Below are positions 1 through 64,000 of a stretch of DNA of 64,000 nt, piece after piece. The DNA lies in contig NZ_VCNM01000001.1 of NCBI RefSeq assembly GCF_007671725.1, forward strand, positions 930,001-994,000, read 5' to 3'. This DNA is from Halorubrum depositum. GTDB lineage: Archaea; Halobacteriota; Halobacteria; Halobacteriales; Haloferacaceae. The position numbers and the translations under genes were made by a program. The notes below the pieces were generated by a model that saw only the letters and a program-made list of their open reading frames with translations, had not been told where the DNA came from and did no database searches. Positions within the stretch are counted from its first letter, which is position 1, and each line of letters starts with the position of its first letter.

Positions 1-320
1 TCGTGATCGAGGGGACCGGCCTCGGCAACGCGACCGCCGCGATCGGCGACGCGGTGGCCGACGCCCTCCCGGAAACGCCCGTCGTCGTCGCCGGACGGCC
101 CCCGGCGGGCCCGACCGAGCCGGTGTACGGCACGCCCGGCGGCGCGGTCACGCTGGCGGAGCACGGGGCGACGTTCGCCGGCCCGCTCCCGGCGTCGAAG
201 GCGCGGGTCGCGCTCGCGCTCGGGCTCGCTGCCGGCCTCGACCGCGACGAGGGAGACGCCGAGGGCGACGCCCTCGCCGCCCTGTTCCGGGCTCCGGGAG
301 GGATTGAGAGCCCGAGATAA
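1..320 (+). CDS. L-asparaginase family protein, C-terminal part
   Basis: This is the last ~105 residues of a protein that begins left of the window; the reading frame is open to base 3 and ends in TAA at 318-320. The fragment holds an IEGTGLGNAT segment, then PVVVAGRPPAG, a VYGTPGGAVTL stretch and the PASKARVALALGL helix, which in this order match the C-terminal domain of type I/II asparaginases and of the related GatD subunit. Such enzymes hydrolyse asparagine to aspartate and ammonia. The catalytic threonines lie in the missing N-terminal half, so activity cannot be judged. No gatE gene is seen next to it. Asparaginase is preferred over GatD because the tail is short. Confidence 0.75.
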   Translation, partial: VIEGTGLGNATAAIGDAVADALPETPVVVAGRPPAGPTEPVYGTPGGAVTLAEHGATFAGPLPASKARVALALGLAAGLDRDEGDAEGDALAALFRAPGGIESPR

Positions 321-379
321 CACAGGGAGCCGTTTGCGCCTACGGGAAGCCCTTATGCGCGCCCCGCGTAGCCGCGGCC

Positions 380-1549
380 ATGATCCGACGCACGCGGCGG
401 GCGGTCCTGTGCGGCCTCGGTGCCGGGGGCGTCGCCGCGCTCGCCGGCTGCACGAGCGAGGGCGATCCCGGAACCGGCGGCGGGAGCGACGGTGGCGACG
501 GCGACAACAGCGATCCCGACCCCGAGACCGCGGTCCATCAGGTCGGCGGACCGCTCTCCGGCCCGGCGTGGAGACGCGAGGAGCGCCGCGGCCTCTGCGC
601 GCTGATCACCGAGGAGAGCGACGCGGCGTGGCTGCTCCGAGAGGCGCCCGCGGAGACGGTCGCGTTCGTCGAGGCGACCGACTTCGACGAGTCGGTGCTC
701 GCGTACGTCGAGTCGGTCGGGCCGACGACCTGTCACGACGCCGTCTCGTTCGCCGACGTCGCGGTCGAGGACGGGACGCTCGTCGCGAGCGCAAAAGTCG
801 AGGGGCCCGGCGACGAGACCGTCGCCTGCGGGCAGGCGATCACCTTCTCCGGCGCCTTCCTTCGGGTCACGACCGACTCCCGTCCCGAGTCGATCCGGGT
901 GTCGGTCACGGACGGCTGGGGCGAGACGAGCGAGGTGACGGGCGAGGACGGGGTCCGCGACCCCGAGGCGCTGCCCGGCGGCGTGCGCCCCGACGGGGAC
1001 CCCGAGGCGCTCCCCGCGTCGTTCGAGTGCGAGCGCGAGGGGTTCGAGCGCCACCCGCAGGCGTACGACGGCGAGGTCGACTGGGGCGGCGGCGGTGGCG
1101 TCGGCGGGGACGACGGCGGAGATACCGGGACCGGTGACAGGGGGCCGCTCGCGCTCCGAGCCGTGATACCCGGCGACGACGACCCCGCCTCGGAGCCGCT
1201 GTCGGTCGGCCGCGGGACCGCCTTCCGGATCGAGCTGACGAACGTCTCGGGACGCGAGGTCCACGTCGGCAATCGGGGGAAGTACAACCTCGAAATACTG
1301 ACCGAGGCCGGGTGGACCGAGATCCGCGGCGGCGACGAGGACGCTACCTTCGAATACACCGACGAGGCGATCGCGGTCCGGCCGGGCGAGACGCTCGCGT
1401 GGGAGTTCGAGATGACCGAGGAGGGACTCGTCGAGGGTGGCCCCCACGCCGACGACCTCCACGTCTGTCCCGATCTGGTACCGGGTCGCTACCGGTTCGT
1501 CTTCTTCGGCGCCGACGACCTCGCGGTCGCGTTCGACTACGTGGGGTAG
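380..1549 (+). CDS. Tat-exported lipoprotein with C-terminal beta domain
   Basis: A 389-residue secreted lipoprotein of unknown function. The N-terminus has a twin-arginine-like MIRRTRR stretch, a hydrophobic core and a LAGC lipobox (Cys ~24), followed by a Gly/Asp/Ser linker. A second Gly-rich linker near residues 235-250 separates an N-terminal domain containing paired cysteines from a C-terminal ~120-residue beta-type domain. That last domain ends in a CP-x-L-x-PG-x-YRFVF-x-G motif that is repeated in the lipoprotein at 14101-14703, so the two are paralogues. The start is supported by a CTTATG TATA-like box at 350-355, about 27 bases upstream, typical of leaderless haloarchaeal genes. Anchoring on the outer face of the membrane is inferred. 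Confidence 0.75.
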   Translation: MIRRTRRAVLCGLGAGGVAALAGCTSEGDPGTGGGSDGGDGDNSDPDPETAVHQVGGPLSGPAWRREERRGLCALITEESDAAWLLREAPAETVAFVEATDFDESVLAYVESVGPTTCHDAVSFADVAVEDGTLVASAKVEGPGDETVACGQAITFSGAFLRVTTDSRPESIRVSVTDGWGETSEVTGEDGVRDPEALPGGVRPDGDPEALPASFECEREGFERHPQAYDGEVDWGGGGGVGGDDGGDTGTGDRGPLALRAVIPGDDDPASEPLSVGRGTAFRIELTNVSGREVHVGNRGKYNLEILTEAGWTEIRGGDEDATFEYTDEAIAVRPGETLAWEFEMTEEGLVEGGPHADDLHVCPDLVPGRYRFVFFGADDLAVAFDYVG

Positions 1550-1585
1550 TTCGGCGTCGCCGCGCTCGCGAGCGCCCGCGACCGT

Positions 1586-2737
1586 CTAGACGCGCACTTC
1601 TATCAGGAGGTCCGACTCGGGCGACTCGCCCATCGCCTCGCGCACCCGGTCCCACGAGAGGTTCGCGCGGGCGGTCACCGTCTCGGCCGCGATGGCGCCG
1701 CAGGCGTTGCCGACGAGCAGCGGCACCTGGTAGTCGCGCGGGTCGTGCGAGAACCCGCCGTCGACGACCTCGGGCTCGCGGAGGGCCGCGCCGAGGAACC
1801 CGGCCGCGAAGGCGTCGCCCGCGCCGGCCGTGTCGACCGGGTCGACGTCGAAGCCGGGGTGAGAGACGTCACCGTGGGGAGTCCGAATCGTCGCGCCCTC
1901 GTCCCCGAGCTTGATCGCGACGACGCGGTCGTCCGGCTCCCACGGGTCGATGTCGGTCGAGTCGGCCAGCGCGTCGGCCTCGCGGGCGTTTAAGAAGAGC
2001 ACGTCGGCCGCGTGGAGCGCGGCCTCGAACTCCCGGTCCCCGACGCGCCGGCCGGGGTCGAAGCTGCGGGTCGCGCCCGCCTCGCCCGCGGCGGTCGCCA
2101 GCGCGGCCGCGGTCGCCGGCTGCTGGCCCGTGAGGTGGAGGTGATCGGCCGCCGCGAGGGTGTCGCGGTCGAGGCCGGCCGCGGTGAACGACTCGTTGGC
2201 GCCGTCGTTCGCCAACATCAGGAGCTCGCCGCCGCCGTCGACGATGACGTACTTCACCGAGGTGGGCTCGTCGGCGTCGACGAGCACCTGCCCGGGGTCG
2301 ACACCGGCGCTCGCGAGCTCGCGGAGCGCGAGCGCGCCCGACTCGTCGCCGCCGACGCTCCCGTAGACGACGGACTGGCCGCCGAGGTCGACGAGGCCGA
2401 CCGCGACGTTCGCGGCGCTGCCGCCGCCGGACTGCTCGAGCCGCTCGATCCGCGTCTCGCCGTCGGGCTCCGGCAGCCGGTCGACGTGGATCGTCACGTC
2501 CCAGTTGATGTGGCCCGCGGTGACCACCTTCGGCGCGCGGCTCGACTCCTCGGGCGAGAGGTCGGGGTCCTCGTCGACGGGCTCGGAGGCGTCGGCGGAT
2601 TCGGTATCCGCCGACTCCCACTCGGACACCTCCTCGTCCCACTCCGCGACCTCCTCCTCCCAGTCCTCGGTCCCGTCCCCGATCGTTGCTCCGTCCCCGT
2701 CCGTCTCCCGGTCTCTGTCCCTCCCGTCCCCGCTCAT
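1586..2737 (-). CDS. PfkB-family sugar kinase, probable ribose-1-phosphate kinase
   Basis: A 383-residue ribokinase-family kinase. After about 68 acidic, low-complexity residues the PfkB fold starts at KVVTAGHINWD. The first signature is GGGSAANVAVGL and the second is DTAGAGDAFAAGFL, whose GAGD aspartate is the catalytic base. Its ATG overlaps the stop of the ribose-1,5-bisphosphate isomerase gene by four bases (ATGA), so the two are translationally coupled, and this overlap decides the start despite the long acidic extension. In halophilic archaea the PfkB enzyme of this neighbourhood phosphorylates ribose 1-phosphate to ribose 1,5-bisphosphate; this substrate is assigned from context and the published haloarchaeal nucleoside pathway, not from residues. 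A nucleoside kinase role is the main alternative. Confidence 0.85.
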   Translation of the reverse strand: MSGDGRDRDRETDGDGATIGDGTEDWEEEVAEWDEEVSEWESADTESADASEPVDEDPDLSPEESSRAPKVVTAGHINWDVTIHVDRLPEPDGETRIERLEQSGGGSAANVAVGLVDLGGQSVVYGSVGGDESGALALRELASAGVDPGQVLVDADEPTSVKYVIVDGGGELLMLANDGANESFTAAGLDRDTLAAADHLHLTGQQPATAAALATAAGEAGATRSFDPGRRVGDREFEAALHAADVLFLNAREADALADSTDIDPWEPDDRVVAIKLGDEGATIRTPHGDVSHPGFDVDPVDTAGAGDAFAAGFLGAALREPEVVDGGFSHDPRDYQVPLLVGNACGAIAAETVTARANLSWDRVREAMGESPESDLLIEVRV

Positions 2738-3705
2738 GGCTCCGCCCACGGCTCCGCGGCGCCCTCGCCGAACAGCTCCCGCATCAGCGTCACGATGCTC
2801 TCGGGCGGGAACTGCCCCTGCTCGGTGACGATCGCGTCCATGTACCGCGGCGGCGTCACGTCGAAGGCGGGGTTCTCGACGTCGATCTCGCCGATCTCCT
2901 CGCGGGCCGCGGGGTCGATCACCTCCGCCTCGTCGCGCATCTCGATCTCGACGGTGTGGCCCGTCAGCGTCTCCGGGTGGAGCTTGATCGTCTGGGCCGC
3001 GGTCATGATCGGGACACCGCGCTCGCGGGCGTTGACCGCGAGCCCCGACGTGCCGATCTTGTTGATCACGCCGCCGTCGGCCGCGATCGAGTCGGCCCCG
3101 ACGACGACGTGGTCGACCTCGTCGAGGTAGCGCCGGGCCGCGGAGTCGACGATGAGGGTCACCGGGACGCCGGCGTCGCGGAGCTGTTCCGCGGTGATGT
3201 GGCCCTGCTGGCGCGGGCGCGTCTCCTTGACGACCGCCGAGATCGACTTCCCCTGTTCGACGGCGGCCTCGATGCACGCGAGCGCGTCCGTCGAGTGGCA
3301 GTGGGTCATCACCGTGTCGCCGTCGGCGAGGCGGTTCGCGCCCACCCGCCCGAGGTCCTCCTGCGCGCGGTCGAGCTGGTCGACGAACGCCTCGCTCGCG
3401 TCGACCACGCTCCGGCGGAGCCGATCGACGTCGTCGCCCTCCATCCGCTGGAGGACGTATCGGAGGGCGTTCGGCAGCGAGACGGCCGTGGGGCGCGTCT
3501 CGCGGAGGGTCCGGGCCGCGGAACGCATCGACGCGCGGAACGCCGCCGGGTCGCTCGCGGTCGGCCCGCTCGCCGCGGCCGCGCGCGCCTGCTCGGCGAG
3601 CGCCTCCGCCGCGGCCGAGGCGATGGTCGCCGCCCCGCGGATCTCCATCGTCGCGATCGCCTCGGCGGTCTCGCGCACCGCGGCCGCCGGCTCGTGCTCG
3701 GTCAT
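2734..3705 (-). CDS. Ribose-1,5-bisphosphate isomerase (eIF2B alpha/beta/delta-like)
   Basis: A 323-residue member of the eIF2B-related isomerase family that converts ribose 1,5-bisphosphate to ribulose 1,5-bisphosphate. The N-terminal third is helical. The catalytic cysteine lies in MTHCHSTDA (Cys136) and the catalytic aspartate in VVGADSIAADGG (Asp205), both as in archaeal R15P isomerases; the GTSGLAVNARERGVP segment is also conserved. The gene leads a two-gene unit with the PfkB kinase and has its own promoter: a GTTATATAAA box on the minus strand at 3731-3740, ~28 bases before the ATG. There is no RubisCO in the window, in keeping with halophiles that send RuBP to a phosphatase and aldolase instead. 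Confidence 0.9.
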   Translation of the reverse strand: MTEHEPAAAVRETAEAIATMEIRGAATIASAAAEALAEQARAAAASGPTASDPAAFRASMRSAARTLRETRPTAVSLPNALRYVLQRMEGDDVDRLRRSVVDASEAFVDQLDRAQEDLGRVGANRLADGDTVMTHCHSTDALACIEAAVEQGKSISAVVKETRPRQQGHITAEQLRDAGVPVTLIVDSAARRYLDEVDHVVVGADSIAADGGVINKIGTSGLAVNARERGVPIMTAAQTIKLHPETLTGHTVEIEMRDEAEVIDPAAREEIGEIDVENPAFDVTPPRYMDAIVTEQGQFPPESIVTLMRELFGEGAAEPWAEP

Positions 3706-3730
3706 ACCGATCCGGTAGCCCGTCCGGATA

Positions 3731-3740
3731 TTTATATAAC
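3731..3740 (-). promoter_or_regulatory. TATA box of the R15P isomerase-kinase unit
   Basis: On the minus strand the bases read GTTATATAAA. They sit 26-35 bases before the ATG at 3705, the expected distance for a leaderless haloarchaeal transcript. The box falls in the 73-base gap after the aldolase stop, so the isomerase and kinase genes can be transcribed separately from the phosphatase and aldolase pair. Confidence 0.65.
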
Positions 3741-3778
3741 CGGGCGACCGGAGCGACCGGCGAGGCGGGCGGCCGCGG

Positions 3779-4459
3779 CTACTCCCCGTCCGCGGCCGGC
3801 TGCTGCCCGTAGCTCTCGAACCGCTCCTCGACGGTCGCCAGCTGGTCGTCGGTGAGGACGGTGGGCTCGCCGACCGCCGACGCCCGGAGGTAGAGCCGGC
3901 AGAGGTCCTCGACGTGGTGCGTGTTCTCCACGGCGGTCTCGATGTCCGGCCCGGTCACCACGAGGCCGTGGTTCGCGAGGATCGCCGCGTCGGAGCCGGC
4001 CTCGGCCATCGCGGCGACGGCGTTCGCGGCCAACTCCTCGGTCCCGTACGGCGCGTAGTCGGCGAGCGGCACCTCCCGGCCCACCGAGACGATCATGTAG
4101 TGGACCGGCGGCAGCTTCCGGCCGAGCGTCGCCATCGTCGTCGCCCACGGCGAGTGGGTGTGGACGATCGCGCCCGGGCGGTCGTGTTTGTAGATTCCCG
4201 TGTGCATCGGCACCTCGCTCGACGGCGCCATCCGGCCCGCCAGCCGCTCCCCGTCGAGCGAGACCACCGGCACGTCGTCGGCGTCGAAGGAGTCGTACGG
4301 AACGCCCGTCGGTGTCACCGCGACCGCGTCGCCGTCGCGGACGCTGAGGTTCCCGGTCCGGCCGGGCGTCAGCTCGGCGAGCGCCGGCGCGTACTCGACG
4401 ACCGACTCCCGGGCGTCGCGGAGCAGATCCGGGTCGGGATCGGTCGCGTCCCAACTCAC
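3779..4459 (-). CDS. Class II aldolase, probable ribulose-1-phosphate aldolase
   Basis: A 226-residue zinc-dependent class II (AraD/FucA-type) aldolase. Recognisable elements are the [10 protein letters not shown] phosphate-binding segment, [11 protein letters not shown] with the catalytic Glu, the [11 protein letters not shown] zinc-binding histidine pair and [10 protein letters not shown] with a further histidine ligand. The start is a GTG whose last two bases form the TGA of the upstream HAD gene (GTGA overlap), so the pair is translationally coupled. In the haloarchaeal non-carboxylating pentose bisphosphate route this aldolase cleaves ribulose 1-phosphate to dihydroxyacetone phosphate and glycolaldehyde. 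The sequence alone would also fit fuculose-1-phosphate aldolase; the neighbours favour ribulose 1-phosphate. Confidence 0.85.
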
Positions 4460-5169
4460 AGCGCCACCTCCGTCAGGTCGGCGAAGACGTCGAGGCGGTG
4501 GTCCGGACGCCGCGGTCCCCGGAGTTCGTCGTCGCTCGGCGCGTCGCCGCCGGCGACGAACAGCGCCGTGTCCATCCCGACCGCGTTCGCGCCGACGACG
4601 TCGGCCTCGACGTTGTCGCCGACCATCAGCGCCTCGCTCGGCCGGCAGTCGAACCCCGCGAGCGCGGTCGTGAAGGGGAGCGCGCTCGGCTTCTCGCGGC
4701 CCACCTCCTCGGAGGTGACGAGCCGGTCGATCCGGTCGTCGATCCCGAGCCGCGCGAGCTTCTGCAGCTGGACCCGAGTGGTGAGGTTGGTCACGACGGC
4801 GACGTCGACCCCCGCCGCCGCGAGCGCGTCGAAGACCGACTCGACGCCGTCGCACAGCTCCATCTCGGTCGCGTACCCCTCCCAGTAGGCGTCGCCGAGC
4901 GCGAGCGCGGTCGCGGCGTCTCGCTCGCCCGCGTGGCGCCGGAGCGCGCGCTTGAAGTAGATGTGCCGGTCGTGGGAGGCGGCGGTGCCGGCGGTCTCGC
5001 GCTTCGCCGCCCGCCGCGCGGTCGCGTACAGCTCGTCGAACGTCCCGCGGTCCATGTCGTACCCGCGCTCGCGGAACGCCGCGAGCGCCGCCCGCTTGCC
5101 GGCCTCGTTGCAGGGGGGGTACGGGTAGAGGGTGTCGTCGAGGTCGAAACACACCGCCTCGTAGCTCAT
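4456..5169 (-). CDS. HAD-superfamily phosphatase, probable RuBP phosphatase
   Basis: A 237-residue HAD hydrolase. Motif I is FDLDDTLYP with the nucleophile Asp9 and acid/base Asp11, motif II is the [10 protein letters not shown] threonine, motif III the lysine in [10 protein letters not shown] and motif [11 protein letters not shown]. The cap is of the small helical C1 type. It is first in the unit HAD-aldolase, with the aldolase GTG overlapping its stop. The equivalent enzyme of the haloarchaeal nucleoside pathway removes one phosphate from ribulose 1,5-bisphosphate to give ribulose 1-phosphate. A CTTAAG TATA-like box at ~5191-5196 (minus) lies about 25 bases before the ATG. HAD substrates are hard to predict, so the assignment depends on context. 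Confidence 0.8.
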
Positions 5170-5372
5170 GCCCTCACTCGACCCGGCGGCGACTTAAGCG
5201 TGGTTCGGCGCGGGCGCTCCGTCGTTTTATAACCGATACCGCGGCCATCGGGCCCGTGAACTGACCGACCGTCCGCGGCGGCCGAGGCGGGAGCCCGGCG
5301 CACCGCCGCGGGATTGCGATCGCGCCGGCTGTTCGCCACGCTCCGCAGCCGCGGGCGACCGCGACGGCCCGC

Positions 5373-6245
5373 CTACTGCTCGTTCATCGCCTCGCTGGCG
5401 ATGTTCCGGCCGCGGGAGTTGAGCGCCACCTCGCGGCGCACCCGCACCTCCTCGACCACGTCGAGGTCGACGAGCCGTTCGAACGTCTCCTCGACCGCGT
5501 CGACGTCCATCCCGAGGAACGAGGGGATCTCGAACGGCGAGACGCCGGAGTACAGCGCCATCAACACCTCCCGGTCGCGGCTGGAGAGGTCGACGTTCGT
5601 CGAACTGCGCTCCTCGCCCTTCCGGAGCCACGCCTCGACGAACCGCATCCGGTTGGGATCGCCGGCGACGTGCGTCTCGATGCTGGTGCCCTCGTCGTCG
5701 GTGTGGGACACCTCGATGACGGGCTTCTTCTCGCCGTTGACCGTGCGTTTGGCGGCGTCGAGGCCGCTGATGTCGTCGAGGTCGAACTCCACGAACGCGC
5801 CGCTTTCCAAGGCGGCGTTGAGCCCGTTCTCGTCGATCTTCACGCGGGCCTGCTCCCACTCGGTCTCCTGGACGACGCCGCCCTCGATCGCGGGGTGTTT
5901 GGCGGTCACCGTTCGCTGGTCGAGCAGGGCCCGGTAGACGTCGCGCTCGAACGACTCGTGGTCCGACGCGGCGACCAACAGCACCTGGTCGCCGAGGTCG
6001 AAGCTCACGTAGTTGGAGACGCGCGCGACCGACTGGTTGGCGTCGTGGCGCCCGCCCAGCCCCCGGAGCTCCGAGAGGGGGATCGTTCGCTTCCCGTCGT
6101 TGCCGGCCAAGATCAGCCGCCGGTTCGAGAGGAGCACTCGCCCCGGCGTCCACGAGACGTCGCTCACCTTCCGTCCCTCGCGGACGGCGACCGCGAAGCG
6201 CCCCTGGGTGTCCGTCACCTTGTACTCGCCGCCGCCGTCGGACAT
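5373..6245 (-). CDS. cheF: Taxis protein CheF
   Basis: A 290-residue CheF (DUF439) protein, the archaea-specific adaptor that links phosphorylated CheY to the archaellum switch complex. The sequence begins MSDGGGEYKVTDTQGRF and has a beta-rich first half (VLLSNRRLILAG, IPLSELRGLGG), a second related beta domain near residues 130-200, and a C-terminal winged-helix-like segment (LSSRDREVLMALYSGVSPFEIPSFLG) of about 80 residues. Its ATG directly abuts the TAA of the HEAT-repeat gene, so it is the last gene of the cheB-cheA-cheR-HEAT-cheF operon. No archaellum (fla/arl) genes are in the window. Confidence 0.92.
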   Translation of the reverse strand: MSDGGGEYKVTDTQGRFAVAVREGRKVSDVSWTPGRVLLSNRRLILAGNDGKRTIPLSELRGLGGRHDANQSVARVSNYVSFDLGDQVLLVAASDHESFERDVYRALLDQRTVTAKHPAIEGGVVQETEWEQARVKIDENGLNAALESGAFVEFDLDDISGLDAAKRTVNGEKKPVIEVSHTDDEGTSIETHVAGDPNRMRFVEAWLRKGEERSSTNVDLSSRDREVLMALYSGVSPFEIPSFLGMDVDAVEETFERLVDLDVVEEVRVRREVALNSRGRNIASEAMNEQ

Positions 6246-7457
6246 TTATGGACCCCCCGCCCGGAGCTTGGACACCGCGGAGAACACCCGCTGCCGGACC
6301 GCGGAGCTCTCGTCGTCGGTTAGCTCTTCGAGCCGGTTCAGCGTCTCCTGCCCGCCGACCTGCCCGAGCACGAACACCGCCTTTGCTCGGGCGTCCTCCG
6401 GGTGCTCGGTGCCGAGTCTGTCGAGCAGCCGGTCCTCGACGATCGGCCCGCCGAGGCTCTTGAGGCTCGTGGCCGCGAACTGAGCGGTCTGCGGGTCCTC
6501 GTCGGCGAGCGCGCCCGCGAGCGCCTCGACCGCGTCCGCCGACTCCGGCTCCGCGACGCGGCCGAGGATCCACGCCGCGTTCCGCCGCTGGCGGTCCTGC
6601 TGGCCGTCCGTGAGGATCTCGACGAGCGGCTCGACGACCGTGGCGTCGTCCGCCGACTTCAGCTCGGAGACGACGCGGTCCCGCACCGCGTGGCTCTGCT
6701 GGGTCGGCACGTTCGACAGCAGCTCGATGACCGAGTACACCGCGGCGTTGCGGACGACCGCGCTCTCGTCGCCGAGCGCCCGCGCCAGCGGCTCCACTGG
6801 CTCGGGGTTGTTCGCCTTCCCGAGCGCGCCGGCCGCGATCCGTCGGAGCGACTCGTCGCCGTCGTCGAGGAGGTCGAGCAGCGGCGAGAGCGCCCGGTCC
6901 GTCCCGACGTTTCCGAGCGCGTTCGCCGCGGCCCGCCTGACCCGCGGATCGCCGTCGTCCAGGCGCTTGGTCAGCGCCGGGACCGACCGCGGGTCCGCGA
7001 ACGTCCCGCAGGCCTGACAGGCGCGCAGCCTGACCCGCGAGTCCTCGTCGTCGAGGGCCTCGACGAGGTGTCGGAGCCCGCTCGCGTCGTCGAGTCCGCC
7101 GAGCGCGTTCGCGGCCGCCATCCGGAGCTCCGGGCGGTCGGCCTTGAGCGCGCGCGCGAACTTGCGGGCGGTGACCCACTCCGCCTCGGAGCCGCCGATG
7201 CCGGTGAGCTCTTCGAGCAGCTGTTCGAGCGCCGCCTGTCCGAGCTCGTCGAGCGCGTCGACGGCGGCCCCGCGGACCTCCGCGTCCTCGTCGCTCGTCG
7301 CCGCGCGGAGGAGCCCGTCGACCGATGCCTGGTCGTCGACGTCGCCGACCTCGCCGAGGAACTCGGCCGCCCGCCGCCGGACCGCGGCGCTGTCGCTGCT
7401 CAGCGCGTCCCTGAGCCGCTCCGCGTTCCCGTCTCGAGCGTACTGGTACAGCGACAT
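6246..7457 (-). CDS. HEAT-repeat protein of the taxis operon
   Basis: A 403-residue protein made almost wholly of PBS-lyase-type HEAT repeats, seen as ~30-residue units with recurring VRRAAANALG or LRRIAAGALG-like second helices. It has no enzymatic motif and should form a solenoid scaffold. A HEAT protein next to cheF is also present in the Halobacterium salinarum che region, where deletion affects taxis; the function here is inferred from that equivalence. The ATG shares one base with the cheR stop, and cheF begins at the base after its own stop, so translation is likely coupled. No signal peptide is visible, so it should act in the cytoplasm. Confidence 0.85.
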   Translation of the reverse strand: MSLYQYARDGNAERLRDALSSDSAAVRRRAAEFLGEVGDVDDQASVDGLLRAATSDEDAEVRGAAVDALDELGQAALEQLLEELTGIGGSEAEWVTARKFARALKADRPELRMAAANALGGLDDASGLRHLVEALDDEDSRVRLRACQACGTFADPRSVPALTKRLDDGDPRVRRAAANALGNVGTDRALSPLLDLLDDGDESLRRIAAGALGKANNPEPVEPLARALGDESAVVRNAAVYSVIELLSNVPTQQSHAVRDRVVSELKSADDATVVEPLVEILTDGQQDRQRRNAAWILGRVAEPESADAVEALAGALADEDPQTAQFAATSLKSLGGPIVEDRLLDRLGTEHPEDARAKAVFVLGQVGGQETLNRLEELTDDESSAVRQRVFSAVSKLRAGGP

Positions 7458-8260
7458 CAGACCCTCCCGAACACCCGTCGGCGCTTGTCGACCGGCTCGT
7501 ACCTGTCGGACCGGTCCGGCGGGACGCTCTCGGTCATTCCGAGCACGAGCACGCCGTCGTCGGCGAGCGACGCCTCCAGCGTGTCGAACAGCGCCCCCTT
7601 GTGGTCGACGTCGATATAGATCAGCAGGTTACGGCACAACACGACGTCGAAGGGGTCGCGCGCGCCGTCGCGGATCAGGTCGTGCGTCTCGAAGTCGACG
7701 AGCCGCCTGACCGCCGGTCGGACCCGGAAGGTGTCGCCGTCGCGCTCGACGTAGCTGTCGGGGTCCGAGAGCGGTGCCAGCTCCTCCGCGATGTCCGTCG
7801 TCCGGGTCGTGTGATAGATGCCCTCGCGGGCGTTGTCGAGCGCCTCCTCGCTGATGTCGGAGCCGAGCACCTCGATCCGCGATTCGTCGATCTCGGAGTC
7901 GTCGCAGGCCAGCATCGCGACCGAGTACGGCTCCCGGCCGTCCGCCGAGGGGGCCGACCAGACGCGGACCCGCCGCTGCTCGCTCGTCCGCTCGCGGAGC
8001 ACGCCGCGGAGCACGTCCCACATATCGGGGTTGCGGAAGAACTCCGTCACGTTGATCGTGAGCGCGTCCATCAGCGCCTCCCGCTCGTCGTCGTCCTCGC
8101 GGAGCAGGCGCTCGTACTCCGCGTGCGACTCCGTGTCGCGGCGACGCATCCGCGCCGTGATCCGCCGGTCGAGGTACGACTCGTTGTAGTAGCCGGGCTC
8201 GAACGGGACGGTGTCGTCGATCTGGCGGAGGACGCCCTCGAAGGCGGTCTCGCCGGTCAT
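7457..8260 (-). CDS. cheR: Chemoreceptor glutamate methyltransferase CheR
   Basis: A 267-residue SAM-dependent methyltransferase that methylates receptor glutamates. The N-terminal helical domain has the ITARMRRRD segment and VTEFFRNPDMW. The SAM-binding motif reads RVWSAPSADGREPYS, a variant of the usual SAG-C-xTG-EEPYS, with PSADG replacing the first glycines. VLCRNLLIYID, characteristic of CheR, lies near residue 208, and the LVLGMTES strand follows. The ATG overlaps the cheA stop by four bases. With CheB it sets the adaptation level of transducers encoded elsewhere, since no receptor gene is present in the window. Confidence 0.93.
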   Translation of the reverse strand: MTGETAFEGVLRQIDDTVPFEPGYYNESYLDRRITARMRRRDTESHAEYERLLREDDDEREALMDALTINVTEFFRNPDMWDVLRGVLRERTSEQRRVRVWSAPSADGREPYSVAMLACDDSEIDESRIEVLGSDISEEALDNAREGIYHTTRTTDIAEELAPLSDPDSYVERDGDTFRVRPAVRRLVDFETHDLIRDGARDPFDVVLCRNLLIYIDVDHKGALFDTLEASLADDGVLVLGMTESVPPDRSDRYEPVDKRRRVFGRV

Positions 8261-10461
8261 AGGCTCACCACGTCGAGGACGGCCACGACGTCGCCGTCGC
8301 CGAGGACCGCCGTACCGCTGAGCCCCGGCGTCCCCGACAGCGGGCCGTCGAGCGGTTTCACCACCACTTCCTCCTGATCGAGCACGCCGTCGCAGTGGAG
8401 CGCGACCTGGCGCGTCTCCTCGCGGATCCGCACGAGCATCCCCTCGTCGGCGACGCCGCCGTCGGTCGTCGCAGTCCCGGGATCGCCGCCCGTAGCGTCG
8501 CCGTCCGCGAGGTCGTCGCCGCCGGGACCGCCACCGCCGGGACCGCCGCCCACCCCCGACCCGGCGGCCGCGGCGCCGCTCTCCGCGAGGCGCTCGTTCA
8601 GCCGGATCACGGGGTAGAGGTCGTCCTCGTGGCGGACGATCTCGTCACCGTGGACCTCCTCCACGTCGTCCGCACGGGCGACCTCCGCGATCGACTTGAT
8701 CGGGATGCCGTACTCCGTGCCGCCGACGTCGACGAACATCACCTTCACGATGGCGACGGTGACCGGGAGTCGGAAGCGGACCGTAGTCCCCTCGCCGGGG
8801 TCGCTCTCGACCGCGACGGAGCCGTCGAGGTCGCGGGCGGTGGTCCGGACGACGTCCATCCCGACGCCGCGCCCGGAGACGTCCGTGACCTCCTCCGCGG
8901 TGGAGAAGCCGGGGTGGAAGACGAGGTCGTAGACCTCGTCGTCCGCCATCGCCTCGACCGCCTCGCGGCTCTTGACGCCCTCGTCGACCGCCTTCTCGCG
9001 GAGCTGGTCCGGGTCGAGCCCGCCGCCGTCGTCGGCGACCTCGATGATCACGTGGTCGCGCTCCCGCTCGGCCGTGAGCCGCACGTGCCCGGTCGGGTCC
9101 TTCCCGGCGGCCTCGCGCTCCTCCGGGGGCTCGATCCCGTGGTCGACCGCGTTCCGCAGGACGTGGACGAGCGGGTCGCGCATCTCCGTGAGGATCGTCC
9201 GGTCGAGCTCGACGTCGTCGCCCTCGATCTCGAAGTCGATCCGCTTGTCGAGGTCCCGCGAGACGTCTCGGACGAGCCGCGGGAACGAGTCCGACACCTG
9301 CGAGAACGGGATGAGCCGCATGTCCATCGCGGTGTCCTGCAGGCTGGAGGCGAGCTTGTCGAGCTCGTCTAACGTGTCCGACTCGGCGTCCGCCGCCTCC
9401 AGCTCGCGCCGGAGCTTGATCCGGCTCGTCACCAGCTGCTCGACGAGCCCGTACAGCTCGTCGACCTGGTCGACGTCGACGCGGATCGACTTGATCTCGT
9501 CGCGGTCGGCCTTTCCGGACGCGGAGTCCGGGCGCTCGTCGGCACCGACGTCCCCCGGATCGGTGCCGTCCGCGGAGCCCGCTTCCGGCACCTCGTCCGC
9601 GGAGGGCGCCTCCGGTTCGGCCGGCTCCCACTCGTCGCCGTCGCCGTCGGCGGCATCGGCCGCCCCGTCGACGAGCGCCGTCGCGACCGACTCGACCTGC
9701 GTGAGCGCGTCGAGCCCCTCGGCGACCACGTCGGGATCGGCGCCGGAGACGAACGCGTCGAACCCCTCGTCGTACTCGCCGTCCTCCAGCGCGTCCGGGT
9801 CCGGTACGGTGACGTGGCCGTCGAACTGCCCGTCGAGCGCCTGCAGAACGAGCGCGGCGTCGACCCCGGCCATCGCCGTCTCGCCGACCGTCACGTCGGC
9901 GTACACGACCGGGGCGTCGAGCGCCGCGGCGGCCGCGGGGAGCTTCGGGACGGAGACCTCGGAGGCGTCGTCGCCGTCGGCGGTGTCGCCGTCGGCAGCG
10001 GCGTCGTCTCTCGTCGCGTCGCCTTCCGCACTGCGATCGGCGTCGCCCGCCGAGTCGCCGTCGTCGGCCGAATCGCCGCCGACGGTTCCACGCTCCTCCA
10101 TCTCGCGGAGGCGGCGCTCCAGGTCGGAGGGATCCGTCGACACCTCGCCCGAATCGGCGATCTCCGCGACCATCGCCTCGACGGCGTCGACCCCCTCGAA
10201 GAGGAGGTCCATCAGCTCGGGCGTCACCTCGCGCTCGCCCTGCCGGACCGCGTCCAGGAGGTCCTCGAGGGCGTGTCCGAAGTCGGAGACGCCGTCGTAC
10301 CCCATCGCCGCGGCGTTCCCCTTCAGCGTGTGGGCGACGCGGAACACGTCGTCCATCGCCTCGGCGTCCTCGGGGTCGGCCTCCAGCGCGAGCAGGGCGT
10401 TGTTGAGGTCGGTGATCCCGTCCTCCGCCTCGGCGACGAACGCGGCGCGGTGGGAGTCCAT
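8257..10461 (-). CDS. cheA: Chemotaxis histidine kinase CheA
   Basis: A 734-residue CheA. Domains in order: Hpt (phospho-acceptor His44 in VAHTLKGNAAAMG), a long acidic linker (~125-165), a P2-like response-regulator-binding region (~170-260), a second acidic linker, the dimerisation helices (DELYGLVEQLVTSRIKLRREL region), the HATPase domain (N box RNAVDHGIEPP, G1 DDGGGLD, G2 GRGVGMDVV) and a CheW-like regulatory domain interrupted by a Gly-rich insertion near residues 640-660. The ATG overlaps the TGA of cheB by one base. It phosphorylates CheB and CheY; no cheY gene is seen here. Confidence 0.95.
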   Translation of the reverse strand: MDSHRAAFVAEAEDGITDLNNALLALEADPEDAEAMDDVFRVAHTLKGNAAAMGYDGVSDFGHALEDLLDAVRQGEREVTPELMDLLFEGVDAVEAMVAEIADSGEVSTDPSDLERRLREMEERGTVGGDSADDGDSAGDADRSAEGDATRDDAAADGDTADGDDASEVSVPKLPAAAAALDAPVVYADVTVGETAMAGVDAALVLQALDGQFDGHVTVPDPDALEDGEYDEGFDAFVSGADPDVVAEGLDALTQVESVATALVDGAADAADGDGDEWEPAEPEAPSADEVPEAGSADGTDPGDVGADERPDSASGKADRDEIKSIRVDVDQVDELYGLVEQLVTSRIKLRRELEAADAESDTLDELDKLASSLQDTAMDMRLIPFSQVSDSFPRLVRDVSRDLDKRIDFEIEGDDVELDRTILTEMRDPLVHVLRNAVDHGIEPPEEREAAGKDPTGHVRLTAERERDHVIIEVADDGGGLDPDQLREKAVDEGVKSREAVEAMADDEVYDLVFHPGFSTAEEVTDVSGRGVGMDVVRTTARDLDGSVAVESDPGEGTTVRFRLPVTVAIVKVMFVDVGGTEYGIPIKSIAEVARADDVEEVHGDEIVRHEDDLYPVIRLNERLAESGAAAAGSGVGGGPGGGGPGGDDLADGDATGGDPGTATTDGGVADEGMLVRIREETRQVALHCDGVLDQEEVVVKPLDGPLSGTPGLSGTAVLGDGDVVAVLDVVSL

Positions 10462-11594
10462 CAGGCCGCACCTCCCACGATCGCGCCGGCGACGTCGTCG
10501 AGGTCGTGGATCTCGTCGACACCCCCCGTCTGCACCGCGCGCTTGGGCATCCCGTAGATGACGCAGGTGTCCTCGCTCTGGGCGATCGTGCGGGCGCCGG
10601 CGTCGGCCATCGCGCGGATCCCCTCCGCGGCGTCCGACCCCATCCCGGTCAGCACGACGCCGACGAGCGGGTCGTCGACGACCGCGGCCGCCGAGCGCAT
10701 CGTCACGTCGGCGGCCGGCGTCACCGACTGCGAGTCGTCCTCGTCGAGCTTGACGCGGAGCCGCCCGGCGCGGTAGCCGTCGATCCGCGTGTGGCTCCCG
10801 CCGCGGGCGACGACCGCCTCGCCGGCCCCGATCCGGGCCCCGTCGCTCGCCTCGCGCACGTCGTACGCGGAGGCCTCGTCGAGCCGGTCGGCGAACCGCG
10901 AGGTGAACGCCTCCGGCATGTGCTGGACGACGACGACCCGGCAGTCCGCCATCGGCAGCGCCGACAGCACGCGCTCGACCGCGTTCGGCCCGCCGGTCGA
11001 CGCGCCGATCACGACCGTCAGCGGCGCGTCGAGGTCGACAGCCGTCGCGGTCGGCGAGATGCCCGTGCTCGCGCCGGTCGGGCCCGTCGAACCGGTCGCC
11101 GAGCCGCCCGGTCCGCCGCCGGCGAGGTCGCGCTCGCGCCGGTCGCGCGTCGCCGCGTCGAGGTCGGCGTCCGCGACCGACCTGACCGCCTCGACGAGCC
11201 GGTCCGACTCGCGGGAGACGCCGGTGGACACCTCGCCGCCCGGCTTCGAAAAGAAGTCGACCGCGCCGCGTTCGAGCGCCTCGAAGGTGACCTCCGCGCC
11301 CGCCGCGGTGTGCGCGGACAGCATCAGGACGGGCGTCGGCGTCTCGTCCATCAGCCGCTCGACGGCCTCCAATCCGCCCATCCCCGGCATCTCGACGTCC
11401 ATCGTCACCACGTCCGGACGCGTCTCGGCGACCACCGACAGCGCCTCCGCGCCGTCGCCGGCCTCGCCGACCACCGCCACCCCGGCATCCGTCAGGAGAT
11501 CGGCGATCAGCCCCCGCATGAACGGCGAGTCGTCGACGACAACCACCCGCAAGGAGTCGTCGCGACCGCCCCGCCGATCCGTCGTCCTACTCAT
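10461..11594 (-). CDS. cheB: Chemotaxis response regulator methylesterase CheB
   Basis: A 377-residue CheB that removes methyl groups from receptors. The receiver domain has VVVDDSPFMR and the phospho-acceptor Asp in VVTMDVEMPGMGG. The methylesterase domain has the catalytic Ser in VIGASTGGPN, His in VVVQHMPEAF and Asp in LTGMGSDAAEGI. An upstream in-frame ATG at 11621 exists, but a TTTATG TATA-like box at 11619-11624 (minus) covers it and lies 25-30 bases before 11594, so the second ATG is chosen. This is the first gene of the taxis operon and is divergent from cheW across a shared palindrome at 11644-11661. Confidence 0.94.
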   Translation of the reverse strand: MSRTTDRRGGRDDSLRVVVVDDSPFMRGLIADLLTDAGVAVVGEAGDGAEALSVVAETRPDVVTMDVEMPGMGGLEAVERLMDETPTPVLMLSAHTAAGAEVTFEALERGAVDFFSKPGGEVSTGVSRESDRLVEAVRSVADADLDAATRDRRERDLAGGGPGGSATGSTGPTGASTGISPTATAVDLDAPLTVVIGASTGGPNAVERVLSALPMADCRVVVVQHMPEAFTSRFADRLDEASAYDVREASDGARIGAGEAVVARGGSHTRIDGYRAGRLRVKLDEDDSQSVTPAADVTMRSAAAVVDDPLVGVVLTGMGSDAAEGIRAMADAGARTIAQSEDTCVIYGMPKRAVQTGGVDEIHDLDDVAGAIVGGAA

Positions 11595-11643
11595 GTGCGG
11601 AAGCGGAGCCAGAATCGGCATAAACCCACGGACCCAGTAATCA

Positions 11644-11661
11644 CCCCTGATAATTCAGGGG
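11644..11661. promoter_or_regulatory. Palindrome between divergent cheB and cheW promoters
   Basis: A perfect inverted repeat, CCCCTGA-TAAT-TCAGGGG (7-base arms, 4-base centre), lies midway between the divergent cheB and cheW genes. It is about 20 bases upstream of the cheB TATA-like box (11619-11624) and 6 bases upstream of the cheW box (GGTTATTGG near 11667). Its left half, TCACCCCTGA, recurs at the same distance from the ATG in front of the gene at 12285. A regulator-binding site controlling both directions is inferred. Confidence 0.5.
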
Positions 11662-11696
11662 ACACGGTTATTGGTCGCTTCGCCGCAGGTCCGCCC

Positions 11697-12176
11697 ATGG
11701 CAGCCACCGAGACGGAGGCCGAACCCACGAAGGTGTTGGAGTTCGGGCTGGGCGACGGGACGTACTGTCTGGACATCGGCGTCATCGACGAGATCGTCGA
11801 CGCCGGCGAGCTGACGCGCATCCCCAACTCGCCGGACCACGTCGAGGGCGTGATGGACCTCCGCGGGCGGACGACGACGATCGTCGACCCGAAGACGCTG
11901 TTCGACATCGAGGCAGAGGGCCCCCGCGAGCGCATCGTCGTGTTCGACGACGACGAGATCGACGAGGGCGGCACCGTCGGCTGGATGGTCGACGAGGTGT
12001 TCCAGGTCCGCGACGTCGCTCCCGGCGACGTCGACCGGGGGACGACCGTGGACGACGAGGGGATCCGCGGGATCGTCAAGTCGGACGACCGCTTCGTCGT
12101 GTGGGTCTCGCCGGACGTGGAGGAGATCACCGATATCGACGCCGCCGACGTCGTCTCCGAGGAGTCCGAGCCGTAG
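11697..12176 (+). CDS. cheW: Chemotaxis coupling protein CheW
   Basis: A 159-residue CheW that bridges transducers and CheA. After a short acidic lead it follows the family throughout: VLEFGLGDGTYCLDIGVIDEIVD, the RIPNSPDHVEGVMDLRGRTTTIVD core and the GIVKSDDRFVVW strand near the end. The start is the ATG at 11697, which lies 30 bases after a GGTTATTGG TATA-like box; the longer upstream open frame is antisense to cheB and is not credible. It is transcribed away from the cheB-cheF operon. Confidence 0.93.
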   Translation: MAATETEAEPTKVLEFGLGDGTYCLDIGVIDEIVDAGELTRIPNSPDHVEGVMDLRGRTTTIVDPKTLFDIEAEGPRERIVVFDDDEIDEGGTVGWMVDEVFQVRDVAPGDVDRGTTVDDEGIRGIVKSDDRFVVWVSPDVEEITDIDAADVVSEESEP

Positions 12177-12229
12177 CGAGGGCCTGAGCGGGCGGCCGAA
12201 AAGCGGCGGCGACGCGCCCGCGACCGTTC

Positions 12230-12242
12230 TCACCCCTGAGAA
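12230..12242 (+). promoter_or_regulatory. Shared taxis promoter element upstream of the RAD55-like gene
   Basis: The bases TCACCCCTGAGAA lie 55 to 43 bases before the ATG at 12285. The cheW gene has TCACCCCTGATAA 56 to 44 bases before its ATG. In both cases a TATA-like box (CTTATG at 12257-12262 here) lies ~26 bases further downstream. Here the right arm is imperfect (ACGGG instead of TCAGGGG). Confidence 0.4.
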
Positions 12243-12284
12243 ACGGGAGCCAACCCTTATGCGCCGACCGACGAGTGGCTTCGT

Positions 12285-12980
12285 ATGCGCGCCACAAGCG
12301 GCGTTCCCGGGTTCGACGACCTCGTCGACGGCGGCTTCCCGGAGAATCGCTTATACGTTGTCAGCGGCCCTCCCGGCAGCGGGAAAACGACGTTCTGCTC
12401 GCAGTTCGCCGCGCAGGGGGCCCGCAACGGCGAGGACGTGCTGTACATCAGCATGCACGAGACCAAGGAGGGGATTCGCCGCGACATGAGCGGGTACGAG
12501 TTCGGGTTCGACCGCGCGCTCGACACGGACCGAGTCACCTTCCTCGACTCCTTCTCCTCGGACGGCCGCCGGTTCTTCGGGCTCCCCGGCGAGCGCCGGG
12601 ACCACTCCGGCGTGACGAACCGGCTCACCGGCTTCATCAACTCCCGCGACATCGACCGCGTCGTCTTCGACTCCACCATGCTGTTGCGGTTCCTCCTCGA
12701 CGACGACGAGGACACGATGATCCAGCTGCTCTCCTCGCTGAAGCGGACGGACGCGACGACGCTGCTCATCTCCGAGATGACCGACCCGAGCGCCTACTCG
12801 GAGGAGCACTACCTCGCGCACGGCGTCGTCTTCATGCACAACTACCTCGAAGACGACGGAATGCAGCGCGGGGTCCAGGTGCTGAAGATGCGCGGGACCG
12901 ACGTGGACACCGACATCCAGGGCGTCGAGTTCACGGACGGCGGGCTCCGCGTCGGCGCCGCCGCGACGGTGACCCACTGA
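12285..12980 (+). CDS. RAD55/KaiC-type RecA-superfamily ATPase
   Basis: A 231-residue single-domain ATPase of the archaeal RAD55/KaiC-like group. The N-terminus TSGVPGFDDLVDGGFPENR is the usual KaiC-type lead, followed by Walker A SGPPGSGKTT (residues 27-36), a YISMHETKEGIRRDM segment and a Walker B-like VVFDSTML strand. It lacks the second RecA domain of KaiC. It starts 109 bases after cheW, shares that gene's promoter element, and its stop overlaps the next ATG, so it may belong to the taxis regulon. Haloarchaeal genomes often carry such ATPases without known function; a signalling role is inferred only from position. Confidence 0.8.
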   Translation: MRATSGVPGFDDLVDGGFPENRLYVVSGPPGSGKTTFCSQFAAQGARNGEDVLYISMHETKEGIRRDMSGYEFGFDRALDTDRVTFLDSFSSDGRRFFGLPGERRDHSGVTNRLTGFINSRDIDRVVFDSTMLLRFLLDDDEDTMIQLLSSLKRTDATTLLISEMTDPSAYSEEHYLAHGVVFMHNYLEDDGMQRGVQVLKMRGTDVDTDIQGVEFTDGGLRVGAAATVTH

Positions 12981-13366
12981 TGTACGACCGGACCTTCGGC
13001 ACGGAGTGGGACGAGCTCACCCGCGAGGAGGCGGTCCGGCGGGCGTTCGCCCTCGGCGTCGCCGAGGGCGTCGGGAACAGGCGACCGGCCGAGCTCGACC
13101 GCGTGATGGAGGCGTTCCCGAGCGCGTACGACCGGAGCCTCGTCGAGCTGGCGTACGACGAGGGGCGGACCAAGGCGCTCGTCGCCGCGGACGACGCGGA
13201 CGACCCGAAGGAGGTCTGGGACGCGCTCGTCGACGGCGCCGGGACGCCCCGCGAGCAGCCCGTGCGGGCCGCGCTCCCCGGAGCGATAACGGATCTGACA
13301 CTGACGGAACCCCCTCGAGAGGGCCCCCCGTCGTCACTTAATTTCCCCTCGATGCTGCGGAAGTGA
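12980..13366 (+). CDS. Small acidic protein coupled to the RAD55-like ATPase
   Basis: A 128-residue protein that I do not recognise. The ATG overlaps the TGA of the ATPase gene (ATGATG-type junction at 12978-12982), so the two are translationally coupled. Residues 1-95 look helical and acidic (WDELTREEAVRRAFALG, LVELAYDEGRTKAL), without membrane segments or cysteines, and the last ~30 residues appear disordered. Its position between two RecA-type ATPases suggests a partner or substrate protein. Nothing in the sequence gives an activity. Confidence 0.7.
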   Translation: MYDRTFGTEWDELTREEAVRRAFALGVAEGVGNRRPAELDRVMEAFPSAYDRSLVELAYDEGRTKALVAADDADDPKEVWDALVDGAGTPREQPVRAALPGAITDLTLTEPPREGPPSSLNFPSMLRK

Positions 13367-13367
13367 T

Positions 13368-13379
13368 CCCTCGGAAGGG
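13368..13379 (+). promoter_or_regulatory. Small inverted repeat adjoining the 13410 TATA box
   Basis: CCCTCGGAAGGG (4-base arms CCCT/AGGG) lies directly before the GTTTTACG TATA-like box at 13379-13386, which is 30 bases from the ATG at 13410. Its location and CCCT...AGGG arms resemble the cheW palindrome in a degenerate form. It may be chance in GC-rich DNA. Confidence 0.25.
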
Positions 13380-13409
13380 TTTTACGCGATACCCCCTCAA
13401 TCCAGACAC

Positions 13410-14018
13410 ATGACCGTGCTTCCCGACGCTGTCCGCGGCGCCGACAGCGTGCTCGTCAGCGGCCCCCCGATGAGCGGGAAGTACGACCTGTTCAACCGGC
13501 TGCTCGCCGAGTGGACCGACGAGCCGGTCGTCATCTCGACCGGCCGCACCGCGGAGAAGGTGCGCGACGACTACGAGACGATCACGGGGCGGGACGGCGC
13601 CGACGTGACCGTCATCGACTGCGTCACCCACGAGCAGGGCGACAAGCGCGAGGACACGCCGACGACCAAGTACGTCGGCAGCGCCGGGAACCTCACCGAC
13701 ATCGGGATCAAGTTCACAGACGTCGTCGAGTCGTCGGCCGGCCGCGACCGCGCGGTCGGCGTCTACTCGCTCTCCCAGCTGCTGATGTACTGGGACCCCG
13801 AGCGGATCTACCGGTTCACCCGCGTCATGACCTCCCAGACCTCGGGCGAGGGGTGGCCGTTCGTCGGCGTCGTCGGGTCGACGGCGCACGACGAGCAGGT
13901 GGTCCACACGCTCCACGAGCCGTTCGAGGTCGTCGTCGAGACGCGCGTCGAGGGCGACGACCGCGAGTTCCGCGTCCGCGGGCGGGTCGGCGGTCCCTCC
14001 GACTGGACCGGGTTCTAG
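13410..14018 (+). CDS. HTR-like RecA-fold protein with altered Walker A
   Basis: A 202-residue protein of the haloarchaeal HTR-like (degenerate RecA/KaiC) family. A P-loop-like SGPPMSGKYDLFNRLL occurs at residues 17-32: the lysine is kept, but the usual Thr/Ser after it is Tyr. Later segments VVISTGRTAEKVRDDY, GIKFTDVVESS and GVYSLSQLLMYWDPERIYRFTRV follow the RecA core, ending at a conserved DWTGF tail. Relatives are often found beside taxis or sensor genes, and this one closes the cheW-RAD55-small protein stretch. With the altered P-loop, nucleotide binding without strong hydrolysis is plausible but unproven. Confidence 0.75.
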   Translation: MTVLPDAVRGADSVLVSGPPMSGKYDLFNRLLAEWTDEPVVISTGRTAEKVRDDYETITGRDGADVTVIDCVTHEQGDKREDTPTTKYVGSAGNLTDIGIKFTDVVESSAGRDRAVGVYSLSQLLMYWDPERIYRFTRVMTSQTSGEGWPFVGVVGSTAHDEQVVHTLHEPFEVVVETRVEGDDREFRVRGRVGGPSDWTGF

Positions 14019-14100
14019 CCGGAGGCGACGGCGCCCGGGCGACCGGACGGACGCGACGACGGCAGCCCGACCGAACCGACGCGACGACGCGGACGCTCTC

Positions 14101-14703
14101 CTACCCGATCAGCTCGAACTGCGCCCCGAGCGGCGGCGCGTCGACGATCCCCCAGTAGACGAACCGGTACGTTCCGGGACCGAGCGGCGGGCAGACGGCC
14201 AGATCGAGGTCGGGAACCGCCGAGGCGATCGCCTCCTCGTCGAGGTCGATCGACCAGCTGTACGCCCCGGTCGAGCCGAACGTCTCCTCGGAGCGGGGGA
14301 GTTCGACGGCCTCACCGGTCGTCGAACCGCGGACGTCGAGCCAGCCCGACGCGGTCTCCCGTTGGATCGAGTAGGCGTGTTTCCCGAGCGCGGTCGCGGG
14401 CTCGTCCCCCGTGTTCCGCAGCACCAACCGGAGCGACTGGCCGTACGTCTCCGAGTTCCCCTCGGCAGAGAGCTCGACCGTCGTCTCGCCCGCCTCGACG
14501 AGCGTCCCCTCGACCGCGCCCTCGAACGGCTGCGCGAGCCGGACGAACTCGTCGTCTTCGCAGGTCAGCGTCTCCGGGGTCCCCGCCGGCCCCTGCGGCC
14601 CGTCACCGGCGGCGAAATCGAGGCAGCCGGCGACGCCGGCCGCCCCCGCGGCGGCCAGCGTCCCCGCGGTCCGCGCCAACAGGTCGCGTCGCGTGCGCTC
14701 CAT
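14101..14703 (-). CDS. Tat-exported lipoprotein, paralogue of the one at 380
   Basis: A 200-residue lipoprotein. The signal peptide MERTRRDLLARTAGT carries twin arginines and leads to a lipobox VAGC (Cys ~27). The mature part is a single beta-type domain: LRLVLRNTGDEPATALGK, SWSIDLDEEA and a C-terminal CPPLGPGTYRFVYWG motif that matches CPDLVPGRYRFVFFG in the 380-1549 protein. Thus this gene is essentially the C-terminal domain of that lipoprotein with its own export signal. It faces away from glmM. Function is unknown; binding of a ligand at the cell surface would be a guess. Confidence 0.75.
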   Translation of the reverse strand: MERTRRDLLARTAGTLAAAGAAGVAGCLDFAAGDGPQGPAGTPETLTCEDDEFVRLAQPFEGAVEGTLVEAGETTVELSAEGNSETYGQSLRLVLRNTGDEPATALGKHAYSIQRETASGWLDVRGSTTGEAVELPRSEETFGSTGAYSWSIDLDEEAIASAVPDLDLAVCPPLGPGTYRFVYWGIVDAPPLGAQFELIG

Positions 14704-14844
14704 ACGAACCGTAGGGGCGGGACCGGTTTCAAGGGCACGCGTTCGGGCGGCCGACGCCGACCGACTCTCCCCCGGACCGGCCGTACCGGCTCGGCGCGTC
14801 CGGGGTTCGGAACCGCTTTCCCGTCGGCCGGCGCATGACCGCCC

Positions 14845-16206
14845 ATGGAGCTGTTCGGATCCAGCGGCATCCGCGGGGTCGCGCTGCGGTACCTCACGCC
14901 GGAGCTCGTCCTCGACATCGCGAAGGCGGCCGGATCGGTGTGGGACGCCGACCGGGTCGCCGTCGCCCGCGACACCCGCACCACCGGCGAGCTGTTCGCC
15001 AACGCCGCCGCGAGCGGACTGGCCGCGGTCGGCTGCGACGTCGACCGGCTCGGCGTCGTGCCGACGCCCGCGGTCGGCAGCTACTGCGAGTCGGCCGGGA
15101 TCCCGGCGGTGCTCGTCACGGCCTCGCACAACCCGCCGGAGTTCAACGGGATCAAGCTCGTCGGCGACGATGGCGTCGAGCTCTCGGTCGACGTGCTCGA
15201 ACGGGTCGAGCGCCGCGTCCTCGACGACGAGTACGATCTCGCCGACTGGCGGGACGCCGGCGCGACGACCGCCGTCGAGGGCGCGGTCGACGACTACGTC
15301 GACCAGCTGCTCGACGCGGTCGACCGCGAGGCGATCGCCGACGCCGGCCTGACGGTCGCGGTCGATCCCGGCCACGGGGCGGCGTCGGTGTCGTCGCCGC
15401 GGATCTACCGCGAGCTGGGGTGTGAGGTGCTGACGGTGAACGCGACGCCGGACGGCCACTTCCCCGGCCGCGACTCGGAGCCGGTCCCGGAGAACCTGGA
15501 GGCGCTCTCCCGGCTCGTCGCGACCTCCGACGCCGACGTGGGGATCGCCCACGACGGCGACGCGGACCGCGCCGTCTTCGTCGACGAGGACGGCGGCTTC
15601 GTCGACGGCGACACCTCCTTCGCGGCGCTGGCCGACGCCTGTCTGGACCCCGGCGACACCGTCGTCAGCGCCGTCAACGTCTCCCAGCGGCTCGTCGACG
15701 TCTGCGACGCGAACGACGCCGACCTGGAGCTGACGCCCATCGGCGCGACGAACATCATCACTCGGACGCGCGAGCTCCGCGAGGAGGGGCGGTACGTCCC
15801 CGTCGCCGGGGAGGGGAACGGCGGGCTGTTCTTTCCGCCGTACCGGCTCTCGCGGGACGGCGCGTACATCGGCGCCCGCTTCCTCGAACTGCTCGCGGAC
15901 GCGGGCGACCCCGCCAGCGAGGTCGTCGCCCCCTACGCCGACTACCGCTTCGTGCGCCGGAACGTGGAGTACGCCGACGCCGACGAGCGCGACGAGATGC
16001 TCTCCGCGGCGCGGGCGTACGTCGAGACCGCCGACGCGAAGCCGAACACCACGGACGGCTACCGCCTCGACTACGGCGACGCGTGGGTGCTCGTGCGCCC
16101 CTCCGGGACGGAGCCGAAGATCCGCGTCTACGCCGAGTCCGCCGACGCGGACCGCGCCGAGCAGCTCGCGGCCGACATGCTGGTGGCCGTCGAGAGCGGG
16201 CGGTAG
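14845..16206 (+). CDS. glmM: Phosphoglucosamine mutase / phosphohexomutase
   Basis: A 453-residue alpha-D-phosphohexomutase. All four family signatures are present: the phosphoserine loop TASHNPPEFNG (Ser94), the metal-binding loop HDGDADRAVF, the sugar-binding GEGNGGLFF loop and the phosphate-binding RPSGTEPKIRVYAE near the C-terminus. The family interconverts glucosamine 6- and 1-phosphate or other hexose phosphates, feeding UDP-GlcNAc and glycan synthesis. Archaeal members labelled glmM cannot be separated from phosphomannomutase by motif alone, and there is no neighbouring sugar gene to decide. The ATG follows a short leader and the gene is divergent from the lipoprotein. Confidence 0.85.
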   Translation: MELFGSSGIRGVALRYLTPELVLDIAKAAGSVWDADRVAVARDTRTTGELFANAAASGLAAVGCDVDRLGVVPTPAVGSYCESAGIPAVLVTASHNPPEFNGIKLVGDDGVELSVDVLERVERRVLDDEYDLADWRDAGATTAVEGAVDDYVDQLLDAVDREAIADAGLTVAVDPGHGAASVSSPRIYRELGCEVLTVNATPDGHFPGRDSEPVPENLEALSRLVATSDADVGIAHDGDADRAVFVDEDGGFVDGDTSFAALADACLDPGDTVVSAVNVSQRLVDVCDANDADLELTPIGATNIITRTRELREEGRYVPVAGEGNGGLFFPPYRLSRDGAYIGARFLELLADAGDPASEVVAPYADYRFVRRNVEYADADERDEMLSAARAYVETADAKPNTTDGYRLDYGDAWVLVRPSGTEPKIRVYAESADADRAEQLAADMLVAVESGR

Positions 16207-16355
16207 TCGGCGACGGGGGCGCCACGCCGGAAGCACGATGAGCGACGCATCAGGAGCCCGGGAAGCGATGCGTAAGGAGTCCGAGGAGCGATGCGACCGA
16301 AATCCGGTGAGCGGTGCGACGACTGATAACCTAGATATTCGACATGACAGAAATA

Positions 16356-16383
16356 CGGTAGCTACCGGTAGTAATATATTAAC
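16356..16383 (+). promoter_or_regulatory. 12-base palindrome and TATA box before the 16406 gene
   Basis: A perfect palindrome CGGTAGCTACCG at 16356-16367 is followed by an AT-rich box TAATATATTAA (~16372-16382), which is 24-34 bases before the ATG at 16406. The palindrome directly precedes the TATA box, where an activator or repressor would be expected. The surrounding ~80 bases are far richer in A/T than the flanking genes. Confidence 0.5.
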
Positions 16384-16405
16384 TCGTCCTGTAGTAATAA
16401 TCGAC

Positions 16406-16696
16406 ATGGCCGCAAAGAAGTCCGTTGTCGCATCGCGCGTCGACCAACACGGTTCGACCGTACCGACCGATCTGGTGCGGACGATGGAGAGCGAAACGGA
16501 GACGATCACCGGCGCCGTCGCGTCCGGAGCGGTAACGCTGGAGGACCTGGACCGGTTCGTCCGGAGCGTCGAGCGCGGCGAGGTCGACTGCTGCGGCGGG
16601 ACCGACGCCGTCGTCCGGATCGTCCGGTCCCTGTTGAGCGACCGGCGCCCGAGCTGGGAGGAGATGGAGCCGGCCGGGCGGGCGACGGGCGCCTGA
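16406..16696 (+). CDS. Small haloarchaeal protein, unknown function
   Basis: A 96-residue protein I do not recognise. It begins MAAKKSVVASRVDQHGS, has a central amphipathic part (VTLEDLDRFVRSVERGEVD), one adjacent cysteine pair (DCCGG) and a second helix (AVVRIVRSLLSDRRP). It has no signal peptide or membrane segment. The start is set by the strong TATA box and palindrome just upstream; the longer open frame to 16238 would include the promoter and is rejected. The gene ends before a pyrimidine-rich terminator. Confidence 0.65.
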   Translation: MAAKKSVVASRVDQHGSTVPTDLVRTMESETETITGAVASGAVTLEDLDRFVRSVERGEVDCCGGTDAVVRIVRSLLSDRRPSWEEMEPAGRATGA

Positions 16697-16708
16697 CTCC
16701 GAGCCCGA

Positions 16709-16790
16709 GATAATCGGTTATCTGCGGTCTTGCGGATCTCTCGGCGGCTTTTCTCGTCCGCTTTTTCGCCCGTTTTCTCTCGTCCGTTCG
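16709..16790 (+). terminator. Oligo-T terminator region after the 16406 gene
   Basis: A small hairpin GATAA-TCGG-TTATC (16709-16722) is followed by three runs of four to five T within ~50 bases (CTTTTC, CTTTTTC, GTTTTC). Archaeal transcripts end at such T-rich stretches. It lies between convergent genes, so it should serve the plus-strand gene. Confidence 0.5.
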
Positions 16791-16821
16791 GTCGGACCGC
16801 GCCGTTCTCTCGCGTCGTCCG

Positions 16822-17460
16822 CTACCGGTCGAGCGCCGCGAGCGCCTCGGCCGCCTCGCGGGCCGCCTGCAGGTGATCGCGCGCCCGTCGGGGGTCGTCC
16901 GTCTCCTCGGCCGCAGCGGCGAACCGGTAGAGCGTCCGCGTCAGCGACTCGCGCGCGTCGGCGACGCTCCCGGACCCGGCGGCCGTCGTCGCCGCGGAAG
17001 CCCCCTCGGACGCGCCGGCGGTCGGAGCGGACGCCTCGGTCGACGGCTCCGGGGGCGTCCCGGCCGACTCCCGGTCGGGCCGCCGCGGCTCGGCCGCCCC
17101 GTTCGCGCCGGTCGCCGGGGACTGCGCTCCGTCCGTCGGCGGTGTCGGCGATCGGTCGACCGCGTTCGCGCGGGCGTCCCCGGACGCGCTCTCGGTCGAG
17201 TTGTTTGCGGCCGAGTTGCCCGCGGCCGAGTCGTCTCCCTCGACGTCCGCGGCGTCGACCGTGTGGCAGGTCGGACAGAACTCCTGTCCGTCCTTTCGGA
17301 AGATCGGGTCGCCGCAGTCGTCGCAGTGGCGGTTCGTCATCGTCGCTCCCTGCAGGAGGAGCTCCGACATCCGCTGGGTGTGCTCGCGCTTCTCCTCGTC
17401 GTCCGCGAGCTTCTCGCGGAGCTTCTCCCGTTCGGCCTCCTTGTCGAACCCGTCGCTCAT
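16822..17460 (-). CDS. Sjogren/scleroderma autoantigen 1-type zinc-ribbon protein
   Basis: A 212-residue protein of the archaeal family related to autoantigen p27 (COG1645). The N-terminal ~45 residues are charged and helical (EREKLREKLADDEEKREHT), then MSELLLQGATMTN leads to a zinc ribbon with two CxxC knuckles, CDDCGDP and FCPTCH. A ~100-residue Ala/Ser/Gly/Pro-rich acidic linker joins a C-terminal helical hairpin (~165-212). The family is widespread in archaea without a defined role. The start at 17460 is preferred over the upstream ATG at 17487 because the family begins with the charged helix. Confidence 0.8.
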   Translation of the reverse strand: MSDGFDKEAEREKLREKLADDEEKREHTQRMSELLLQGATMTNRHCDDCGDPIFRKDGQEFCPTCHTVDAADVEGDDSAAGNSAANNSTESASGDARANAVDRSPTPPTDGAQSPATGANGAAEPRRPDRESAGTPPEPSTEASAPTAGASEGASAATTAAGSGSVADARESLTRTLYRFAAAAEETDDPRRARDHLQAAREAAEALAALDR

Positions 17461-17565
17461 ACGCGGACGAACGTGGTTGACGAGCAAAAGTCCGGTGGGC
17501 TCGGGACGGCCGCGGCCGGGCGACGACCGCCGCCGCGGCGTTGCGGTCCCGTCGCGGCGCGACGG

Positions 17566-17988
17566 CTACTCCTCGGTGATCGTGCGGTCGTCGGGGTCGA
17601 GCTCGCCGCGGTGGATCTTCGAGCCGTCCTGCGCGACCTGCCGGCCGAGCACCGCGCACTTCACCCGCATCGGGGAGATGTCGACGCCGAGCATCTCGGT
17701 GACGTCGTCGGTGTCCATCTCGTGGAGCTCCTCGACCGCCATCCCGTGGAGCCGCTCCGAGAGCATGCTCGCGGAGGCCATTGAGATGGCGCAGCCGTCG
17801 CCGGTGAAGCGCACCGCCTCGATCGTCTCGCCCGCCTCGTCGAGGTCGACGTCCATCCGGATCGTGTCGCCGCAGGAGGGGTTCTCGCCGACGTGCGTGA
17901 AGTCCGGCTCCTCGAGCTCCCCGTAGTTTCGCGGGTTCTTGTAGTGGTCGAGGATCTGCTGCCGATACATGTCCGAGCCCAGTCCCAT
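17566..17988 (-). CDS. sufU: Iron-sulfur scaffold / sulfur acceptor SufU
   Basis: A 140-residue SufU/NifU N-domain protein, which takes persulfide from the cysteine desulfurase SufS for iron-sulfur cluster synthesis. The three conserved cysteines are present: NPSCGD (Cys39, followed by the conserved Asp41-like residue), GDGCAIS (Cys66) and VKCAVLG (Cys111). The family begins around YRQQILDHYKNPRNYG, so starts at 17988 or 17970 are both possible. sufS lies on the same strand ~1 kb upstream, separated only by the pseudo-receiver gene. Confidence 0.9.
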   Translation of the reverse strand: MGLGSDMYRQQILDHYKNPRNYGELEEPDFTHVGENPSCGDTIRMDVDLDEAGETIEAVRFTGDGCAISMASASMLSERLHGMAVEELHEMDTDDVTEMLGVDISPMRVKCAVLGRQVAQDGSKIHRGELDPDDRTITEE

Positions 17989-18049
17989 ATCGGTCTGTGG
18001 TAGGCCGGTGCGGGTCAAAAGGGTTCCGTCGGTCGCGACGAACGACCGG

Positions 18050-18589
18050 CTACTCCTCCGAGGGAGGCGCTCCTGCGGCCGCCCCTGGTCCGTCCGGTGA
18101 GACCGTCGTCGCCGTGCGGGGGCTCCGGGCGTCGCCGCCGACGAGTCCGCGGAGTCGCTCGAGGAGGCGGTCGTACTGGCCGCGTTCCGACCGCTTCGAG
18201 AAGTAGGCGTCCGCGCCGGCCCCGAGCGCCCGCGCTTCCGTCTCGCTCTCGCGGCAGGTGGTGTGAAACGCGACCGGCACGCCGCCGTCCCGCTCCCGGA
18301 GCCGCTCGACCAGTTCGACGCCGGAGCCGTCCGGGAGCCGCTGCTCGGTCACGACGCAGTCGGCCGCGTCGAGCGCTTCCAGCGCCGCCCCCATCCCCTC
18401 GACCGACCGGACCGCGAACCCGTCGGCGAACCGCTCCGCGAACGCCGCCAGCAGCTCCGCGGAGTGCGCGTCCGGTTCGACGTGAAGCAGGACGACGGGG
18501 CCCCCGCCTTCGGACGGGTCGCCGCCGTTGGTGGTGTGCGTGTCTGTCCGGGCGTCGGACGCCGTCGGAGATCGTGTGGAATCTGTCAT
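18050..18589 (-). CDS. Pseudo-receiver domain protein (response regulator-like)
   Basis: A 179-residue protein with a ~30-residue disordered start, one receiver fold (~31-150) and an Ala/Pro-rich tail. The fold follows haloarchaeal receivers, with VVLLHVEPD, DCVVTEQRLPDGSG, a Thr/Ser pocket (AFHTT) and the conserved lysine in AYFSKRS. However the phospho-acceptor aspartate is Glu (in VVTEQRLP), and the acidic pair usually D-D is E-P. It may therefore mimic a permanently activated regulator or be a non-phosphorylated adaptor. There is no output domain and no kinase nearby. Its ATG overlaps the stop of a 52-codon ORF carried by a duplicated promoter. Confidence 0.8.
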   Translation of the reverse strand: MTDSTRSPTASDARTDTHTTNGGDPSEGGGPVVLLHVEPDAHSAELLAAFAERFADGFAVRSVEGMGAALEALDAADCVVTEQRLPDGSGVELVERLRERDGGVPVAFHTTCRESETEARALGAGADAYFSKRSERGQYDRLLERLRGLVGGDARSPRTATTVSPDGPGAAAGAPPSEE

Positions 18590-18744
18590 GAGTAGGACAT
18601 ATCGACGAGACGTGGTCGGCCGTTCGTGACGGACCTCGTCGCGGCCGGGCCCTCGGCGAGCGCCGCGAACCCCCGACGTCGGAAGCCGTCGGCGAGGGCG
18701 TCCCGAGAGCGGTCGTCTCCCGTCGCCCGCGTTCGGTCCGCCAT
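18586..18744 (-). pseudogene. 52-codon remnant of a DUF4382 lipoprotein start
   Basis: An ATG at 18744 opens a 52-residue frame ending in TGA at 18586-18588, which overlaps the ATG of the pseudo-receiver gene by four bases. Its start, MADRTRATGDD...DGFRRRGFAAL, matches the first residues of the lipoprotein at 24100-25182 (MTDRPQTTGGD...DGFRRREFVAL), including the twin arginines, but then loses the hydrophobic core and lipobox. With the matching upstream DNA (18742-18821) it looks like a copied gene start that now serves as a leader ORF for the receiver gene. Whether it is translated is unknown. Confidence 0.55.
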
Positions 18745-18770
18745 GGTGACTCGGCGAACGCGCCCCGTAC

Positions 18771-18821
18771 ACGTATAACCGGAAGACGCTCAGTCCGGAT
18801 TGTCCCGGATTAATCCCGTTT
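18771..18821 (-). promoter_or_regulatory. Duplicated promoter with three 10-bp-phased boxes (copy A)
   Basis: A TATA-like box (GGTTATACGT on the minus strand, 18771-18780) lies ~31 bases before the ATG at 18744. Upstream of it, on the plus strand, CCGGAT (18795), CCGGAT (18805) and CCCGTT (18815) start exactly 10 bases apart. The same arrangement with CCGAAT, ACGGAT and CCCGTT occurs at 25233-25258. A regulator contacting one helix face is inferred. Confidence 0.55.
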
Positions 18822-19000
18822 TATCGTCGCGTGTCGCGTTCGTTTATAACCGGTCACCGACCGCTCCCGCGATCATTCCGGCGACGGGGTGGCGGACGGT
18901 CGAACGCGCTCCGGACAGACGGTTTCGGCGCGATGGCTCTGGAGACGTGGAGCGGGGAACACGCGGCGCGGACTTCGATCTCCGGCGCGCGAGGCCGGCG

Positions 19001-20278
19001 TCAGGCGAACAGGTCGCGCGCCTCGCCGACGGCCTCGACGAGGGCGTCGATCTCCTCCACGGTGTTGTAAAGGTAGAAGGAGGCGCGCGCCGTGGCGGCG
19101 ACGCCCATCTCGTCGTGGAGCGGCTGCGTGCAGTGGTCGCCGGCGCGGATCGCGATCCCGTAGTCGTTGAGGATGCTGGAGAGGTCGTGCGCGTGGACGC
19201 CCTCGACGTTGAACGCGACGAGCCCGCCGCGGTCGTCGCCCGCCGGGCCGTAGATCTCCACGCCGCCGAGGTCGGTCAGCTCGTCGTAGGCGTACTCCGC
19301 GAGCAGGTCCTCGTGGGCCTCGACCCGGTCCATGCCGATCTCCTCTAAGTACTCGATCGCGGCCGCGAAGCCGATCCCCTGCGCGATCGAGGGCGTCCCG
19401 GCCTCGAACTTCCACGGCAGGTCCTCCCACGTGGAGTCCTCGAAGGAGACCCGCCGGATCATGTCGCCGCCGTAGAGGTACGGCTGCATGGAATCGAGGA
19501 GCTCCTCGCGGCCGTACAGCGCGCCGATCCCGGTCGGGCCGCACATCTTGTGCGCGGAGAAGGCGAAGAAGTCGACGCCGAGCTCTTTCACGTCGACCGC
19601 GCGGTTCGGCACCGACTGCGCGCCGTCGGCGAAGACGTACGCGTCGTTATCGTGCGCGAGGTCCGCGAGGTCGGCGATCGGGTTGATCGTGCCGAGCGTG
19701 TTCGAGACGTGGACGGCCGACACCATCTCCGTGTCGTCGTCGACGAGCTCCCGGGCGTCGTCCATGTCGAGCCGGCCCTCGTCGGTCACGTCGATGAACC
19801 GCACGTCGGCGCCGGTCCGCTTGCCGATCTGCTGCCAGGTGACGAGCGAGGCGTGGTGCTCCATCTCGGTGAGGACGACGTTGTCGCCGGGGCCGAGCTC
19901 CTCGAGGCCCCACGCGTACGCGACGAGGTTCATCGCCTCGGTCGTGTTCTTCGTGAAGACGATCTCCTCGCGGCCCGCGGCGCCGACGAAGTCGGCGACC
20001 GTGTCGTGGGCCTCCTCGTAGGCGACCGACGCCTCCTGGCTCAGCTGGTGGATCCCGCGGTGGACGTTGGAGTTGTAGCTCCGGTAGTAGTCGGAAATCG
20101 CGTCGACGACCGGGTCGGGCGTGTGCGACGTCGCCGCGTTGTCGAGGTAGACGAGCGGCGTGTCGTCGCCCGGTCCCTCCCCCGGCGACTCCGGGTCCCC
20201 GCCGACCTTCCGGTCGAGGACGGGGAAGTCGGCCCGGAGCGCCTCCACGTCGAACGGGTACTGCTCCTGAACTCCCAT
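19001..20278 (-). CDS. sufS: Cysteine desulfurase SufS
   Basis: A 425-residue group II cysteine desulfurase that removes sulfur from cysteine and passes it to SufU. The PLP lysine is in FSAHKMCGPTG (Lys244), and the persulfide cysteine is in RAGDHCTQPLHDEMG (Cys383), with D replacing the usual second H of RAGHHC. Conserved LDNAATSHTP and NVHRGIHQLS segments start the fold after a ~40-residue N-terminal part with an acidic insertion (GGDPESPGEGPGDDTP). The ATG at 20278 is preferred to the one at 20308, as it starts where the family starts (FDVEALRADFPVL). Confidence 0.93.
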   Translation of the reverse strand: MGVQEQYPFDVEALRADFPVLDRKVGGDPESPGEGPGDDTPLVYLDNAATSHTPDPVVDAISDYYRSYNSNVHRGIHQLSQEASVAYEEAHDTVADFVGAAGREEIVFTKNTTEAMNLVAYAWGLEELGPGDNVVLTEMEHHASLVTWQQIGKRTGADVRFIDVTDEGRLDMDDARELVDDDTEMVSAVHVSNTLGTINPIADLADLAHDNDAYVFADGAQSVPNRAVDVKELGVDFFAFSAHKMCGPTGIGALYGREELLDSMQPYLYGGDMIRRVSFEDSTWEDLPWKFEAGTPSIAQGIGFAAAIEYLEEIGMDRVEAHEDLLAEYAYDELTDLGGVEIYGPAGDDRGGLVAFNVEGVHAHDLSSILNDYGIAIRAGDHCTQPLHDEMGVAATARASFYLYNTVEEIDALVEAVGEARDLFA

Positions 20279-20404
20279 TATGCCGAGTTGGGCCCCGAGG
20301 ACTAACACGTCTTCGGTTCGGTAGGTGTTGCTGATAGCTCGGAGCGAAATGAGTACCCGTTTCTCGTTACGTTCCCGGTGAATCGTTCAACGATCCCGTC
20401 TACC

Positions 20405-20690
20405 TGCTTATATACTGTCGCTGCTGACGGTGCGGTCAACACCTCCAAAGCCCCAGCCACTCGGCGATACGTGAGCGATTACGTCATCGTCAACACCTCC
20501 AAAGCCCCAGCCGCGACGGCTCGGGGGCCTCGTTGTGCTCCTTTGAGTTCCACCCGGCCGCACGGAACCGCAGCCTCACGCCTCCCCAGCCTCGTCGCTC
20601 GCCGCGGGCGAGCGACTCCCTCGCGCGTGCGGTTCGCGGCCCTGCGGGCCGCTCACCGGCGCACGCCGGCTTTATTTATAAACGGTCGCG
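20405..20690 (+). repeat. Dispersed structured repeat, copy 1 (upstream of hemC)
   Basis: This non-coding stretch fills most of the gap between sufS and hemC. It starts with a TTATATA box (20408-20414), carries two 21-base boxes AACACCTCCAAAGCCCCAGCC (20438-20458 and 20492-20512, 54 bases apart), a CTTTGAGT segment, and two stem-loops: GTCGCTCGCC/GGCGAGCGAC (20594-20616) and GCGGCCC/GGGCCGC (20636-20652). It ends at TTTATAAA (~20675-20682). The same order is found at 30530-30885 and, reversed, at 38218-38505. Short ORFs across it differ between copies and are not credible. The TTTATAA end might also act as a hemC promoter. Confidence 0.75.
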
Positions 20691-20769
20691 TCGAGGTACC
20701 TCCTTCTCCGCGTTCCGGCGCGACGGCCGAACTAATGCCCTTTTGAACGCGGGGACCCTCCGGTCGGGT

Positions 20770-21945
20770 ATGACCGAGACCCTCAGGCTCGCCACGCGCG
20801 GGTCGGACCTGGCCCTCCGGCAGGCCGGGACCGTCCGCGACGCCCTGTCGAGCCGCCGACGCGACGTGGAGATCCGCCGCGTCGAGACCCGCGGCGACCA
20901 GATCCCCGACGAGCTGATCCACCGGCTCGGGAAGACCGGCGCCTTCGTCCGCTCGCTCGACGAGGAGGTGCTCGCCGGCGACGCCGACCTCGCCGTCCAC
21001 TCGCTGAAGGACGTGCCGACCGAGGGGATGGACGACGTGGTGATCGCCGGCGTCCCCGAGCGCGCCCCCTCCGGCGACGTGCTCGTTCACCCGGACGGGC
21101 TCGGCATCGAGGACCTCCCCTCCGGCGCGGTGGTCGGCACCGGCTCGCTCCGGCGGACCGCCCAGATCAAGGCCACGCGGCCGGACCTCGTCGTCGAGCC
21201 GCTGCGCGGCAACGTCGACACCCGGATCGAGAAGCTGCTCGCGCCCGGCCTGCAGGCGGAACACGAGCGCCGGCTGATCGCCTCGGGCGAGGCGAGCGCG
21301 ATGACCGCCGAGGAGGGCGGGGCGGGATCCGAAAACGGCTCTGTGGACGCCGAAGGCGACGATCCCGAGGTCGACGAGGAGTTCGACCGCACCGTCGAGG
21401 AGTGGTTCGACTCCCTCTCCGACCTGGAGCGCTCGGCGATGGAGCGGAAGGTCGAGACGGAGTACGACGCGATCGTCCTCGCGGAGGCCGGCCTCCGGCG
21501 CTCCGACCTGTACCGCGAAGTTCCGACGACCCGGCTCCCGCGCGAGGAGTTCGTCCCCGCGGCGGGCCAGGGCGCCATCGCGGTGACCGCGACCGACCCC
21601 GACGTGATCGAGGACGTGCGCTCCGCCGTCGACCACCCTCGGACCCGGGTGGCGGTCACCGTCGAGCGGACGATCCTCGGCGAGCTCAACGGGGGCTGCG
21701 TCGCCCCGATCGGCGTCTCGGCGCTCGTGCAGGGCGAACACGTCCACACGCGCGTCCGCGTGCTCTCGACGGACGGCACCGAGGAGGTGGCCGACACGCG
21801 CGACCTCCCGATCCGGTCGCACGCGAAGGCGGCCGAGTCGTTCGCGGCGGACCTGGCGGACCGGGGCGCCGACGACCTGATCGCGGCCGCCCGCGAGGAG
21901 GCCGAGGTCGACGAGGGGACCCGACAGGAGGCGGACGATGAGTGA
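20770..21945 (+). CDS. hemC: Hydroxymethylbilane synthase (porphobilinogen deaminase)
   Basis: A 391-residue enzyme that joins four porphobilinogens into hydroxymethylbilane. It starts with LRLATRGSDLALRQAG, has AVHSLKDVPTEG (catalytic Asp region), GTGSLRRTAQIKA, and the dipyrromethane cofactor cysteine in LNGGCVAPIG near residue 310. The usual length is about 310; the extra ~70 residues form an acidic insertion between residues ~165 and ~225 in the second domain, as in other haloarchaeal enzymes. The ATG at 20770 replaces the longer open frame that runs into the repeat. Its TGA lies 8 bases inside cobA. Confidence 0.93.
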   Translation: MTETLRLATRGSDLALRQAGTVRDALSSRRRDVEIRRVETRGDQIPDELIHRLGKTGAFVRSLDEEVLAGDADLAVHSLKDVPTEGMDDVVIAGVPERAPSGDVLVHPDGLGIEDLPSGAVVGTGSLRRTAQIKATRPDLVVEPLRGNVDTRIEKLLAPGLQAEHERRLIASGEASAMTAEEGGAGSENGSVDAEGDDPEVDEEFDRTVEEWFDSLSDLERSAMERKVETEYDAIVLAEAGLRRSDLYREVPTTRLPREEFVPAAGQGAIAVTATDPDVIEDVRSAVDHPRTRVAVTVERTILGELNGGCVAPIGVSALVQGEHVHTRVRVLSTDGTEEVADTRDLPIRSHAKAAESFAADLADRGADDLIAAAREEAEVDEGTRQEADDE

Positions 21946-22753
21946 GGAGGCGGCGACGCCGACCGAGGAGCGGGCCGGCGACGACCTCGGCACCGTCCAC
22001 CTCGTCGGCTCCGGCCCGGGCGACCCGGACCTCATGACCGTGAAGGCCGCCCGGCTGATCGAGTCGGCCGACGTGGTCCTCCACGACAAGCTCCCCGGCC
22101 CGGAGATCCTCGGAGAGATCCCGGCGGAGAAGCGCGAGGACGTCGGCAAGCGCGCCGGCGGCGAGTGGACCCCGCAGGAGTACACGAACCGGCGCCTCGT
22201 CGAACTGGCGCGCGAGGGGAAGTCGGTCGTCCGGCTCAAGGGCGGCGACCCGTTCGTCTTCGGCCGGGGCGGCGAGGAGGCCGAACACCTCGCCGACGCA
22301 GGAGTCCCTTTCGAGGTCGTCCCCGGCGTCACCTCGGCGATCGCGGGCCCCGCGGTCGCCGGGATCCCGGTGACGCACCGCGACCACGCCTCCTCCGTCT
22401 CCTTCGTCACGGGCCACGAGGACCCGACGAAGGCGGAGTCGGCGGTCGACTGGGACGCGCTCGCCGCGACCGGCGGGACGATCGTCGTGCTGATGGGCGT
22501 CGGCAAGCTGCCCGCGTACGCCGCCGAGCTCCGCGACGCCGGGCTCGCCGGCGACACCCCGGTCGCGCTGGTCGAGCGCGCGACGTGGCCCGACATGCGC
22601 GTCGCGACCGGCACCCTCGACACCATCGTCGACGTCCGCGACGAGGCGGGGATCGAGCCGCCCGCGGTCACCGTCATCGGCGACGTGGCCGCGACCCGGG
22701 AGCGCGTCGTCGAGTTCCTCCGGAACGACCGCGAGCGGGGGAGCGACGCGTGA
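21938..22753 (+). CDS. cobA: Uroporphyrinogen-III C-methyltransferase
   Basis: A 271-residue SUMT that methylates uroporphyrinogen III at C2 and C7 to precorrin-2, leading to siroheme, alternative haem and cobamides. Signatures include VHLVGSGPGDPDLMTVKA, a VVLHDKLPG strand, GDPFVFGRGGEE and EVVPGVTSAIAGPAVAGIPVTHR, plus VVLMGVGKL. It overlaps hemC by 8 bases and hemD by 4, so all three genes are translated from one message. The position between hemC and hemD puts the product of hemD directly into this step. Confidence 0.93.
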   Translation: MSEEAATPTEERAGDDLGTVHLVGSGPGDPDLMTVKAARLIESADVVLHDKLPGPEILGEIPAEKREDVGKRAGGEWTPQEYTNRRLVELAREGKSVVRLKGGDPFVFGRGGEEAEHLADAGVPFEVVPGVTSAIAGPAVAGIPVTHRDHASSVSFVTGHEDPTKAESAVDWDALAATGGTIVVLMGVGKLPAYAAELRDAGLAGDTPVALVERATWPDMRVATGTLDTIVDVRDEAGIEPPAVTVIGDVAATRERVVEFLRNDRERGSDA

Positions 22754-23535
22754 GCGACGACGCCCCCCGCGTCGCCGTCTTCCGCCCGGCCGACGAGCGG
22801 ATCGACGACGCCGCGGCGCTGTTGGAGTCGCTCGGCGCCGATCCGGTCGCCGACCCGATGCTCGCGGTCGAGCCGACCGGCGCGGTTCCCGCCGCGGCCC
22901 CCTGGGTCGTACTCACGAGCAAGACCGGCGTCGAGCTCGCGGCCGAGGCGGGCTGGGCGCCGGGCGACGCGACGCTCGCCGCCATCGGCCCCGCGACAGC
23001 CGCCGCGGCGCGCGAGGCCGGCTGGGCCGTCGACGTGGTCCCGGACGAGTACACCTCGGCGGGGCTCGTCGAGGCGCTCGCCGACCGCGTCGACGGCGAA
23101 CGCGTCGAGGTGGCGCGCTCGGACCACGGCAGCGACGTGCTCTTGGAGGGCCTCCGCGCGGCCGGCGCGACGGTGAACGAGACGGTGCTGTACCATCTGA
23201 CCCGGCCGGAGGCGGCGGGCGAGTCCGCCGCGCTCGCCGCCGCGGGCGACCTCGACGCCGCCGCGTTCACCTCGTCGCTCACGGTGACGCACTTCCTCGA
23301 CGCCGCCGAAGAGCGGGGCGTCCGCGGCGGGGCGATCGCGGGCCTCGCCGACGCGGTCGTGGGCGCGATCGGCCCGCCGACGGCGGAGACGGCAGCGGAG
23401 CACGGGATCGACGTCGACGTCGTCCCGGACGACGCCGACTTCGCGGCCCTCGCCGAGGCGGTGGTCGAGGCGGCGACGGACGGCCAGGGGACCACGGACG
23501 CCGAGACGACCGACGACACCTCATCGAGCCGTTAG
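22750..23535 (+). CDS. hemD: Uroporphyrinogen-III synthase
   Basis: A 261-residue HemD that closes and inverts ring D of hydroxymethylbilane. The family is poorly conserved; visible elements are VAVFRPADERIDDAAALLESLG, PWVVLTSKTGVELA, AAIGPATAAAAREAG, DEYTSAGLVEAL and a second-domain AAFTSSLTVTHFLD followed by AIGPPTAETAAEHG. The GTG start overlaps the cobA TGA (GTGA). The last ~25 residues are Thr/Asp-rich. Assignment relies on both motifs and operon position. Confidence 0.9.
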   Translation: MSDDAPRVAVFRPADERIDDAAALLESLGADPVADPMLAVEPTGAVPAAAPWVVLTSKTGVELAAEAGWAPGDATLAAIGPATAAAAREAGWAVDVVPDEYTSAGLVEALADRVDGERVEVARSDHGSDVLLEGLRAAGATVNETVLYHLTRPEAAGESAALAAAGDLDAAAFTSSLTVTHFLDAAEERGVRGGAIAGLADAVVGAIGPPTAETAAEHGIDVDVVPDDADFAALAEAVVEAATDGQGTTDAETTDDTSSSR

Positions 23536-23697
23536 TTCTCAGCGACGAGAGTCGACTCCTGACAGAACGGTATCCGATCTTCGAGAGGTGTTTCGAGACC
23601 CCTCGCGGCGTTTCGAGCCGACCGTACTGGCAACCGATTTATCAGACGAGATAACTAGGTCCGTGCATTTATCATCCGACAGGTACGGATTAGTGAC

Positions 23698-24099
23698 ATG
23701 CAACCGAGCGAGCGCTGGGCGCTGCGGACCGACGACGAGGTGTTAGTCGTCGAGTTCCCGCACGGGACGGGACTCAGCCCCGCCGACGGCGAGGCGCTGC
23801 TCGACCGGTGGCGGAGCGTCACCGCCGACCGCGTGGTCGACGCCGTCGTCCTCGTGGTGCGGACGAGCCGACCCTGCTCGGACGCCGGCCGGCGCGCGCT
23901 GCGCGAGTCCGCGCAGATCGCCGTCGCCCGCGGCGTGGACCGGTTCGCGGTCGTCGGCGAGCGCTCGAAGCGCCGGTACCTCAAACGGACCATCGACGTC
24001 GAAGGGGTCGACACCGAGGCGTTCAACGACACCGCCCCGGCGCTACGCTGGGCGAAGCGTCAGTCGGCGACCGTCCCCTCCGTCGAGACGTCGTCGTAG
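23698..24099 (+). CDS. Small protein with STAS-like pattern, unknown function
   Basis: A 133-residue cytoplasmic protein that I do not recognise with certainty. Alternating strands and helices (VLVVEFPHGTGLS, DAVVLVVRTSRPCSDAGRRALRESAQIA, DRFAVVGERSKRRYLKRTI) resemble haloarchaeal STAS/SpoIIAA-like domains, but no key residue proves it. The start follows an AT-rich promoter region containing GCATTTATCATC (~23664-23675), about 25-30 bases before the ATG. It ends immediately against the convergent DUF4382 lipoprotein gene with no spacer between the two stop codons. Confidence 0.6.
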   Translation: MQPSERWALRTDDEVLVVEFPHGTGLSPADGEALLDRWRSVTADRVVDAVVLVVRTSRPCSDAGRRALRESAQIAVARGVDRFAVVGERSKRRYLKRTIDVEGVDTEAFNDTAPALRWAKRQSATVPSVETSS

Positions 24100-25182
24100 C
24101 TAGCTGTCGTCTCCGGCCGCGGTCCCGTTTTCGGCGTCGTCGGTTTCGTTTTCGCCGTCGTCGGTCTCGTTTCCGGCGGCTCCGCCGTCTTCGCCGTCCG
24201 ATCCGTCGGCTTCATCTCCGTTTTCGCCCTCGTCGTCCTCGTCGTCCCCGTCATCGTCCCCGCCATCGTCGTCTTCGTCGTCGATCTCGTTGACGTCGAC
24301 GTCCCGGCCCGCGACCCCGCTCCCCGAGATCACGGGCTTGAGGATGTAGCCATTGTTCGGACCGCGCTTGACGACGTTGATGTCGAAGACGAAGCTGACG
24401 GCCTCGTCCGGGGTGACCTCGAACCCGTTCGTGATCTGGAGCTTCTCGCTCGGGAGCTTCACGTCGACCGCTTCGCCGTCGACGATCCCCTCGACGGCGG
24501 AGACGGAGAGCTCGATCTTCTCGTAGCTCCCCGCCGGGATCTCGCCGTCGAACACGGCCGTCGCGTCCTCCTCGATCACCCGCGTGAGGTCGACCGTCGC
24601 GCCGTCGAGGTCGACGACGGTGAAGCCGCGGTCTTCCTCGCTCTCGTCGTCCCCGTCCCCGTCATCGTCGTCTTCGTCGGCGCCCTCCTCGCTCTCGTCG
24701 TCTCCGCCGTCTTCCTCCTCTCCGCCCTCCTCCTCGGCGGTTCCGTTCGGGGAATCGGTCTCGGACTCGGTTTCGTTGCCGGTCTGGTTCGTCTCGTCGC
24801 CTTCGTCGTCGGACTCCTCCGCGTCGTCCTCGCCGTCCTCGTCTCCGTCGTCTTCGTCCCCTCCCTCGCTCGCCTCGAAGATACGAGCCTCGCTGAGCGT
24901 GACGTCCAGTCGGTCGAAGTCGGCGATGTCGGCCGGCGCGTCGCTGATGAGGAGTCGGAAGTTGCCGGTGAGCGTCTCCGATCCGTCGGAGCCGTCCGAC
25001 CCGTCCGACCCGTCCGACCCGTCCGACCCGCCCGACGAGGGGAGCGCACCGTCGCCGGCACAGCCGGCGAGCAGCGTCGCGCTCGCGCCCGCGCCGAGCG
25101 CCACGAACTCCCGGCGCCGGAAGCCGTCGGTCGGGGTGTCCTGCGAGCTGTCGCCGCCAGTCGTCTGCGGTCGGTCCGTCAT
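24100..25182 (-). CDS. DUF4382 lipoprotein with acidic low-complexity arms
   Basis: A 360-residue exported lipoprotein. The Tat motif DGFRRREFVALG precedes a hydrophobic core and the lipobox LLAGC (Cys ~40), then an SDG tandem repeat tether. The DUF4382 beta domain begins at GNFRLLISDAPADIADFDRLDVTL and resumes at GFTVVDLDGATVDLTRVI through FVFDINVVKRGPNNGYILKPVI; a ~95-residue Asp/Glu-rich insertion splits it. A further acidic Asn/Thr tail has several possible N-glycosylation sequons. The domain is typical of secreted carbohydrate- or metal-related archaeal proteins, but its role is unknown. Its promoter and first codons are duplicated at 18586-18821. Confidence 0.8.
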   Translation of the reverse strand: MTDRPQTTGGDSSQDTPTDGFRRREFVALGAGASATLLAGCAGDGALPSSGGSDGSDGSDGSDGSDGSETLTGNFRLLISDAPADIADFDRLDVTLSEARIFEASEGGDEDDGDEDGEDDAEESDDEGDETNQTGNETESETDSPNGTAEEEGGEEEDGGDDESEEGADEDDDDGDGDDESEEDRGFTVVDLDGATVDLTRVIEEDATAVFDGEIPAGSYEKIELSVSAVEGIVDGEAVDVKLPSEKLQITNGFEVTPDEAVSFVFDINVVKRGPNNGYILKPVISGSGVAGRDVDVNEIDDEDDDGGDDDGDDEDDEGENGDEADGSDGEDGGAAGNETDDGENETDDAENGTAAGDDS

Positions 25183-25210
25183 GGTGAGTCGATCAACGGG
25201 CCCCGGACGG

Positions 25211-25258
25211 GTATATAACGGAGATCCTCAGTCCGAATTAATACGGATCAAACCCGTT
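25211..25258 (-). promoter_or_regulatory. Duplicated promoter with three 10-bp-phased boxes (copy B)
   Basis: A TATA-like box (GTATATAAC on the plus strand, 25211-25219) lies ~33 bases before the ATG at 25182. Upstream, CCGAAT (25233), ACGGAT (25243) and CCCGTT (25253) start exactly 10 bases apart, as in copy A at 18795-18820. Ungapped alignment of the two ~80 bp regions from the ATG outward shows about two-thirds identity, with the blocks CTCAGTCCG and CCCGTTT unchanged. Confidence 0.55.
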
Positions 25259-25313
25259 TTCATCGGTCGGGAACTCCCGGGAAGACCCCGATGACGGCCG
25301 CCTGAACGACGGG

Positions 25314-26639
25314 TTACGGCGCGGCCGTTTCGATTCCGGCCTCCTCGACCACGCGCTTCGCCTCCCGGGCGGCGCGCTCGCGGACCGCGTCGGCGTCGGT
25401 CCCGACGTGCTCGCCGTCGGCGTACCGGACCTCACCGTCGACCATCGCGAACACCACGTCGTCGCCGTGGGCGGCGTACACCAGGTGCGAGAGCGGGTCG
25501 TGAACCGGAGTGGCGCGCGTGCGATCGGTGGTGAGCCCGATCACGTCGGCGCGCCGGCCCTCGCGGAGCGTGCCGAGCCGGTCGAAGCCGGCGGCGCGCG
25601 CGCCGTTCGTCGTCGCCATCTCCACCACGGTCTCGGCCGGGAGCCGCGTCGGGTCGCGGGCGTCGACCTTCCCGAGGAGGCTCGCCTGGCGCATCTCGGT
25701 GAAGGGGTCGAGCGTGTTGTTGCAGGGCGGGCCGTCGTTGCCGAGCGCGACCGAGATCCCCCGGTCGAGGTAGTCGTGGACCGGGGCGACCCCGGAGGCG
25801 AGCTTCATGTTCGAGGAGGGGCAGTGAGTGACGACCGTGTCGGTCTCGGCGAGGACCTCGCGCTCGCGCTCGTCCGTGTGCACGCAGTGCGCGAGGGTCA
25901 CGTCCGACCCCGTGAGCCCGACCTCGTCGAGCCACAGGACGTTCCGCTTCCCCGTGTCGGCCTCCACGGTCGCGATCTCCTCTTCGTTCTCGCTGGCGTG
26001 GGTGTGGATCGTCACGCCGTCGTGGCGGTCGGCGAGCTCGCGGCAGCCCCGCAGGCACGCCTCGCTGCAGGTGACGGCGAACCGGGGGGTGACCGCGTAC
26101 CGGACCCGGCCGTCGGCGGCGCCGTGGTACTCCTCGATCAGGGCCTCGCTCTCGGCGAGCGCGGCGTCGGTGTCCTCCAGCAGGCCGTCGGGGGAGTCCC
26201 GGTCCATCAGCACCTTCCCGAGCCGGGCGCGGATCCCCGTGTCGATCGCGGCCTCGAACGCCTGCTCCGCGTGGTTGACGGAGAGGTGGTCGACGACGGT
26301 CGTCGTCCCGCTCTCGAGGCACTCGAGGTACCCCAGCTCGGCGGCGGCGCGGGTCGCCTCGGCGTCCATGGCGGCCTCCATCGGGAGCACGGCGTCGAAC
26401 AGCCAGTCGAGGAGGGCGTCGTCGTCGGCTATCCCCCGACCGAGCGACTGGACCGAGTGCACGTGACCCCCGATCAGCCCGGGCGCGACGATGTCGACCT
26501 CGCGGCGCTCATGGTCGGGGTACTCCTCGCGGAGGGCGGCGGCGTCGCCGACCGCGGCGATCGTCGCGCCCTCGACGACGACCGCGCCGTCGGCGATAAC
26601 GGTCTCGGGGTCGGCGATGACGGTTCCGGCGATCAGCAT
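25314..26639 (-). CDS. Amidohydrolase of the cytosine/guanine/SAH deaminase group
   Basis: A 441-residue metal-dependent deaminase or chlorohydrolase-type enzyme. It has the HxH motif in GLIGGHVHSVQSLGRG, PRFAVTCSEACLRGCREL, the metal-binding His in IHTHASENEEEI, LAHCVHTDERE, HCPSSNMKLASG and the catalytic aspartate in GNDGPPCNNTLDPF. The PRFA-TCS segment recalls guanine deaminases, while the NDG-CNNTLD segment recalls S-adenosylhomocysteine or 5'-deoxyadenosine deaminases. The exact substrate is open. The start at 26639 is where the composite beta domain (MLIAGTVIADPETV) begins; the longer frame to 26747 is not supported. Confidence 0.8.
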   Translation of the reverse strand: MLIAGTVIADPETVIADGAVVVEGATIAAVGDAAALREEYPDHERREVDIVAPGLIGGHVHSVQSLGRGIADDDALLDWLFDAVLPMEAAMDAEATRAAAELGYLECLESGTTTVVDHLSVNHAEQAFEAAIDTGIRARLGKVLMDRDSPDGLLEDTDAALAESEALIEEYHGAADGRVRYAVTPRFAVTCSEACLRGCRELADRHDGVTIHTHASENEEEIATVEADTGKRNVLWLDEVGLTGSDVTLAHCVHTDEREREVLAETDTVVTHCPSSNMKLASGVAPVHDYLDRGISVALGNDGPPCNNTLDPFTEMRQASLLGKVDARDPTRLPAETVVEMATTNGARAAGFDRLGTLREGRRADVIGLTTDRTRATPVHDPLSHLVYAAHGDDVVFAMVDGEVRYADGEHVGTDADAVRERAAREAKRVVEEAGIETAAP

Positions 26640-26753
26640 GTCCGTCCGTTCCTGACGGTCGTCTCTTAAGAGCGTGTTCCTCGCGGGTCGGTGGCGTCGT
26701 TGCGGATCGACGGCGCCCGACGCGGACGCCGATGCGACCCGCTCCACCGCCCG

Positions 26754-27170
26754 CTACTCCGGTTCCGTCTCGCGCTCGCGACGCGTGCTGGGCTCGCGCC
26801 GCTCCGCCGCGTCTGCGTCGATCCGGCCTTCCAACTCCTCGGTCTCCAGCAGCCGGTCGAGCCGGCGCTCGAACTCTGCCTCGCCGATCTCCCCGGTCGC
26901 GTACCGCTCGCGGAGCGTCGCCAGCGGATCGTCGGTCGTCGCGGTCGTCGACCCCGACTCCCCGTCGGCCCCCTCGGACTCGACGAGCGGGAAGTCCTCG
27001 CCGAGCACCAGCACCAACGGGATGAGCACGAAGAAGCCGAGGATGAACGTGGCGGGAATCAGCGCCGACAGCACCTCCGGGAGGAGGACGGCGAACAGCG
27101 ACGTGAACCCGAACGACAGGATCGCGAGAAGCCCGATCAGCCGCTTCTTCTCGAACGTCGGGAGGGACAT
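26754..27170 (-). CDS. Two-helix membrane protein with SHOCT domain
   Basis: A 138-residue protein with two adjacent membrane helices (LIGLLAILSFGFTSLFAVLL and IPATFILGFFVLIPLVLVLG), an acidic linker and a C-terminal SHOCT (short C-terminal) domain, DPLATLRERYATGEIGEAEFERRLDRLLE. SHOCT domains are oligomerisation modules common at the ends of small archaeal and bacterial membrane proteins. Nothing indicates a specific role. It is transcribed divergently from rdgB over a ~115-base spacer. Confidence 0.8.
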   Translation of the reverse strand: MSLPTFEKKRLIGLLAILSFGFTSLFAVLLPEVLSALIPATFILGFFVLIPLVLVLGEDFPLVESEGADGESGSTTATTDDPLATLRERYATGEIGEAEFERRLDRLLETEELEGRIDADAAERREPSTRRERETEPE

Positions 27171-27287
27171 ACGCGGGAGGTTTCGACGAATCAACAAAAA
27201 CGTACTGCCGCCGGTCCGTCGGGCGGGTCGACCGCGGCGGCGACCGCGACCGACGGCTATTCGTTCCGGCCGCCCCCAGCCGGATCC

Positions 27288-27977
27288 GTGCTCAGATACG
27301 TGACGACGAATCCCGGGAAGGTGCGCGAGGCGGAGCGCTACCTCCCGGACGGCTCGGTGGAGCGGCTCGACTTCGACTACACGGAGATCCAGGCCGACGA
27401 GCTGGGGCCGATCGCCGCCCGCGGCGCGCGCGAGGCGTACCGTCACGCCGACGGGCCGGTGCTCGTCGACGACGCCGGCCTGTTCGTCGAGGGACTCGAC
27501 GGGTTCCCGGGCCCGTACTCCTCGTACGTGGAGGAGACGCTCGGAATCGAGCGCGTCCACGAGATCGCCGCCGGCCTCGACGACGGCCGGGCCGCGTTCC
27601 GCTGCACCCTCGGCTACTGCGACGGCGAGGGATTCGCCGCGAGCCCAGATCCCGTCGATCGGGGGGACCGAGACGCGGCCGCCGCTGCCGGACCGGACGG
27701 CGAGGGGCCGGACGGCGGAGAACAGGACGGTGATGCGGGAGACGGTGACGGCGCGGGAGACGGCGACGGCGCGGCCGACGCGCTCCCGGTCAAGCTGTTC
27801 GAGGGGTACGTTCCCGGACGGATCGTGGCGCCGCGCGGCGACGGCGGCTTCGGCTACGACCCGATCTTCGAACACGACGGCGAGACGTTCGCCGAGATGG
27901 ACACTGACCGGAAGAACGCGGTGTCGCACCGCGGCCGCGCCTTAGAGAAGTTCGCGGAGTGGTACGCGGACCGGTGA
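27288..27977 (+). CDS. rdgB: XTP/dITP diphosphatase (Ham1/RdgB)
   Basis: A 229-residue house-cleaning nucleotide pyrophosphatase that hydrolyses deaminated purine triphosphates. It starts with a GTG; VLRYVTTNPGKVREAE is the expected N-terminus. The conserved acidic pair is in VLVDDAGLFVEGLDGFPGPYS, and GFGYDPIFEHDGETFAEM with VSHRGRALEKF closes the fold. Between the DGEGFAAS and VKLFEGYVPG strands there is an unusual ~45-residue Gly/Asp/Ala-rich insertion. The family is normally about 185-200 residues; the insertion accounts for the excess. Confidence 0.9.
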   Translation: MLRYVTTNPGKVREAERYLPDGSVERLDFDYTEIQADELGPIAARGAREAYRHADGPVLVDDAGLFVEGLDGFPGPYSSYVEETLGIERVHEIAAGLDDGRAAFRCTLGYCDGEGFAASPDPVDRGDRDAAAAAGPDGEGPDGGEQDGDAGDGDGAGDGDGAADALPVKLFEGYVPGRIVAPRGDGGFGYDPIFEHDGETFAEMDTDRKNAVSHRGRALEKFAEWYADR

Positions 27978-27998
27978 GACGGCCGCTCGGGCGGCGCC

Positions 27999-29339
27999 TC
28001 AGGCGGCCTCGGCGATAGCGGCGGTCAGCAGGTCGCAGCCGAGTTCGATCTCGCGCTCGGTGACGTCGAGCGGCGGGAGGACCCGGAGCACGTCGTGGCC
28101 GCACGCCAGCGTGAGCAGGCCGCGGGAGAACGCGTTCTCTAGGACCGCGTCGCGGCGCTCCTTGGAGTCGAACTGCAGGGCGAGCATGAGGCCCTTCCCG
28201 CGGACGTCGACGACGCCCGAGAGGTCGGCGTCGCGCATCGTCTCTTTGAACTGTCGGCCCCGAACCGTTGCGTTGTCCATCAGGTCGTGCTCGCGGATCG
28301 CGTCGAGCGTGAGCGCGCCCTGCGCGGAGGCGATCACGTCGCCGGCGCCCCACGTCGACGAGAGCCGGCCCTTCTCCTCGGGGAACACGTCCGCCCGCGA
28401 GATCGTCGCGCCGACGCGGAGCCCCTTCGCGCTGGAGATCACGTCCGGTTCGAGCGCGTAGTGGTCCGATCCCCACAGCTCGCCGGTCCGCCCGACGCCG
28501 GACTGGATCTCGTCGGCGATCAGCGTGATGTCGTGCTCGTCGACGAGGGCGGCGACTTCGTCGGTGAACGCCTCGGAGGGGAACCGGTAGCCGCCCTCGC
28601 CCTGGATCGGCTCCAGGATGAGGTACGCCACGTCGTCGGGGTCGACGTGCCCGCGATCGGGGTCGAGCTTCTCGCGGAGCCGGGAGACGCCGCCGGCGAA
28701 GAAGCCGCACGAGCAGGTCTCAGGGGTGCAGTTGCGGTCGTCGCAGAACGGGGCGTCGTGGACGCCGCTGATCTCCGGGAACTCCCGGCGGTAGACGGCC
28801 TTGGAGCGGTTGAGCGAGAGCGCGCCGAGCGTCCGCCCGTGGAACGCGCCGTCGAACGTGATCGCGTGCTTGGCGCCGCCGGAGCCGTCGTACGCGATCT
28901 TGATCGCGTTCTCGACCGCCTCCGCCCCGGAGTTCGAGAGGAAGACGGTGTCCATGTCGTAGTGGGCGGTGACCTCGGTGAGTCGCTCCATCAGCCCGGA
29001 GGAGCCGGGAAGCCCGTCACCGGGCGACTCGCCGCCGGCGACGTAGAAGTCCTGGCCCGCGACCTTCAGCGGGTCGACCAGGTCGAACTCCGCGAGCGGC
29101 TCCATGATCTTCGGGTTGTTGTACCCGAGCGGCGCGGCGGCGACGTGGCTCGTGAAGTCCATGAGGACGTTGCCGTCGACGTCGGTGCAGAACGGGCCCT
29201 CGGCCGGGGCGGTGCGGTCCCAGACGAACTCGTAGACGTACGTGCTCGGCGCGGCCGACTCGTGGTGGTAGTCGACCCACTCCCGCGCATGCTCGCCCGG
29301 GAGGTCCGTGACGTCAGGGGTGGCCGTGTGGCGATCCAT
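27999..29339 (-). CDS. Class III aminotransferase with a four-cysteine insert
   Basis: A 446-residue PLP-dependent aminotransferase of the acetylornithine/4-aminobutyrate type. Landmarks are VFLSNSGAEAVENAIK, TFDGAFHGRTLGAL, LIADEIQSGVGRTG and the PLP lysine in ISSAKGLRVG. Its substrate is not evident. A cluster Cys199, Cys204, Cys209 and Cys211 (in PFCDDRNCTPETCSCGFF) interrupts the usual fold and could bind zinc or iron-sulfur. The start at 29339 follows a minus-strand TTTATTCC box (~29362-29370) about 27 bases away. The PadR gene upstream runs in the same direction. Confidence 0.85.
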   Translation of the reverse strand: MDRHTATPDVTDLPGEHAREWVDYHHESAAPSTYVYEFVWDRTAPAEGPFCTDVDGNVLMDFTSHVAAAPLGYNNPKIMEPLAEFDLVDPLKVAGQDFYVAGGESPGDGLPGSSGLMERLTEVTAHYDMDTVFLSNSGAEAVENAIKIAYDGSGGAKHAITFDGAFHGRTLGALSLNRSKAVYRREFPEISGVHDAPFCDDRNCTPETCSCGFFAGGVSRLREKLDPDRGHVDPDDVAYLILEPIQGEGGYRFPSEAFTDEVAALVDEHDITLIADEIQSGVGRTGELWGSDHYALEPDVISSAKGLRVGATISRADVFPEEKGRLSSTWGAGDVIASAQGALTLDAIREHDLMDNATVRGRQFKETMRDADLSGVVDVRGKGLMLALQFDSKERRDAVLENAFSRGLLTLACGHDVLRVLPPLDVTEREIELGCDLLTAAIAEAA

Positions 29340-29468
29340 GGTGACGCGACGCACGCGGGCGGAATAAATGCGGGGCGATCCGGCTGGCGTTGGAGAAACG
29401 TCCAACCGCGGCTCCCGAAGCTGAGTGACACGGACGAGAGAAGGGTCCGCGTGGCCGAACCCGACCGG

Positions 29469-29744
29469 TCAGTGGTCGACGTACTGCGTCTCCCACTCGG
29501 TCCGGGCCTCGATCTCGCGGCGCCCGCGGCGGGTCAGCGTGTAGTAGTTCGTGCGCCGGTCCCGCTGGCCCTTCTCGACGAGACCCTTCTCGACGAGCGT
29601 GTCGAGGTTGGGGTAGAGCCGGCCGTGGTGGATCTCCTTCTCGTAGTAGTCCTCGAGCTCCTCTTTGATCGCGAGTCCGTGTGGCTCGTCCAGACCGGCG
29701 ATCACGTAGAGCAAGTCACGCTGAAAACCCGTGAGATCGTACAT
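29469..29744 (-). CDS. PadR-family transcriptional regulator
   Basis: A 91-residue winged-helix regulator. It shows the PadR pattern: TGFQRDLLYVIAGL, a recognition region HGLAIKEELEDYY, EIHHGRLYPNLDTLVEKGLV and the wing RRTNYYTLTRRGRREI. It lacks the long C-terminal dimerisation domain, as in most haloarchaeal relatives. A strong AT-rich promoter (29755-29795, with AAATAAATAAA and GTTATAAAC) precedes it. The aminotransferase gene is 130 bases downstream on the same strand and could be co-transcribed or controlled by it. Confidence 0.85.
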   Translation of the reverse strand: MYDLTGFQRDLLYVIAGLDEPHGLAIKEELEDYYEKEIHHGRLYPNLDTLVEKGLVEKGQRDRRTNYYTLTRRGRREIEARTEWETQYVDH

Positions 29745-29968
29745 GCAACTGTCAGTACATTCCTATTCCAAATAAATAAACATACCGTTATAAACAACGT
29801 CGATCCGCGCTCCGACCCGCGGAGTCACTCGATACCTGCGGTTCCGTCGTGTCAGTCGAGCAACTACGGTGCGCCGGTCCGGGGCCGAACTGCGCCCTCG
29901 ATCGAATGCACGGGAGATGATAGATCGGCCCGGAACGACGGGAGATCGGGACGGTCGCTGGGATCCGG

Positions 29969-30060
29969 GGTCGGCGGGCGCTGGATTCGGTGGTCGGCGG
30001 GCGCTGGATTCGGTGGTCGGCGGGCGCTGGATTCGGTGGTCGGCGGGCGCTGGACTCGGA
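29969..30060. repeat. Four tandem copies of a 23-base unit
   Basis: The unit GGTCGGCGGGCGCTGGATTCGGT occurs four times head to tail (29969, 29992, 30015 and 30038), the last copy with CTGGACTCGG. It lies in the ~565-base gene-free gap between padR and the small ORF at 30311. There are no spacers, so it is not CRISPR-like. All frames differ after 23 bases, which argues against a coding role. Confidence 0.85.
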
Positions 30061-30164
30061 AGGCGGCAGTCGCACCGCTCTCAGCGTGGCGGTGTCCGAG
30101 TACGCAGAAAGCCGGCGCGCCCGACGCGGAAAAAAGCCGCGTCGAGCGGCCGATTGGTCCCCGC

Positions 30165-30194
30165 TGACGCTTCGGCCCTCCAGACGAAGCGTCA
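30165..30194. repeat. Perfect 10-base inverted repeat in the padR-30311 gap
   Basis: TGACGCTTCG and CGAAGCGTCA are separated by ten bases. The pair sits ~115 bases before the stop of the small minus-strand ORF at 30311, between it and the tandem repeat. A transcript hairpin or protein site is possible. The rest of 29745-30310 holds only the padR promoter and the 23-base repeats. Confidence 0.55.
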
Positions 30195-30310
30195 CCAGAT
30201 GATACAGGGTTCGAATTGATAAAGCTAACGAGGGCCCGCTGTTGGTGTAGCCTCCGTAACACGTTACCGAGGTCGAGACGGGTGGGCGGGTCCGCGCCGG
30301 GCGGCCCGGG

Positions 30311-30457
30311 TCACATGTGCTCCTCCTCTAGCACCCAGCCGAGCGCGCGCTTGTAGTGGGTGAACAGCTGCTCGACGCCGCGGTGCGACATCTCCTCGTC
30401 GTCGAGCTGCTCGCGAAGGAACTCGTACTGCTCGCGAACTTCGTCTTCGGAGCGCAT
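30311..30457 (-). CDS. 48-residue acidic helical protein
   Basis: An ATG at 30457 opens a 48-residue frame, MRSEDEVREQYEFLREQLDD through HYKRALGWVLEEEHM, with charge pattern and length like small conserved haloarchaeal proteins. It is wholly helical with heptad-like hydrophobic spacing and no cysteines. The gene lies next to the dispersed repeat copy 2. Longer frames that extend through the repeat are rejected, since the repeat is non-coding elsewhere. Function is unknown; the call rests on amino-acid composition and a sensible start. Confidence 0.6.
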   Translation of the reverse strand: MRSEDEVREQYEFLREQLDDEEMSHRGVEQLFTHYKRALGWVLEEEHM

Positions 30458-30529
30458 GGGCGCGGCTACGGTTCGTGACCGGATAGTGTTGTGGCCGAAG
30501 ACGACGTGCACGAGTTGCGACGCGGGTCG

Positions 30530-30885
30530 ACGGCGAACACCTCCAAAGTCCCAGTCGCTCGTGCATAGATGATCGACTGTGGATCGACAGCGAACACATC
30601 CAAAGCCCCAGCCGTGAGGTGCGCGCACGCTCGCTGCGCTCCTCGTCACTCGCTCCGCTCGTTCCTGCGGTGCTTGCGTCGCCTCCGCGCACCTCACGGC
30701 TGCCCCTTTGAGTCCCGCCCGCACCGCGACAGCACAGCACCTCACGCCTCCCCAGCCTCGTCGCTGGCGCCGCCGGCGCCAGCGACTCCCTCGCACGCGC
30801 TGACTCGCGGCCGCGGGGCGGCCGCTCGCAGGCGCGCGCCGACGCAGCCACTGCAGTTCCATTTATAAATGGTCGCCGTCGGTCG
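30530..30885 (+). repeat. Dispersed structured repeat, copy 2 (upstream of priS)
   Basis: Same layout as copy 1: two boxes AACACCTCCAAAGTCCCAG (30536) and AACACATCCAAAGCCCCAG (30593), 57 bases apart; a ~120-base internal section absent from copy 1 but shared with copy 3; CTTTGAGTCCC; stem-loop 1 GTCGCTGGCGCC/GGCGCCAGCGAC (30760-30786); stem-loop 2 GCGGCCGC/GCGGCCGC (30807-30825); and a terminal ATTTATAAAT (~30871-30880). It ends about 50 bases before the priS ATG, so its TTTATAA end could supply the priS TATA box. It contains no plausible gene. Confidence 0.75.
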
Positions 30886-30934
30886 CCGCGCGAACGATAC
30901 GTTGATACGTCGACCGCCGGTACTCGGTGAGACG

Positions 30935-32098
30935 ATGGACGACCGGACGCGCGAGTACCTGAAGGGGCGGTTCGGCGACTACTACCGCCGCGCCTCGCCG
31001 TCGCTCCCGCCGGACGCGAACCTCCGCGAGTGGGGCCACATCCCGTGGACGCCCGGCTCCGGGACGACGATGGTCCGCCACCAGTCGCTGTTCGACCTGG
31101 GCGACGTCGACACGTTCTTCGCGGACAACGCGCCCCGGCACGCCTACTTCTCGGCCGCGCGCTACGACGACCCCGGCGCCTCGACGATGTCGAAGAAAGG
31201 GTGGCGCTCCGCCGACCTCATCTTCGACCTCGACGCCGACCACCTCCCCGGCGTCGACCCCGAGACCACCTCGTACCCTGAGATGCTCGCGGAGTGCAAG
31301 GCGGCGCTCCTGCGGCTGCTGGACTTCCTCGACGACGATTTCGCCTTCGAGGACCTCACCGTCGTCTTCTCCGGCGGGCGCGGCTACCACGTCCACGTCC
31401 GCGACGAGAGCGTGCGGGGGCTAGACAGCGAGGCGCGCCGGGAGATCGTCGACTACGTGCGCGCGATCGACCTCGACACCGAGGGGCTGATCCGCACCGT
31501 CTCCGAGCGCGGCACGACGAAGCGCGTGCTCCGGACCGAGGGCGGCTGGGGCGCCCGCGTCCACGAGGCCCTCGTCGCGTACGCCGACGACCTCCGCGAC
31601 ATGGACGAGGACGCGGCCCGCGAGCGCCTGATGGAGCTGGACGGGATCGGCGAGGGGCGCGCGGAGACGATCCTCGGCGCGTTCGACCGGAACCCGACCG
31701 CGGTCCGCGAGGGCAACGTGGAGGCTGGCGGCCCGGGCGTCCGCCGGCTGGTCTCCGCGCTCGCCGCGCGCGTGGCCGCGACCGACACCGCGCCGATCGA
31801 CGAGCCGGTGACCACCGACACGCGGCGGCTCATCCGGCTTCCGGGCACGCTTCACGGCGGCTCCGGGCTCGTCGTCACGCCGATCGACCGCGGCGACCTC
31901 GCCGACTTCGACCCGCTGCGGGACGCGGTGCCGGACCGGTTCGTCGGCCGCGAGATCCGGATCGAGACCGACGCCGATCGGACGGTAGAATTAAACGGTG
32001 AGCGCGTCAGAGTTGAACCTGGTAGAAACACCGTGCCCGAGTTCGCCGGGGTCTTCCTCATGGCCCGCGGCGAGGCGCGGAAGGCATCCGAACAATGA
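30935..32098 (+). CDS. priS: DNA primase small subunit PriS
   Basis: A 387-residue catalytic primase subunit that makes RNA primers with PriL. The catalytic acidic residues are in IFDLDADH (Asp98, Asp100), and the [10 protein letters not shown] segment follows near residue 168. [15 protein letters not shown], typical of archaeal PriS, lies in the C-terminal part. The ATG at 30935 fits the family start ([14 protein letters not shown]). Its TGA overlaps the GINS ATG (ATGA), the priS-gins pairing common in archaea. Confidence 0.95.
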
Positions 32099-33114
32099 AC
32101 CTCGACGAGCTCAGATCGGCCCAGGCGAAGGAACGCCGCAAGGACAGCCTCCAGCACCTGCGGGACTCCTTCTACGACGACGTGGCCGCCTACGTCGCCG
32201 ACCTGCGCGCGGCCCGCGACCGCCGCGCCGAGCAGGTCGACAAGCCGTTCTCCGACGACGACGTCCGGCGCCTCTCGGACGAGGTGGAGACGGCAGAGGA
32301 GGTCGCCGAGGCGCTGTACGAGCGCCGCGTCGGCAAGGTCGTCAAGCTCGCGTCGTTCGCGGCGGCCGACATGCCGGTCGACGCCGACGGCATGACGACC
32401 GAGGAGCGGGAGCTGTTCGACGACCTCGTCGAGCGGATCGAGGCGAACAAGTCCAGCGTGCTCGACGTGCTCTCCGGCGAGGTGTCGGTAGACGAGTCAG
32501 CGTCCGGGTCGACGGCCGCTTCCGCGTCGGCGTCCGCTTCCGCGTCCGATCCCGAGTCCGTACCCGCGCCGGACCCCGATTCTCCGGATCCGGCGGATCC
32601 GACCGGGCGGACGGACTCGACCGACAGCGGCGCGGACGACGAGGTCGCCGACGCGCTCGCCGGCGCCATGGGCGGCGCGGACGACGAGGTCGCGGACGCC
32701 CTCGACGCGACCCCCGGCGAGACGGGAGGGGCGTCCGAACCGCCGCCGACCGACGCGCCGGAGCACAGCGCGAGCGACGGCGCCGTCGACGCCGCATCCG
32801 AGGGCGCCACCACCGACGGCGGCCCGACCGTGGTCCCGCCCGAGCCCGCACCGCCCGGCGCACCGGGGGTCGACGACCCGGGGGACGCGGGCGAGGCCGA
32901 CTCGTCAGACTCGACTGACGGCGTCGCCGGCGCCTCCTCCGAAACCGACCCGACCGTCGACGACCGCGCGACCGTCCGGATCACCCGCGACGTCGGCGCC
33001 ATCTTCGGCGTCGACGAGCGGGAGTACGACCTCGCGAGCGAGGACGTCGTGACCCTCCCCGTCGAGAACGCGGAGCCCCTCGTCCAGCGGGACGCCGCGG
33101 AGCGGCTCGACTGA
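32095..33114 (+). CDS. GINS replication complex protein (Gins51 type)
   Basis: A 339-residue GINS subunit that couples the MCM helicase to the replisome. Residues 1-120 form the helical A-domain ([52 protein letters not shown]). A ~150-residue Ser/Ala/Asp/Gly/Pro-rich acidic linker follows. The small B-domain ([30 protein letters not shown]) closes the protein at 285-339. A-then-B order indicates the Gins51 (Sld5/Psf1) type. The linker is much longer than in non-halophilic archaea. Confidence 0.9.
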
Positions 33115-33180
33115 GCCCGTCGACGGACGCCGACGCCGCGACCGACGAACACTAACGCCGCGGGCGGTTAGCGGTCGGCA

Positions 33181-34425
33181 ATGGAGGTCGAGTTCCTCGG
33201 CGGCGCCCGCGAGGTCGGTCGGAGCGCGGTCCTCGTCGACGACGCGCTGCTCTTGGACTACGGCCTGTTGACCGCGGACCCGCCGCGGTACCCGGTCCGC
33301 AACCCCGAGCCCGACGCGGTCGTCGTCTCGCACGGCCACCTCGACCACGCGGGCGCGGTGCCGGCGCTGCTGAAGGGCGACCGTCGGCCCGCGGTCCACT
33401 GGACGCCGCCGACCGCCGACTTGACGCGGACGCTCGCGCGCGACACACTCAAGCTGCACGGCAACAGCCCGCTCTGTCCTTTCTCGGAGGAGCACGTCGC
33501 GCGGCTCGGCGAGGTCGAGGATCGACACGGCTACCGGGAGCCGTTCGTCGTCGAGGCCGGCGGGACCGAGTACGAGGTGACGCTGTTCGATGCCGGGCAC
33601 ATCCCGGGGTCTGCGCACGTCCTCGTCGACGACGGGCACACCCGCCTGCTGTACACCGGCGACTTCCACACCGACGACCAGCGGCTCGTGTCGGGGACGA
33701 CGGCGCGGCCCGACGCCGACGCCGTGATCTGCGAGTCGACGTACGCGGACGTGACCCACGAGGACCGCCGCGCGGTGGAGGACCGCTGGGCCGAGAGCGT
33801 GCGGACGACGATCTGGGAGGGCGGGACCGTCGTCGCGCCCGCGTTCGCGATCGGGCGGACCCAAGAGCTGATGCTCGTCGCCGAGGCGAACGACCTCACC
33901 CCCTACGTCGACGGGATGGGGACCGAGGTGACGCGGATCGTCCGCCGGCACCCCGAGTTCCTGCGCGACGCCGAGGCGCTCCGCCGGGCGGCGGGCGCCG
34001 CGCGCTTCGTCACCGGCCGCGACGGCCAGCGCGAGCGGATCGCCGCCGACAACGAGCTGATAATCACCACCTCGGGGATGCTCGCGGGCGGTCCGGTCCA
34101 CTCGTACCTCCCGGAGATCCGGGGGAGCCCGACGAATCTCGTGACGCTGACGGGGTATCAGGTCGAGGGGACGCCGGGCCGCGAGCTCCAAGAGCGCGGG
34201 CGGCTGGCGATAAACGGTCAGGTGCGCCCGGTCAGCGCCCGGGTGGAGTCGTACGACTTCTCCGCGCACGCCGACCGCGAGGGGTTGGAATCGTTCCTCG
34301 ACTCGTACCGCGACGCGCGGGTGCTGGTGAACCACGGCGACCGCTGCGAGGCGTTCGCCGGAGACCTCCGCGCGGACGGGGTCGACGCGAGCGCGCCCGC
34401 GATCGGAGAGCGGGTCGAACTGTAG
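33181..34425 (+). CDS. Beta-CASP metallo-beta-lactamase nuclease (aCPSF2/RNase J-like)
   Basis: A 414-residue RNA-processing nuclease. The zinc motif HGHLDHAG (His51, His53, Asp55, His56), DAGHIPGSAHV and the YTGDFHTDD aspartate form the MBL core; the beta-CASP part has CESTYADVTHE, APAFAIGRTQELM and TSGMLAGGPVHSYL; SAHADREGLESFLD and VNHGD close the RNA-specificity region. No KH domain precedes it, so it belongs to the aCPSF2-like rather than the transcription-terminating aCPSF1 class. It follows gins51 by 66 bases on the same strand. Confidence 0.88.
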   Translation: MEVEFLGGAREVGRSAVLVDDALLLDYGLLTADPPRYPVRNPEPDAVVVSHGHLDHAGAVPALLKGDRRPAVHWTPPTADLTRTLARDTLKLHGNSPLCPFSEEHVARLGEVEDRHGYREPFVVEAGGTEYEVTLFDAGHIPGSAHVLVDDGHTRLLYTGDFHTDDQRLVSGTTARPDADAVICESTYADVTHEDRRAVEDRWAESVRTTIWEGGTVVAPAFAIGRTQELMLVAEANDLTPYVDGMGTEVTRIVRRHPEFLRDAEALRRAAGAARFVTGRDGQRERIAADNELIITTSGMLAGGPVHSYLPEIRGSPTNLVTLTGYQVEGTPGRELQERGRLAINGQVRPVSARVESYDFSAHADREGLESFLDSYRDARVLVNHGDRCEAFAGDLRADGVDASAPAIGERVEL

Positions 34426-34431
34426 AAGCGT

Positions 34432-35298
34432 TCAGTCGTCACCCTCGTCGACGACGGAGGCGTTCGACACGGTCTCGGCGTCCAGGGGACCCCCAGTGAA
34501 TTCGACCCCGGCGCCCGCGCTCGGAGCGGCGTGTTTCCCCCCGTCCCACCCGGGGTGGAAGTAGGCGACGCCCCGATCCCGGAACTCGACGGCCGCCACG
34601 CGCTCGTTCGATACGTCGGGGAGCTGCGGCCGCACGGGGTTCGAGGTGTTCAGGTTCTCGACCGTCACGGAGCGGATCGCTCCCTCGGGGCCGCCGTTCC
34701 CCGGATTCGCCGCCGTGAGCCACACGATCGCCTCGACGGTCCCGTCCGTTCCGTTCGTCTCGACGTGTGCGTTCCCCACGCCGCTGTACGTGACACCCGC
34801 CACCGTCGGCCCCGTCGGCACGCAGGTCACGGCGTGGGTGCGGTTCAGCGAGACGCCGACGCCGCCGCCGCTCCCGTCGACCTCGAACGCCAGCGGGACG
34901 GTCTCTCGATCGGAGCAGCGCAGCGTGACGTCGACCGCGGCCGCGCTCCCCCGATCGAGAGACGAGGGCGGGTCGACCGACTCGATCGTCGCGTCCGTCG
35001 CTCCGGGGTCCGCGATCGAGACGTCGACGTCGAACTCGTCGAGGTCGGTGCCGAACCGGTTGCGGTACTCGACGACGGGAGCGGGTTCCCCGTCGCTGAC
35101 CTCGTCGGCGAGCGGTGCGTAGCCGAGGTACGCGCTCGCGTCGTCGGTCACGTTGACCGCGAGCCCGCGGTCGGCCTCCATCGCGGTGAACCCCGCGGTG
35201 CCGAAGACGAGCCCGACCGCCGCGGTGAACGCGAGCACGAGGCTCAGCGTGCGGAGGGCGCTCACGCGTCGCGTCGGTGACAGACTGGCAGTGCTCAT
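34432..35298 (-). CDS. Secreted DUF1102-like protein
   Basis: A 288-residue exported protein. The signal segment ALRTLSLVLAFTAAVGLVFGTAGFTA is hydrophobic, and the mature N-terminus AVNVTDDASAYLGYAPL carries the DASAY motif shared with the AT-rich gene at 36333. The rest is a beta-rich domain with two spaced cysteines (near LRCSD and AVTCVP) and a second half (VEAIVWLTAANPG...VTVENLNTSNPVRPQLPD). Haloarchaeal proteins of this group are surface proteins of unknown structure. Its ATG overlaps the stop of the HTH/TM regulator (ATGA), so the two are co-expressed. Confidence 0.75.
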   Translation of the reverse strand: MSTASLSPTRRVSALRTLSLVLAFTAAVGLVFGTAGFTAMEADRGLAVNVTDDASAYLGYAPLADEVSDGEPAPVVEYRNRFGTDLDEFDVDVSIADPGATDATIESVDPPSSLDRGSAAAVDVTLRCSDRETVPLAFEVDGSGGGVGVSLNRTHAVTCVPTGPTVAGVTYSGVGNAHVETNGTDGTVEAIVWLTAANPGNGGPEGAIRSVTVENLNTSNPVRPQLPDVSNERVAAVEFRDRGVAYFHPGWDGGKHAAPSAGAGVEFTGGPLDAETVSNASVVDEGDD

Positions 35299-35894
35299 TC
35301 TCGGGTGCGGAGCTCGGGCGGTTTCTCCGTGTCGCCGAGGCGCGCTCGGCGGCCGACGACGTGGTGGGCGGCGGCGGAGATACCGAAGGCGGTCGCGGTG
35401 AACGCCCCCACGTCGAGCGTTTCGAGCCCGGCGAACCCAGGCGCCCCCGCGGCGACGGCGATCAGGAGCGAGACGGCGACGCCCGCGAGCCCGACGTAGT
35501 AGAGGCTCCACGGGATCTCCCTGCTGCGAAGCACCTCGACGTAGATGTCGAGCGCCTCCAGCTCGGACGTCGGCTCGACGAGGTTCTCCTCCTCGTCGAC
35601 CGTCACCACGTTCTTCTCCTCTAACTTCGGGAGGTGCGTGCGCCGGAGCGTGCTGTACACGTTCCGGCGGTCCTCGTACCGGACCTCCTCCGGGTCGACG
35701 TCGCGCTCCCACGCGGTGACGTGCGTGGAGAGCTCGGAGACGTGGAGCGGCTCCTCGGTGTGCTTGAGCGCGTGGATGACGAAGCGACGCCGCCTGTTCG
35801 ACAGCACTTCGAATATCTCGTCCTCGGACAGTTCACCCCCGTTTCGGCTCGATCCGTTCGTCGTGGCAGCGGTAGATAGCATCGATGTGAACAC
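35295..35894 (-). CDS. Membrane-anchored winged-helix regulator (DUF7344 type)
   Basis: A 199-residue protein with an N-terminal HTH and two C-terminal membrane helices. DEIFEVLSNRRRRFVIHALKHTEE, LHVSELSTHVTAWE, RNVYSTLRRTHLPKLEEKNVV is the haloarchaeal DUF7344 HTH pattern. The segments YYVGLAGVAVSLLIAVAAG and VGAFTATAFGISAAAHHVVG span the membrane. The paralogue at 49471-50130 has the same plan. It is coupled to the secreted DUF1102-like gene downstream and may regulate it. ATG codons at 35894 or 35882 both fit. Confidence 0.82.
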   Translation of the reverse strand: MFTSMLSTAATTNGSSRNGGELSEDEIFEVLSNRRRRFVIHALKHTEEPLHVSELSTHVTAWERDVDPEEVRYEDRRNVYSTLRRTHLPKLEEKNVVTVDEEENLVEPTSELEALDIYVEVLRSREIPWSLYYVGLAGVAVSLLIAVAAGAPGFAGLETLDVGAFTATAFGISAAAHHVVGRRARLGDTEKPPELRTRE

Positions 35895-35958
35895 CCTCGT
35901 TCGACGCCGGCGGATCCCCCTCCTCGAACCGGCGGCTTTCGCTTGTAGCGTGTGAGTG

Positions 35959-35988
35959 ACACTACCATAAATAGGTAGGATAGTTAAC
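35959..35988. promoter_or_regulatory. AT-rich inverted repeat upstream of the HTH/TM gene
   Basis: The segment CCATAAATAGGTAGGATAGTTAACCTATC contains ATAGGT...ACCTAT and a nested GATAG-TTAAC-CTATC, about 70-90 bases upstream of the minus-strand ATG at 35894. On the minus strand, CTATTTATGG offers a TATA-like box. Autoregulation of the HTH gene is a possible use. The remainder of 35895-36332 holds the palindromes at 36077 and 36285. Confidence 0.4.
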
Positions 35989-36076
35989 CTATCAATGAAA
36001 TTTTCCTGTCACGAACAGGGGCAGATCGTCGGTCAGGCGAGAGAAAACCGAATCCGGTACGTATCTCCGACCGGAT

Positions 36077-36115
36077 CTTCAGGGAGTCGTTGAACACCTA
36101 AACCACTCCCTGAAG
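36077..36115. repeat. Orphan 11-base-arm palindrome, possible transposon-end remnant
   Basis: CTTCAGGGAGT and ACTCCCTGAAG are perfect inverted arms around a 17-base loop (CGTTGAACACCTAAACC). No transposase gene is nearby. Subterminal hairpins of this size mark the ends of IS200/IS605-type elements, so an orphan end is possible; an intrinsic terminator or regulatory hairpin is the alternative. It lies next to the abrupt fall in GC that begins near 36400. Confidence 0.5.
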
Positions 36116-36284
36116 CGAATTAGGGGCTCTTTATCGGTGTCTCAGGGTTGCCACGATGCGGGCGACGAGGAGATCCCGCGGCGTATCGAGGCGCGCACGT
36201 CACGCAACGAGGAGCGCACGCGAACATGTCGAGAATATCATAACGAAGTACCATCCCCCGTATGGGTTATCCGAGCGCTCCCGG

Positions 36285-36298
36285 CCCGGACGTCCGGG
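36285..36298. promoter_or_regulatory. 14-base perfect palindrome before the AT-rich secreted gene
   Basis: CCCGGACGTCCGGG lies ~35 bases before the ATG at 36333 and ~20 bases after a GGGTTATCC TATA-like box (36264-36272), so it would cover the expected transcription start. It could be an operator. Confidence 0.4.
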
Positions 36299-36332
36299 TT
36301 GCGGGGGTGCGTGAACACAGGTGAGATACGAC

Positions 36333-36968
36333 ATGGAACGACGCAAATTCGTGATCGGTCTGGGTGCATTGGCTTCGGGAGCAGCAGCCGCGACGGGTAC
36401 GGGGGCAATGTCTCAATTTAATTCAGGCGATCGAGCAATTGAAATTGAGACAGTTGGTGACGCCTCCGCATACATCGCCCTGCAGCGGCCCTCAATTGAT
36501 ACCGGAGATGAGGATCCTAATGGGGGCCTCAGTGATAATGGAGACACGCGAAACGGGAATTTCGTTGAGTACGACGGTGATAAGCTGACTCTCGATTTCA
36601 CCAGCGATAACCCCACAAGTGCGCGTAGTGGAGATCCCGAACAAGGGAACTCGCTCGGGGGCGATGGTGTCAATCCGGATTCAACGTACTGGTTCGACGG
36701 GACGTTTGACATCATGAACCTGTCGAACAACTCCGGAAGTGGCGTTGGTGAAGTTGATGTGTGGATCAATGAGAGCATAGATGGAGTTACTTTTTACACC
36801 GGTAGTTCTCCCGGAAATAGAACGAGACTGAATAAAGCAAATGCGAAACAGCTGAGTCCCGGTCAGGCAGTTGGGGTCGGTGTCAAGATCGATCAAAGCG
36901 ATCTGAGTGGCGACGACGTTGATGAAAGCTTCCAAGTCGTTGCCGAAGAGCAGGGTAACGGGTTGTAA
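36333..36968 (+). CDS. AT-rich secreted DUF1102-like protein
   Basis: A 211-residue exported protein. MERRKFVIGLGALASGAAAATGTGA is a signal peptide, then the mature part begins with AIEIETVGDASAYIALQ, sharing the DASAY motif with the protein at 34432. It has no cysteine, is rich in Asn/Ser/Gly/Asp, and ends VDESFQVVAEEQGNGL. Codons are strikingly A/T-rich (AAT, GAT, ATT, AAA frequent) compared with neighbours, which points to recent transfer. The resemblance of the signal and beta-rich body to camelysin/TasA-like secreted fibre proteins is only suggestive. Confidence 0.78.
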   Translation: MERRKFVIGLGALASGAAAATGTGAMSQFNSGDRAIEIETVGDASAYIALQRPSIDTGDEDPNGGLSDNGDTRNGNFVEYDGDKLTLDFTSDNPTSARSGDPEQGNSLGGDGVNPDSTYWFDGTFDIMNLSNNSGSGVGEVDVWINESIDGVTFYTGSSPGNRTRLNKANAKQLSPGQAVGVGVKIDQSDLSGDDVDESFQVVAEEQGNGL

Positions 36969-37009
36969 GTAGATATACGCTGAGTTATACTTATTTTAAA
37001 TCTGAAAAA
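36969..37009 (+). terminator. AT-rich spacer, probable bidirectional terminator
   Basis: The 41 bases between the convergent genes ending at 36968 and 37010 contain TTATACTTATTTTAAATC and AAAAATTATT. The T-rich part can end the plus-strand transcript, and the A-rich part gives U-rich RNA for the minus-strand gene. Confidence 0.4.
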
Positions 37010-37267
37010 TTATTCGCCGCCGTCGGTGTACGCCCAGTCGTCGAGCACGCGCTCGGCGGTCGCGTTCGCCTCGGCCGGGTTGGGACGGTCGCCGGCGACG
37101 ACCTCGTCGGCGAGTTCGCTCGCGAGCGCGTACACCGCGGAGCCGTCGGCGCGCTCGGCGACGCGCTCGAACGTCGGCCGGTAGCCGGCGGCCGCGCGCT
37201 GTCCCGTCTCGTCGAGGGAGGCGTCGATCGCGTACTCAAGCTGACGAACCGCTTCTGCTGGTTCCAT
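37010..37267 (-). CDS. Small helical haloarchaeal protein
   Basis: An 85-residue protein, MEPAEAVRQLEYAIDASLDE through AERVLDDWAYTDGGE. It has regular alternation of helices, no cysteines and no export signal, and high-GC codon use like the chromosome, unlike the gene beside it. A CTTAAG TATA-like box on the minus strand (~37291-37296) lies ~27 bases before the ATG. It resembles conserved small proteins of halophiles, but I can assign no role. Confidence 0.7.
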   Translation of the reverse strand: MEPAEAVRQLEYAIDASLDETGQRAAAGYRPTFERVAERADGSAVYALASELADEVVAGDRPNPAEANATAERVLDDWAYTDGGE

Positions 37268-37415
37268 ACACGGGTGATCGCGTCCGTCGTACTTAAGTGT
37301 ACTCGGATTCGGAATTGAGTTAATACTCTCGCGACGGTCGCGCTTCCGCGGGGGAGAGCCGCGGAATCCGGAGCCGGATCGACGTTTATACGCGTCGGGA
37401 CGGCGCACAACGCCC

Positions 37416-38213
37416 ATGACCGACGCAGACGAGCGCGCGGCCGTCGCCGAGCGCGCGGCGCGGGCGGGCGGCCGCGTGGCGCACGACCACTTCCGGAGCG
37501 ACATCGCCGTCGAGAGCAAGGGCGAGGACGACGTGGTGACGGAGGCCGACCGGGCCGCCCAGCGCACCGTGATCGAGTCGATCCGCGAGTCGTTCCCGGA
37601 CGACGCGATCGTCGGCGAGGAGGAGGACGAGCGGAAGACGGTCCCCGAGGATGGCGCGGCGTGGGTGATCGACCCGATCGACGGCACCCACAACTACGTC
37701 CGGGACATCCGCGTGTGGGGCACCGCGGTCGCGGCGGTCGTCGACGGCGAACCGGTCGCGGCCGCCACGGTCTGCCCCGCGCTCGGCGACGTGTACACCG
37801 CCGACGGCGACGGGGCGTACCGCAACGGCGACCCGATCGCGGTCAACGACGTCTCGGACCCGCACCGGGCCGCCGTCGACCCGACGCTGTGGTGGGGGTT
37901 CGACGCCCGCGACGAGTACGCCGCCGCCTGCGAGGCGATCGTCCGGCGGTTCAGCGACATGCGCCGGTTCGGCGCCGCGCAGGTCGTCCTCCCCACCGTC
38001 GCCGCGGGCGGCCTCGAAGGCGTCGTCTCGAACCTGCGGGCGAACCCGTGGGACTCCGTCGGCGGCGTTTTCATGATCCGACAGGCCGGCGGGCGCGTCA
38101 CCGACCTGGAGGGGAACCGCTGGCGACACGACTCGACCGGGCTCGTCGCCTCGAACGGGACCCTCCACGACGAGGTGCTCGCCGCCGCGCGTGAGATTGA
38201 GGATTTGGACTGA
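37416..38213 (+). CDS. Inositol monophosphatase / fructose bisphosphatase family
   Basis: A 265-residue Mg-dependent phosphatase of the IMPase/FBPase fold. Metal-binding residues are in VGEEEDER (Glu69) and VIDPIDGTHNYV (Asp86, Asp89), with the last aspartate in NPWDSVGG. Archaeal members act on inositol 1-phosphate and fructose 1,6-bisphosphate, and the substrate here is not decided. A GTTTATA box (37384-37390) lies ~28 bases before the ATG. The gene ends next to the reversed repeat copy 3. Confidence 0.88.
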   Translation: MTDADERAAVAERAARAGGRVAHDHFRSDIAVESKGEDDVVTEADRAAQRTVIESIRESFPDDAIVGEEEDERKTVPEDGAAWVIDPIDGTHNYVRDIRVWGTAVAAVVDGEPVAAATVCPALGDVYTADGDGAYRNGDPIAVNDVSDPHRAAVDPTLWWGFDARDEYAAACEAIVRRFSDMRRFGAAQVVLPTVAAGGLEGVVSNLRANPWDSVGGVFMIRQAGGRVTDLEGNRWRHDSTGLVASNGTLHDEVLAAAREIEDLD

Positions 38214-38217
38214 AGCC

Positions 38218-38505
38218 GGTTGCTTATAAACAATCGAAGCGGTGGCGCGCGCCTCCGAGCGGGCCGATGGCCCGCGAGGAGCGCGTGCGAGGGAGTCGCT
38301 GGCGGCGGTAGCTGCCGCCGCCAGCGACGAGGCTGGGGAGGTGTGAGGTGCGGTTGCGGTGCTGCCGGGTGGGACTCAAAGGGGCAACCGCGCTCGGCGA
38401 ACCCCAGCGACGCAAGGACCGCAGGGAGCGAACGAAGTGAGCGACTGAGGACCGCAGCGAGCTGTGGGAGCCGAGCGTGGTTGGGGCTTTGGAGGTGTTC
38501 ACCGT
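38218..38505 (-). repeat. Dispersed structured repeat, copy 3 (reversed)
   Basis: Read on the minus strand it has one AACACCTCCAAAGCCCCAACC box (from 38499), an internal section shared with copy 2, CTTTGAGTCCC, stem-loop 1 with 14-base arms GTCGCTGGCGGCGG/CCGCCGCCAGCGAC (38295-38328), stem-loop 2 GCGGGCC/GGCCCGC (38259-38275) and a terminal TTTATAAG (~38223-38230). Unlike copies 1 and 2, its TTTATAA end points into the 3' end of the IMPase gene, so it is not there as a gene promoter. A minus-strand CTTATAAC lies ~34 bases before the box. Confidence 0.75.
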
Positions 38506-38635
38506 CGCTCCTTCCGTAACGAATCTCAGTTATAAGTAGCCGACGTCGACGCCGAAAGCATCCGAACCGCCGTGAAAAACGGTAACACACGAGTACAGCC
38601 GAGGGTTCAAATCCGGTCCCGACGAACCCGGAGAC

Positions 38636-39166
38636 ATGTACGCGGTCGTCGGCTGCAACGAGTGCGCGGCCATGTGGCTCCTCTCGGACCCCCGGACCAG
38701 CGACAGCGCGACCTGCCCGCGCTGCGGGAAGACGCATCGGACGGCGAAGCTCAAGCGCTTTTACGAGTCCGAGGACCGGGCGGCTGCCCGTGAGGCCCGG
38801 GCCGCGCTGCTCGCGAAGAAGCGCGACGAGAGCGCGGCGTTCGCCGAGATCGACCACGTCTCGGAGCTCGAACGCGCCGTCGACGACGCCGGGGTCGACG
38901 ACCGGGAGTACCTCGAGGCGAGCGGGATCGACGCCGACGCCGTCGACGAGGCCGGCGCCCGCGCCGAGGGCGGCGGGTCGGCCTCGCGGACCCGGACCGA
39001 GATCGTCCGCGACGCGGTCGAGGCGGTCGAGGAGCCGACCGAGGGGAACGTCGTCGCGCACGCGAGCGAGCGCGGCGTCCCCGCCGAGAAGGCCCGCGAG
39101 ATCCTGACGAGGCTGACGCGGCGGGGCGAGCTCTCCGAGTCGCGGGGGCGGTACAGGGTGCTGTGA
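38636..39166 (+). CDS. Zinc-ribbon and winged-helix protein (DUF5817 type)
   Basis: A 176-residue protein. The N-terminal zinc ribbon has VVGCNECAAMW and TCPRCGKTH knuckles (Cys7, Cys10, Cys28, Cys31) and is followed by a basic helix (ARAALLAKKRDE). Residues ~55-110 form an acidic helical connector; the C-terminus (VVAHASERGVPAEKAREILTRLTRRGELSESRGRYRVL) is a winged helix. This arrangement suggests nucleic acid binding. Relatives are general haloarchaeal genes of unknown process. Confidence 0.8.
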   Translation: MYAVVGCNECAAMWLLSDPRTSDSATCPRCGKTHRTAKLKRFYESEDRAAAREARAALLAKKRDESAAFAEIDHVSELERAVDDAGVDDREYLEASGIDADAVDEAGARAEGGGSASRTRTEIVRDAVEAVEEPTEGNVVAHASERGVPAEKAREILTRLTRRGELSESRGRYRVL

Positions 39167-39250
39167 GCCGGCCGCGGGGGCGTTCGGCGTCGCCGTCCGG
39201 CGACCCCGAACTCGACAAAGCACTTATATCGCCGGTTTGACGTGCGACGT

Positions 39251-40264
39251 ATGGACACGCGAACTGCCCTCCTGGCGGCCGCGGCCGCGGTGCTCGTCGT
39301 GAGCGCGGTCGGGGTCGTCGCCGCGCCGGACGCGTTCGACGACCCCCGCGAAGAGCTCGAGCGTCCCGGCGACATCCGTATCGCCGGCATCGTCGTGTCG
39401 CCGGGCGAGGTGCGCGGCGAGACGGCCGAGCTTCGGCTCGGAGTCGACCTCCGGCATCGGGGGTCGACCGTCGAGAACGTCACCGTGCGCCACCGGGCGA
39501 TCGGCGCCGACTCGGGGCTGCTCGTCGACGAGACGACGGTCGACGTCGGCGACGTCGACGGCGGCGGCGAGCGGACGATCAACGGCTCCGTCGACGTGGA
39601 GCGCGCGGGCGGCTACCGGATCGAGACCGCCGTCTTCGTCGACGGCGAGCGCGTCGAAACGCGGACGACCCGCGTCGGCGGTGTGGCGGCGCTCACGCCC
39701 GACTACGCCGACACGCGAGTCGGCTTCACCGAGGGGAACGTCTGGCCGACGGTCGCGGTGAGCGTGCGGGAGGCCGACAACGCGACCGCGACGCTGTCGG
39801 TCTCGGTCTCCGTGACCAACCGCGGTGACACGGCCTCGGACCCCCTCGACCTCCGCCTGCTGATGCGACAGGCCGAGTCCAACGTGATCGCCGACGAGGC
39901 CCGCGAGACCGTCGGGTCGGTCCGGCCTGGCCGGACCGACACGGTGACGGTGACCGTCGAGGTGCCCGCGAACTACAACTACTACGTCGACGCGGCGCTG
40001 TGGAGCGACGACGTCCTCATCGACGAGACGCAGGGCGTCGCCAACCTGAACCCCCGCGAGACGATCTCCGCCGACGAGAGCGTCGAGGAGGTGGAGTTCT
40101 CCGTCGAGGACTTCGCGGGCGGCGGTGGCGACGGTGCCGACGGGGCCGACGGCGAGAGGCCCCGCGACGACGGGAGCACCGACGACGGCACGCCCGGCTT
40201 CGGCCCGGTCGTCGCGCTCGCCGCGCTCCTCGCCGCGGCGCTGTACGCTCGGAGGCGACCGTGA
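39251..40264 (+). CDS. PGF-CTERM surface protein with CARDB-like domains
   Basis: A 337-residue cell-surface protein. It has an N-terminal signal helix (LLAAAAAVLVVSAVGVVA), two beta domains of the CARDB/Ig type (residues ~35-140 and ~150-280; e.g. VTVRHRAIGADSGLLVDETT, LSVSVSVTNRGDTASDPLDL), a Gly/Asp linker and the C-terminal GTPGFGPVVALAALLAAALYARRR. The PGF motif, hydrophobic helix and basic tail are the sorting signal processed by archaeosortase A with lipid attachment. Partner unknown. It is coupled to the next gene by a GTGA overlap. Confidence 0.82.
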   Translation: MDTRTALLAAAAAVLVVSAVGVVAAPDAFDDPREELERPGDIRIAGIVVSPGEVRGETAELRLGVDLRHRGSTVENVTVRHRAIGADSGLLVDETTVDVGDVDGGGERTINGSVDVERAGGYRIETAVFVDGERVETRTTRVGGVAALTPDYADTRVGFTEGNVWPTVAVSVREADNATATLSVSVSVTNRGDTASDPLDLRLLMRQAESNVIADEARETVGSVRPGRTDTVTVTVEVPANYNYYVDAALWSDDVLIDETQGVANLNPRETISADESVEEVEFSVEDFAGGGGDGADGADGERPRDDGSTDDGTPGFGPVVALAALLAAALYARRRP

Positions 40265-40725
40265 CGGGCGAGGACCGACCCGCGCCGGACGAGACGGGAC
40301 CGAACACCGACCGCGACGACGACCGATCCGCGACCCAACCCATGACCGACACCGACGACGACGCGACCGAGACGGGCGAACCGACCGCGGCCGCCGGAGC
40401 GGCCGCCGAACCGACGGACGACGACCGACCCGCCCCGGAGGGGACCGATCGGTCGACCCGCCCTGACCGATCGGCCGACGGCGGGATCGGCCGACTTCCG
40501 ACCGACCGACTGCGCGGGATCCTCGACAGGGTCGGCCTCGCGGCGCTGGTCCTGCTCGCGCTGATCGCCGGGTGGGGGTTCTACAGCCAGACCGGCGCCG
40601 CGATCCGGACGTGGCTCGATCCGGCCTACCAGCCGATCGCGCTCGCGGCGTTCAACCTCGCGATCCTCTTCGTCGCGCTCGCCGGCGTCGCCCACCAGCT
40701 CTCGCGCATCCGGGCGAACGAGTAG
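40261..40725 (+). CDS. Two-helix membrane protein with acidic N-terminus
   Basis: A 154-residue protein whose GTG start overlaps the stop of the PGF-CTERM gene; an internal ATG at 40342 is an alternative. Residues 1-85 are Asp/Thr/Pro-rich and disordered, and then two membrane helices follow, VGLAALVLLALIAGWGFYSQ and IALAAFNLAILFVALAGVA. Coupling suggests it works with the surface protein upstream, perhaps as a membrane partner. I do not recognise the family. Confidence 0.7.
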   Translation: MTGEDRPAPDETGPNTDRDDDRSATQPMTDTDDDATETGEPTAAAGAAAEPTDDDRPAPEGTDRSTRPDRSADGGIGRLPTDRLRGILDRVGLAALVLLALIAGWGFYSQTGAAIRTWLDPAYQPIALAAFNLAILFVALAGVAHQLSRIRANE

Positions 40726-40762
40726 TCGGGACGGCGGGTCGAATGCGCGCCGCCGCGACGCC

Positions 40763-41137
40763 TCACTCCTCCGGGAGGTCGTCCGTGCTGGCGGGGATCC
40801 GCTCCACCTCCCCGGCGAGCGTCGCCGCGTCGCCGGCGACCGTGGAAGGCTCGACGCCGGCCACGTTCGAGACCAGCCGGACGTGCGCCGCGAGCAGTGC
40901 GATCGCACGGAGCCCCTCGCCCTCGGGCTCGTCTTCCGCCCGCTGTGCGAACGTCGTGTCGACCTCACCGTCGCGGATGATGCCGACGTGCACCGCCTCG
41001 ATATCGTCGCTATCGAGCAGGTCTCGGGCGCGGGCGAGTTTGACGGCGAACGCCCCCTCGTCGGGGGTCTCGCCGGCGATGGACTCGCCGTCGTTGGAAG
41101 GAGATTCGTCGGCGGCCGTCCCGTCGTCGTCGCTCAT
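40763..41137 (-). CDS. Haloarchaeal acidic protein of unknown function
   Basis: A 124-residue cytoplasmic protein starting at MSDDDGTAADES. After ~28 disordered residues it has a compact alpha/beta region (FAVKLARARDLLDSDDIEAVHVGIIRDGEVDTTF) and a long helix (GLRAIALLAAHVRLVSNVAG), then VAGDAATLAGEVERI. It has no cysteines or membrane helices. The gene is convergent with the membrane-protein gene and could be a conserved haloarchaeal orphan. No activity can be inferred. Confidence 0.7.
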   Translation of the reverse strand: MSDDDGTAADESPSNDGESIAGETPDEGAFAVKLARARDLLDSDDIEAVHVGIIRDGEVDTTFAQRAEDEPEGEGLRAIALLAAHVRLVSNVAGVEPSTVAGDAATLAGEVERIPASTDDLPEE

Positions 41138-41253
41138 GAACGACCGTACGCGGAGCCGAGTCAAAAGCGCGGCGTTCGCTCGGACGACAGAAGGGGAGAA
41201 CCGCAACGCGGGAACCGACGAAGCCGCGGAGCGATCGGCGGTCGAACGGCGGG

Positions 41254-42096
41254 TTACTCGCTCGGGCGCGGGCGGGCGATGAACAGCGCCTCCTCGAGCG
41301 TGAACGGGTCGTACGTCGACTGGTGGCAGACGCAGTAGGTCCCGTTCTCGGCGTCGTAGCGGGCGGACTCCTCTAACACCTTGTAGTCGGGGATACAGCA
41401 GAAGTGCGTACAGACGTTGAGGTACGCGATGAACCCCTGGTCGGTGGACGCTTCGAGCCACTCGTCGTTCGAGTTCGCGACGGCCTCCTCGATCCGCGGC
41501 GAGCGGATGACGATCGCGTTCAGGTTGGTGTCGGCGTCCTCGGACCGCCACGTGACCGAGGCCGGCTTCCCGACGCCCTCGTCGCCGATCCCGTTCCCCC
41601 ACGTGTCGTAGTTCGAGAAGTCGTCGACGTGGATCCGTTCGCCCGCGTCGTACGTCTCGTCCTGCCAGTCGTACTTCCCGGGCGCGGCGCGGAACAGGTT
41701 GTCCGACTCGAAGTCGGGCGCGATGTTCGCCTGCGACTCGACGCCGCAGTACTGGAACCACTCGCCGGAGTACGTCTTCCCGCCGAGGTCCTGCTGTGCG
41801 ACCTGGATCTCCTGTCCCTCCTGCGTGACCGTCGTCGTCTCGGGCCAGATGCCCTCGATGTAGCCGTCGTCCGTCACCTGCAAGGGGATCTGCGGGAGCC
41901 CGCGCGGCGCCGGACCGCCGGTCTGCGCGATCGTCGTCGCGACCGTCGCCCCGCCGCCGACCCCACCGGCGGTCGTCAGCGTGTTCACGGTCGCCGACCC
42001 CATTGCCCCGACGCCCGCGAGGGCCGCGCCCCCGACGACGCCCTTGACGAAGCGCCGCCGACCGGACTCGGCCGGATACTTGTCGGACTTACTCAT
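41254..42096 (-). CDS. Rieske iron-sulfur protein, Tat-exported
   Basis: A 280-residue Rieske subunit of a quinol-oxidising complex. The Tat signal SGRRRFVKGVVGGAALAGVG anchors it. Cluster ligands are Cys229 and His231 in NVCTHFCC and Cys255 and His258 in YCVCHQS, with Cys234 and Cys257 placed for the stabilising disulfide; CVCHQS replaces the usual CPCHGS. A ~90-residue region between anchor and fold (EWFQYCGVES...) is characteristic of haloarchaeal versions. No cytochrome b gene adjoins it here, so its complex is encoded elsewhere or downstream of other signals. Confidence 0.9.
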   Translation of the reverse strand: MSKSDKYPAESGRRRFVKGVVGGAALAGVGAMGSATVNTLTTAGGVGGGATVATTIAQTGGPAPRGLPQIPLQVTDDGYIEGIWPETTTVTQEGQEIQVAQQDLGGKTYSGEWFQYCGVESQANIAPDFESDNLFRAAPGKYDWQDETYDAGERIHVDDFSNYDTWGNGIGDEGVGKPASVTWRSEDADTNLNAIVIRSPRIEEAVANSNDEWLEASTDQGFIAYLNVCTHFCCIPDYKVLEESARYDAENGTYCVCHQSTYDPFTLEEALFIARPRPSE

Positions 42097-43249
42097 ACGC
42101 GTGGTTCGGGATGGATCGGTAAAAAGGGTGACGAACCGCCCACGCCGCTGTCCGGGTGGGGATCGAAAAACGAGACGGCGGGGCCTCCGAACGCCGACCC
42201 CGAAGTCAGCCGCCCGCGGAGACGGGGATCGAACGCGGTCGGAGTCACGGAGCGAGGAGACGCCGCGCGGGTCGACGAAGCGCGGAACCCGTCTCTGCGC
42301 GACAGAAATATCAATTTTTGTTATAATGATTATTTTCGATACGTACGGCGCCCAACCGGATCGATCGACCGTTCACAGGCGACTTCGGGACGTCGGCCGC
42401 CAGCCCACAGGCGGACGGCGTCCGGATAACGTCGCGGTCGATGACGCTGCGATCCAGATCGACGATCGGCACCGCCGTCAGTGCGCCACCGTCAGTGCGC
42501 CGCCGTCGGTACGCCGCTAATCGATCCCGGCCGAGGTACGCGTCGAAGAACGGCTCTCTTTGAGGCGTTTCGTATGGACTCCCTGAAAACGGTGGATAGA
42601 CGAGACGCTCCCCTCCGTCCGTGAGGCTCCGTGACGCCACGCGACGGGTCACCGTCACGGAACTCGCTTCCGACACCGGATAGCCGGAGACGGCCTCGCC
42701 GTCAGATATGTATATAAAAAACTAAAAAGTATGAAATGACAGATATAAAATAGTTCTAAGGCGGCGATCCGGCAACCGTCGAAGCGCGGTTCCGATCGAC
42801 CGACTCGTCGATCATCGGCCGGTCCGAACGACCGTCCCGTCGATCATCGACCGGTCCGAACGACGACGCCGTCGGCGGCGGCGAGTTCGAGAGGGGTTGC
42901 CAGCTGATCCGTGCGAGTGTATCGCAATCCTAACCGGTCGAGCGGCCCGCCGGCCGCGAACCGTTCGACGAACAGGTCGCGTGTAGACGACGCGTTTCCG
43001 TCGGATTCGGGAGTTTCGACGCGCGTAAACCGCACCGAGCGAATCGGATGTGCGGACCGAAGCGACCGTGGATTTCTCTCGGAGGGTTCAGTTACGACCG
43101 CGTGAACCGCGTCTTAGTCGCTCCGATCGCTGAATTGCGCCAACTTTCACGCGGCTGAGTGAGTGATTAATAAAGAGAGTGCCGATCCAAGGTCGGGATA
43201 TGTACCGACGAACGAACCGGGCTGACGCGCCGACGGCCGGGGGGAGCCG
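42097..43249. other. Gene-poor, locally AT-rich stretch
   Basis: About 1.15 kb without a convincing gene. It holds AT-rich islands (42300-42350 and 42703-42758, the latter with ATGTATATAAAAAACTAAAA), a pair of near-identical 24-base units TCGATCATCG-CCGGTCCGAACGAC (~42808 and ~42840), and the probable promoter of phnM near 43160-43210 (GATTAATAAAG). Two weak minus-strand frames, 42311-42676 and 42844-43035, lack recognisable domains. Confidence 0.5.
42311..42676 (-). CDS. Doubtful ORF, uncharacterised
   Basis: A 121-residue frame with a GTG start. A TTTATATAC box on the minus strand (~42708-42716) lies ~32 bases upstream, which is the only argument in its favour. Composition (SSVTVTRRVASRSLTDGG, PQREPFFDAYLGRDRLAAYRR) is Arg- and Ser-rich and not markedly acidic, and the last residues run into AT-rich DNA (ENNHYNKN). 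It may be a degenerate remnant. Confidence 0.25.
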   Translation of the reverse strand: MSEASSVTVTRRVASRSLTDGGERLVYPPFSGSPYETPQREPFFDAYLGRDRLAAYRRRRTDGGALTAVPIVDLDRSVIDRDVIRTPSACGLAADVPKSPVNGRSIRLGAVRIENNHYNKN

Positions 43250-44452
43250 ATGACCGAACTCGTCGAGATCCGGAACGGCCGGATCGTGACCCCGCACGGC
43301 GTCGTCGAGGGCGGGCGCGTCGTCCTCGCGGACCGTCGCATCGCCGAGGTGGGCCGCGCCGGGACGGAACCGGTCTCCGGGGCGACGACGGTCGACGCCG
43401 ACGGGAACGCGACGACGGTCGACGCCGACGGGAACGTGGTGATGCCCGGGCTCATCGACCTCCACGGAGACGACGTCGAGGACGAACTGTATCCGCGTTC
43501 TGGCGCGCGCGTCGACGCGCGAGAGGCCGTGATCGCCGCCGACCGCGGGAACGTCTCGGCCGGGATCACGACGAAGTTCCACGCGATCGCGTTCGAGGAG
43601 ACGCCGTCGGAGGACCGCTCGATCGCCGACGCGACCGCCCTGTGTCGGGCGCTCGCCGACGCGGGGGAGACGCTGGGCGACAACCGGATCCACGCGCGGT
43701 GCGAGCTCTCGGAGGAGAGCGTCGGGGCCGTCGAATCGCTCCTCGAAGAGGTCCCCGTCGACCTCGTCTCCGTGATGCATCACGTCCCGGACGGCGCGCA
43801 GTTCGACGAGGAGGAGTTCAGCGATCACTACGTCGAACAGCGGGACTGCACGCGGGAGGCGGCCGCGGCGCTCGCGGTCCGGCGCCGGAACACGTCGACG
43901 CGGCAGCGCGCCGCGTACGCCGATCGGGTGGCGGCCATCGCCCGCGATCGGAGCGTGCCGCTCGCGTCCCACGACGACGACTCGCCCGAAGCGGTCGACA
44001 GAATGGCCGCGATGGGCGCGTCGATCAGCGAGTTCCCGGTGACGCTGGCGGCCGCGGAGCGAGCCGCGTCGGAACACGGGATCGCGACGACGATGGGCGC
44101 CCCGAACCTCGTGCGCGGCGGGAGCCTCTGGGACAACCTGAGTGCCCGGGACGCCGTCGACGCCGGCGTCGTCGACGCCCTCTGTACGGACTACCACCCG
44201 CGGTCGCTGCTGAAGGCCCCCTTTGTCGACACCGGCGAACCGCTGGCGGAGCGAGTCGCCCGAGTCACGGTCAATCCCGCGGAGGCCGTCGGGCTCTACG
44301 ACCGCGGTCGCCTCCGGAAGGGCGCCCGCGCCGACGTGCTCGTCGTCGACCCCGACCCGACTCCCACCGTCGAACGCGTGTACGTCGCCGGGCGGGAGGC
44401 GATGCGAACGACCCGCCCCGACACCGCCCGCGAGCGCGTCCCGACCGCCTGA
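43250..44452 (+). CDS. phnM: PhnM-like ribose-1-methylphosphonate triphosphate diphosphatase
   Basis: A 400-residue amidohydrolase-fold protein of the PhnM family, which in phosphonate breakdown cleaves diphosphate from methylphosphonate ribose triphosphate. PGLIDLHGDDVEDELYPR is the family metal site (usually HGDNLE), ITTKFHAIAFEE and LASHDDDSPE follow, and LCTDYHPRSLLKAPF matches the S/TDYxPxSLL motif near the end. No phnG-L genes are in the window. Near residue 45 a nine-residue block TTVDADGNA is tandemly duplicated through a 27-base direct repeat (43382-43435). Without partners the substrate is uncertain. Confidence 0.82.
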   Translation: MTELVEIRNGRIVTPHGVVEGGRVVLADRRIAEVGRAGTEPVSGATTVDADGNATTVDADGNVVMPGLIDLHGDDVEDELYPRSGARVDAREAVIAADRGNVSAGITTKFHAIAFEETPSEDRSIADATALCRALADAGETLGDNRIHARCELSEESVGAVESLLEEVPVDLVSVMHHVPDGAQFDEEEFSDHYVEQRDCTREAAAALAVRRRNTSTRQRAAYADRVAAIARDRSVPLASHDDDSPEAVDRMAAMGASISEFPVTLAAAERAASEHGIATTMGAPNLVRGGSLWDNLSARDAVDAGVVDALCTDYHPRSLLKAPFVDTGEPLAERVARVTVNPAEAVGLYDRGRLRKGARADVLVVDPDPTPTVERVYVAGREAMRTTRPDTARERVPTA

Positions 44453-44496
44453 GAGGAGTTTCCGGCGCGCGAGCCGCGGAGGGAGGGCGGGTCCGT

Positions 44497-44769
44497 TTAC
44501 CCTCCCGATAATATCCGCCTCTGAACGCCAGTGACCCCATGACCGAACCGAGGCTCGACGTCGGGTTCGTGGGGCTCTTCGAACAGCAGGTACCGGTCCT
44601 CGTCGATCGGACGGACCGTGACCGATCGCGACGAGGGGTCCTCCGAGACCACCGTCCGCCGTTCGGTTCCGGTCCGAACCGCGTGCGCCAGGAGCTCCGG
44701 CAGACCGGGAGCGAAGTCGTCCGGCGGAGCGTCCCGCAACGCGGGGCGGATTACCTGACTGATAAACAA
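44497..44769 (-). CDS. Doubtful ORF with non-ATG start
   Basis: A 90-residue minus-strand frame, FAPGLPELLAHAVRTGTE to GHGVTGVQRRILSGG, with only a TTG start that falls within a GTTTATC promoter-like box. Codon GC is like real genes, and the sequence has a plausible fold pattern (RSVTVRPIDEDRYLLFEEP). The true start may be a downstream TTG, or the frame may be spurious. The rest of 44453-44864 shows nothing else. Confidence 0.3.
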   Translation of the reverse strand: MFISQVIRPALRDAPPDDFAPGLPELLAHAVRTGTERRTVVSEDPSSRSVTVRPIDEDRYLLFEEPHEPDVEPRFGHGVTGVQRRILSGG

Positions 44770-44864
44770 GGGTCACCGGCGCAATTCGGAGCCATGCGCC
44801 AACCACTGACGGAGAGCGAACCGAGGGATCCGAGCGTCGATCGAACGCGGAGGTCGGTCCGCTG

Positions 44865-45050
44865 ATGCGCTACGCCGACCTCGTGACGTTACAGACGGGC
44901 GGGTTCCTCGAGATCGCGCTGGTCTTCTTCGTTCTCGCCGTCCTGGCCGCGGTGGTCGGACTGCGAGGCGTGGCGGGGGTATCGATGCGCATCGCGAAGA
45001 TCCTCGTGCTGGTGTTCCTCGTTCTCTTCGTCGTTTCGCTGCTCCTCTGA
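44865..45050 (+). CDS. DUF1328 small membrane protein
   Basis: A 61-residue protein with two membrane helices (FLEIALVFFVLAVLAAVVGL and RIAKILVLVFLVLFVVSLLL) separated by a GLRGVAGVSMRIA turn. This is the DUF1328 (YtjA) pattern, found in bacteria and haloarchaea, often induced by stress, but without a known mechanism. The start is the ATG of MRYADLVTLQ. From its stop to 45623 (~570 bases) I see no gene, only a possible AT-rich box CCGATAATAATAC (~45342). Confidence 0.85.
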   Translation: MRYADLVTLQTGGFLEIALVFFVLAVLAAVVGLRGVAGVSMRIAKILVLVFLVLFVVSLLL

Positions 45051-45623
45051 TATCCCCCTCGCGGCCGCGCGAACCCCTTCTTCACTCGAGTGGTCGAGGG
45101 ACCGGTTCCCACGAGACCACACGGCTGTCGTGCAGTGACGGTCGTCGCCGCGAGCGGACGACCGGCCCGACTCGGTCGCGTCCGACTCGCGCGTGCCCTC
45201 GACTCGCCGCTCAGGCCGGTCCGCGCTGTCACCGGTGAGCCGCGCGTTCGCCGACTCGCGGGCGGAACCCCGCGGCTTCGGTCGCGAGCTCCCGACTCCC
45301 GGAGCGGAGCCCGTGGCTCCGGCGTTTACCACACCGATAATAATACTGGTGACGGGCGTAGCGTTTGATGCCGAAGTGGACGACACTTCCGGCACGGCCG
45401 ATCGGAGTTGAGTACCCTGCCGCTCCGAAAGGGGGGAAGAGTCACAGGATCCGCGCAAACCGCCGCCACCGCCACCCTCCTGCTTTTTGCTCGAAAATCC
45501 CGTCGACTCCACGCGTCCGATACCCTATCGTCTCGCGCCTTCGACCGCGGTCCCCGCCGGCGACCCGAAACGAGAGTCGCGGCGGCGGGGTCCAACGGCG
45601 GACAATCGGAAGCGCGTCGGCGG

Positions 45624-46502
45624 CTACGCGGGCGCGTACTCCGTCCACGAGCACCGGCGGAAGGCGACGTCGTAGCCCGTGGTGTCCCGGACCGCGTCGA
45701 GACCGTTCCGCAGCGCCGCCCACTCGTCGTCGGTGAGGTCGAGCCGCCGCTGAGTTCCCATCTCCCCGGTGTTCGCCGGGTCGTCGTCGTGGCAGAGAAC
45801 GAGGTGAGCGATCTCGTGGAGGGCGAGCCGCGCCTGTTCGCGGGGCGACTCGCGGTGACCGACGACGGCCCTGTTCCCGGCGTTCATCCCGTTGACCCAC
45901 CCGTTGTTCCACCGATCGCGCAAACCGTCGGAGAGGTGGCAGTAGACGCGGCCCACGTGCGGCGGTTCGCGCCGCCCCGGAACGACGACGAGCTGGAAGG
46001 CGACGTTTTTCAGATCGGCCTCGACCTCGCGGGCGTAGAAGCTCTCCCTGGCCCAGAGAATGCTGTGCACGTCGTTCCCGTACGTCTCGAGGAAACGCCC
46101 TTCGTCGATCCGGTTCGGGTGGTCGAGCCACTGCATGTGGATGCCGTTGTCGCGGAACAGCGTCTCCAGACGCCGCTTGACGGACTCGTCCACCGTCGCG
46201 TTCCCGACGTATCTCGCGTCGACGAGGAAGTCCGCCCGGCCGACCTCCAGCCCCTCGAACGAGTCGGCACCGAAGCGGTCGACGAGCCGGTCGTGAAACG
46301 CCTCCGACCGCTTCAGCTCGTCCGGGATCCCGTCGCCGCCGCCGTTCTCGGACGACCGGTCGCGTCGGTACGTTCCGACGCCGCCGGCGACCGCGCTCCC
46401 GACGCCGCCGATCAGGGCCGCGCCGACGCCCCCGAGAGAGCGGAGCGCCGACCGCCGCGACCGACTCTCCGTCTCGCCTTCGGGGTAGGGTTGGTCCGCC
46501 AT
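45624..46502 (-). CDS. Exported zincin-like metallopeptidase
   Basis: A 292-residue secreted protein. SRRSALRSLGGVGAALIGGVGSAVAGG resembles a signal anchor, followed by a Gly/Asp-rich linker. The catalytic motif is LHEIAHLVLCHDDDP: HExxH with a Cys-His-Asp at positions 9-11, where metzincins place the third zinc ligand (Asp as in snapalysin, or the His). TGEMGTQRRLDLTDDEW after it could supply the Met-turn. The middle part (LVDARYVGNATVDESVKRRLETLFRDNGIHMQWLD) is conserved-looking. Substrate unknown. The C-terminus has one cysteine (RRCSWTEY). Confidence 0.7.
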   Translation of the reverse strand: MADQPYPEGETESRSRRSALRSLGGVGAALIGGVGSAVAGGVGTYRRDRSSENGGGDGIPDELKRSEAFHDRLVDRFGADSFEGLEVGRADFLVDARYVGNATVDESVKRRLETLFRDNGIHMQWLDHPNRIDEGRFLETYGNDVHSILWARESFYAREVEADLKNVAFQLVVVPGRREPPHVGRVYCHLSDGLRDRWNNGWVNGMNAGNRAVVGHRESPREQARLALHEIAHLVLCHDDDPANTGEMGTQRRLDLTDDEWAALRNGLDAVRDTTGYDVAFRRCSWTEYAPA

Positions 46503-46732
46503 CGTGTTCTCGCATCGACGGACGCCCCCCGACTACAAAAGCAATCACTAACAGGACAGTAACCGGGGCGATTACCGCCGATTAAGCGGGCGGACGCACG
46601 GTGAGAGAGCCGTCGGTCCCCGCCGACACGACGCGCCTGAGATATCCCGTGTTTTATGTTGACGCTTAGTACTGTTTCGTCGCGGATAGCCCGTCGATAG
46701 TTAATGGCTCCCGAGCCGATCGTCGGGACGTG

Positions 46733-46921
46733 ATGGTCCACCGACCGAGTCCGACGACGGAGTACGCGGCGACCGATACCGTCGCCGAGATCCTGGAGCA
46801 CGACGACGAGCCGGACGAGTGCATCATCTTCCGTCCCCGCTCTGAGGCGGACGGGGACGAGGGAACGGCGTGGGTCTCCGCTCGGGGCGACTGGTTCGTC
46901 CCGCTCGACGAGGTGCGGTGA
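46733..46921 (+). CDS. Small DUF7511-like haloarchaeal protein
   Basis: A 62-residue protein, MVHRPSPTTEYAATDTVAEI through TAWVSARGDWFVPLDEVR. The core DDEPDECIIFRPRSEADGDEGTAWVSA and terminal WFVPLDEVR resemble a small domain widespread in halophiles that often ends at the sequence -VSARGD(Y/W)F. A TAGTTAATGG box (~46696-46705) lies ~28 bases before the ATG. No activity is known. Confidence 0.75.
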   Translation: MVHRPSPTTEYAATDTVAEILEHDDEPDECIIFRPRSEADGDEGTAWVSARGDWFVPLDEVR

Positions 46922-47087
46922 CCCGGCGCAGACCGCGGCGCGACCGCTCGGTGCGGGCGCGACCGCCCGCCGGCCGAGTTCGGCGAGGTCGCCCACCGAT
47001 TCGCGGGGTCGCGGTGTCCGAATCGGCGACCGTTCCGTCGGGTGTCCGTTCCGGCGGTCGTCCGGTTCGTCGATGCCGGTTTGCTCG

Positions 47088-48281
47088 CTACTCCCGGCGG
47101 TTCGAGAGCTCGACGTCGTCGTCTTCGGATTGCAGGTCCACGACGTTTTCGCGACCGATCCGGACTCGGCTGACGACCCCCTCTTCCTCCAGGTCCGACA
47201 GCACGCGGCTCACCTTCGCCTTCGACCACTCCGTCGACTCGATTATCTCGCTCTGTCGCATTCGCCCCTCGTTTCGGTCGAGCAGCCGGCAGACGACCTC
47301 CTCGTTCGTCAGGATCGACTCGTCGATCGGCGGCCGCTCCTCCCCGGCCTCCCCGTCGGTCGAGGGCTGATCCGCCCCGGCGCCGTCGGCGCCGTCGGCG
47401 TCCGGCGCGTCGGATCCCGCGCTCGCCTCCTCGCCCCTGTATCTGCGGACCGTCAGCACGCCCGCCCAGGCGATCGCGATCAGGGCGAGGAGCGCCGCGG
47501 CCACGTATCGGTGGAGGAGGTACGGCTCGGTCGGATCGAGTCCCAACCGAACGAGCGTCGCGTCGTTGACGCCGTCGCCCGTCGTGTCGCGCACCAGCGG
47601 GTTCGTTCCGTACGTTTTCACCTCCTCCCAGTCGGTCAGTCCGTCACCGTCCGTGTCGGGTGTCGTGATGTCCGTTCCGTGCTCGAACTCCTCCGCGTTC
47701 GTGAGCCCGTCTCCGGTGAGATCGCCCTCCTTCTCGATCACTCTCACCTGAAAGGTCGTTTGGTCGACGACTTGGTCGTCGCTGAGGCCCGGGTCGGACA
47801 GCTCCAGGAGGACGGTGTGGTTCCCGGTCGCGTTGTCCGGCCAGGAACCGGTAGAGAGGACGACGGTCCGGGTGGAGTCGGCGGAGAGCTCGACAGCCTC
47901 GCAGTCGAACGAGACCGACGAGTTCTGGCTCTCGCTGAAGCCCCGTCCACAGAGGTCGTACGACCCGCTGTCGTTGTGAGACGCGACGGTGACGTTCAAG
48001 CGGAGCTCCTCCTCCTGCCAGACGAACGCGGGGCCGGGGTGGTCGTCGATCATCTCGTACTGCGACTCGTTGTAACCGGGGCCCTCGAGCGTCACGTTCT
48101 GGATCGCGGCGCCGCCCGAGTCGACCTGGGCGGTCCCCGAAGTCACGTCCTGGGCAGTTCCCGAGGTCGCGCCTCCCGCCAGCGACGCCTGCCCGATGCC
48201 GGCCGCCGCGCCGGAACACACGACCGCGACGAGAAGGAGGGAAACGACGGCGGATCGCCCGAGTTCACGGGCCCCGCTCAT
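47088..48281 (-). CDS. Membrane sensor: calcium-repeat ectodomain fused to cytosolic winged helix
   Basis: A 397-residue protein. After a signal peptide (SAVVSLLLVAVVCSGAAAGIG) comes a ~160-residue beta-rich ectodomain with two cysteines (DLCGRGFS, SFDCEAVE), then EF-hand-like thrombospondin type 3 repeats (DLTGDGLTNAEEFEHGTD, DTDGDGLTDWEEV, DTTGDGVNDA), one membrane helix (VAAALLALIAIAWAGVLTV), an acidic linker and a C-terminal winged helix (EEVVCRLLDRNEGRMRQSEIIESTEWSKAKVSRVLSDL). Topology puts the calcium repeats outside and the DNA-binding domain inside, so it may be a one-component transcription regulator. Confidence 0.82.
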   Translation of the reverse strand: MSGARELGRSAVVSLLLVAVVCSGAAAGIGQASLAGGATSGTAQDVTSGTAQVDSGGAAIQNVTLEGPGYNESQYEMIDDHPGPAFVWQEEELRLNVTVASHNDSGSYDLCGRGFSESQNSSVSFDCEAVELSADSTRTVVLSTGSWPDNATGNHTVLLELSDPGLSDDQVVDQTTFQVRVIEKEGDLTGDGLTNAEEFEHGTDITTPDTDGDGLTDWEEVKTYGTNPLVRDTTGDGVNDATLVRLGLDPTEPYLLHRYVAAALLALIAIAWAGVLTVRRYRGEEASAGSDAPDADGADGAGADQPSTDGEAGEERPPIDESILTNEEVVCRLLDRNEGRMRQSEIIESTEWSKAKVSRVLSDLEEEGVVSRVRIGRENVVDLQSEDDDVELSNRRE

Positions 48282-48992
48282 GGTCTCAGACCTCGCGGCA
48301 CGCGGCGGACGATCGACGTCGGTTCTCGCGCGCTCGACCGATGAGAGGTGCTCTTTGCCACGGGGCGCCGGAAAGCAACCCGAGTGCGGGACAGAGCGGG
48401 GATGCTGCGTGTTCGGGGATGATGCGTGTTCACGTGTGACCAGTGAGATCGGTTTGAGCGGGCTCTACCACAAACGTTTTGATCCGTTCTGAGTAGGTCG
48501 TTGTGCCTAAATTAATGTTTCCCCCGGCGCCGTCGCGCGCTGTCGCGGTACGGCTCGACCGACGACGGAACCGACCGCCGTCCGCGGATCGTCACTGAAC
48601 GCGCCCGGAGAGACGCGGGATGCCGGGAACACCGGAGGGGGGGCAGAGACGAGAACGGAGGCGACGTCGCCTCCGAGTGAATCGCGGACCTCGTTCGTTT
48701 CGGAACGTCCCATCTGGGCGGGAATCGTCTCCCGTTCGTATTATTATGACTCACCTCAGGCGGCCGTGGGCGACTCGGGAGGCGGCCCGGCGGTCGGTTA
48801 CGTCTGACGTAACGGCCCGGAGTTCCGCGGACGGGACATCGGGGGCCCGAACGCGTCGGACCCCGATCTGGCGCTCGGCGCTCCGGGACGCGGCCGCGAC
48901 GCGAGAGCGGCGGATGCGGTCGTCCGGGTCGGGACGACCGTCGGCGAATTAACAAACTCATAACTTACTCTCGGGACCGTCGAGATGGGGTG
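48282..48992. other. Gene-free stretch upstream of the GYD gene
   Basis: About 700 bases with no supported gene. It contains two adjacent copies of a 17-base unit CGGGGATG-C/A-TGCGTGTT (48397-48413 and 48414-48430), the likely promoter of the minus-strand sensor gene, AT-rich islands around 48505 (CTAAATTAATG) and 48737 (TATTATTATG), and the GYD promoter (CATAACTTA, ~48959). Confidence 0.5.
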
Positions 48993-49298
48993 ATGCCACA
49001 GCAGAACGAGTTCACGGAGTACGCGCTCCTCGCGGACATCCGGACGGCGGACGTGCAGAACCCCCAGGAGCTCGCCGCGATCTGGGGACCGATACGGAAG
49101 GAGTGTACGGAGGCCGGTGCCGAGGTCACGGACTCGTACGCGGTCCTCGGCGAACACGACTTCCTCGTCCTGCTGGACGCACCGAGCCGGGACGTCTGTT
49201 TCAAGGCCTCGCTGATCATGGAGCGGCACGGCCTCGACGTCCAGTCGATGGAGGTGGTCCCGACCGAGGCGTTCGGCAAGCTCGTCGAGGACCTCTGA
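48993..49298 (+). CDS. GYD-domain protein
   Basis: A 101-residue ferredoxin-like-fold protein of the GYD family. TEYALLADIRTADVQNPQELAAIW is the first strand and helix, EAGAEVTDSYAVLGEHDFLVLLDAPS contains the strand where the eponymous GYD motif becomes GEHD, and FKASLIMERHGLDVQSMEVVPTEAF completes the fold. GYD proteins resemble dimeric alpha-beta barrel proteins without a defined reaction. A CATAACTTA box lies ~28-34 bases before the ATG at 48993; GTG at 48990 is an alternative. Confidence 0.82.
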   Translation: MPQQNEFTEYALLADIRTADVQNPQELAAIWGPIRKECTEAGAEVTDSYAVLGEHDFLVLLDAPSRDVCFKASLIMERHGLDVQSMEVVPTEAFGKLVEDL

Positions 49299-49392
49299 GT
49301 CGGGGCGGCGACCGGCCCCGGACTACCGCATCGGATACCGCCGTTCGACCCTCTCCGTGTCAGATCGCTCCCGAAACAAAGAGTCGTCGTCG

Positions 49393-49491
49393 CTCGGCGG
49401 GTGTCGGTCGCCGTTCGGTTCTCGACGGGCGTCGGTCGCCGTTCGGTTCTCGGCGGGTGTCGGTCGCCGTTCAGTTCTCGGCGGGCGACGG
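49393..49491. repeat. 28-base tandem repeat overlapping the end of the HTH/TM gene
   Basis: Three head-to-tail units CTCGGCGGGTGTCGGTCGCCGTTCGGTT start at 49393, 49421 and 49449, with a partial fourth at 49477. The last unit includes the stop codon (49471-49473) and final codons of the minus-strand HTH/TM gene; the others lie downstream of the stop. Unit differences are two to three bases. Confidence 0.8.
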
Positions 49492-50130
49492 CACGAGTGC
49501 GGAGCGGTACGTGTACGCCGTCGCGGCGACGAACATCGCGAGCACGCCCGTCGCGACGGCGATCCCCGAGGGGAAGGTCATCAGCACGCCGACCCAGCCG
49601 GCGGCCACCGCGAGCGCGGCGCCGCCCGCGGCCCCGAGGACCGTCTTGTGCCGCTCGCTTTCCTCCGCGGACGCGGACCCCCCCTCCGGTGGACTCTCTC
49701 CGGGCGGTTCCAGGTTCAAGTACCGCTGGACCCGATCGAGCCGGGGTCGGGGCTCGACGTAGCCGCGCGGTTTGTTGTAGTCGATGAGCCCCAAGCTGTC
49801 CAGCTTCGGCAGGTGGGACTGATACAGCGCGATGTACACGCGCTGGCGCTGGTCCGAGTGCAGCTTCTGTACCGTCGTGTCGTTCTCCCACGCGGCGATC
49901 TGTACGGCCATGTCGCGCATCTCGACGACGTCATCGTCGACGTCGTCCAGGTAGCGGAGGACGTTTCGCCGTCGCTCGTTCTGTAAGACGTGGAACACGT
50001 CGTCCAGTTCGAGCGATTCGGCGTCGGAGTCAGCCTTCTCGATACCCGGAAGCGACTCGGCGGACACGTCGCCGGCCTCCGGTTCCGATCCCGTCGGTTC
50101 GTCTCCTTCGGATTTGGATGCTGCTTGCAT
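49471..50130 (-). CDS. Membrane-anchored winged-helix regulator, second copy (DUF7344 type)
   Basis: A 219-residue paralogue of the 35295-35894 protein. The HTH part reads LDDVFHVLQNERRRNVLRYLDD, VEMRDMAVQIAAWENDTT, RQRVYIALYQSHLPKLDSLGLIDYN, and two membrane helices follow (LGAAGGAALAVAAGWVGVLM and GIAVATGVLAMFVAATAYTY). The ~40-residue acidic N-terminus is disordered. The ATG at 50130 is chosen; a TTG at 50157 is possible. A minus-strand CATTTATC box lies near 50172-50179. Its stop is inside a 28-base tandem repeat, and no DUF1102-like partner adjoins it. Confidence 0.8.
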   Translation of the reverse strand: MQAASKSEGDEPTGSEPEAGDVSAESLPGIEKADSDAESLELDDVFHVLQNERRRNVLRYLDDVDDDVVEMRDMAVQIAAWENDTTVQKLHSDQRQRVYIALYQSHLPKLDSLGLIDYNKPRGYVEPRPRLDRVQRYLNLEPPGESPPEGGSASAEESERHKTVLGAAGGAALAVAAGWVGVLMTFPSGIAVATGVLAMFVAATAYTYRSALVPSPAEN

Positions 50131-51105
50131 CTGTGGCTCACCCTCGAGTGGACGCAACCATCCACAGATAGATAAATGGGAGATACAATTTCGGGTGATT
50201 ACACCATATTTCTCACCCTTTCACCGAGTTTCAGTCAACTCGGTATGGTTGCGTCTCTGATTCGTCTCGCGAACGCATACGCGAAGAGACGTTGGTGAGA
50301 CCGGACGAGGCCGCTCCGTCTCGTGGTTTCACCGTGACAGTCAGAGGAGACGCCATTACAGTAGTATCGGTGTAATCCCACGGCGGATCGCTCGGTTTGG
50401 ATCGACCTAAGAGCACGAGCGTCGGCTCGCGTCCCGGACCGGTGAGAGACCGGTCATAGACTCTCGGACGGGATCGAACTCGCGTCGCGTGCGGGCTCCA
50501 CGCGCGCCGGGACCCGTGCGAACCGACGCTCGCCCCGTCGAGGCGCGCGTCGCGAAGCGAACCGAGACCGCCGGCCCTCGGCGTCGTACACGTTGTCGCC
50601 GTTGAGAACGGCGAACCGACCGGACACGCGATCGGCCGCGGCTCGCCGTCGGGCGTGCCCGGCCTCCGGTGGACCGACCCGAGCGGCCCTCTGACGGCTC
50701 TGTGGAGACCGAGCGCTCGACGGGGGACTGTGCCTGCGGACGTCCGGACGGGATCCGGCTGTGGCGCATCTGTACGAGGAACCGAGGCGACCACCGATAT
50801 ATATCTCTGACAACGCGCGTGTGACTCGTTCGGTTACCTCGCGGTAAGACGAGGGAAACAGCGCCCGTGCGGCCGGCCGCCGACGTACGGCAACGCTAAT
50901 TGGGGCGACGCCCGCGACGCGTCGTTCGGAAGCACTGACGCCCCGTGACTCTCTCGTCGTTCTCTGAGTATCGACCGTTTCAATCGTCGTATCACGCAGT
51001 TACACCGGGTTTCACGGCGCCATTTCGGATTAACAGTTCGGTTATTCCCTTATCTGGCTCGTAGCAATGTGGACGGAGCACGGAGGGTTCGATGGGGTAC
51101 AACCC
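50131..51105. other. Gene-free stretch between the HTH/TM gene and the repeat lipoprotein
   Basis: About 970 bases with no gene I can support. It carries the HTH/TM promoter at its left end and the lipoprotein promoter at its right end (GGTTATTCCCTTATCTGG, ~51042-51059). Three overlapping minus-strand frames between 50231 and 50813 are Arg-rich and non-acidic, unlike haloarchaeal proteins. Confidence 0.5.
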
Positions 51106-51588
51106 ATGGTACGCAAAGAGCTCGACCGCCGGAAGTTCGTTAGCATCGTCGGTGCGGCCGGAATAATCGGTCTCGCCGGCTGTTCAGACGAGCCGGAAGG
51201 GCCTTCGAACGGGACGGGAAGCGGCTCCGATGGCGGCACCGGAACCGACGGAACAGATGGCGGTACCGGAACCGACGGGACTGACGGTGGCACCGGAACC
51301 GACGGGACTGACGGTGGCACCGGAACCGACGGGACTGACGGTGGCACCGATGACGGAACTGACGGTGGTACCGACGGGACTGACGGCGGTACCGAGGACG
51401 GAACTGACGGTGGCACCGACGGGACCGACGGTGGCACCGATGACGGAACAGATGGCGGTACCGACGGAACCGACGGCGAGACGGGCAACGAAACGGACAG
51501 CGAAGCGGGCAACGAAACCGACGGCGAGACGGGCAACGAAACGGACAGCGAAGCGGGCAACGAAACCGACGGCGAGACGAGCGGGTAA
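51106..51588 (+). CDS. Lipoprotein made only of signal peptide and repeats
   Basis: A 160-residue exported lipoprotein. The signal DRRKFVSIVGAAGIIGLAGC has a Tat-like pair and a lipobox at ~Cys26. All of the mature part is low complexity: (GGTGTDGTD)n units, then (DGGTDDGTDGGTDGT) variants and finally (GNETDSEA/GNETDGET) units that give four N-glycosylation sequons. No globular domain follows, unlike most haloarchaeal lipoproteins, where such a stretch tethers halocyanin or another domain. It may be truncated by loss of its 3' part or be a pure surface spacer. The DNA is correspondingly an imperfect 24-27-base tandem repeat. Confidence 0.65.
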   Translation: MVRKELDRRKFVSIVGAAGIIGLAGCSDEPEGPSNGTGSGSDGGTGTDGTDGGTGTDGTDGGTGTDGTDGGTGTDGTDGGTDDGTDGGTDGTDGGTEDGTDGGTDGTDGGTDDGTDGGTDGTDGETGNETDSEAGNETDGETGNETDSEAGNETDGETSG

Positions 51589-51794
51589 CCGACGCGACGG
51601 CGTGGACCCGCCTGGAACCCTCGGTATTTTTCGAAGAATCGAGCTCGCTTCTCGTAGACGGATGTGAATTCAGCGACCTCGTCACGTCTCCGCCGATAGC
51701 GGGTCGGATACCCCCACGCCGCCACCGATCGGAGAGCAACCTCGTCGACGGAGAGTCAGATCGCGGCGGGCCCCTCGATACGCCTCGGGCCCGT

Positions 51795-52916
51795 TCACAC
51801 GGCCCCGGACGAGTCCGTGGTCCGCCGCAGCGAAACGAGGAACACCGTTCCCTCGGGGTCGTTGTCCTCGATGGATATCTCGCCGCCGAACTGCGTGACG
51901 AGTCGGTGGGCGAGCGTCAGCCCCACGCCGAGCCCGGTGCTTTCGGCCCCCTTCGTGTTTTCGGCGAAGACGGCCTCGCGATGGTGTTTCGGGATCCCCG
52001 TCCCGTTGTCGGCGACCCTGATCGTGACGGTGTCGCCGTCGGCCACCGCGTCGACGTGAACGGTCGGCGTCTCCTTGTCGTTGTACAGCACCCCGTTGTT
52101 GATCAGGTTCGCGACGACCGACGAGAGCAGCTTGTTCGCCTTGACGGACGTCTCGGGGACGGACCCGAGCGTCACCTCCGCGCCCCCGTACAGGCGGGTC
52201 GCCTTCTCGACTTCGTCCCTGAGGATCTCCTCGAGGTCCACGTCGCCGAGCGAGTCCCGATCGTCGGCCATCGCGTCCAGGGCCTCGCCGATCATGTCCG
52301 TCAGCTCGAGGACGTGGGTGCCCGACTGTCTGATCTCCTCGAGGATCGACTGTCCGCGCGGGTCGACGTGGTCGGTCAGCTCCGAAGCCCGACCGAGGAT
52401 GAGGCTGACGTCGTTTCGAACGTCGTGACGGGTGAGACGGTTCAGGATCGCGAGCTGGTTCGTGCGTCTCCTGAGCGTCCGTTCCGTCTTCTTCCGTTTG
52501 ATGGCGTACTGGACGGTCAGAAGCACCATCTCGGGCGTCAGCTCCCCTTTCACCAGATAATCCTGCGCCCCCCTCGCGACCGCTTCCCCGCCGAGTCGCT
52601 GTTCGGGCATCCCCGTCAAGACCACGATCGGAACGTTCGGGTCGACGTCGACGACGGCGTCGACCGTTTCGGCGCCTTCGCTGTCGGGAAGCTGGAGGTC
52701 GAGGAGGACGACGTCGTACGTCCCCTCGCGGAGGCGTGCCGTTCCCCCGTCGACGGTCTCCTCGTGGGTGAACTCGACGCTCTCGAAGCCGCTCCTGTCG
52801 AGTATGCGTTCGAAAAGCCCCGTCCGCTTCGCCGTTTTGTACTGCTCCCGGAGGATCCGCGCGTCCGCGGAATTGTCCTCGATCAGCAGCACGGACATAA
52901 CCGTTTCGTCAGTCAT
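51795..52916 (-). CDS. Hybrid receiver-histidine kinase
   Basis: A 373-residue cytoplasmic sensor kinase with an N-terminal receiver (LLIEDNSADARILREQY, phospho-acceptor Asp in VVLLDLQLPDSEG, Lys in DYLVKGELT), a connecting helix, a HisKA-like helix with H-box LTRHDVRND, and a HATPase domain (NLINNGVLYND, VADNGTGIP, STGLGVGLTLAH). The receiver-first architecture suggests that it is itself controlled by another kinase. It lies 27 bases after the HxlR-receiver-HalX gene on the same strand, forming a two-component operon. ATG at 52916 or 52898 are both possible. Confidence 0.88.
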   Translation of the reverse strand: MTDETVMSVLLIEDNSADARILREQYKTAKRTGLFERILDRSGFESVEFTHEETVDGGTARLREGTYDVVLLDLQLPDSEGAETVDAVVDVDPNVPIVVLTGMPEQRLGGEAVARGAQDYLVKGELTPEMVLLTVQYAIKRKKTERTLRRRTNQLAILNRLTRHDVRNDVSLILGRASELTDHVDPRGQSILEEIRQSGTHVLELTDMIGEALDAMADDRDSLGDVDLEEILRDEVEKATRLYGGAEVTLGSVPETSVKANKLLSSVVANLINNGVLYNDKETPTVHVDAVADGDTVTIRVADNGTGIPKHHREAVFAENTKGAESTGLGVGLTLAHRLVTQFGGEISIEDNDPEGTVFLVSLRRTTDSSGAV

Positions 52917-52943
52917 ACGTTGTTGTGAGACGGTGAAACCGCG

Positions 52944-53828
52944 TCATGAGTCGCCGTCCGGCTCCAGGGCCGTGACCAGCTGGTCCGGGCCGTCGTGCCC
53001 CTCGGCCGGATCGTCGATCTCCGACTCGAGCGTCGCCAGCCGGGCGAGCAGCTGTTCGTATCGGTCGTCGCGCGCCAGCTCTACCGCCGCGAACTTGCTT
53101 TCGAGCAGCGCGCGCTTCGCGTTCAACACCAGATACTCCTGCGTCCGGTCGTCGTAGGAGTCCCTCGTCAACACGTCCGTGACCAGCTGCGTGAGCTGTT
53201 CTTTCGTCCCCGGTTTCGTGAGGTACGCGTCGAAGGGCATGTCGAGGATGTCCAAGTCGGGGATGATCGCGGTGAGCATGATCACCCGCGTGTCGAACCC
53301 CCAGTCGCGTATCTGTTCGAGGACCTCCTCCCCGGGCATCCCCGGCATCCGTCGGTCGAGCAGCACGACGTCGACGTCTTCGGACAGCTTCGAGAGGGCG
53401 CTCTCTCCGTGATACGCCCGCACGACCTCGTACTCCTCCTCGAGCCAGCCGGCGTACATGTTCACGAGACGCGGGTCGTCGTCGACGAGGAGGACGGTCG
53501 GATCGGGGTCGAGGTACCGTTCCCCCCACGCGGCCAGCGAGGAGAGGATCGACTGCAGATCTCGCCCGTCGTCGGTCAGGGCGTACTCGACCCGCTTCGG
53601 GGATTCGCTCACGACGGTCCTGTCGAGGAGCCCGTTGTCGACCAACTCCTCGAGGCTCTCGGTGAGCACCTTCGAGGAGATCCCGTCGAGGCGCTCTTGG
53701 AGCTCGCTGAACCGTAACGGCCCGTCGGCGAACAGCCGCTGGACGATGACCGGGTGCCACTTCTTGGAGATGACGTTCATCGCCACCGTGAGCCGCTCGA
53801 CGTCCCGTTCGGTTCCGTCTCCCGTCAC
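52944..53828 (-). CDS. HxlR-type winged helix fused to receiver and HalX
   Basis: A 294-residue regulator. Residues 1-95 are an HxlR-type HTH (MNVISKKWHPVIVQRLFADGPLRFSELQERLDGISSKVLTESLEELVDNGLL). The receiver follows (VLLVDDDPRLVNMY, Asp in VDVVLLDRRMPGMPG, Lys in AYLTKPGTKEQL), and HalX closes it (SYDDRTQEYLVLNAKRALLESKFAAVELARDDRYEQLLARL). The GTG at 53828 is chosen because a TATA-like box CCGTATAATAAG (53854-53865, minus) lies 26-37 bases upstream and the HTH needs the preceding ~17 residues. HTH before receiver reverses the usual order. Confidence 0.85.
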   Translation of the reverse strand: MTGDGTERDVERLTVAMNVISKKWHPVIVQRLFADGPLRFSELQERLDGISSKVLTESLEELVDNGLLDRTVVSESPKRVEYALTDDGRDLQSILSSLAAWGERYLDPDPTVLLVDDDPRLVNMYAGWLEEEYEVVRAYHGESALSKLSEDVDVVLLDRRMPGMPGEEVLEQIRDWGFDTRVIMLTAIIPDLDILDMPFDAYLTKPGTKEQLTQLVTDVLTRDSYDDRTQEYLVLNAKRALLESKFAAVELARDDRYEQLLARLATLESEIDDPAEGHDGPDQLVTALEPDGDS

Positions 53829-53853
53829 GCCGGGTGATTCCCCCGTAACCGGT

Positions 53854-53865
53854 CTTATTATACGG
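53854..53865 (-). promoter_or_regulatory. TATA box of the two-component operon
   Basis: On the minus strand CCGTATAATAAG lies 26-37 bases before the GTG at 53828. It falls within the longer ATG-started frame (to 54077), which argues against that longer protein. Confidence 0.6.
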
Positions 53866-53942
53866 ATGATAAACGGCCGACCATCCGCCCTCTCCGGGAG
53901 GATCTCCGGCCTCGCCGCTCGGAACGGGATTACCGGTTCGAC

Positions 53943-54182
53943 GTGTTCGCCACGGGATACGCGCTCGGGCGTTCGGTCTTCCTCGCGGTTCCGCCCCTCG
54001 CCGGCGTCGTCGCGGTCGCGAGGAGCGCGGACCGCTCCGCGGCGGGAAACGGCTTCGCGGTCGGATACGCGTCTCACCTGCTCGGCGATCTGCTACCGGT
54101 GAGCGTTCGGAGCGGCGAACTCGTCGTCGATCCCCTCCTCTGGCCGTTCGGATCCGCCGCGCCGGGGTTACCATCGCCGTAA
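53943..54182 (+). pseudogene. Remnant of a membrane metal-dependent hydrolase (YdjM-like)
   Basis: A 79-residue frame with a GTG start. YALGRSVFLAVPPLAGVVAVA is a membrane helix, and FAVGYASHLLGDLLP is the C-terminal motif of YdjM/LexA-binding-type membrane hydrolases, where the His and Asp bind metal. The family is normally ~160-200 residues with two earlier His-containing motifs (e.g. RGxTHS), none of which is found upstream in any frame. I read it as a truncated gene, though a short intact relative cannot be ruled out. Confidence 0.45.
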
Positions 54183-54210
54183 TAACGTGTCTGTGGATCG
54201 TGAACCGGAC

Positions 54211-55029
54211 ATGAAACGACGGGCCGTCCTCGCCGCGGGCGCGACGGTAGCGGGCTCCGTGATGGCCGGCGCGACGCTCGGCGCGACGGCCGGCGGCGAT
54301 CCCGGGCCGCGCCAGCCGTCGCCGGCGGCGGAGACGACGATCGAGACGGGAGCGCTGCGCCCGGGGACGAGACGGGAGACCCCCTACTTCGAGGTCGGCT
54401 CCGGCGACGACGGGCCGACGGCGGTCGTCGTCGGCGGGGTCCACGGAAACGAGGTGAGCGGCTACCGGGCCGCGGAACGGATCGCGGAGTGGCAGGTGAC
54501 GGACGGGTCCGTCGTCGTCGTGCCGTGGGCGAACGTCGTCGCCGTTCGCCGGAACGAGCGCGAAGGTCCGGACGGCGACCTCAACCGACAGTTCTCGATC
54601 GGCGGGGAGCCCGAGACGCCGCTCGCGCGGAGCCTCTGGGAACTCGTCGCCGCCGCGGACCCGGACGTCGTCGTCGACCTCCACCGGTCGCGGGGCATCT
54701 ACGGGACGCACGGTCGGTGGGTCGGGCAGGCGCTGTTTCCGACCGCGGCCGGCGACGCGACGAGCGACGCGGACGCCGTCGCCGACCGCGTGAACGAGGC
54801 GGCGGTCCCGGCGTCGATGTGGGCTCACCGGTTCCGGCGCGGTAACACGCTGAGGGGGACGTCTCCCATGTTGATTCACAAGGTGAGCGCGGACCTCGAC
54901 ACCGCCGGCGTGCTCGTCGAGCTCACGGAGTTCTACCTCGACGTCGACACGCAGGTCCGGTGGACGGAGCTGATCGCCGAGCGGTTGCTGTCCCGGCACG
55001 GTATCGAACGACGGGGGTCGGCGTTATGA
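54211..55029 (+). CDS. Exported succinylglutamate desuccinylase/aspartoacylase-like protein
   Basis: A 272-residue zinc-dependent amidohydrolase of the M14-related AstE/ASPA family. The signal MKRRAVLAAGATVAGSVMAG exports it. Zinc ligands are in VVGGVHGNEVSG (HxxE) and the His in VVVDLHRSRGIYG; DGDLNRQFSIGG carries the conserved Asn-Arg pair, and a Glu in LVELTEFYLD is placed as the catalytic base. A TAATAAC box (54180-54186) ~27 bases before the ATG supports the start at 54211 over the GTG at 54187. Substrate unknown. It is coupled to the next gene by ATGA. Confidence 0.82.
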   Translation: MKRRAVLAAGATVAGSVMAGATLGATAGGDPGPRQPSPAAETTIETGALRPGTRRETPYFEVGSGDDGPTAVVVGGVHGNEVSGYRAAERIAEWQVTDGSVVVVPWANVVAVRRNEREGPDGDLNRQFSIGGEPETPLARSLWELVAAADPDVVVDLHRSRGIYGTHGRWVGQALFPTAAGDATSDADAVADRVNEAAVPASMWAHRFRRGNTLRGTSPMLIHKVSADLDTAGVLVELTEFYLDVDTQVRWTELIAERLLSRHGIERRGSAL

Positions 55030-55445
55030 CGACTGCAGGCGACGACGTGACGAGCGAGAGCGACGGAGGGCCGGGAGCGGACCGTGACGACGCGATTGCG
55101 GACCGTGACGACACGTTCGCGGACCGGGGCGGCACGATGGCTGACCGCGACGCGTGGTGGGTCGCCGTCGCGGGACCCGGCGTGGTGTGCCTCTTTTCAC
55201 TGCTCACGGTGCCCCCGGTCCTCGGGACGCTCGACGCGCGGTTGCACTCACCGCTCGCCGTGCCGGGATACGCGCTGTTCGTCGCGCTCACGGTCGTCGG
55301 GGAGCGCGTCGTCCCCCAGTTCCTGTTCCGGCTCTACTGGCCTCCGTTCCTCCTCTGCAGTTACGGGGTCGCCGTCGCGGGGGCCGGCGTCGGTCGCGCC
55401 TGCCTGCGCGGCTTGGACCGGCTCCACGGCGCCGCCCGCGAGTGA
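55026..55445 (+). CDS. Three-helix membrane protein
   Basis: A 139-residue protein whose ATG overlaps the stop of the exported hydrolase. The N-terminus (1-43) is Asp-rich, with a repeated ADRDD element; three hydrophobic segments follow (VAVAGPGVVCLFSLLTVPPV, YALFVALTVVGERVVPQFLF, PFLLCSYGVAVAGAGVG). No catalytic motif is visible. It is convergent with cydB; a role with the hydrolase is suggested only by coupling. Confidence 0.7.
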   Translation: MTTAGDDVTSESDGGPGADRDDAIADRDDTFADRGGTMADRDAWWVAVAGPGVVCLFSLLTVPPVLGTLDARLHSPLAVPGYALFVALTVVGERVVPQFLFRLYWPPFLLCSYGVAVAGAGVGRACLRGLDRLHGAARE

Positions 55446-55470
55446 GACCGCGGTGCGCGACGCGACGGGG

Positions 55471-56472
55471 TTACCCCCCGTACCCCTCGGCGTCGACCGG
55501 GCCGCTGAACACGCCGTAGAGGTACTTGAAATACCACAGCACCAGCAGCAGGACGGGGAACCCGAGGACGGTCACGAGATTCAGCGCCAGCGGCGAAACG
55601 ACTGCCGCCCTGACGGTCAGCCCGGTCGGCGGGTAGATCGTCGGGTACAGCAAGAGCGCGAGCAGCACGCTCAACAGCGCGGGGAGCGCCAGCGCGCTCG
55701 CCAGCCAGGCGCGGTACCGGCCGCGTCTGGCCAGAACGATCCCTCCCAGCCCCGCGGCGATCGAGAGAGCGACGACCGCCGCCGCGGGCAGCGAGAGGAC
55801 CGTCTCGGCGGCACCGGCCGCGTCGGTCGCGACGGCGGACGCCAGCAGCGCGACCGTCCCGACGAGGTACGCCAGCGTCGCGGCGACGCCGTACCGGCGC
55901 AGGTCCGACGCCAGGTCCGGTTCGCTTTTCGCCGCGAGGAACGCCGCTCCCGTGGCGACCGAGACCGCGGTCAGGCAGACGCCGGTGAGGAGCGCCGGAA
56001 GCGACAGCGTCGCCGCGTCGAACGCCCAGCGACCCGCGAGCACCCCGAACAGCAGCGGTGCGAGTGCGCTGCCGCCGACGAAGGAGTAGTCGCAGTACCG
56101 CTTCCACCGCTCGTCGTCGCGCTGTTCGCGGAGCTCCGGACCGACCCCGCGGAACAGCAGCGCGAACACGAACCCAAACACGAGCAGGTAGTGATCCGCA
56201 AACAGGCTGGAGTACACCCGGGGGAACGCCGCCAGCAGCATCGTCCCGAAGGCGATCAGCCACACCTCGTTGGCGTCCCAGACCGGACCGAACGCCGACA
56301 GGAACGTCTCTCGCTCGTGTTCGGTCGTCCGGGTCGCGTACAGCATCCCGATCCCGAAGTCGAACCCGTCGAGGACGACGTACGTCCCCAGCGCGAACAC
56401 GACGGCGCCGAACCAGATCTCCGGCAGCGAGGAGACGAGATAGGCGTCGACGGGCAGCAACGACTCAGTCAT
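55471..56472 (-). CDS. cydB: Cytochrome bd-type quinol oxidase subunit II
   Basis: A 333-residue membrane protein with about eight or nine helices. EIWFGAVVFALGTYVVLDGFDFGIGMLYA is the family N-terminus, followed by WDANEVWLIAFGTMLLAAFPRVYSSLF, the characteristic subunit II signature, and DGFDFG. It works with CydA to oxidise quinol with oxygen at high affinity. Its ATG lies 8 bases inside the end of cydA, so the two are one unit. Confidence 0.92.
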   Translation of the reverse strand: MTESLLPVDAYLVSSLPEIWFGAVVFALGTYVVLDGFDFGIGMLYATRTTEHERETFLSAFGPVWDANEVWLIAFGTMLLAAFPRVYSSLFADHYLLVFGFVFALLFRGVGPELREQRDDERWKRYCDYSFVGGSALAPLLFGVLAGRWAFDAATLSLPALLTGVCLTAVSVATGAAFLAAKSEPDLASDLRRYGVAATLAYLVGTVALLASAVATDAAGAAETVLSLPAAAVVALSIAAGLGGIVLARRGRYRAWLASALALPALLSVLLALLLYPTIYPPTGLTVRAAVVSPLALNLVTVLGFPVLLLVLWYFKYLYGVFSGPVDAEGYGG

Positions 56473-57913
56473 CGCCGCTCACCTCGGGGAGCGGGCCGCG
56501 CCAACTGTCGTCGACCGACTCGTCTGCGCCGAGCGTCCGGAGTTCGTCTCGGACCAACCATTTCAGGACGTACAGCGCCGTTACCACCAGCCCGACGTAG
56601 ACCCCGACGAACCCGATCAGCGATAGGGTCGCCTCCGCCCCGGTCAGCGTCGGGGAGACCGCCTCACTGGTTCTGAGCTCCCCCTGAATGACCCACGGCT
56701 GGCGACCGATCTCGGTGACGTACCACCCCGTGAGCAGGGCGGCGTATCCGAGCGGCGACGCCGCGACCATCGTTTTCAGATAGCGGTCGCTGTCGGAGAG
56801 CCGCCCGTCGTAGGTGAGATAGCCGCCCCACAGCGCCAGCGCGATGAACAGGAAGCCGAGCCCGACCATCACGCGGAACGACCAGAACACGAGGGCGACG
56901 GGCGGGTTCTCCTCGTACTCGTTCAACCCGATCACCTCGGCGTCGAAGTCGCCCCCGCTGGCGAGGAACGACCCGACTCGTGGCAGGCTCACCGTAACGA
57001 GGTTCTCGGCGCGGGGATCGTTGAGCGCGTCGACGTCTCTCGGGAACGCGAGCAGATGTAAGTCGGCTTCGTCCGTCTCGTAGTGGGCTTCCATGGCCGC
57101 GAACTTCTGCGGCTGGGTGTCTTGGACGTGGCGGGCGTAGGCGTCGCCGTGGACGGCCTGCATCGGCGCGGTGACGAGGAGGATCACCACGGCGAGCTTC
57201 AACGCGGTGTTCCACGCCTCCGTCTCGCGGGACTTCCAGACGATGTACGCCGAGACGCCCGCGACCAACAGCGCGACCGCGATCACCGACGCGTTGATCA
57301 TGTGGACGTACATCCAGGGCATTCGCGGGCTGAGGAACGCGGCGCTCGGGTCGGTGAGCCGGGCGACCTCCATCCCGTCGCGGGCGACCATCTCGTATCC
57401 CCTCGGCGTCTGCATCCACGCGTTGACGATCAGGATCCAGAACCCCGACAGCCACGCGCCGACGCCGACGAGCACCGACGAGAGGACGTAGGTTCGATCC
57501 CGGACGCGCTCTCGTCCGTACAGCAGCACGCCGAGGAAGACGGCCTCGAGGAAGAAGGCCATCTTCGCCTCGAAGGCCAGCGGACCGCCGATGAGCTCGC
57601 CGGCCACCGCCGAGAACTGCGGGAAGTTCGTCCCGAACTGAAAGCTCATCGGGATCCCGGTGACCGTCCCCATGACGAAGCCGACGGCGAACACCGTCAC
57701 CCAGAACGAGCGCAGTCGCGCGAACCGCTCGTCGTCCGTTCGCACGTCCTTCCAGGTGAAGTAGATGATAAACGGCGCGAGACCGATCGAGAGAGACGCG
57801 AAGAGGATGTGAACGGAGATCGTCCAACCGAACTGTGCACGGCTCGCGAGCTCCGGGGAGAGGAGCGCGACCCACCCCGGATCGACGCCGCTGAATAGCG
57901 TGCTCGGCGACAT
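56465..57913 (-). CDS. cydA: Cytochrome bd-type quinol oxidase subunit I
   Basis: A 482-residue haem-bearing subunit. LASRAQFGWTISVHILFASLSIGLAP carries the first haem-ligand histidine (His35); FGTNFPQFSAVAGELIGGPLAFEAKMAFFLEAVFLG and GAWLSGFWILIVNAWMQTP are the conserved helices with the proton-channel glutamates; RMPWMYVHMINASVIAV holds the next haem histidine; ALVFWSFRVMVGLGF has the methionine. The quinol loop is of the short type. The ATG at 57913 is where the family begins (upstream ATG at 57937 rejected). Confidence 0.93.
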   Translation of the reverse strand: MSPSTLFSGVDPGWVALLSPELASRAQFGWTISVHILFASLSIGLAPFIIYFTWKDVRTDDERFARLRSFWVTVFAVGFVMGTVTGIPMSFQFGTNFPQFSAVAGELIGGPLAFEAKMAFFLEAVFLGVLLYGRERVRDRTYVLSSVLVGVGAWLSGFWILIVNAWMQTPRGYEMVARDGMEVARLTDPSAAFLSPRMPWMYVHMINASVIAVALLVAGVSAYIVWKSRETEAWNTALKLAVVILLVTAPMQAVHGDAYARHVQDTQPQKFAAMEAHYETDEADLHLLAFPRDVDALNDPRAENLVTVSLPRVGSFLASGGDFDAEVIGLNEYEENPPVALVFWSFRVMVGLGFLFIALALWGGYLTYDGRLSDSDRYLKTMVAASPLGYAALLTGWYVTEIGRQPWVIQGELRTSEAVSPTLTGAEATLSLIGFVGVYVGLVVTALYVLKWLVRDELRTLGADESVDDSWRGPLPEVSGDD

Positions 57914-58795
57914 TGCGCCTCTTTTGGCTCGGAGCACTAAAGAAGATTAACCCGACTCCCCGTTTCGAGGACCGCACTGCAACAACTTATCAGTGTCAAG
58001 CCGTAGCTCTGAATGGACACCGTCCGGGTTACGGTCGACCGACGAGGCGACGGGATTTCCGCGTATCCGGCCTCGAATCGACAGCCTCGCCGGCGGCTGC
58101 GACTGAGTCACGAGAGCTCCCGCGGAGCGAGAGGGTCGTGCGGGACCTCGCGGAGCGAGAGGAGACCGTGCGCACGGGCTACCGAGGCCCGGTATCCGTC
58201 CGCGCGCGACAAGTATCACTTTCTTATACAGTCACTTCTCAGTACGAATCCGGTGTTGAACGCGGTCGTCCGACGGCTCGTAGTCGGGCCCGAAGAGGCG
58301 ACCTACAGCCCGCAGACGGAAGCGATCCGCATCACGTCGTACCCGAGAAAACCGCGAGTCGGAACGTCGATCGGCGCGATCGTCCGGACGCGCCCGTCGA
58401 TCTGTGATCGATGAACCGTCTCCAACTGGCCTCTTGACGTCGATATCGCTGTCTCCCACGGAACCGGTTCACCGAGCTCCGCGCGAAACGGGGGCCGGAC
58501 GTCGCGACCTCCCTCGCGATGGGGAGCCACGGGCCCACGCCGCCGTCACGGGCTCCGATCCCGACGCGAAACGGGCGGAAGTCGGAACGGCGATGAACGT
58601 GTTATCAAACGGTAAAAACGAGAAACGTACCGCTTCGCGAGTACGTTCGAAACGGAGATTCGATCTCCTCGATCGGTGAGACGGACGAGCGATCGCCTCC
58701 CGCGACGCACGATCGATCGGGATATTCACTCGGAACCGAGGCAAACATTCGTTCGGACATCGCTTTTAACCCGCCGCGACGGGTGTGACTGTGTC
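57914..58795. other. Gene-free stretch between cydA and ppc
   Basis: About 880 bases with no supported gene. It contains the cydA promoter (CTTCTTTAG on the minus strand, ~57938-57946), a duplicated CGCGGAGCGAGAGG element (~58116 and ~58148), and the ppc TATA box TCGCTTTTAAC (~58760-58770), 26-36 bases before the ATG. Overlapping short frames on both strands are Arg/Ser-rich and not credible. Confidence 0.5.
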
Positions 58796-61498
58796 ATGGA
58801 GTTGCACAATCGAGACGTGCGGACGGACGTCAGGGAGCTCGGCGCGCTCGTGGGCGACGTCCTCGCCGCGCAGGCCTCCACGGAGGCGTACGAGACGGTG
58901 GAAGACCTACGGAACGCGGCGATCCGGTACCGCCGCGGCGACGCGGAGAGCCGCGACCGGCTCCAGGAGACCGTCGGCGACCTCTCGTCGAACCGCGAGG
59001 AGATCGTCGCCCGCGCGTTCACCACCTACTTCGAGCTGATCAACCTCGCCGAGGAGCGCGAGCGCGTCCGCGCCATCCGGAACGCGGACGACGAGGGCGC
59101 CCTCCACGACTCCTTCGAGGCGACGATCGCGGAGTTCGCCGAGCAGGGCGTCGGGCCGGACGAGCTGCGCGAGCTGTTGGAGGACGTGCTCATCGAGCCG
59201 ACGTTCACCGCCCACCCGACCGAGGCCCGCCGGGCGACGGTGAAGGCGAAGCTGCGGTCGATCGCCAACCACCTGGAGGAGCTCGACGAGCGCAACCTAA
59301 CCGAGCGCGAGCGCAACGCGATCTGGCGCGACGTCACCGCCGAGGTGACGAGCCTCTGGGGCACCCGACAGGTGCGCCAGCGCCGCCCGGAGCCGGAAGA
59401 CGAGGCGCGAAACGTCGGCTGGTACTTAGAGAACACCCTCTTCGACGTCGTCGGCGACGCCTACGAGGAGTTCGAGGAGACCATCTCCGGCGAGTACGAC
59501 GACGTCGACTGCCCGAAGCTGTTCGAGTTCCGCTCGTGGGCCGGGTCGGACCGCGACGGCAACCCGTTCGTCACGCCCGAGGTCACCGACGAGACGCTCG
59601 AGCGCCAGCGGGCGGTCGCCATCGAGAAGTACCGCGACCGGTGTAAGCGGCTCTCGGCCGTGTTGAGCCAGGACGGCGAGCGGTACGCGATCGACGACCG
59701 ACTCACGGAGTCGCTCGCGGCCGACGCCGAGCGCTTCCCGACCGTCGTCGAGGAGGCGCGGGAGCGCTACCCCGACGAGCCGTACCGTCAGAAGCTCCGG
59801 CTGATGCGCGAGCGGCTCGACCGCGTGGACGACGTGCGCCCCGGCGAGTACCCCGACGGCGACGCGTTCCTCGCCGACCTCGACGTGATCGCCGAGTCGC
59901 TCCGGGCCGACGGCCAGGACGCCGTCCGCGAGTCGTTCGTCGAACCGCTCCGCCGACAGGTGGACACGTTCGGGTTCACGCTCGCGTCGCTCGACCTCCG
60001 CGACCACCGCGAGAACCACACCGAGGCCGTCGCCGAGGCGGTCGCGAGCGAGGGCGTCGACTACCGCGAGATGGACGAGGAGTCGCGCGAGGAGTTCCTC
60101 ACCCGGGCCATCCTCCAGGACGACCCCGTCGTCGACGCCGACGACCCGGGCGACGTCTCCGACACGACCGAGCGCGTGCTGGAGCGGTTCAGCGAGCTCG
60201 CCGAGTGGCAGGAGGAGTACGGCCAGCAGGCGATCGACACCTACTGCATCTCGATGACCGAGGAGCCGAGCCACGTGCTCGAGGTGCTCTTTTTGGCCGA
60301 CCAGGTCGGCGCGGTATCGCTGCCGGACCACTGCGGGCTCGACGTCGTCCCGCTGCTGGAGACCGAGTCCGCGCTCAACGGCGCCGAGCGCATCCTCGGG
60401 ACGCTGTTCGACAACGAGGCGTACGCGACCGCGCTGGCGGTGCGCGGCGACGTGCAGGAAGTAATGTTAGGCTACTCCGACTCCAACAAGGAGAACGGCT
60501 TCCTCGCCGCGAACTGGGACCTCTACGAGAACCAGCGCCGGATCGCGCGGTTCTGCCGCGAGGAGGACGTCACTCTCCGGCTGTTCCACGGCCGCGGCGG
60601 CTCCATCTCGCGCGGCGGCGGCCCGATGAACGAGGCGCTGCTCGCGCTGCCGAACGAGACCGTCACCGGACAGGTGAAGTTCACCGAGCAGGGCGAGGCG
60701 ATCGCCGAGAAGTACGCCAACCCCCGGATAGCCGAGCGCGAGCTGGAGCAGATGCTCGACGCGCAGATCCGCGCCCGCCACGAGACCCACGAGGAGCCCA
60801 CCGAGCGCGTCCCCGACGCGTGGGTCGACGCGATGGAGACGATGGCGCCCGCCGCCCGCGAGACGTACCGCGACCTCCTGAACACCGATGGGTTCGTCGA
60901 CTACTTCGGGCAGGCGACGCCCATCTCCGTTGTCGAGGACCTCAACCTCGGCTCGCGGCCCGCCTCCCGCTCCGGCGAGCGCACCGTCGAGGACCTGCGC
61001 GCCATCCCGTGGGTGTTCTCGTGGACTCAGACGCGGCTCATCCTCCCCGGCTGGTACTCGCTCGCCTCCGGCATCGACGCTTACCTCGACGAGGTCGGCG
61101 AGGACGAGGGGCTCGAAACGCTCCGCGAGATGTACGAGGAGTGGCCGTTCTTCCGCACCACCCTCGACAACGCCGGGCTCGCGCTCGCCCGGACGGAGCC
61201 GGAGATCGCCGCCGAGTACGCCGACCTCGCCGACGACGAGCTCCGCGACCGCTTCTTCCCCGAGCTGATCGGGGAGTACGAGCGCGGCCGCGAACTCGTC
61301 CTCTCGATTAGCGGCCGCGACGGGCTCCTCCGACGCGAGTGGCTCGAAGAGAGCCTCGACCGACGGAATCCCTACGTCGACCCGCTGAACCTGCTGCAGG
61401 CGAACCTGCTCGGACGCACCCACCGCACCGAGGAGGAGGAGCGCACGCTCCGGCTCACGGTCAACGGCATCGCCGCCGGGATGAAGAACACCGGATAG
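58796..61498 (+). CDS. ppc: Phosphoenolpyruvate carboxylase
   Basis: A 900-residue bacterial-type PEP carboxylase that makes oxaloacetate from PEP and bicarbonate, replenishing the citric acid cycle. The catalytic histidine is in FTAHPTEARR (His140), with SWAGSDRDGNPFVTPEVT, GYSDSNKENGFLAANW, the second histidine-arginine motif FHGRGGSISRGGGP, the allosteric/PEP segment VKFTEQGEAI and RAIPWVFSWTQTRLILPGWY. The C-terminus ends in the canonical AAGMKNTG. The start follows a TTTTAAC box; the longer frame to 58676 passes through that promoter and is rejected. Confidence 0.96.
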   Translation: MELHNRDVRTDVRELGALVGDVLAAQASTEAYETVEDLRNAAIRYRRGDAESRDRLQETVGDLSSNREEIVARAFTTYFELINLAEERERVRAIRNADDEGALHDSFEATIAEFAEQGVGPDELRELLEDVLIEPTFTAHPTEARRATVKAKLRSIANHLEELDERNLTERERNAIWRDVTAEVTSLWGTRQVRQRRPEPEDEARNVGWYLENTLFDVVGDAYEEFEETISGEYDDVDCPKLFEFRSWAGSDRDGNPFVTPEVTDETLERQRAVAIEKYRDRCKRLSAVLSQDGERYAIDDRLTESLAADAERFPTVVEEARERYPDEPYRQKLRLMRERLDRVDDVRPGEYPDGDAFLADLDVIAESLRADGQDAVRESFVEPLRRQVDTFGFTLASLDLRDHRENHTEAVAEAVASEGVDYREMDEESREEFLTRAILQDDPVVDADDPGDVSDTTERVLERFSELAEWQEEYGQQAIDTYCISMTEEPSHVLEVLFLADQVGAVSLPDHCGLDVVPLLETESALNGAERILGTLFDNEAYATALAVRGDVQEVMLGYSDSNKENGFLAANWDLYENQRRIARFCREEDVTLRLFHGRGGSISRGGGPMNEALLALPNETVTGQVKFTEQGEAIAEKYANPRIAERELEQMLDAQIRARHETHEEPTERVPDAWVDAMETMAPAARETYRDLLNTDGFVDYFGQATPISVVEDLNLGSRPASRSGERTVEDLRAIPWVFSWTQTRLILPGWYSLASGIDAYLDEVGEDEGLETLREMYEEWPFFRTTLDNAGLALARTEPEIAAEYADLADDELRDRFFPELIGEYERGRELVLSISGRDGLLRREWLEESLDRRNPYVDPLNLLQANLLGRTHRTEEEERTLRLTVNGIAAGMKNTG

Positions 61499-61523
61499 CG
61501 CGTCGCCGACGCGTCCGACTAGC

Positions 61524-61540
61524 TTTCCACCCTTTTTGTC
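61524..61540 (+). terminator. Oligo-T terminator after ppc
   Basis: Twenty-odd bases after the ppc stop, the sequence CTTTCCACCCTTTTTGT carries a run of five T preceded by pyrimidines. This is a typical archaeal termination signal. No other feature is visible up to 61783. Confidence 0.45.
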
Positions 61541-61783
61541 AGTTCAGTCCGATAGCCGCCGCTTCGGCGAACAGGTCGCGACGACTCCGAGAAGATAATC
61601 TCGCCGATGGGTAGACATTTCGTATAGCGTTATTCAATATACACCTCGAATGCGCGGAGAACAGCATCGAGCGTCGACACGCGGTTGCGGGCGCTCTACG
61701 GCCGGAAATAGAGGCCTGAACGGCGAGTGTACGCGAGAGCCGCCGCTCGCCGGACGGGCGGAACGAGAAAAGCGAACGGCGAT

Positions 61784-62239
61784 CTACGCGTAGCGTTCGA
61801 GTTCCGGGTGGTCGAGGTCCTCGAAGACGTCGGCGGCGACCTCGGAGAGGAACGCCTCGCCCTCGTCGGAGACGCGGCGGCCCTCGCCGGCGGCGGTCGT
61901 GACGAGCCCTTCCTCTTCGAGGGCCTGGAGCGACGAGCGGATCAGCTTGCGGGAGCCGGCGGAGTGGCGGCCCGGTCGGACGATGTACCGGTTCGAGCCG
62001 CGCTTCTTCGAACCGTACTCGGTGGCGAGCCGCTCGATGCCGATCGGCTCGTTCTGGGCGACCTTCCGGAGGAGGCTCGCGGATCGCACGTACCAGAAGT
62101 CCTCCTGTTCCGGCGGGAGCTCCTTGCCGGAGCCGCTCTTGGCGAACTCGACCCAGTCGGGCTCGTCGATCCGGTCCTCGAGTCGCGCGGCGACCTCCTC
62201 GATGAGGGCGTCCGCCGGCACGTCGTAGATGGTTACCAT
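61784..62239 (-). CDS. rps19e: 30S ribosomal protein S19e
   Basis: A 151-residue archaeal/eukaryotic-type ribosomal protein S19e. Diagnostic segments are YDVPADALIEEVAARL, DFWYVRSASLLRKVA, IGIERLATEYGSKKRGSNRY and SLQALEEEGLVTTA with a winged-helix fold; it is needed for late small-subunit maturation. The ATG at 62239 lies ~20 bases after a GTTTAAAC box on the minus strand (62257-62264), so the upstream ATG at 62275 is unlikely. Confidence 0.95.
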   Translation of the reverse strand: MVTIYDVPADALIEEVAARLEDRIDEPDWVEFAKSGSGKELPPEQEDFWYVRSASLLRKVAQNEPIGIERLATEYGSKKRGSNRYIVRPGRHSAGSRKLIRSSLQALEEEGLVTTAAGEGRRVSDEGEAFLSEVAADVFEDLDHPELERYA

Positions 62240-62373
62240 TGAGGTGAATTTCAGCCTAACGTCGTTTAAACCCATCGTATTCGAGAGGCGTCGTGTGACC
62301 CGTTTTCACGGGTAGCGGAGCCACAGAGAGGGGATCGAGAAGCCTGATCTCGCCGCCGACCGCGGACGAACGG

Positions 62374-63717
62374 CTACTCGACGTACTCGTACTTGCGCTC
62401 GTTCATCCGGCCCCAGCCGGTGAAGACGAACTCCCCGTCCGGCTGCGTGAACTCCTCGATCTCGCGTTCGACGTCCATGTCGTACTCGTGGACGTCGTGG
62501 ACGTCCTCGTACTCGTCCCACGAGAGGTCGTAGCGGGCCGCGAGCTGGTCGTCGATGTCGAGCCCCTCGATCTCCTCGCGCCATCCCTCGCGGATCGTCT
62601 CCGCGTGGATCTCCGCCTGCGCGCCGGAGCCGTACGACGCGACGAGCAGCGTCTCGTCGACGAACGACGTATCGCGCGTCAGGGCGTCGCGCAGCGCGCT
62701 GACGCGGGCGATGTGGACCGAGCTCGTGTACCAGTTGCCGACCTCCCGGGAGAGCCCCAGCGTCGGCTCCACGGCGGTGTCGTACCACGTCTGGTACTGC
62801 TCCGTCGTCTTCAGCTCGTCCATGTAGTCGCTGATCGCCTCCTCGTACGCCTCGCGGTCCGCGAAGTCGCCCTCGCGGGGCTGGCGGCCGATCTCTTCGG
62901 CGAGCTCGTCCTCGTACTCCGTGTCGCGGATGACGTGCCGGTACGCGAGCAGGGCCGCCTTCCGGACCATCCCCGGGAACGGCGTGTGGAACGGGGCGTA
63001 CGCGAAGTCGTCGAGCTCGATGTCGTCGGTGACTGACTCGTAGTCTTCCAGCGCCTCCCGCATCCGGGCGAGGTACACCTGCACGGAGCGTTTCCCGTCG
63101 ACGCTCGGGAACTGCTGGTTCGGCTTCAGGAAGTCCGTCTCGTCCTTCGATCCGTACCCCTGATCGGTCGAGAGCGCGACGATGGAGGGGTCCTCGTCGA
63201 TCAGCATCGCGACGGCGCCGGCGCCCTGCGTCGCCTCGCCGGGGTCGCCGCGGGCGTACAGCGCGGTGTCAGTCGTGATGACGAGCGCGGGCCGGTCACG
63301 GTTCCGGCCGGCGCGGATCCAGTTGTACGCGTCGTCTATCGCCTGCGTCCCCGCCAGACAGGCGAACTTGCGCTCGCCCTTGTTGGCGTGGGTGAAGTCG
63401 CCGTCGTACACCTGCTCCAGACAACCCGCGATGTACGTCGACACCGGCTTCGAGTGGTCGAACGCCGACTCGGTGGCGACGTCGATCCGGCCGATGTCCG
63501 CGGGTTCGAGCCCCTTGCGGTCCATCAAGCCCTTCGCGGCGTTCGCGCCCATCGTGACGATGTCCTCGTAGACGTCCGGGAACGAGGAGTTGTTGAGCCC
63601 GAGCCCCTTCGTGTACTTCTCCGGGTCGTCGCCCTTCTCCGGCGCGAACGTGCCCGGCAAGTCGAGCTTGAGCTTTCCGGTCCAGATCTCGACGGCGTCG
63701 ATGCCGACTTCGGTCAT
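62374..63717 (-). CDS. mvaS: Hydroxymethylglutaryl-CoA synthase
   Basis: A 447-residue HMG-CoA synthase that condenses acetyl-CoA with acetoacetyl-CoA in the mevalonate route to archaeal lipids and retinal. The catalytic triad is recognisable: Glu83 in ATESAFDHSK, the nucleophile Cys120 in KFACLAGTQAI and His244 in APFHTPFPGM. It has TQGAGAVAMLIDEDP and SYGSGAQAEIH as well. Length is normal for the haloarchaeal group, including an insertion near residue 285. The start at 63717 begins directly with the family N-terminus MTEVGIDAVEIW. Confidence 0.95.
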   Translation of the reverse strand: MTEVGIDAVEIWTGKLKLDLPGTFAPEKGDDPEKYTKGLGLNNSSFPDVYEDIVTMGANAAKGLMDRKGLEPADIGRIDVATESAFDHSKPVSTYIAGCLEQVYDGDFTHANKGERKFACLAGTQAIDDAYNWIRAGRNRDRPALVITTDTALYARGDPGEATQGAGAVAMLIDEDPSIVALSTDQGYGSKDETDFLKPNQQFPSVDGKRSVQVYLARMREALEDYESVTDDIELDDFAYAPFHTPFPGMVRKAALLAYRHVIRDTEYEDELAEEIGRQPREGDFADREAYEEAISDYMDELKTTEQYQTWYDTAVEPTLGLSREVGNWYTSSVHIARVSALRDALTRDTSFVDETLLVASYGSGAQAEIHAETIREGWREEIEGLDIDDQLAARYDLSWDEYEDVHDVHEYDMDVEREIEEFTQPDGEFVFTGWGRMNERKYEYVE

Positions 63718-63799
63718 ACACGGTCGTTCATTGGGCCGGCATTTGGCTTTGTCGATGGGTGTTTACGTCGATTGTGGAAATAACTGTGTAGAGAATATG

Positions 63800-64000
63800 T
63801 TAATTTGGAACCGAAATGGTAAGCGATTTTTGACTCCCATCACCGAGATAGAAAGTCAAATTGATTTTTTCACCAGTCATATCTACGCGGCTGGTAGACC
63901 CACCAGGCCCACCCTGGAAGAATGTCAATGTGATTGTGGCACTACGTCCAGTATTAATGCTAACAGTCGACGATAAGTCAACCTGCGGTCCAAATGAATA
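63800..64000 (-). CDS. C-terminal end of an AT-rich secreted or pilin-like protein
   Basis: A minus-strand frame enters from the right edge and runs 66 residues to a TAA at 63800-63802; no start codon is in the window. The sequence (SSTVSINTGRSATITLTFFQ, GEKINLTFYLGDGSQKSLTISVPN) is Ser/Thr/Gly-rich with alternating hydrophobics, typical of the C-terminal beta strands of haloarchaeal type IV pilin-like or other surface proteins. Base composition is far lower in GC than the rest of the window, like the gene at 36333. It is close upstream of the HMG-CoA synthase on the same strand, separated by ~80 bases. Confidence 0.5.
   Translation of the reverse strand, partial: YSFGPQVDLSSTVSINTGRSATITLTFFQGGPGGSTSRVDMTGEKINLTFYLGDGSQKSLTISVPN

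Follow-up and report, generated by a model that had tools for sequence, protein, structure and literature searches.

The non-carboxylating pentose bisphosphate pathway of halophilic archaea was described by Sato et al. in 2022; its reported end products are dihydroxyacetone phosphate and ethylene glycol, the latter formed by reduction of glycolaldehyde (PMC9700705). Biochemistry has been published for each of its steps, including activities on ribose 1-phosphate (R1P), ribose 1,5-bisphosphate (R15P), RuBP and ribulose 1-phosphate (Ru1P) from other haloarchaea (PMC9700705). According to the same paper, four of the pathway genes are arranged as an operon in Halorubrum lacusprofundi, Halorubrum sp. 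PV6 and H. ezzemoulense. The carboxylating pentose bisphosphate pathway of Thermococcales, and of other haloarchaea with form III RubisCO, has the same upper half (nucleoside phosphorylase, R1P kinase and R15P isomerase), although the Thermococcales kinase is ADP-dependent.

We analyzed a window of 64,000 nucleotides from Halorubrum depositum, in which the first-pass annotation had placed genes for a PfkB kinase, an R15P isomerase, a class II aldolase and a HAD phosphatase in two overlapping pairs. As shown in Table 1, the coordinates, the minus strand and the overlaps were all borne out: the cluster occupies positions 1586-5169, with 73 bp between the pairs. The phosphatase and aldolase genes overlap by 4 nt (GTGA), as do the isomerase and kinase genes (ATGA). 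Close phosphatase relatives that share this gene neighbourhood come from organisms named as Halorubrum species. Since the four-gene operon has been published for Halorubrum, the annotation correctly recognized an established cluster in an established genus; close relatives are already known to carry it, and the promoter, tail and distribution data given below are refinements.

Table 1. Features of the H. depositum cluster (window positions) and of the transporter loci in related genomes
Feature	Position	Strand	Details
R1P kinase (PfkB)	1586..2737	-	NF053626 369.4 bits, cut-off 330; PF00294 8e-46
Acidic N-terminal tail of kinase	2531..2737	-	~69 residues, with DWEEEVAEWDEEVSEWE; family model starts at residue 70
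Ribose-1,5-bisphosphate isomerase	2734..3705	-	R15P to RuBP; TIGR00511 471 bits, cut-off 314
Palindrome TACCG-N3-CGGTA	3705..3717	.	ends on isomerase start codon; read from sequence
TATA box TTATATAAATA of isomerase-kinase pair	3729-3739	-	in 73-bp gap, centre ~28 nt upstream of isomerase ATG
Ribulose-1-phosphate aldolase (class II, FucA type)	3779..4459	-	Ru1P to DHAP + glycolaldehyde; NF053831 379.7 bits, cut-off 300
Ribulose-1,5-bisphosphate 5-phosphatase (HAD)	4456..5169	-	RuBP to Ru1P; NF053830 387.1 bits, cut-off 330
Phosphatase-aldolase promoter	5192..5207	-	BRE CGAACCA + TATA-like CTTAAGT; conserved across genus
Pot-type ABC transporter	L049:2497-6687, L062:2488-6669, L064:2460-4101, L127:7387-11523, L132:7361-11503

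The four products carry PfkB, IF-2B, Aldolase_II and HAD domains, respectively, and the kinase contains the PfkB motif DTAGAGDAF. All four proteins exceeded curated equivalog cut-offs while generic models remained far under theirs, which raises each of the first-pass assignments to an equivalog-level match. The kinase scored lower against NF053626 (369 bits) than kinases from other families (up to 504 bits).

The two remaining pathway enzymes, which the first-pass annotation had listed as missing from the cluster, were both found elsewhere in the genome. Four genes of the PNP/UDP family are present. NCBIfam cannot separate two uridine-phosphorylase-like paralogues among them, both falling under the uridine-phosphorylase cut-off, and we therefore relied on orthology to the operon-borne phosphorylase of other haloarchaeal families. 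One paralogue (L001, C1:1008762-1009484) lies about 15 kb past the window, at a distance of 74 kb from the cluster. It shares 69-86% identity with the phosphorylase whose gene adjoins that of the R1P kinase at 27 of 30 kinase loci in those families, as against about 44% for the second (L003); it was accordingly identified as the orthologue of guanosine phosphorylase (Urdpase1 type). Its orthologue was present in all 29 genus genomes examined. Among the other genera of the family to which Halorubrum belongs, this phosphorylase gene was not found within several kb of that for the kinase. The glycolaldehyde reductase (C2:274170-275258) scored 669 bits against NF053832, whose cut-off is 550. With the core enzymes included, the genome thus encodes the complete six-enzyme pathway.

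A PF00016 search gave no RubisCO match in the genome (99.98% complete), the form III enzyme that defines the carboxylating pathway included; a RubisCO gene had been named beforehand as a finding that would refute the proposed route. The best match to the AMP phosphorylase model TIGR03327 reached only 35.9 bits against a cut-off of 535. The genome thus differs from the carboxylating pathway in having no RubisCO; RuBP would pass to a phosphatase and an aldolase instead. It has in common with the published non-carboxylating pathway the four enzymes and their association, both additional enzymes and the absence of RubisCO and AMP phosphorylase; there is no difference in kind, the phosphorylase gene lying at the distance given above.

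These data support a route from nucleoside ribose to DHAP and glycolaldehyde without RubisCO, as the first-pass annotation had suggested, and the cluster is very likely the four-gene core of the non-carboxylating pathway. For H. depositum itself we infer the transcription units, the physiological flux and the enzyme activities, which others have assayed in related species. R1P would arise by nucleoside phosphorolysis, with guanosine phosphorylase catalyzing the first step. The kinase of the isomerase-kinase pair would phosphorylate it with ATP to R15P, which would then be isomerized to RuBP. The products of the phosphatase-aldolase pair would dephosphorylate RuBP to Ru1P and split the latter into dihydroxyacetone phosphate and glycolaldehyde, leaving the last step to the reductase encoded away from the cluster. 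With a promoter of its own before each pair, the two halves could be expressed jointly by read-through or apart.

The distribution of these genes was analyzed in 148 genomes of the family, 30 of which belong to Halorubrum. Phosphatase, aldolase and isomerase genes were found in all 30 and the kinase gene in 29, the exception (G139) being a genome in which the kinase is broken by a contig end. RubisCO was found in none of the 30. The two pairs are consecutive, with a gap of 54-169 bp, in 26 genus genomes, and the arrangement is therefore not due to chance; in three others 1.7-4.3 kb of inserted DNA separates the pairs, and in the remaining one the cluster is distributed over different contigs. 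In genera g5, g10 and g16 phosphatase and aldolase genes lie together, far from those for isomerase and kinase. In Halorubrum sp. CBA1125 (L130:4868-6612) the kinase gene directly follows the phosphatase gene, and neither aldolase nor isomerase was detected on the short contig; this order reflects either a deletion or an assembly fault.

Only two genomes of the family sample (G016 and G040) contain both the RuBP phosphatase and a protein of the RubisCO fold. These proteins scored 496 and 508 bits against the OiaX model and 268-270 bits against that of form III RubisCO (cut-off 497), and they were dropped as exceptions to the mutual exclusion of phosphatase and RubisCO; since both remain below the OiaX cut-off of 700, we term them OiaX-like rather than OiaX. 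No genome among the 148 was found to combine the phosphatase with a confirmed form III RubisCO, 8 of the 51 RubisCO-fold matches having been classified directly. Two g15 genomes (G015:C2:385618-386235 and G039:C1:1547365-1547982) encode an aldolase above the Ru1P-aldolase cut-off together with a RubisCO-fold protein, and no RuBP phosphatase above cut-off was found in them; the aldolase may therefore have another substrate there. A divergent RubisCO-fold protein (L147:113-1576; G062:C1:1983379-1984203) falls under every curated RubisCO and RubisCO-like cut-off, in a genome with a Ru1P-aldolase-type protein and no R15P isomerase above threshold.

Analysis of the upstream regions revealed a conserved element before each pair. 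A TATA-like box, usually TTTTATAAATA, starts at -31 to -34 from the isomerase ATG in 30 of 30 Halorubrum genomes. Upstream of the phosphatase the consensus is CGtCGAAcCACgCTTAAGTC, and its TTAAG core lies at -29 or -30 from the ATG, again in 30 of 30. Between -40 and -21 conservation is about 1.5-1.6 bits per column for the phosphatase and 1.1 bits for the isomerase, compared with 0.1-0.3 bits further upstream. Leaderless transcripts account for 72% of protein-coding transcripts in Haloferax volcanii, and TTWT and CGAAA have been proposed as haloarchaeal TATA and BRE elements (PMC4983044); both sites therefore resemble leaderless promoters. The isomerase box is retained even where a transposase-like sequence (L047) or a Pot-type ABC transporter (L049, L062) has been inserted between the pairs. 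The earlier suggestion that an intergenic TATA box permits separate expression of the two halves thus gains from this footprinting, and such expression is a well-supported prediction from promoter conservation.

Two other interpretations needed to be considered. The 2022 paper drew the genes as one operon. Transcription would then start only at the promoter that precedes the phosphatase gene, and the TATA-like element ahead of the isomerase would go unused. The usually short gap between the pairs fits this prediction, as does the term operon used for the four genes (PMC9700705). However, the box before the isomerase keeps leaderless spacing in every Halorubrum genome, including those with a transposase-like or transporter insertion, and the pairs occupy distant sites in other genera. 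We consider a single promoter unlikely, and a conserved promoter before each pair in Halorubrum is where our data depart from that scheme.

The second interpretation concerns the chemistry: the cluster might serve a different sugar-phosphate route, its aldolase being of the fuculose type, its PfkB kinase and HAD phosphatase generic, and all three adjoining an eIF2B-like protein by chance. The kinase and HAD families are indeed broad, and the aldolase shares the class II fold and sequence family with L-fuculose-1-phosphate aldolase (FucA), its closest solved relatives being fuculose-phosphate aldolases. Yet it falls under the FucA cut-offs (121 vs 400 and 180 vs 264) and over that for Ru1P aldolase, in keeping with the family-specific cut-offs passed by all four proteins and the low scores of generic models. 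Among solved structures, the isomerase is closest to true ribose-1,5-bisphosphate isomerases, 5yfj (E 1.5e-87) and 3a11. Moreover, the phosphatase avoids form III RubisCO across the family sample, within the extent of direct classification given above. A different route is on this evidence highly improbable, and the non-carboxylating pathway is the reading retained here.

The palindrome next to the isomerase start codon (Table 1) is a possible operator, proposed from its sequence and position; the region from -20 to -1 that holds it has a mean conservation of 1.2-1.4 bits across the genus. The Pot-type (spermidine/putrescine-like) transporter, which consists of a substrate-binding protein, two permeases and an ATPase, lies between the cluster halves in several Halorubrum and related genomes and may possibly be linked to nucleoside or ribose uptake. 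Upstream of the H. depositum cluster (window 5373-10461) are chemotaxis genes, among them CheF, identified by Pfam, as well as open reading frames that by eye resemble HEAT-repeat, methyltransferase-like and CheA-like proteins.

The kinase has an N-terminal tail outside the published family model, variable in length and with a repeated W-E/D motif (window 2531-2737, L038-L068). In 28 genus genomes 27-123 residues precede the conserved GHIN; the frame is open throughout, strongly acidic and often contains DDWDETVAEWDREVDEWE. A late internal start of the kinase was disfavoured: in four of these genomes the tail contains no internal start codon, and its GC content by codon position (0.86/0.51/0.90) is that of coding DNA. 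For both reasons we prefer translation from the overlapping ATG, which would include the tail in the protein.

The known glycolaldehyde reductase was detected in no more than 4 of the 30 Halorubrum genomes, H. depositum included; the final step of the pathway is therefore not constant. This agrees with the published remark that the reductase may contribute to a limited extent and that there may be alternative routes (PMC9700705). We somewhat favour a model in which each half of the pathway is a module under its own regulation, with a conserved leaderless promoter, and in which most Halorubrum clear glycolaldehyde by another enzyme, the reductase being so rare while the four-gene core is universal. 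This sharpens a point raised by the 2022 paper, namely the fate of the two-carbon product where the reductase is not found. As one of few Halorubrum that encode the complete set of six enzymes, H. depositum would be a candidate for a genetic test of the whole pathway. Overall, the data from 30 genomes confirm that Halorubrum has the route for nucleoside ribose without RubisCO as a fixed trait.

Follow-up and report, generated by a model that had tools for sequence, protein, structure and literature searches.

The HxlR-REC-HalX response regulators of haloarchaea have a conserved partner, a kinase that carries a receiver of its own (REC-kinase), and the active sites of kinase and regulator receiver degenerate together. 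The clade that includes the regulator studied here is linked to polysaccharide genes in its other members. This regulator and its kinase lie in the window, a stretch of 64,000 nucleotides of Halorubrum depositum DNA, and comprise the following features:

52944..53828, minus strand: HxlR-REC-HalX response regulator of 294 aa with a GTG start (Pfam and upstream comparison; product from 52947-53828)
53505..53774, minus strand: HxlR winged-helix domain, residues 19-108 (Pfam PF01638, E 6e-27)
53181..53495, minus strand: receiver domain, residues 112-216 (Pfam Response_reg, E 2e-17)
52992..53168, minus strand: HalX domain, residues 221-279 (Pfam PF08663, E 7e-14)
53854..53862, minus strand: TATA-like element TATAATAAG, 25 nt upstream of the GTG, putative promoter element
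51795..52916, minus strand: REC-HisKA-HATPase kinase of 373 aa, beginning 27 nt past the regulator stop (Pfam)

All three regulator domains scored above their curated Pfam cut-offs in the order HxlR, receiver, HalX within a single chain, and no stop codon separates them, which bears out the sequence-only reading that an HxlR-type helix-turn-helix (HTH) is fused to the N-terminal side of a receiver and a HalX domain. The active-site set of the receiver is complete, with the acid pair D116 and D117, the phospho-acceptor D158, T186 at the T/S position and K205. AlphaFold2, run on the window protein with one full-length homologue as alignment, returned a poor model (mean pLDDT 49.8, pTM 0.35).

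Comparison with Halorubrum sp. Hd13 (L031), whose fused homologue of 89% identity was the one full-length relative returned by the contig scan, points to the GTG at 53828 as the probable start. In an ungapped comparison, identity was 28/30 in each of two coding 30-nt blocks, 22/30 in each of the two blocks immediately 5' of the GTG, and 4-14 of 30 in the eight outer upstream blocks; a gapped alignment stretched the likeness further 5', solely with small insertions and deletions. Identity thus drops about 60 nt ahead of the GTG, and a longer open frame reaching back to 54077 was rejected as the start on account of this drop. A true start after the HTH, which would make the HTH a separate gene and was the outcome that the sequence-only reading had set against its own claim, is exceedingly improbable: the single open frame holds all three domains, the upstream identity falls where it does, full-length matches recur across genomes (see below), and no point in support of a separate HTH gene was found. 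A leaderless transcript would fit the position of the TATA-like TATAATAAG, and boxes resembling it were spotted by eye 5' of several type A homologues (defined below). When the sequences 5' of the gene were inspected by eye in the window, in Hd13 and in six related type A loci, TATA-like boxes were seen, but no convincing conserved palindrome or operator.

Some part of the protein was matched in 380 of 391 class genomes, an even draw from the larger group, by a single-protein search. The fused form, sought with a profile of 20 fusions, occurs at no fewer than 84 places in at least 70 of the 391, a lower bound that counts listed rows spanning both profile ends, with six candidates scored in each genome. 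Among the matches listed, at least 7 of 46 genomes of the window's genus carry a fused row, and identity above 50% to the window protein was confined to the window genome and Halorubrum sp. Hd13. The window genome contains four HalX and three HxlR matches, which coincide in one protein only at 52944-53828; three of the four HalX matches have no fused HxlR, in line with the statement that HalX proteins often lack an HTH. The architecture itself is already published. HxlR-REC-HalX is listed in Table 1 of Galperin et al. 2018 (PMC5847659), where HalX, listed for Halobacteria, REC-HalX and HxlR-REC-HalX are typical architectures, and HVO_1357 (PMC7824242) is an earlier case of HalX combined with a DNA-binding domain, so that the novelty claimed for it earlier was too strong. 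The window gene is a real, well-preserved member of this published class. According to Galperin et al. 2018, the function of HalX is undocumented, archaeal DNA-binding response regulators are rare and REC-HisK proteins are possible intermediates of phosphorylation cascades (PMC5847659).

We compared the window with 40 other fused loci (41 in total), which were the best full-length matches, not a random draw, of the 84 fused places seen. Flanks of about 7 kb were taken where contigs allowed (shorter at contig ends in L057, L058, L070 and L072), neighbouring ORFs were called by a simple acidic-proteome ORF score, and 14 REC-HalX-only loci served as controls. The loci fell into three types. Type A comprises the window and L056-L067 (13 loci, 7 genera, six of the 13 from one genus), and in four of these a small stand-alone receiver, Pfam-checked in one, sits between regulator and kinase and overlaps the regulator end. 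The 11 loci of type B all have a long kinase (818-1971 aa) overlapping or abutting the regulator end, with PAS/GAF domains checked in L073. The REC-kinase gene stands divergent to the regulator in 10 of the 17 type C loci, precedes it on the same strand in 5 and follows it in 2. A 7TM-kinase family (HisKA_7TM checked in L084) is found in 9 of the 17; this family also occurs in 1 type A, 2 type B and 2 control loci.

The unrooted REC-HalX tree placed the window gene inside clade A (support 100/95) and the 14 REC-HalX-only proteins in a clade adjoining A (99/99). Type C appeared at two places (C1 with 18 rows, C2 with 5), as did type B, with L085 apart. An unrooted HxlR tree split 47 fused domains from 9 stand-alone HxlR proteins (97/92); it is built on a short alignment with a small stand-alone sample and long branches, and type A is not one clade in it.

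The gene next to the regulator encodes the receiver-first kinase that the sequence-only reading had described. Its receiver, at the N-terminal side, and its HATPase domain scored above the Pfam cut-offs, and its HisKA domain fell below (16.8 of 26.9 bits; the sequence there is RHDVRND). The receiver residues E13, D14, D73, T101 and K123 are present, as are the catalytic residues H164, N274 (N box), D303-G305 (G1) and G328/G330/G332 (G2). The pair had also been called a complete phosphorelay. This is overstated, since Pfam reported no sensor domain in either regulator or kinase, and the locus does not hold a sensor input together with a His-Asp-His-Asp chain; in the relatives a separate kinase lies nearby, the long one in all type B loci and the 7TM kinase in the nine type C loci given above.

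A REC-kinase homologue was detected in the fetched stretch of 40 of the 41 fused loci (the exception being L095) vs 0 of the 14 controls in a strict test with the window kinase as query and at least 250 residues aligned. With a looser family test, the figures were 41/41 fused loci and 2/14 controls. Distances among kinases and among regulators were correlated (r 0.90 over 40 loci; 0.95-0.96 within A, B and C1), a correlation to which shared species history contributes.

Active-site residues were then counted in alignments of at least 250 residues with no filter on kinase length, which lost L095; an earlier count had been restricted to kinases of 330-460 aa (36 rows, including two paralogues). 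In type A, 13/13 kinases keep H164, the N box and the glycine boxes, and D158, K205 and a T or S at 186 are retained in 13/13 regulators, D117 being N in two (L061, L066). The type B kinases have the His in 10/10 and the ATP boxes in the 9/9 that were readable (L068 was unreadable), and the 11 type B regulators keep the active-site set, with E for D116 in two. Active sites are thus kept in 23/23 type A and B pairs, counting two receivers with a D-to-N change and one kinase read in part, and are altered in 15/15 type C1 pairs, those 15 of the 18 C1 tree rows that had flanks (L077-L094). D117 is replaced in all 15 C1 regulators (A, G or S in 12; the milder E in L080, L083 and L093), T186 is lost in 14, L078 being the exception; K205 is unchanged throughout, and D158 is replaced in 2. 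The kinases of these pairs lack the His in 12 cases; L080, L083 and L093 keep it, with N274 changed to E and D303 to G. The kinases' own receivers retain E-D-D-T-K in 15/15. In two C2 loci, D117 is present, the kinase receiver is degenerate and the ATP boxes are altered. C1 is one clade, so these changes represent few independent losses, and a Fisher value calculated from the counts serves purely as a description of the table. This co-degeneration supports the predicted transfer from the REC-kinase to the regulator, and the C1 branch, judging by its residues, seems to have abandoned phosphate transfer entirely.

The neighbourhoods of type A revealed the second association. GT4 was found in 10 of the 13 loci (across five genera), DUF1616 in 9, DegT and a pectate-lyase-like family in 8 each, a deacetylase in 7, GT2 in 6, LpxD-like and TSP3-DUF7343 proteins in 5 each, and hexapeptide and Gfo/Idh families in 4 each. 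At E 1e-15, all ten were absent from the type B (0/11), type C (0/17) and control (0/14) loci, which for GT4 makes 10/13 vs 0/42; because the families were drawn from type A loci, these zeros are in part a consequence of that choice. Repeated at E 1e-4 with less coverage, the search detected at least one of seven glycan families in 12/13 type A loci (the window being the exception), 1/11 type B loci, 1/17 type C loci and 0/14 controls. Names rest on Pfam for one member of each family, or on the pHOS300 annotation for Gfo/Idh and the acyltransferase: GT4, GT2, DUF1616, DegT and hexapeptide (LpxD-like) scored above cut-off, the deacetylase exactly at it, and the pectate-lyase and LpxD models under theirs. 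The annotated order on the Halorientalis plasmid pHOS300 (L132), namely glycosyltransferase family 4, regulator, response regulator, ATP-binding protein and DegT, together with Gfo/Idh, acyltransferase and nucleotide sugar dehydrogenase, agrees with the type A order. Within the literature covered (titles and abstracts, with subscription journals mostly outside), HxlR-REC-HalX was not linked to polysaccharide and paired degeneration was not described.

Type B loci have other neighbours (L068-L076, L085): a small secreted-looking protein in 7 of 11, a signal peptidase in 6, DUF5305 in 5 and a weakly TafC-like protein in 5. The signal peptidase matches the archaeal model TIGR02228 (56.9 vs a cut-off of 51.85 bits). 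The labels TafC (30.8 of 410 bits), TafE (16.8 of 155) and SipW (31.4 of 190) fall far below the NCBIfam cut-offs and were set aside as hints only. On a Haloarcula plasmid with the type B set, none of those neighbours is annotated in the 8 kb upstream of the regulator.

Around the window pair itself, the following neighbours were identified:

47088..48281, minus strand: protein with a TSP3 repeat and a C-terminal DUF7343 winged helix (Pfam); a homologue lies near the regulator in 5/13 type A loci, one of them the window
49471-50157: DUF7344 protein near the pair, its C-terminus hydrophobic by eye
51067..51588, plus strand: small lipoprotein-like ORF with a low-complexity tail of T-D-G repeats
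55471-57937, the regulator's strand, upstream of the regulator: cydAB, subunits II and I of cytochrome bd oxidase

The flanks of the regulator hold cydAB and an AstE/M99-like peptidase. The lipoprotein-like ORF had no Pfam match; similar ORFs were seen by eye in L060, L063, L064 and L065, where the tails are other acidic repeats. By eye, the TSP3-DUF7343 protein begins with a signal-like segment and contains a transmembrane-like stretch; it is a candidate membrane-bound regulator. A 940-aa ORF at 58676-61498 looks phosphoenolpyruvate carboxylase-like by eye. When the ten type A families were tested in the 15 kb around the pair, TSP3-DUF7343 was the only one present, and the closest PF00534 (GT4) and PF07760 (DUF1616) matches on the contig lie at 896-900 kb, about 83-87 kb off. 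The idea that the window pair sits inside a glycan cluster was therefore rejected. Adjacent glycan genes are a feature of the relatives and not of the window genome, and the polysaccharide target proposed below is drawn from those relatives.

We propose that the kinase phosphorylates the regulator, which would control surface-polysaccharide genes through its HxlR domain; we regard this as evenly balanced between right and wrong. The proposal builds on what was computed, namely domain content, start, pairing across genomes, active-site co-conservation and the glycan linkage of the clade. The two genes would form one transcription unit. An upstream signal, probably a phosphoryl group from a separate sensor kinase, would arrive at the receiver of the REC-kinase, which would autophosphorylate at H164 and then phosphorylate the regulator at D158. 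Once phosphorylated, the regulator may pair its HxlR winged helices differently or change their geometry, and so bind DNA differently. HalX would most likely be a helical segment for dimerisation or docking. Genes of a cell-surface or exo-polysaccharide locus would be the most likely targets in the window's clade. Points that tell against the proposal are the missing glycan families around the window pair, the choice of neighbour families from type A, the share of a single genus among the type A loci, the D117-to-N change in L061 and L066, the sub-threshold HisKA, the lack of a conserved operator by eye and the poor structure model.

Two other explanations bear on separate parts of this proposal. 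The pair may be real and yet have lost its glycan linkage, and control its present neighbours instead, whether the peptidase, the DUF7343 protein, the cytochrome bd oxidase or the lipoprotein-like ORF. We consider this somewhat unlikely. The adjoining cydAB and peptidase genes and the distance to the nearest glycan families speak for it; however, called-ORF clustering found no partner of cydA or cydB in the 12 other type A loci, and the neighbours common to the window and type A are the REC-kinase and the DUF7343 protein, with the peptidase recurring in Hd13.

The phosphotransfer step could be wrong instead: the regulator may answer to a different kinase or to protein contact, and the REC-kinase beside it may be a phosphatase or scaffold. 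The C1 pair persists although needed residues are changed in both of its proteins, so contact alone can hold the genes together. Against this stand the active-site residues, which the window pair and the 23 A/B pairs retain with the exceptions noted above, and we judge the explanation unlikely. Phosphorylation of the regulator by its neighbouring kinase remains our preferred reading.

A wider synthesis of the three types is possible but doubtful. HxlR-REC-HalX and REC-kinase may together constitute a haloarchaeal module for control of the extracellular matrix, directed in clade A to surface polysaccharide and in clade B to secreted proteins beside a signal peptidase of SipW likeness, one of them weakly TafC-like. 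C1 would work without phosphotransfer, a REC-pseudokinase with an intact receiver signalling to a pseudo-receiver regulator by contact alone, and in part of the loci the signal would come from the 7TM kinase. The widespread REC-HalX proteins would be descendants of a fused ancestor after loss of the HTH. In this family, HalX occurs together with an identifiable DNA-binding domain and a partner kinase that is conserved; its intact and doubly altered pairs form a natural contrast in which the phosphotransfer question is directly testable, and the gene linkage suggests the cell-surface matrix as a target process for regulators without an assigned role.

Compared with known systems, the window protein is identical in domain content and order to the HxlR-REC-HalX entry of Galperin et al. 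2018 (PMC5847659), the passages of which used here give no partner, phylogeny, neighbourhood or function for that entry. HVO_1357 of Haloferax volcanii, which consists of receiver, HalX, GAF, BAT and HTH-10 domains and affects motility, likewise combines a receiver, HalX and a DNA-binding domain in one chain beside a kinase gene (PMC7824242). It differs in its Bat-type HTH-10 at the C-terminus, its additional GAF and BAT domains and its link to motility (PMC7824242). The LtrR-type HTH-REC regulators, named in PMC5847659, have the DNA-binding domain ahead of the receiver as in the window protein, which is distinguished by its HxlR-type winged helix and extra HalX. REC-HalX regulators are 44-50% identical in the REC-HalX part (14 used) and sister to type A in the unrooted tree, but they have no HxlR domain and a strict REC-kinase match nearby in 0/14. 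The one-component HxlR-family proteins YodB and HxlR, both with solved structures, have the HxlR winged helix in common with the window protein, which unlike them has a receiver attached. YodB and HypR are thiol sensors; the window protein contains no cysteine, and a thiol sensor of this style is thereby excluded. By its domain, the regulator is a candidate HxlR-family transcription factor, predicted to bind DNA sequence-specifically as a dimer.
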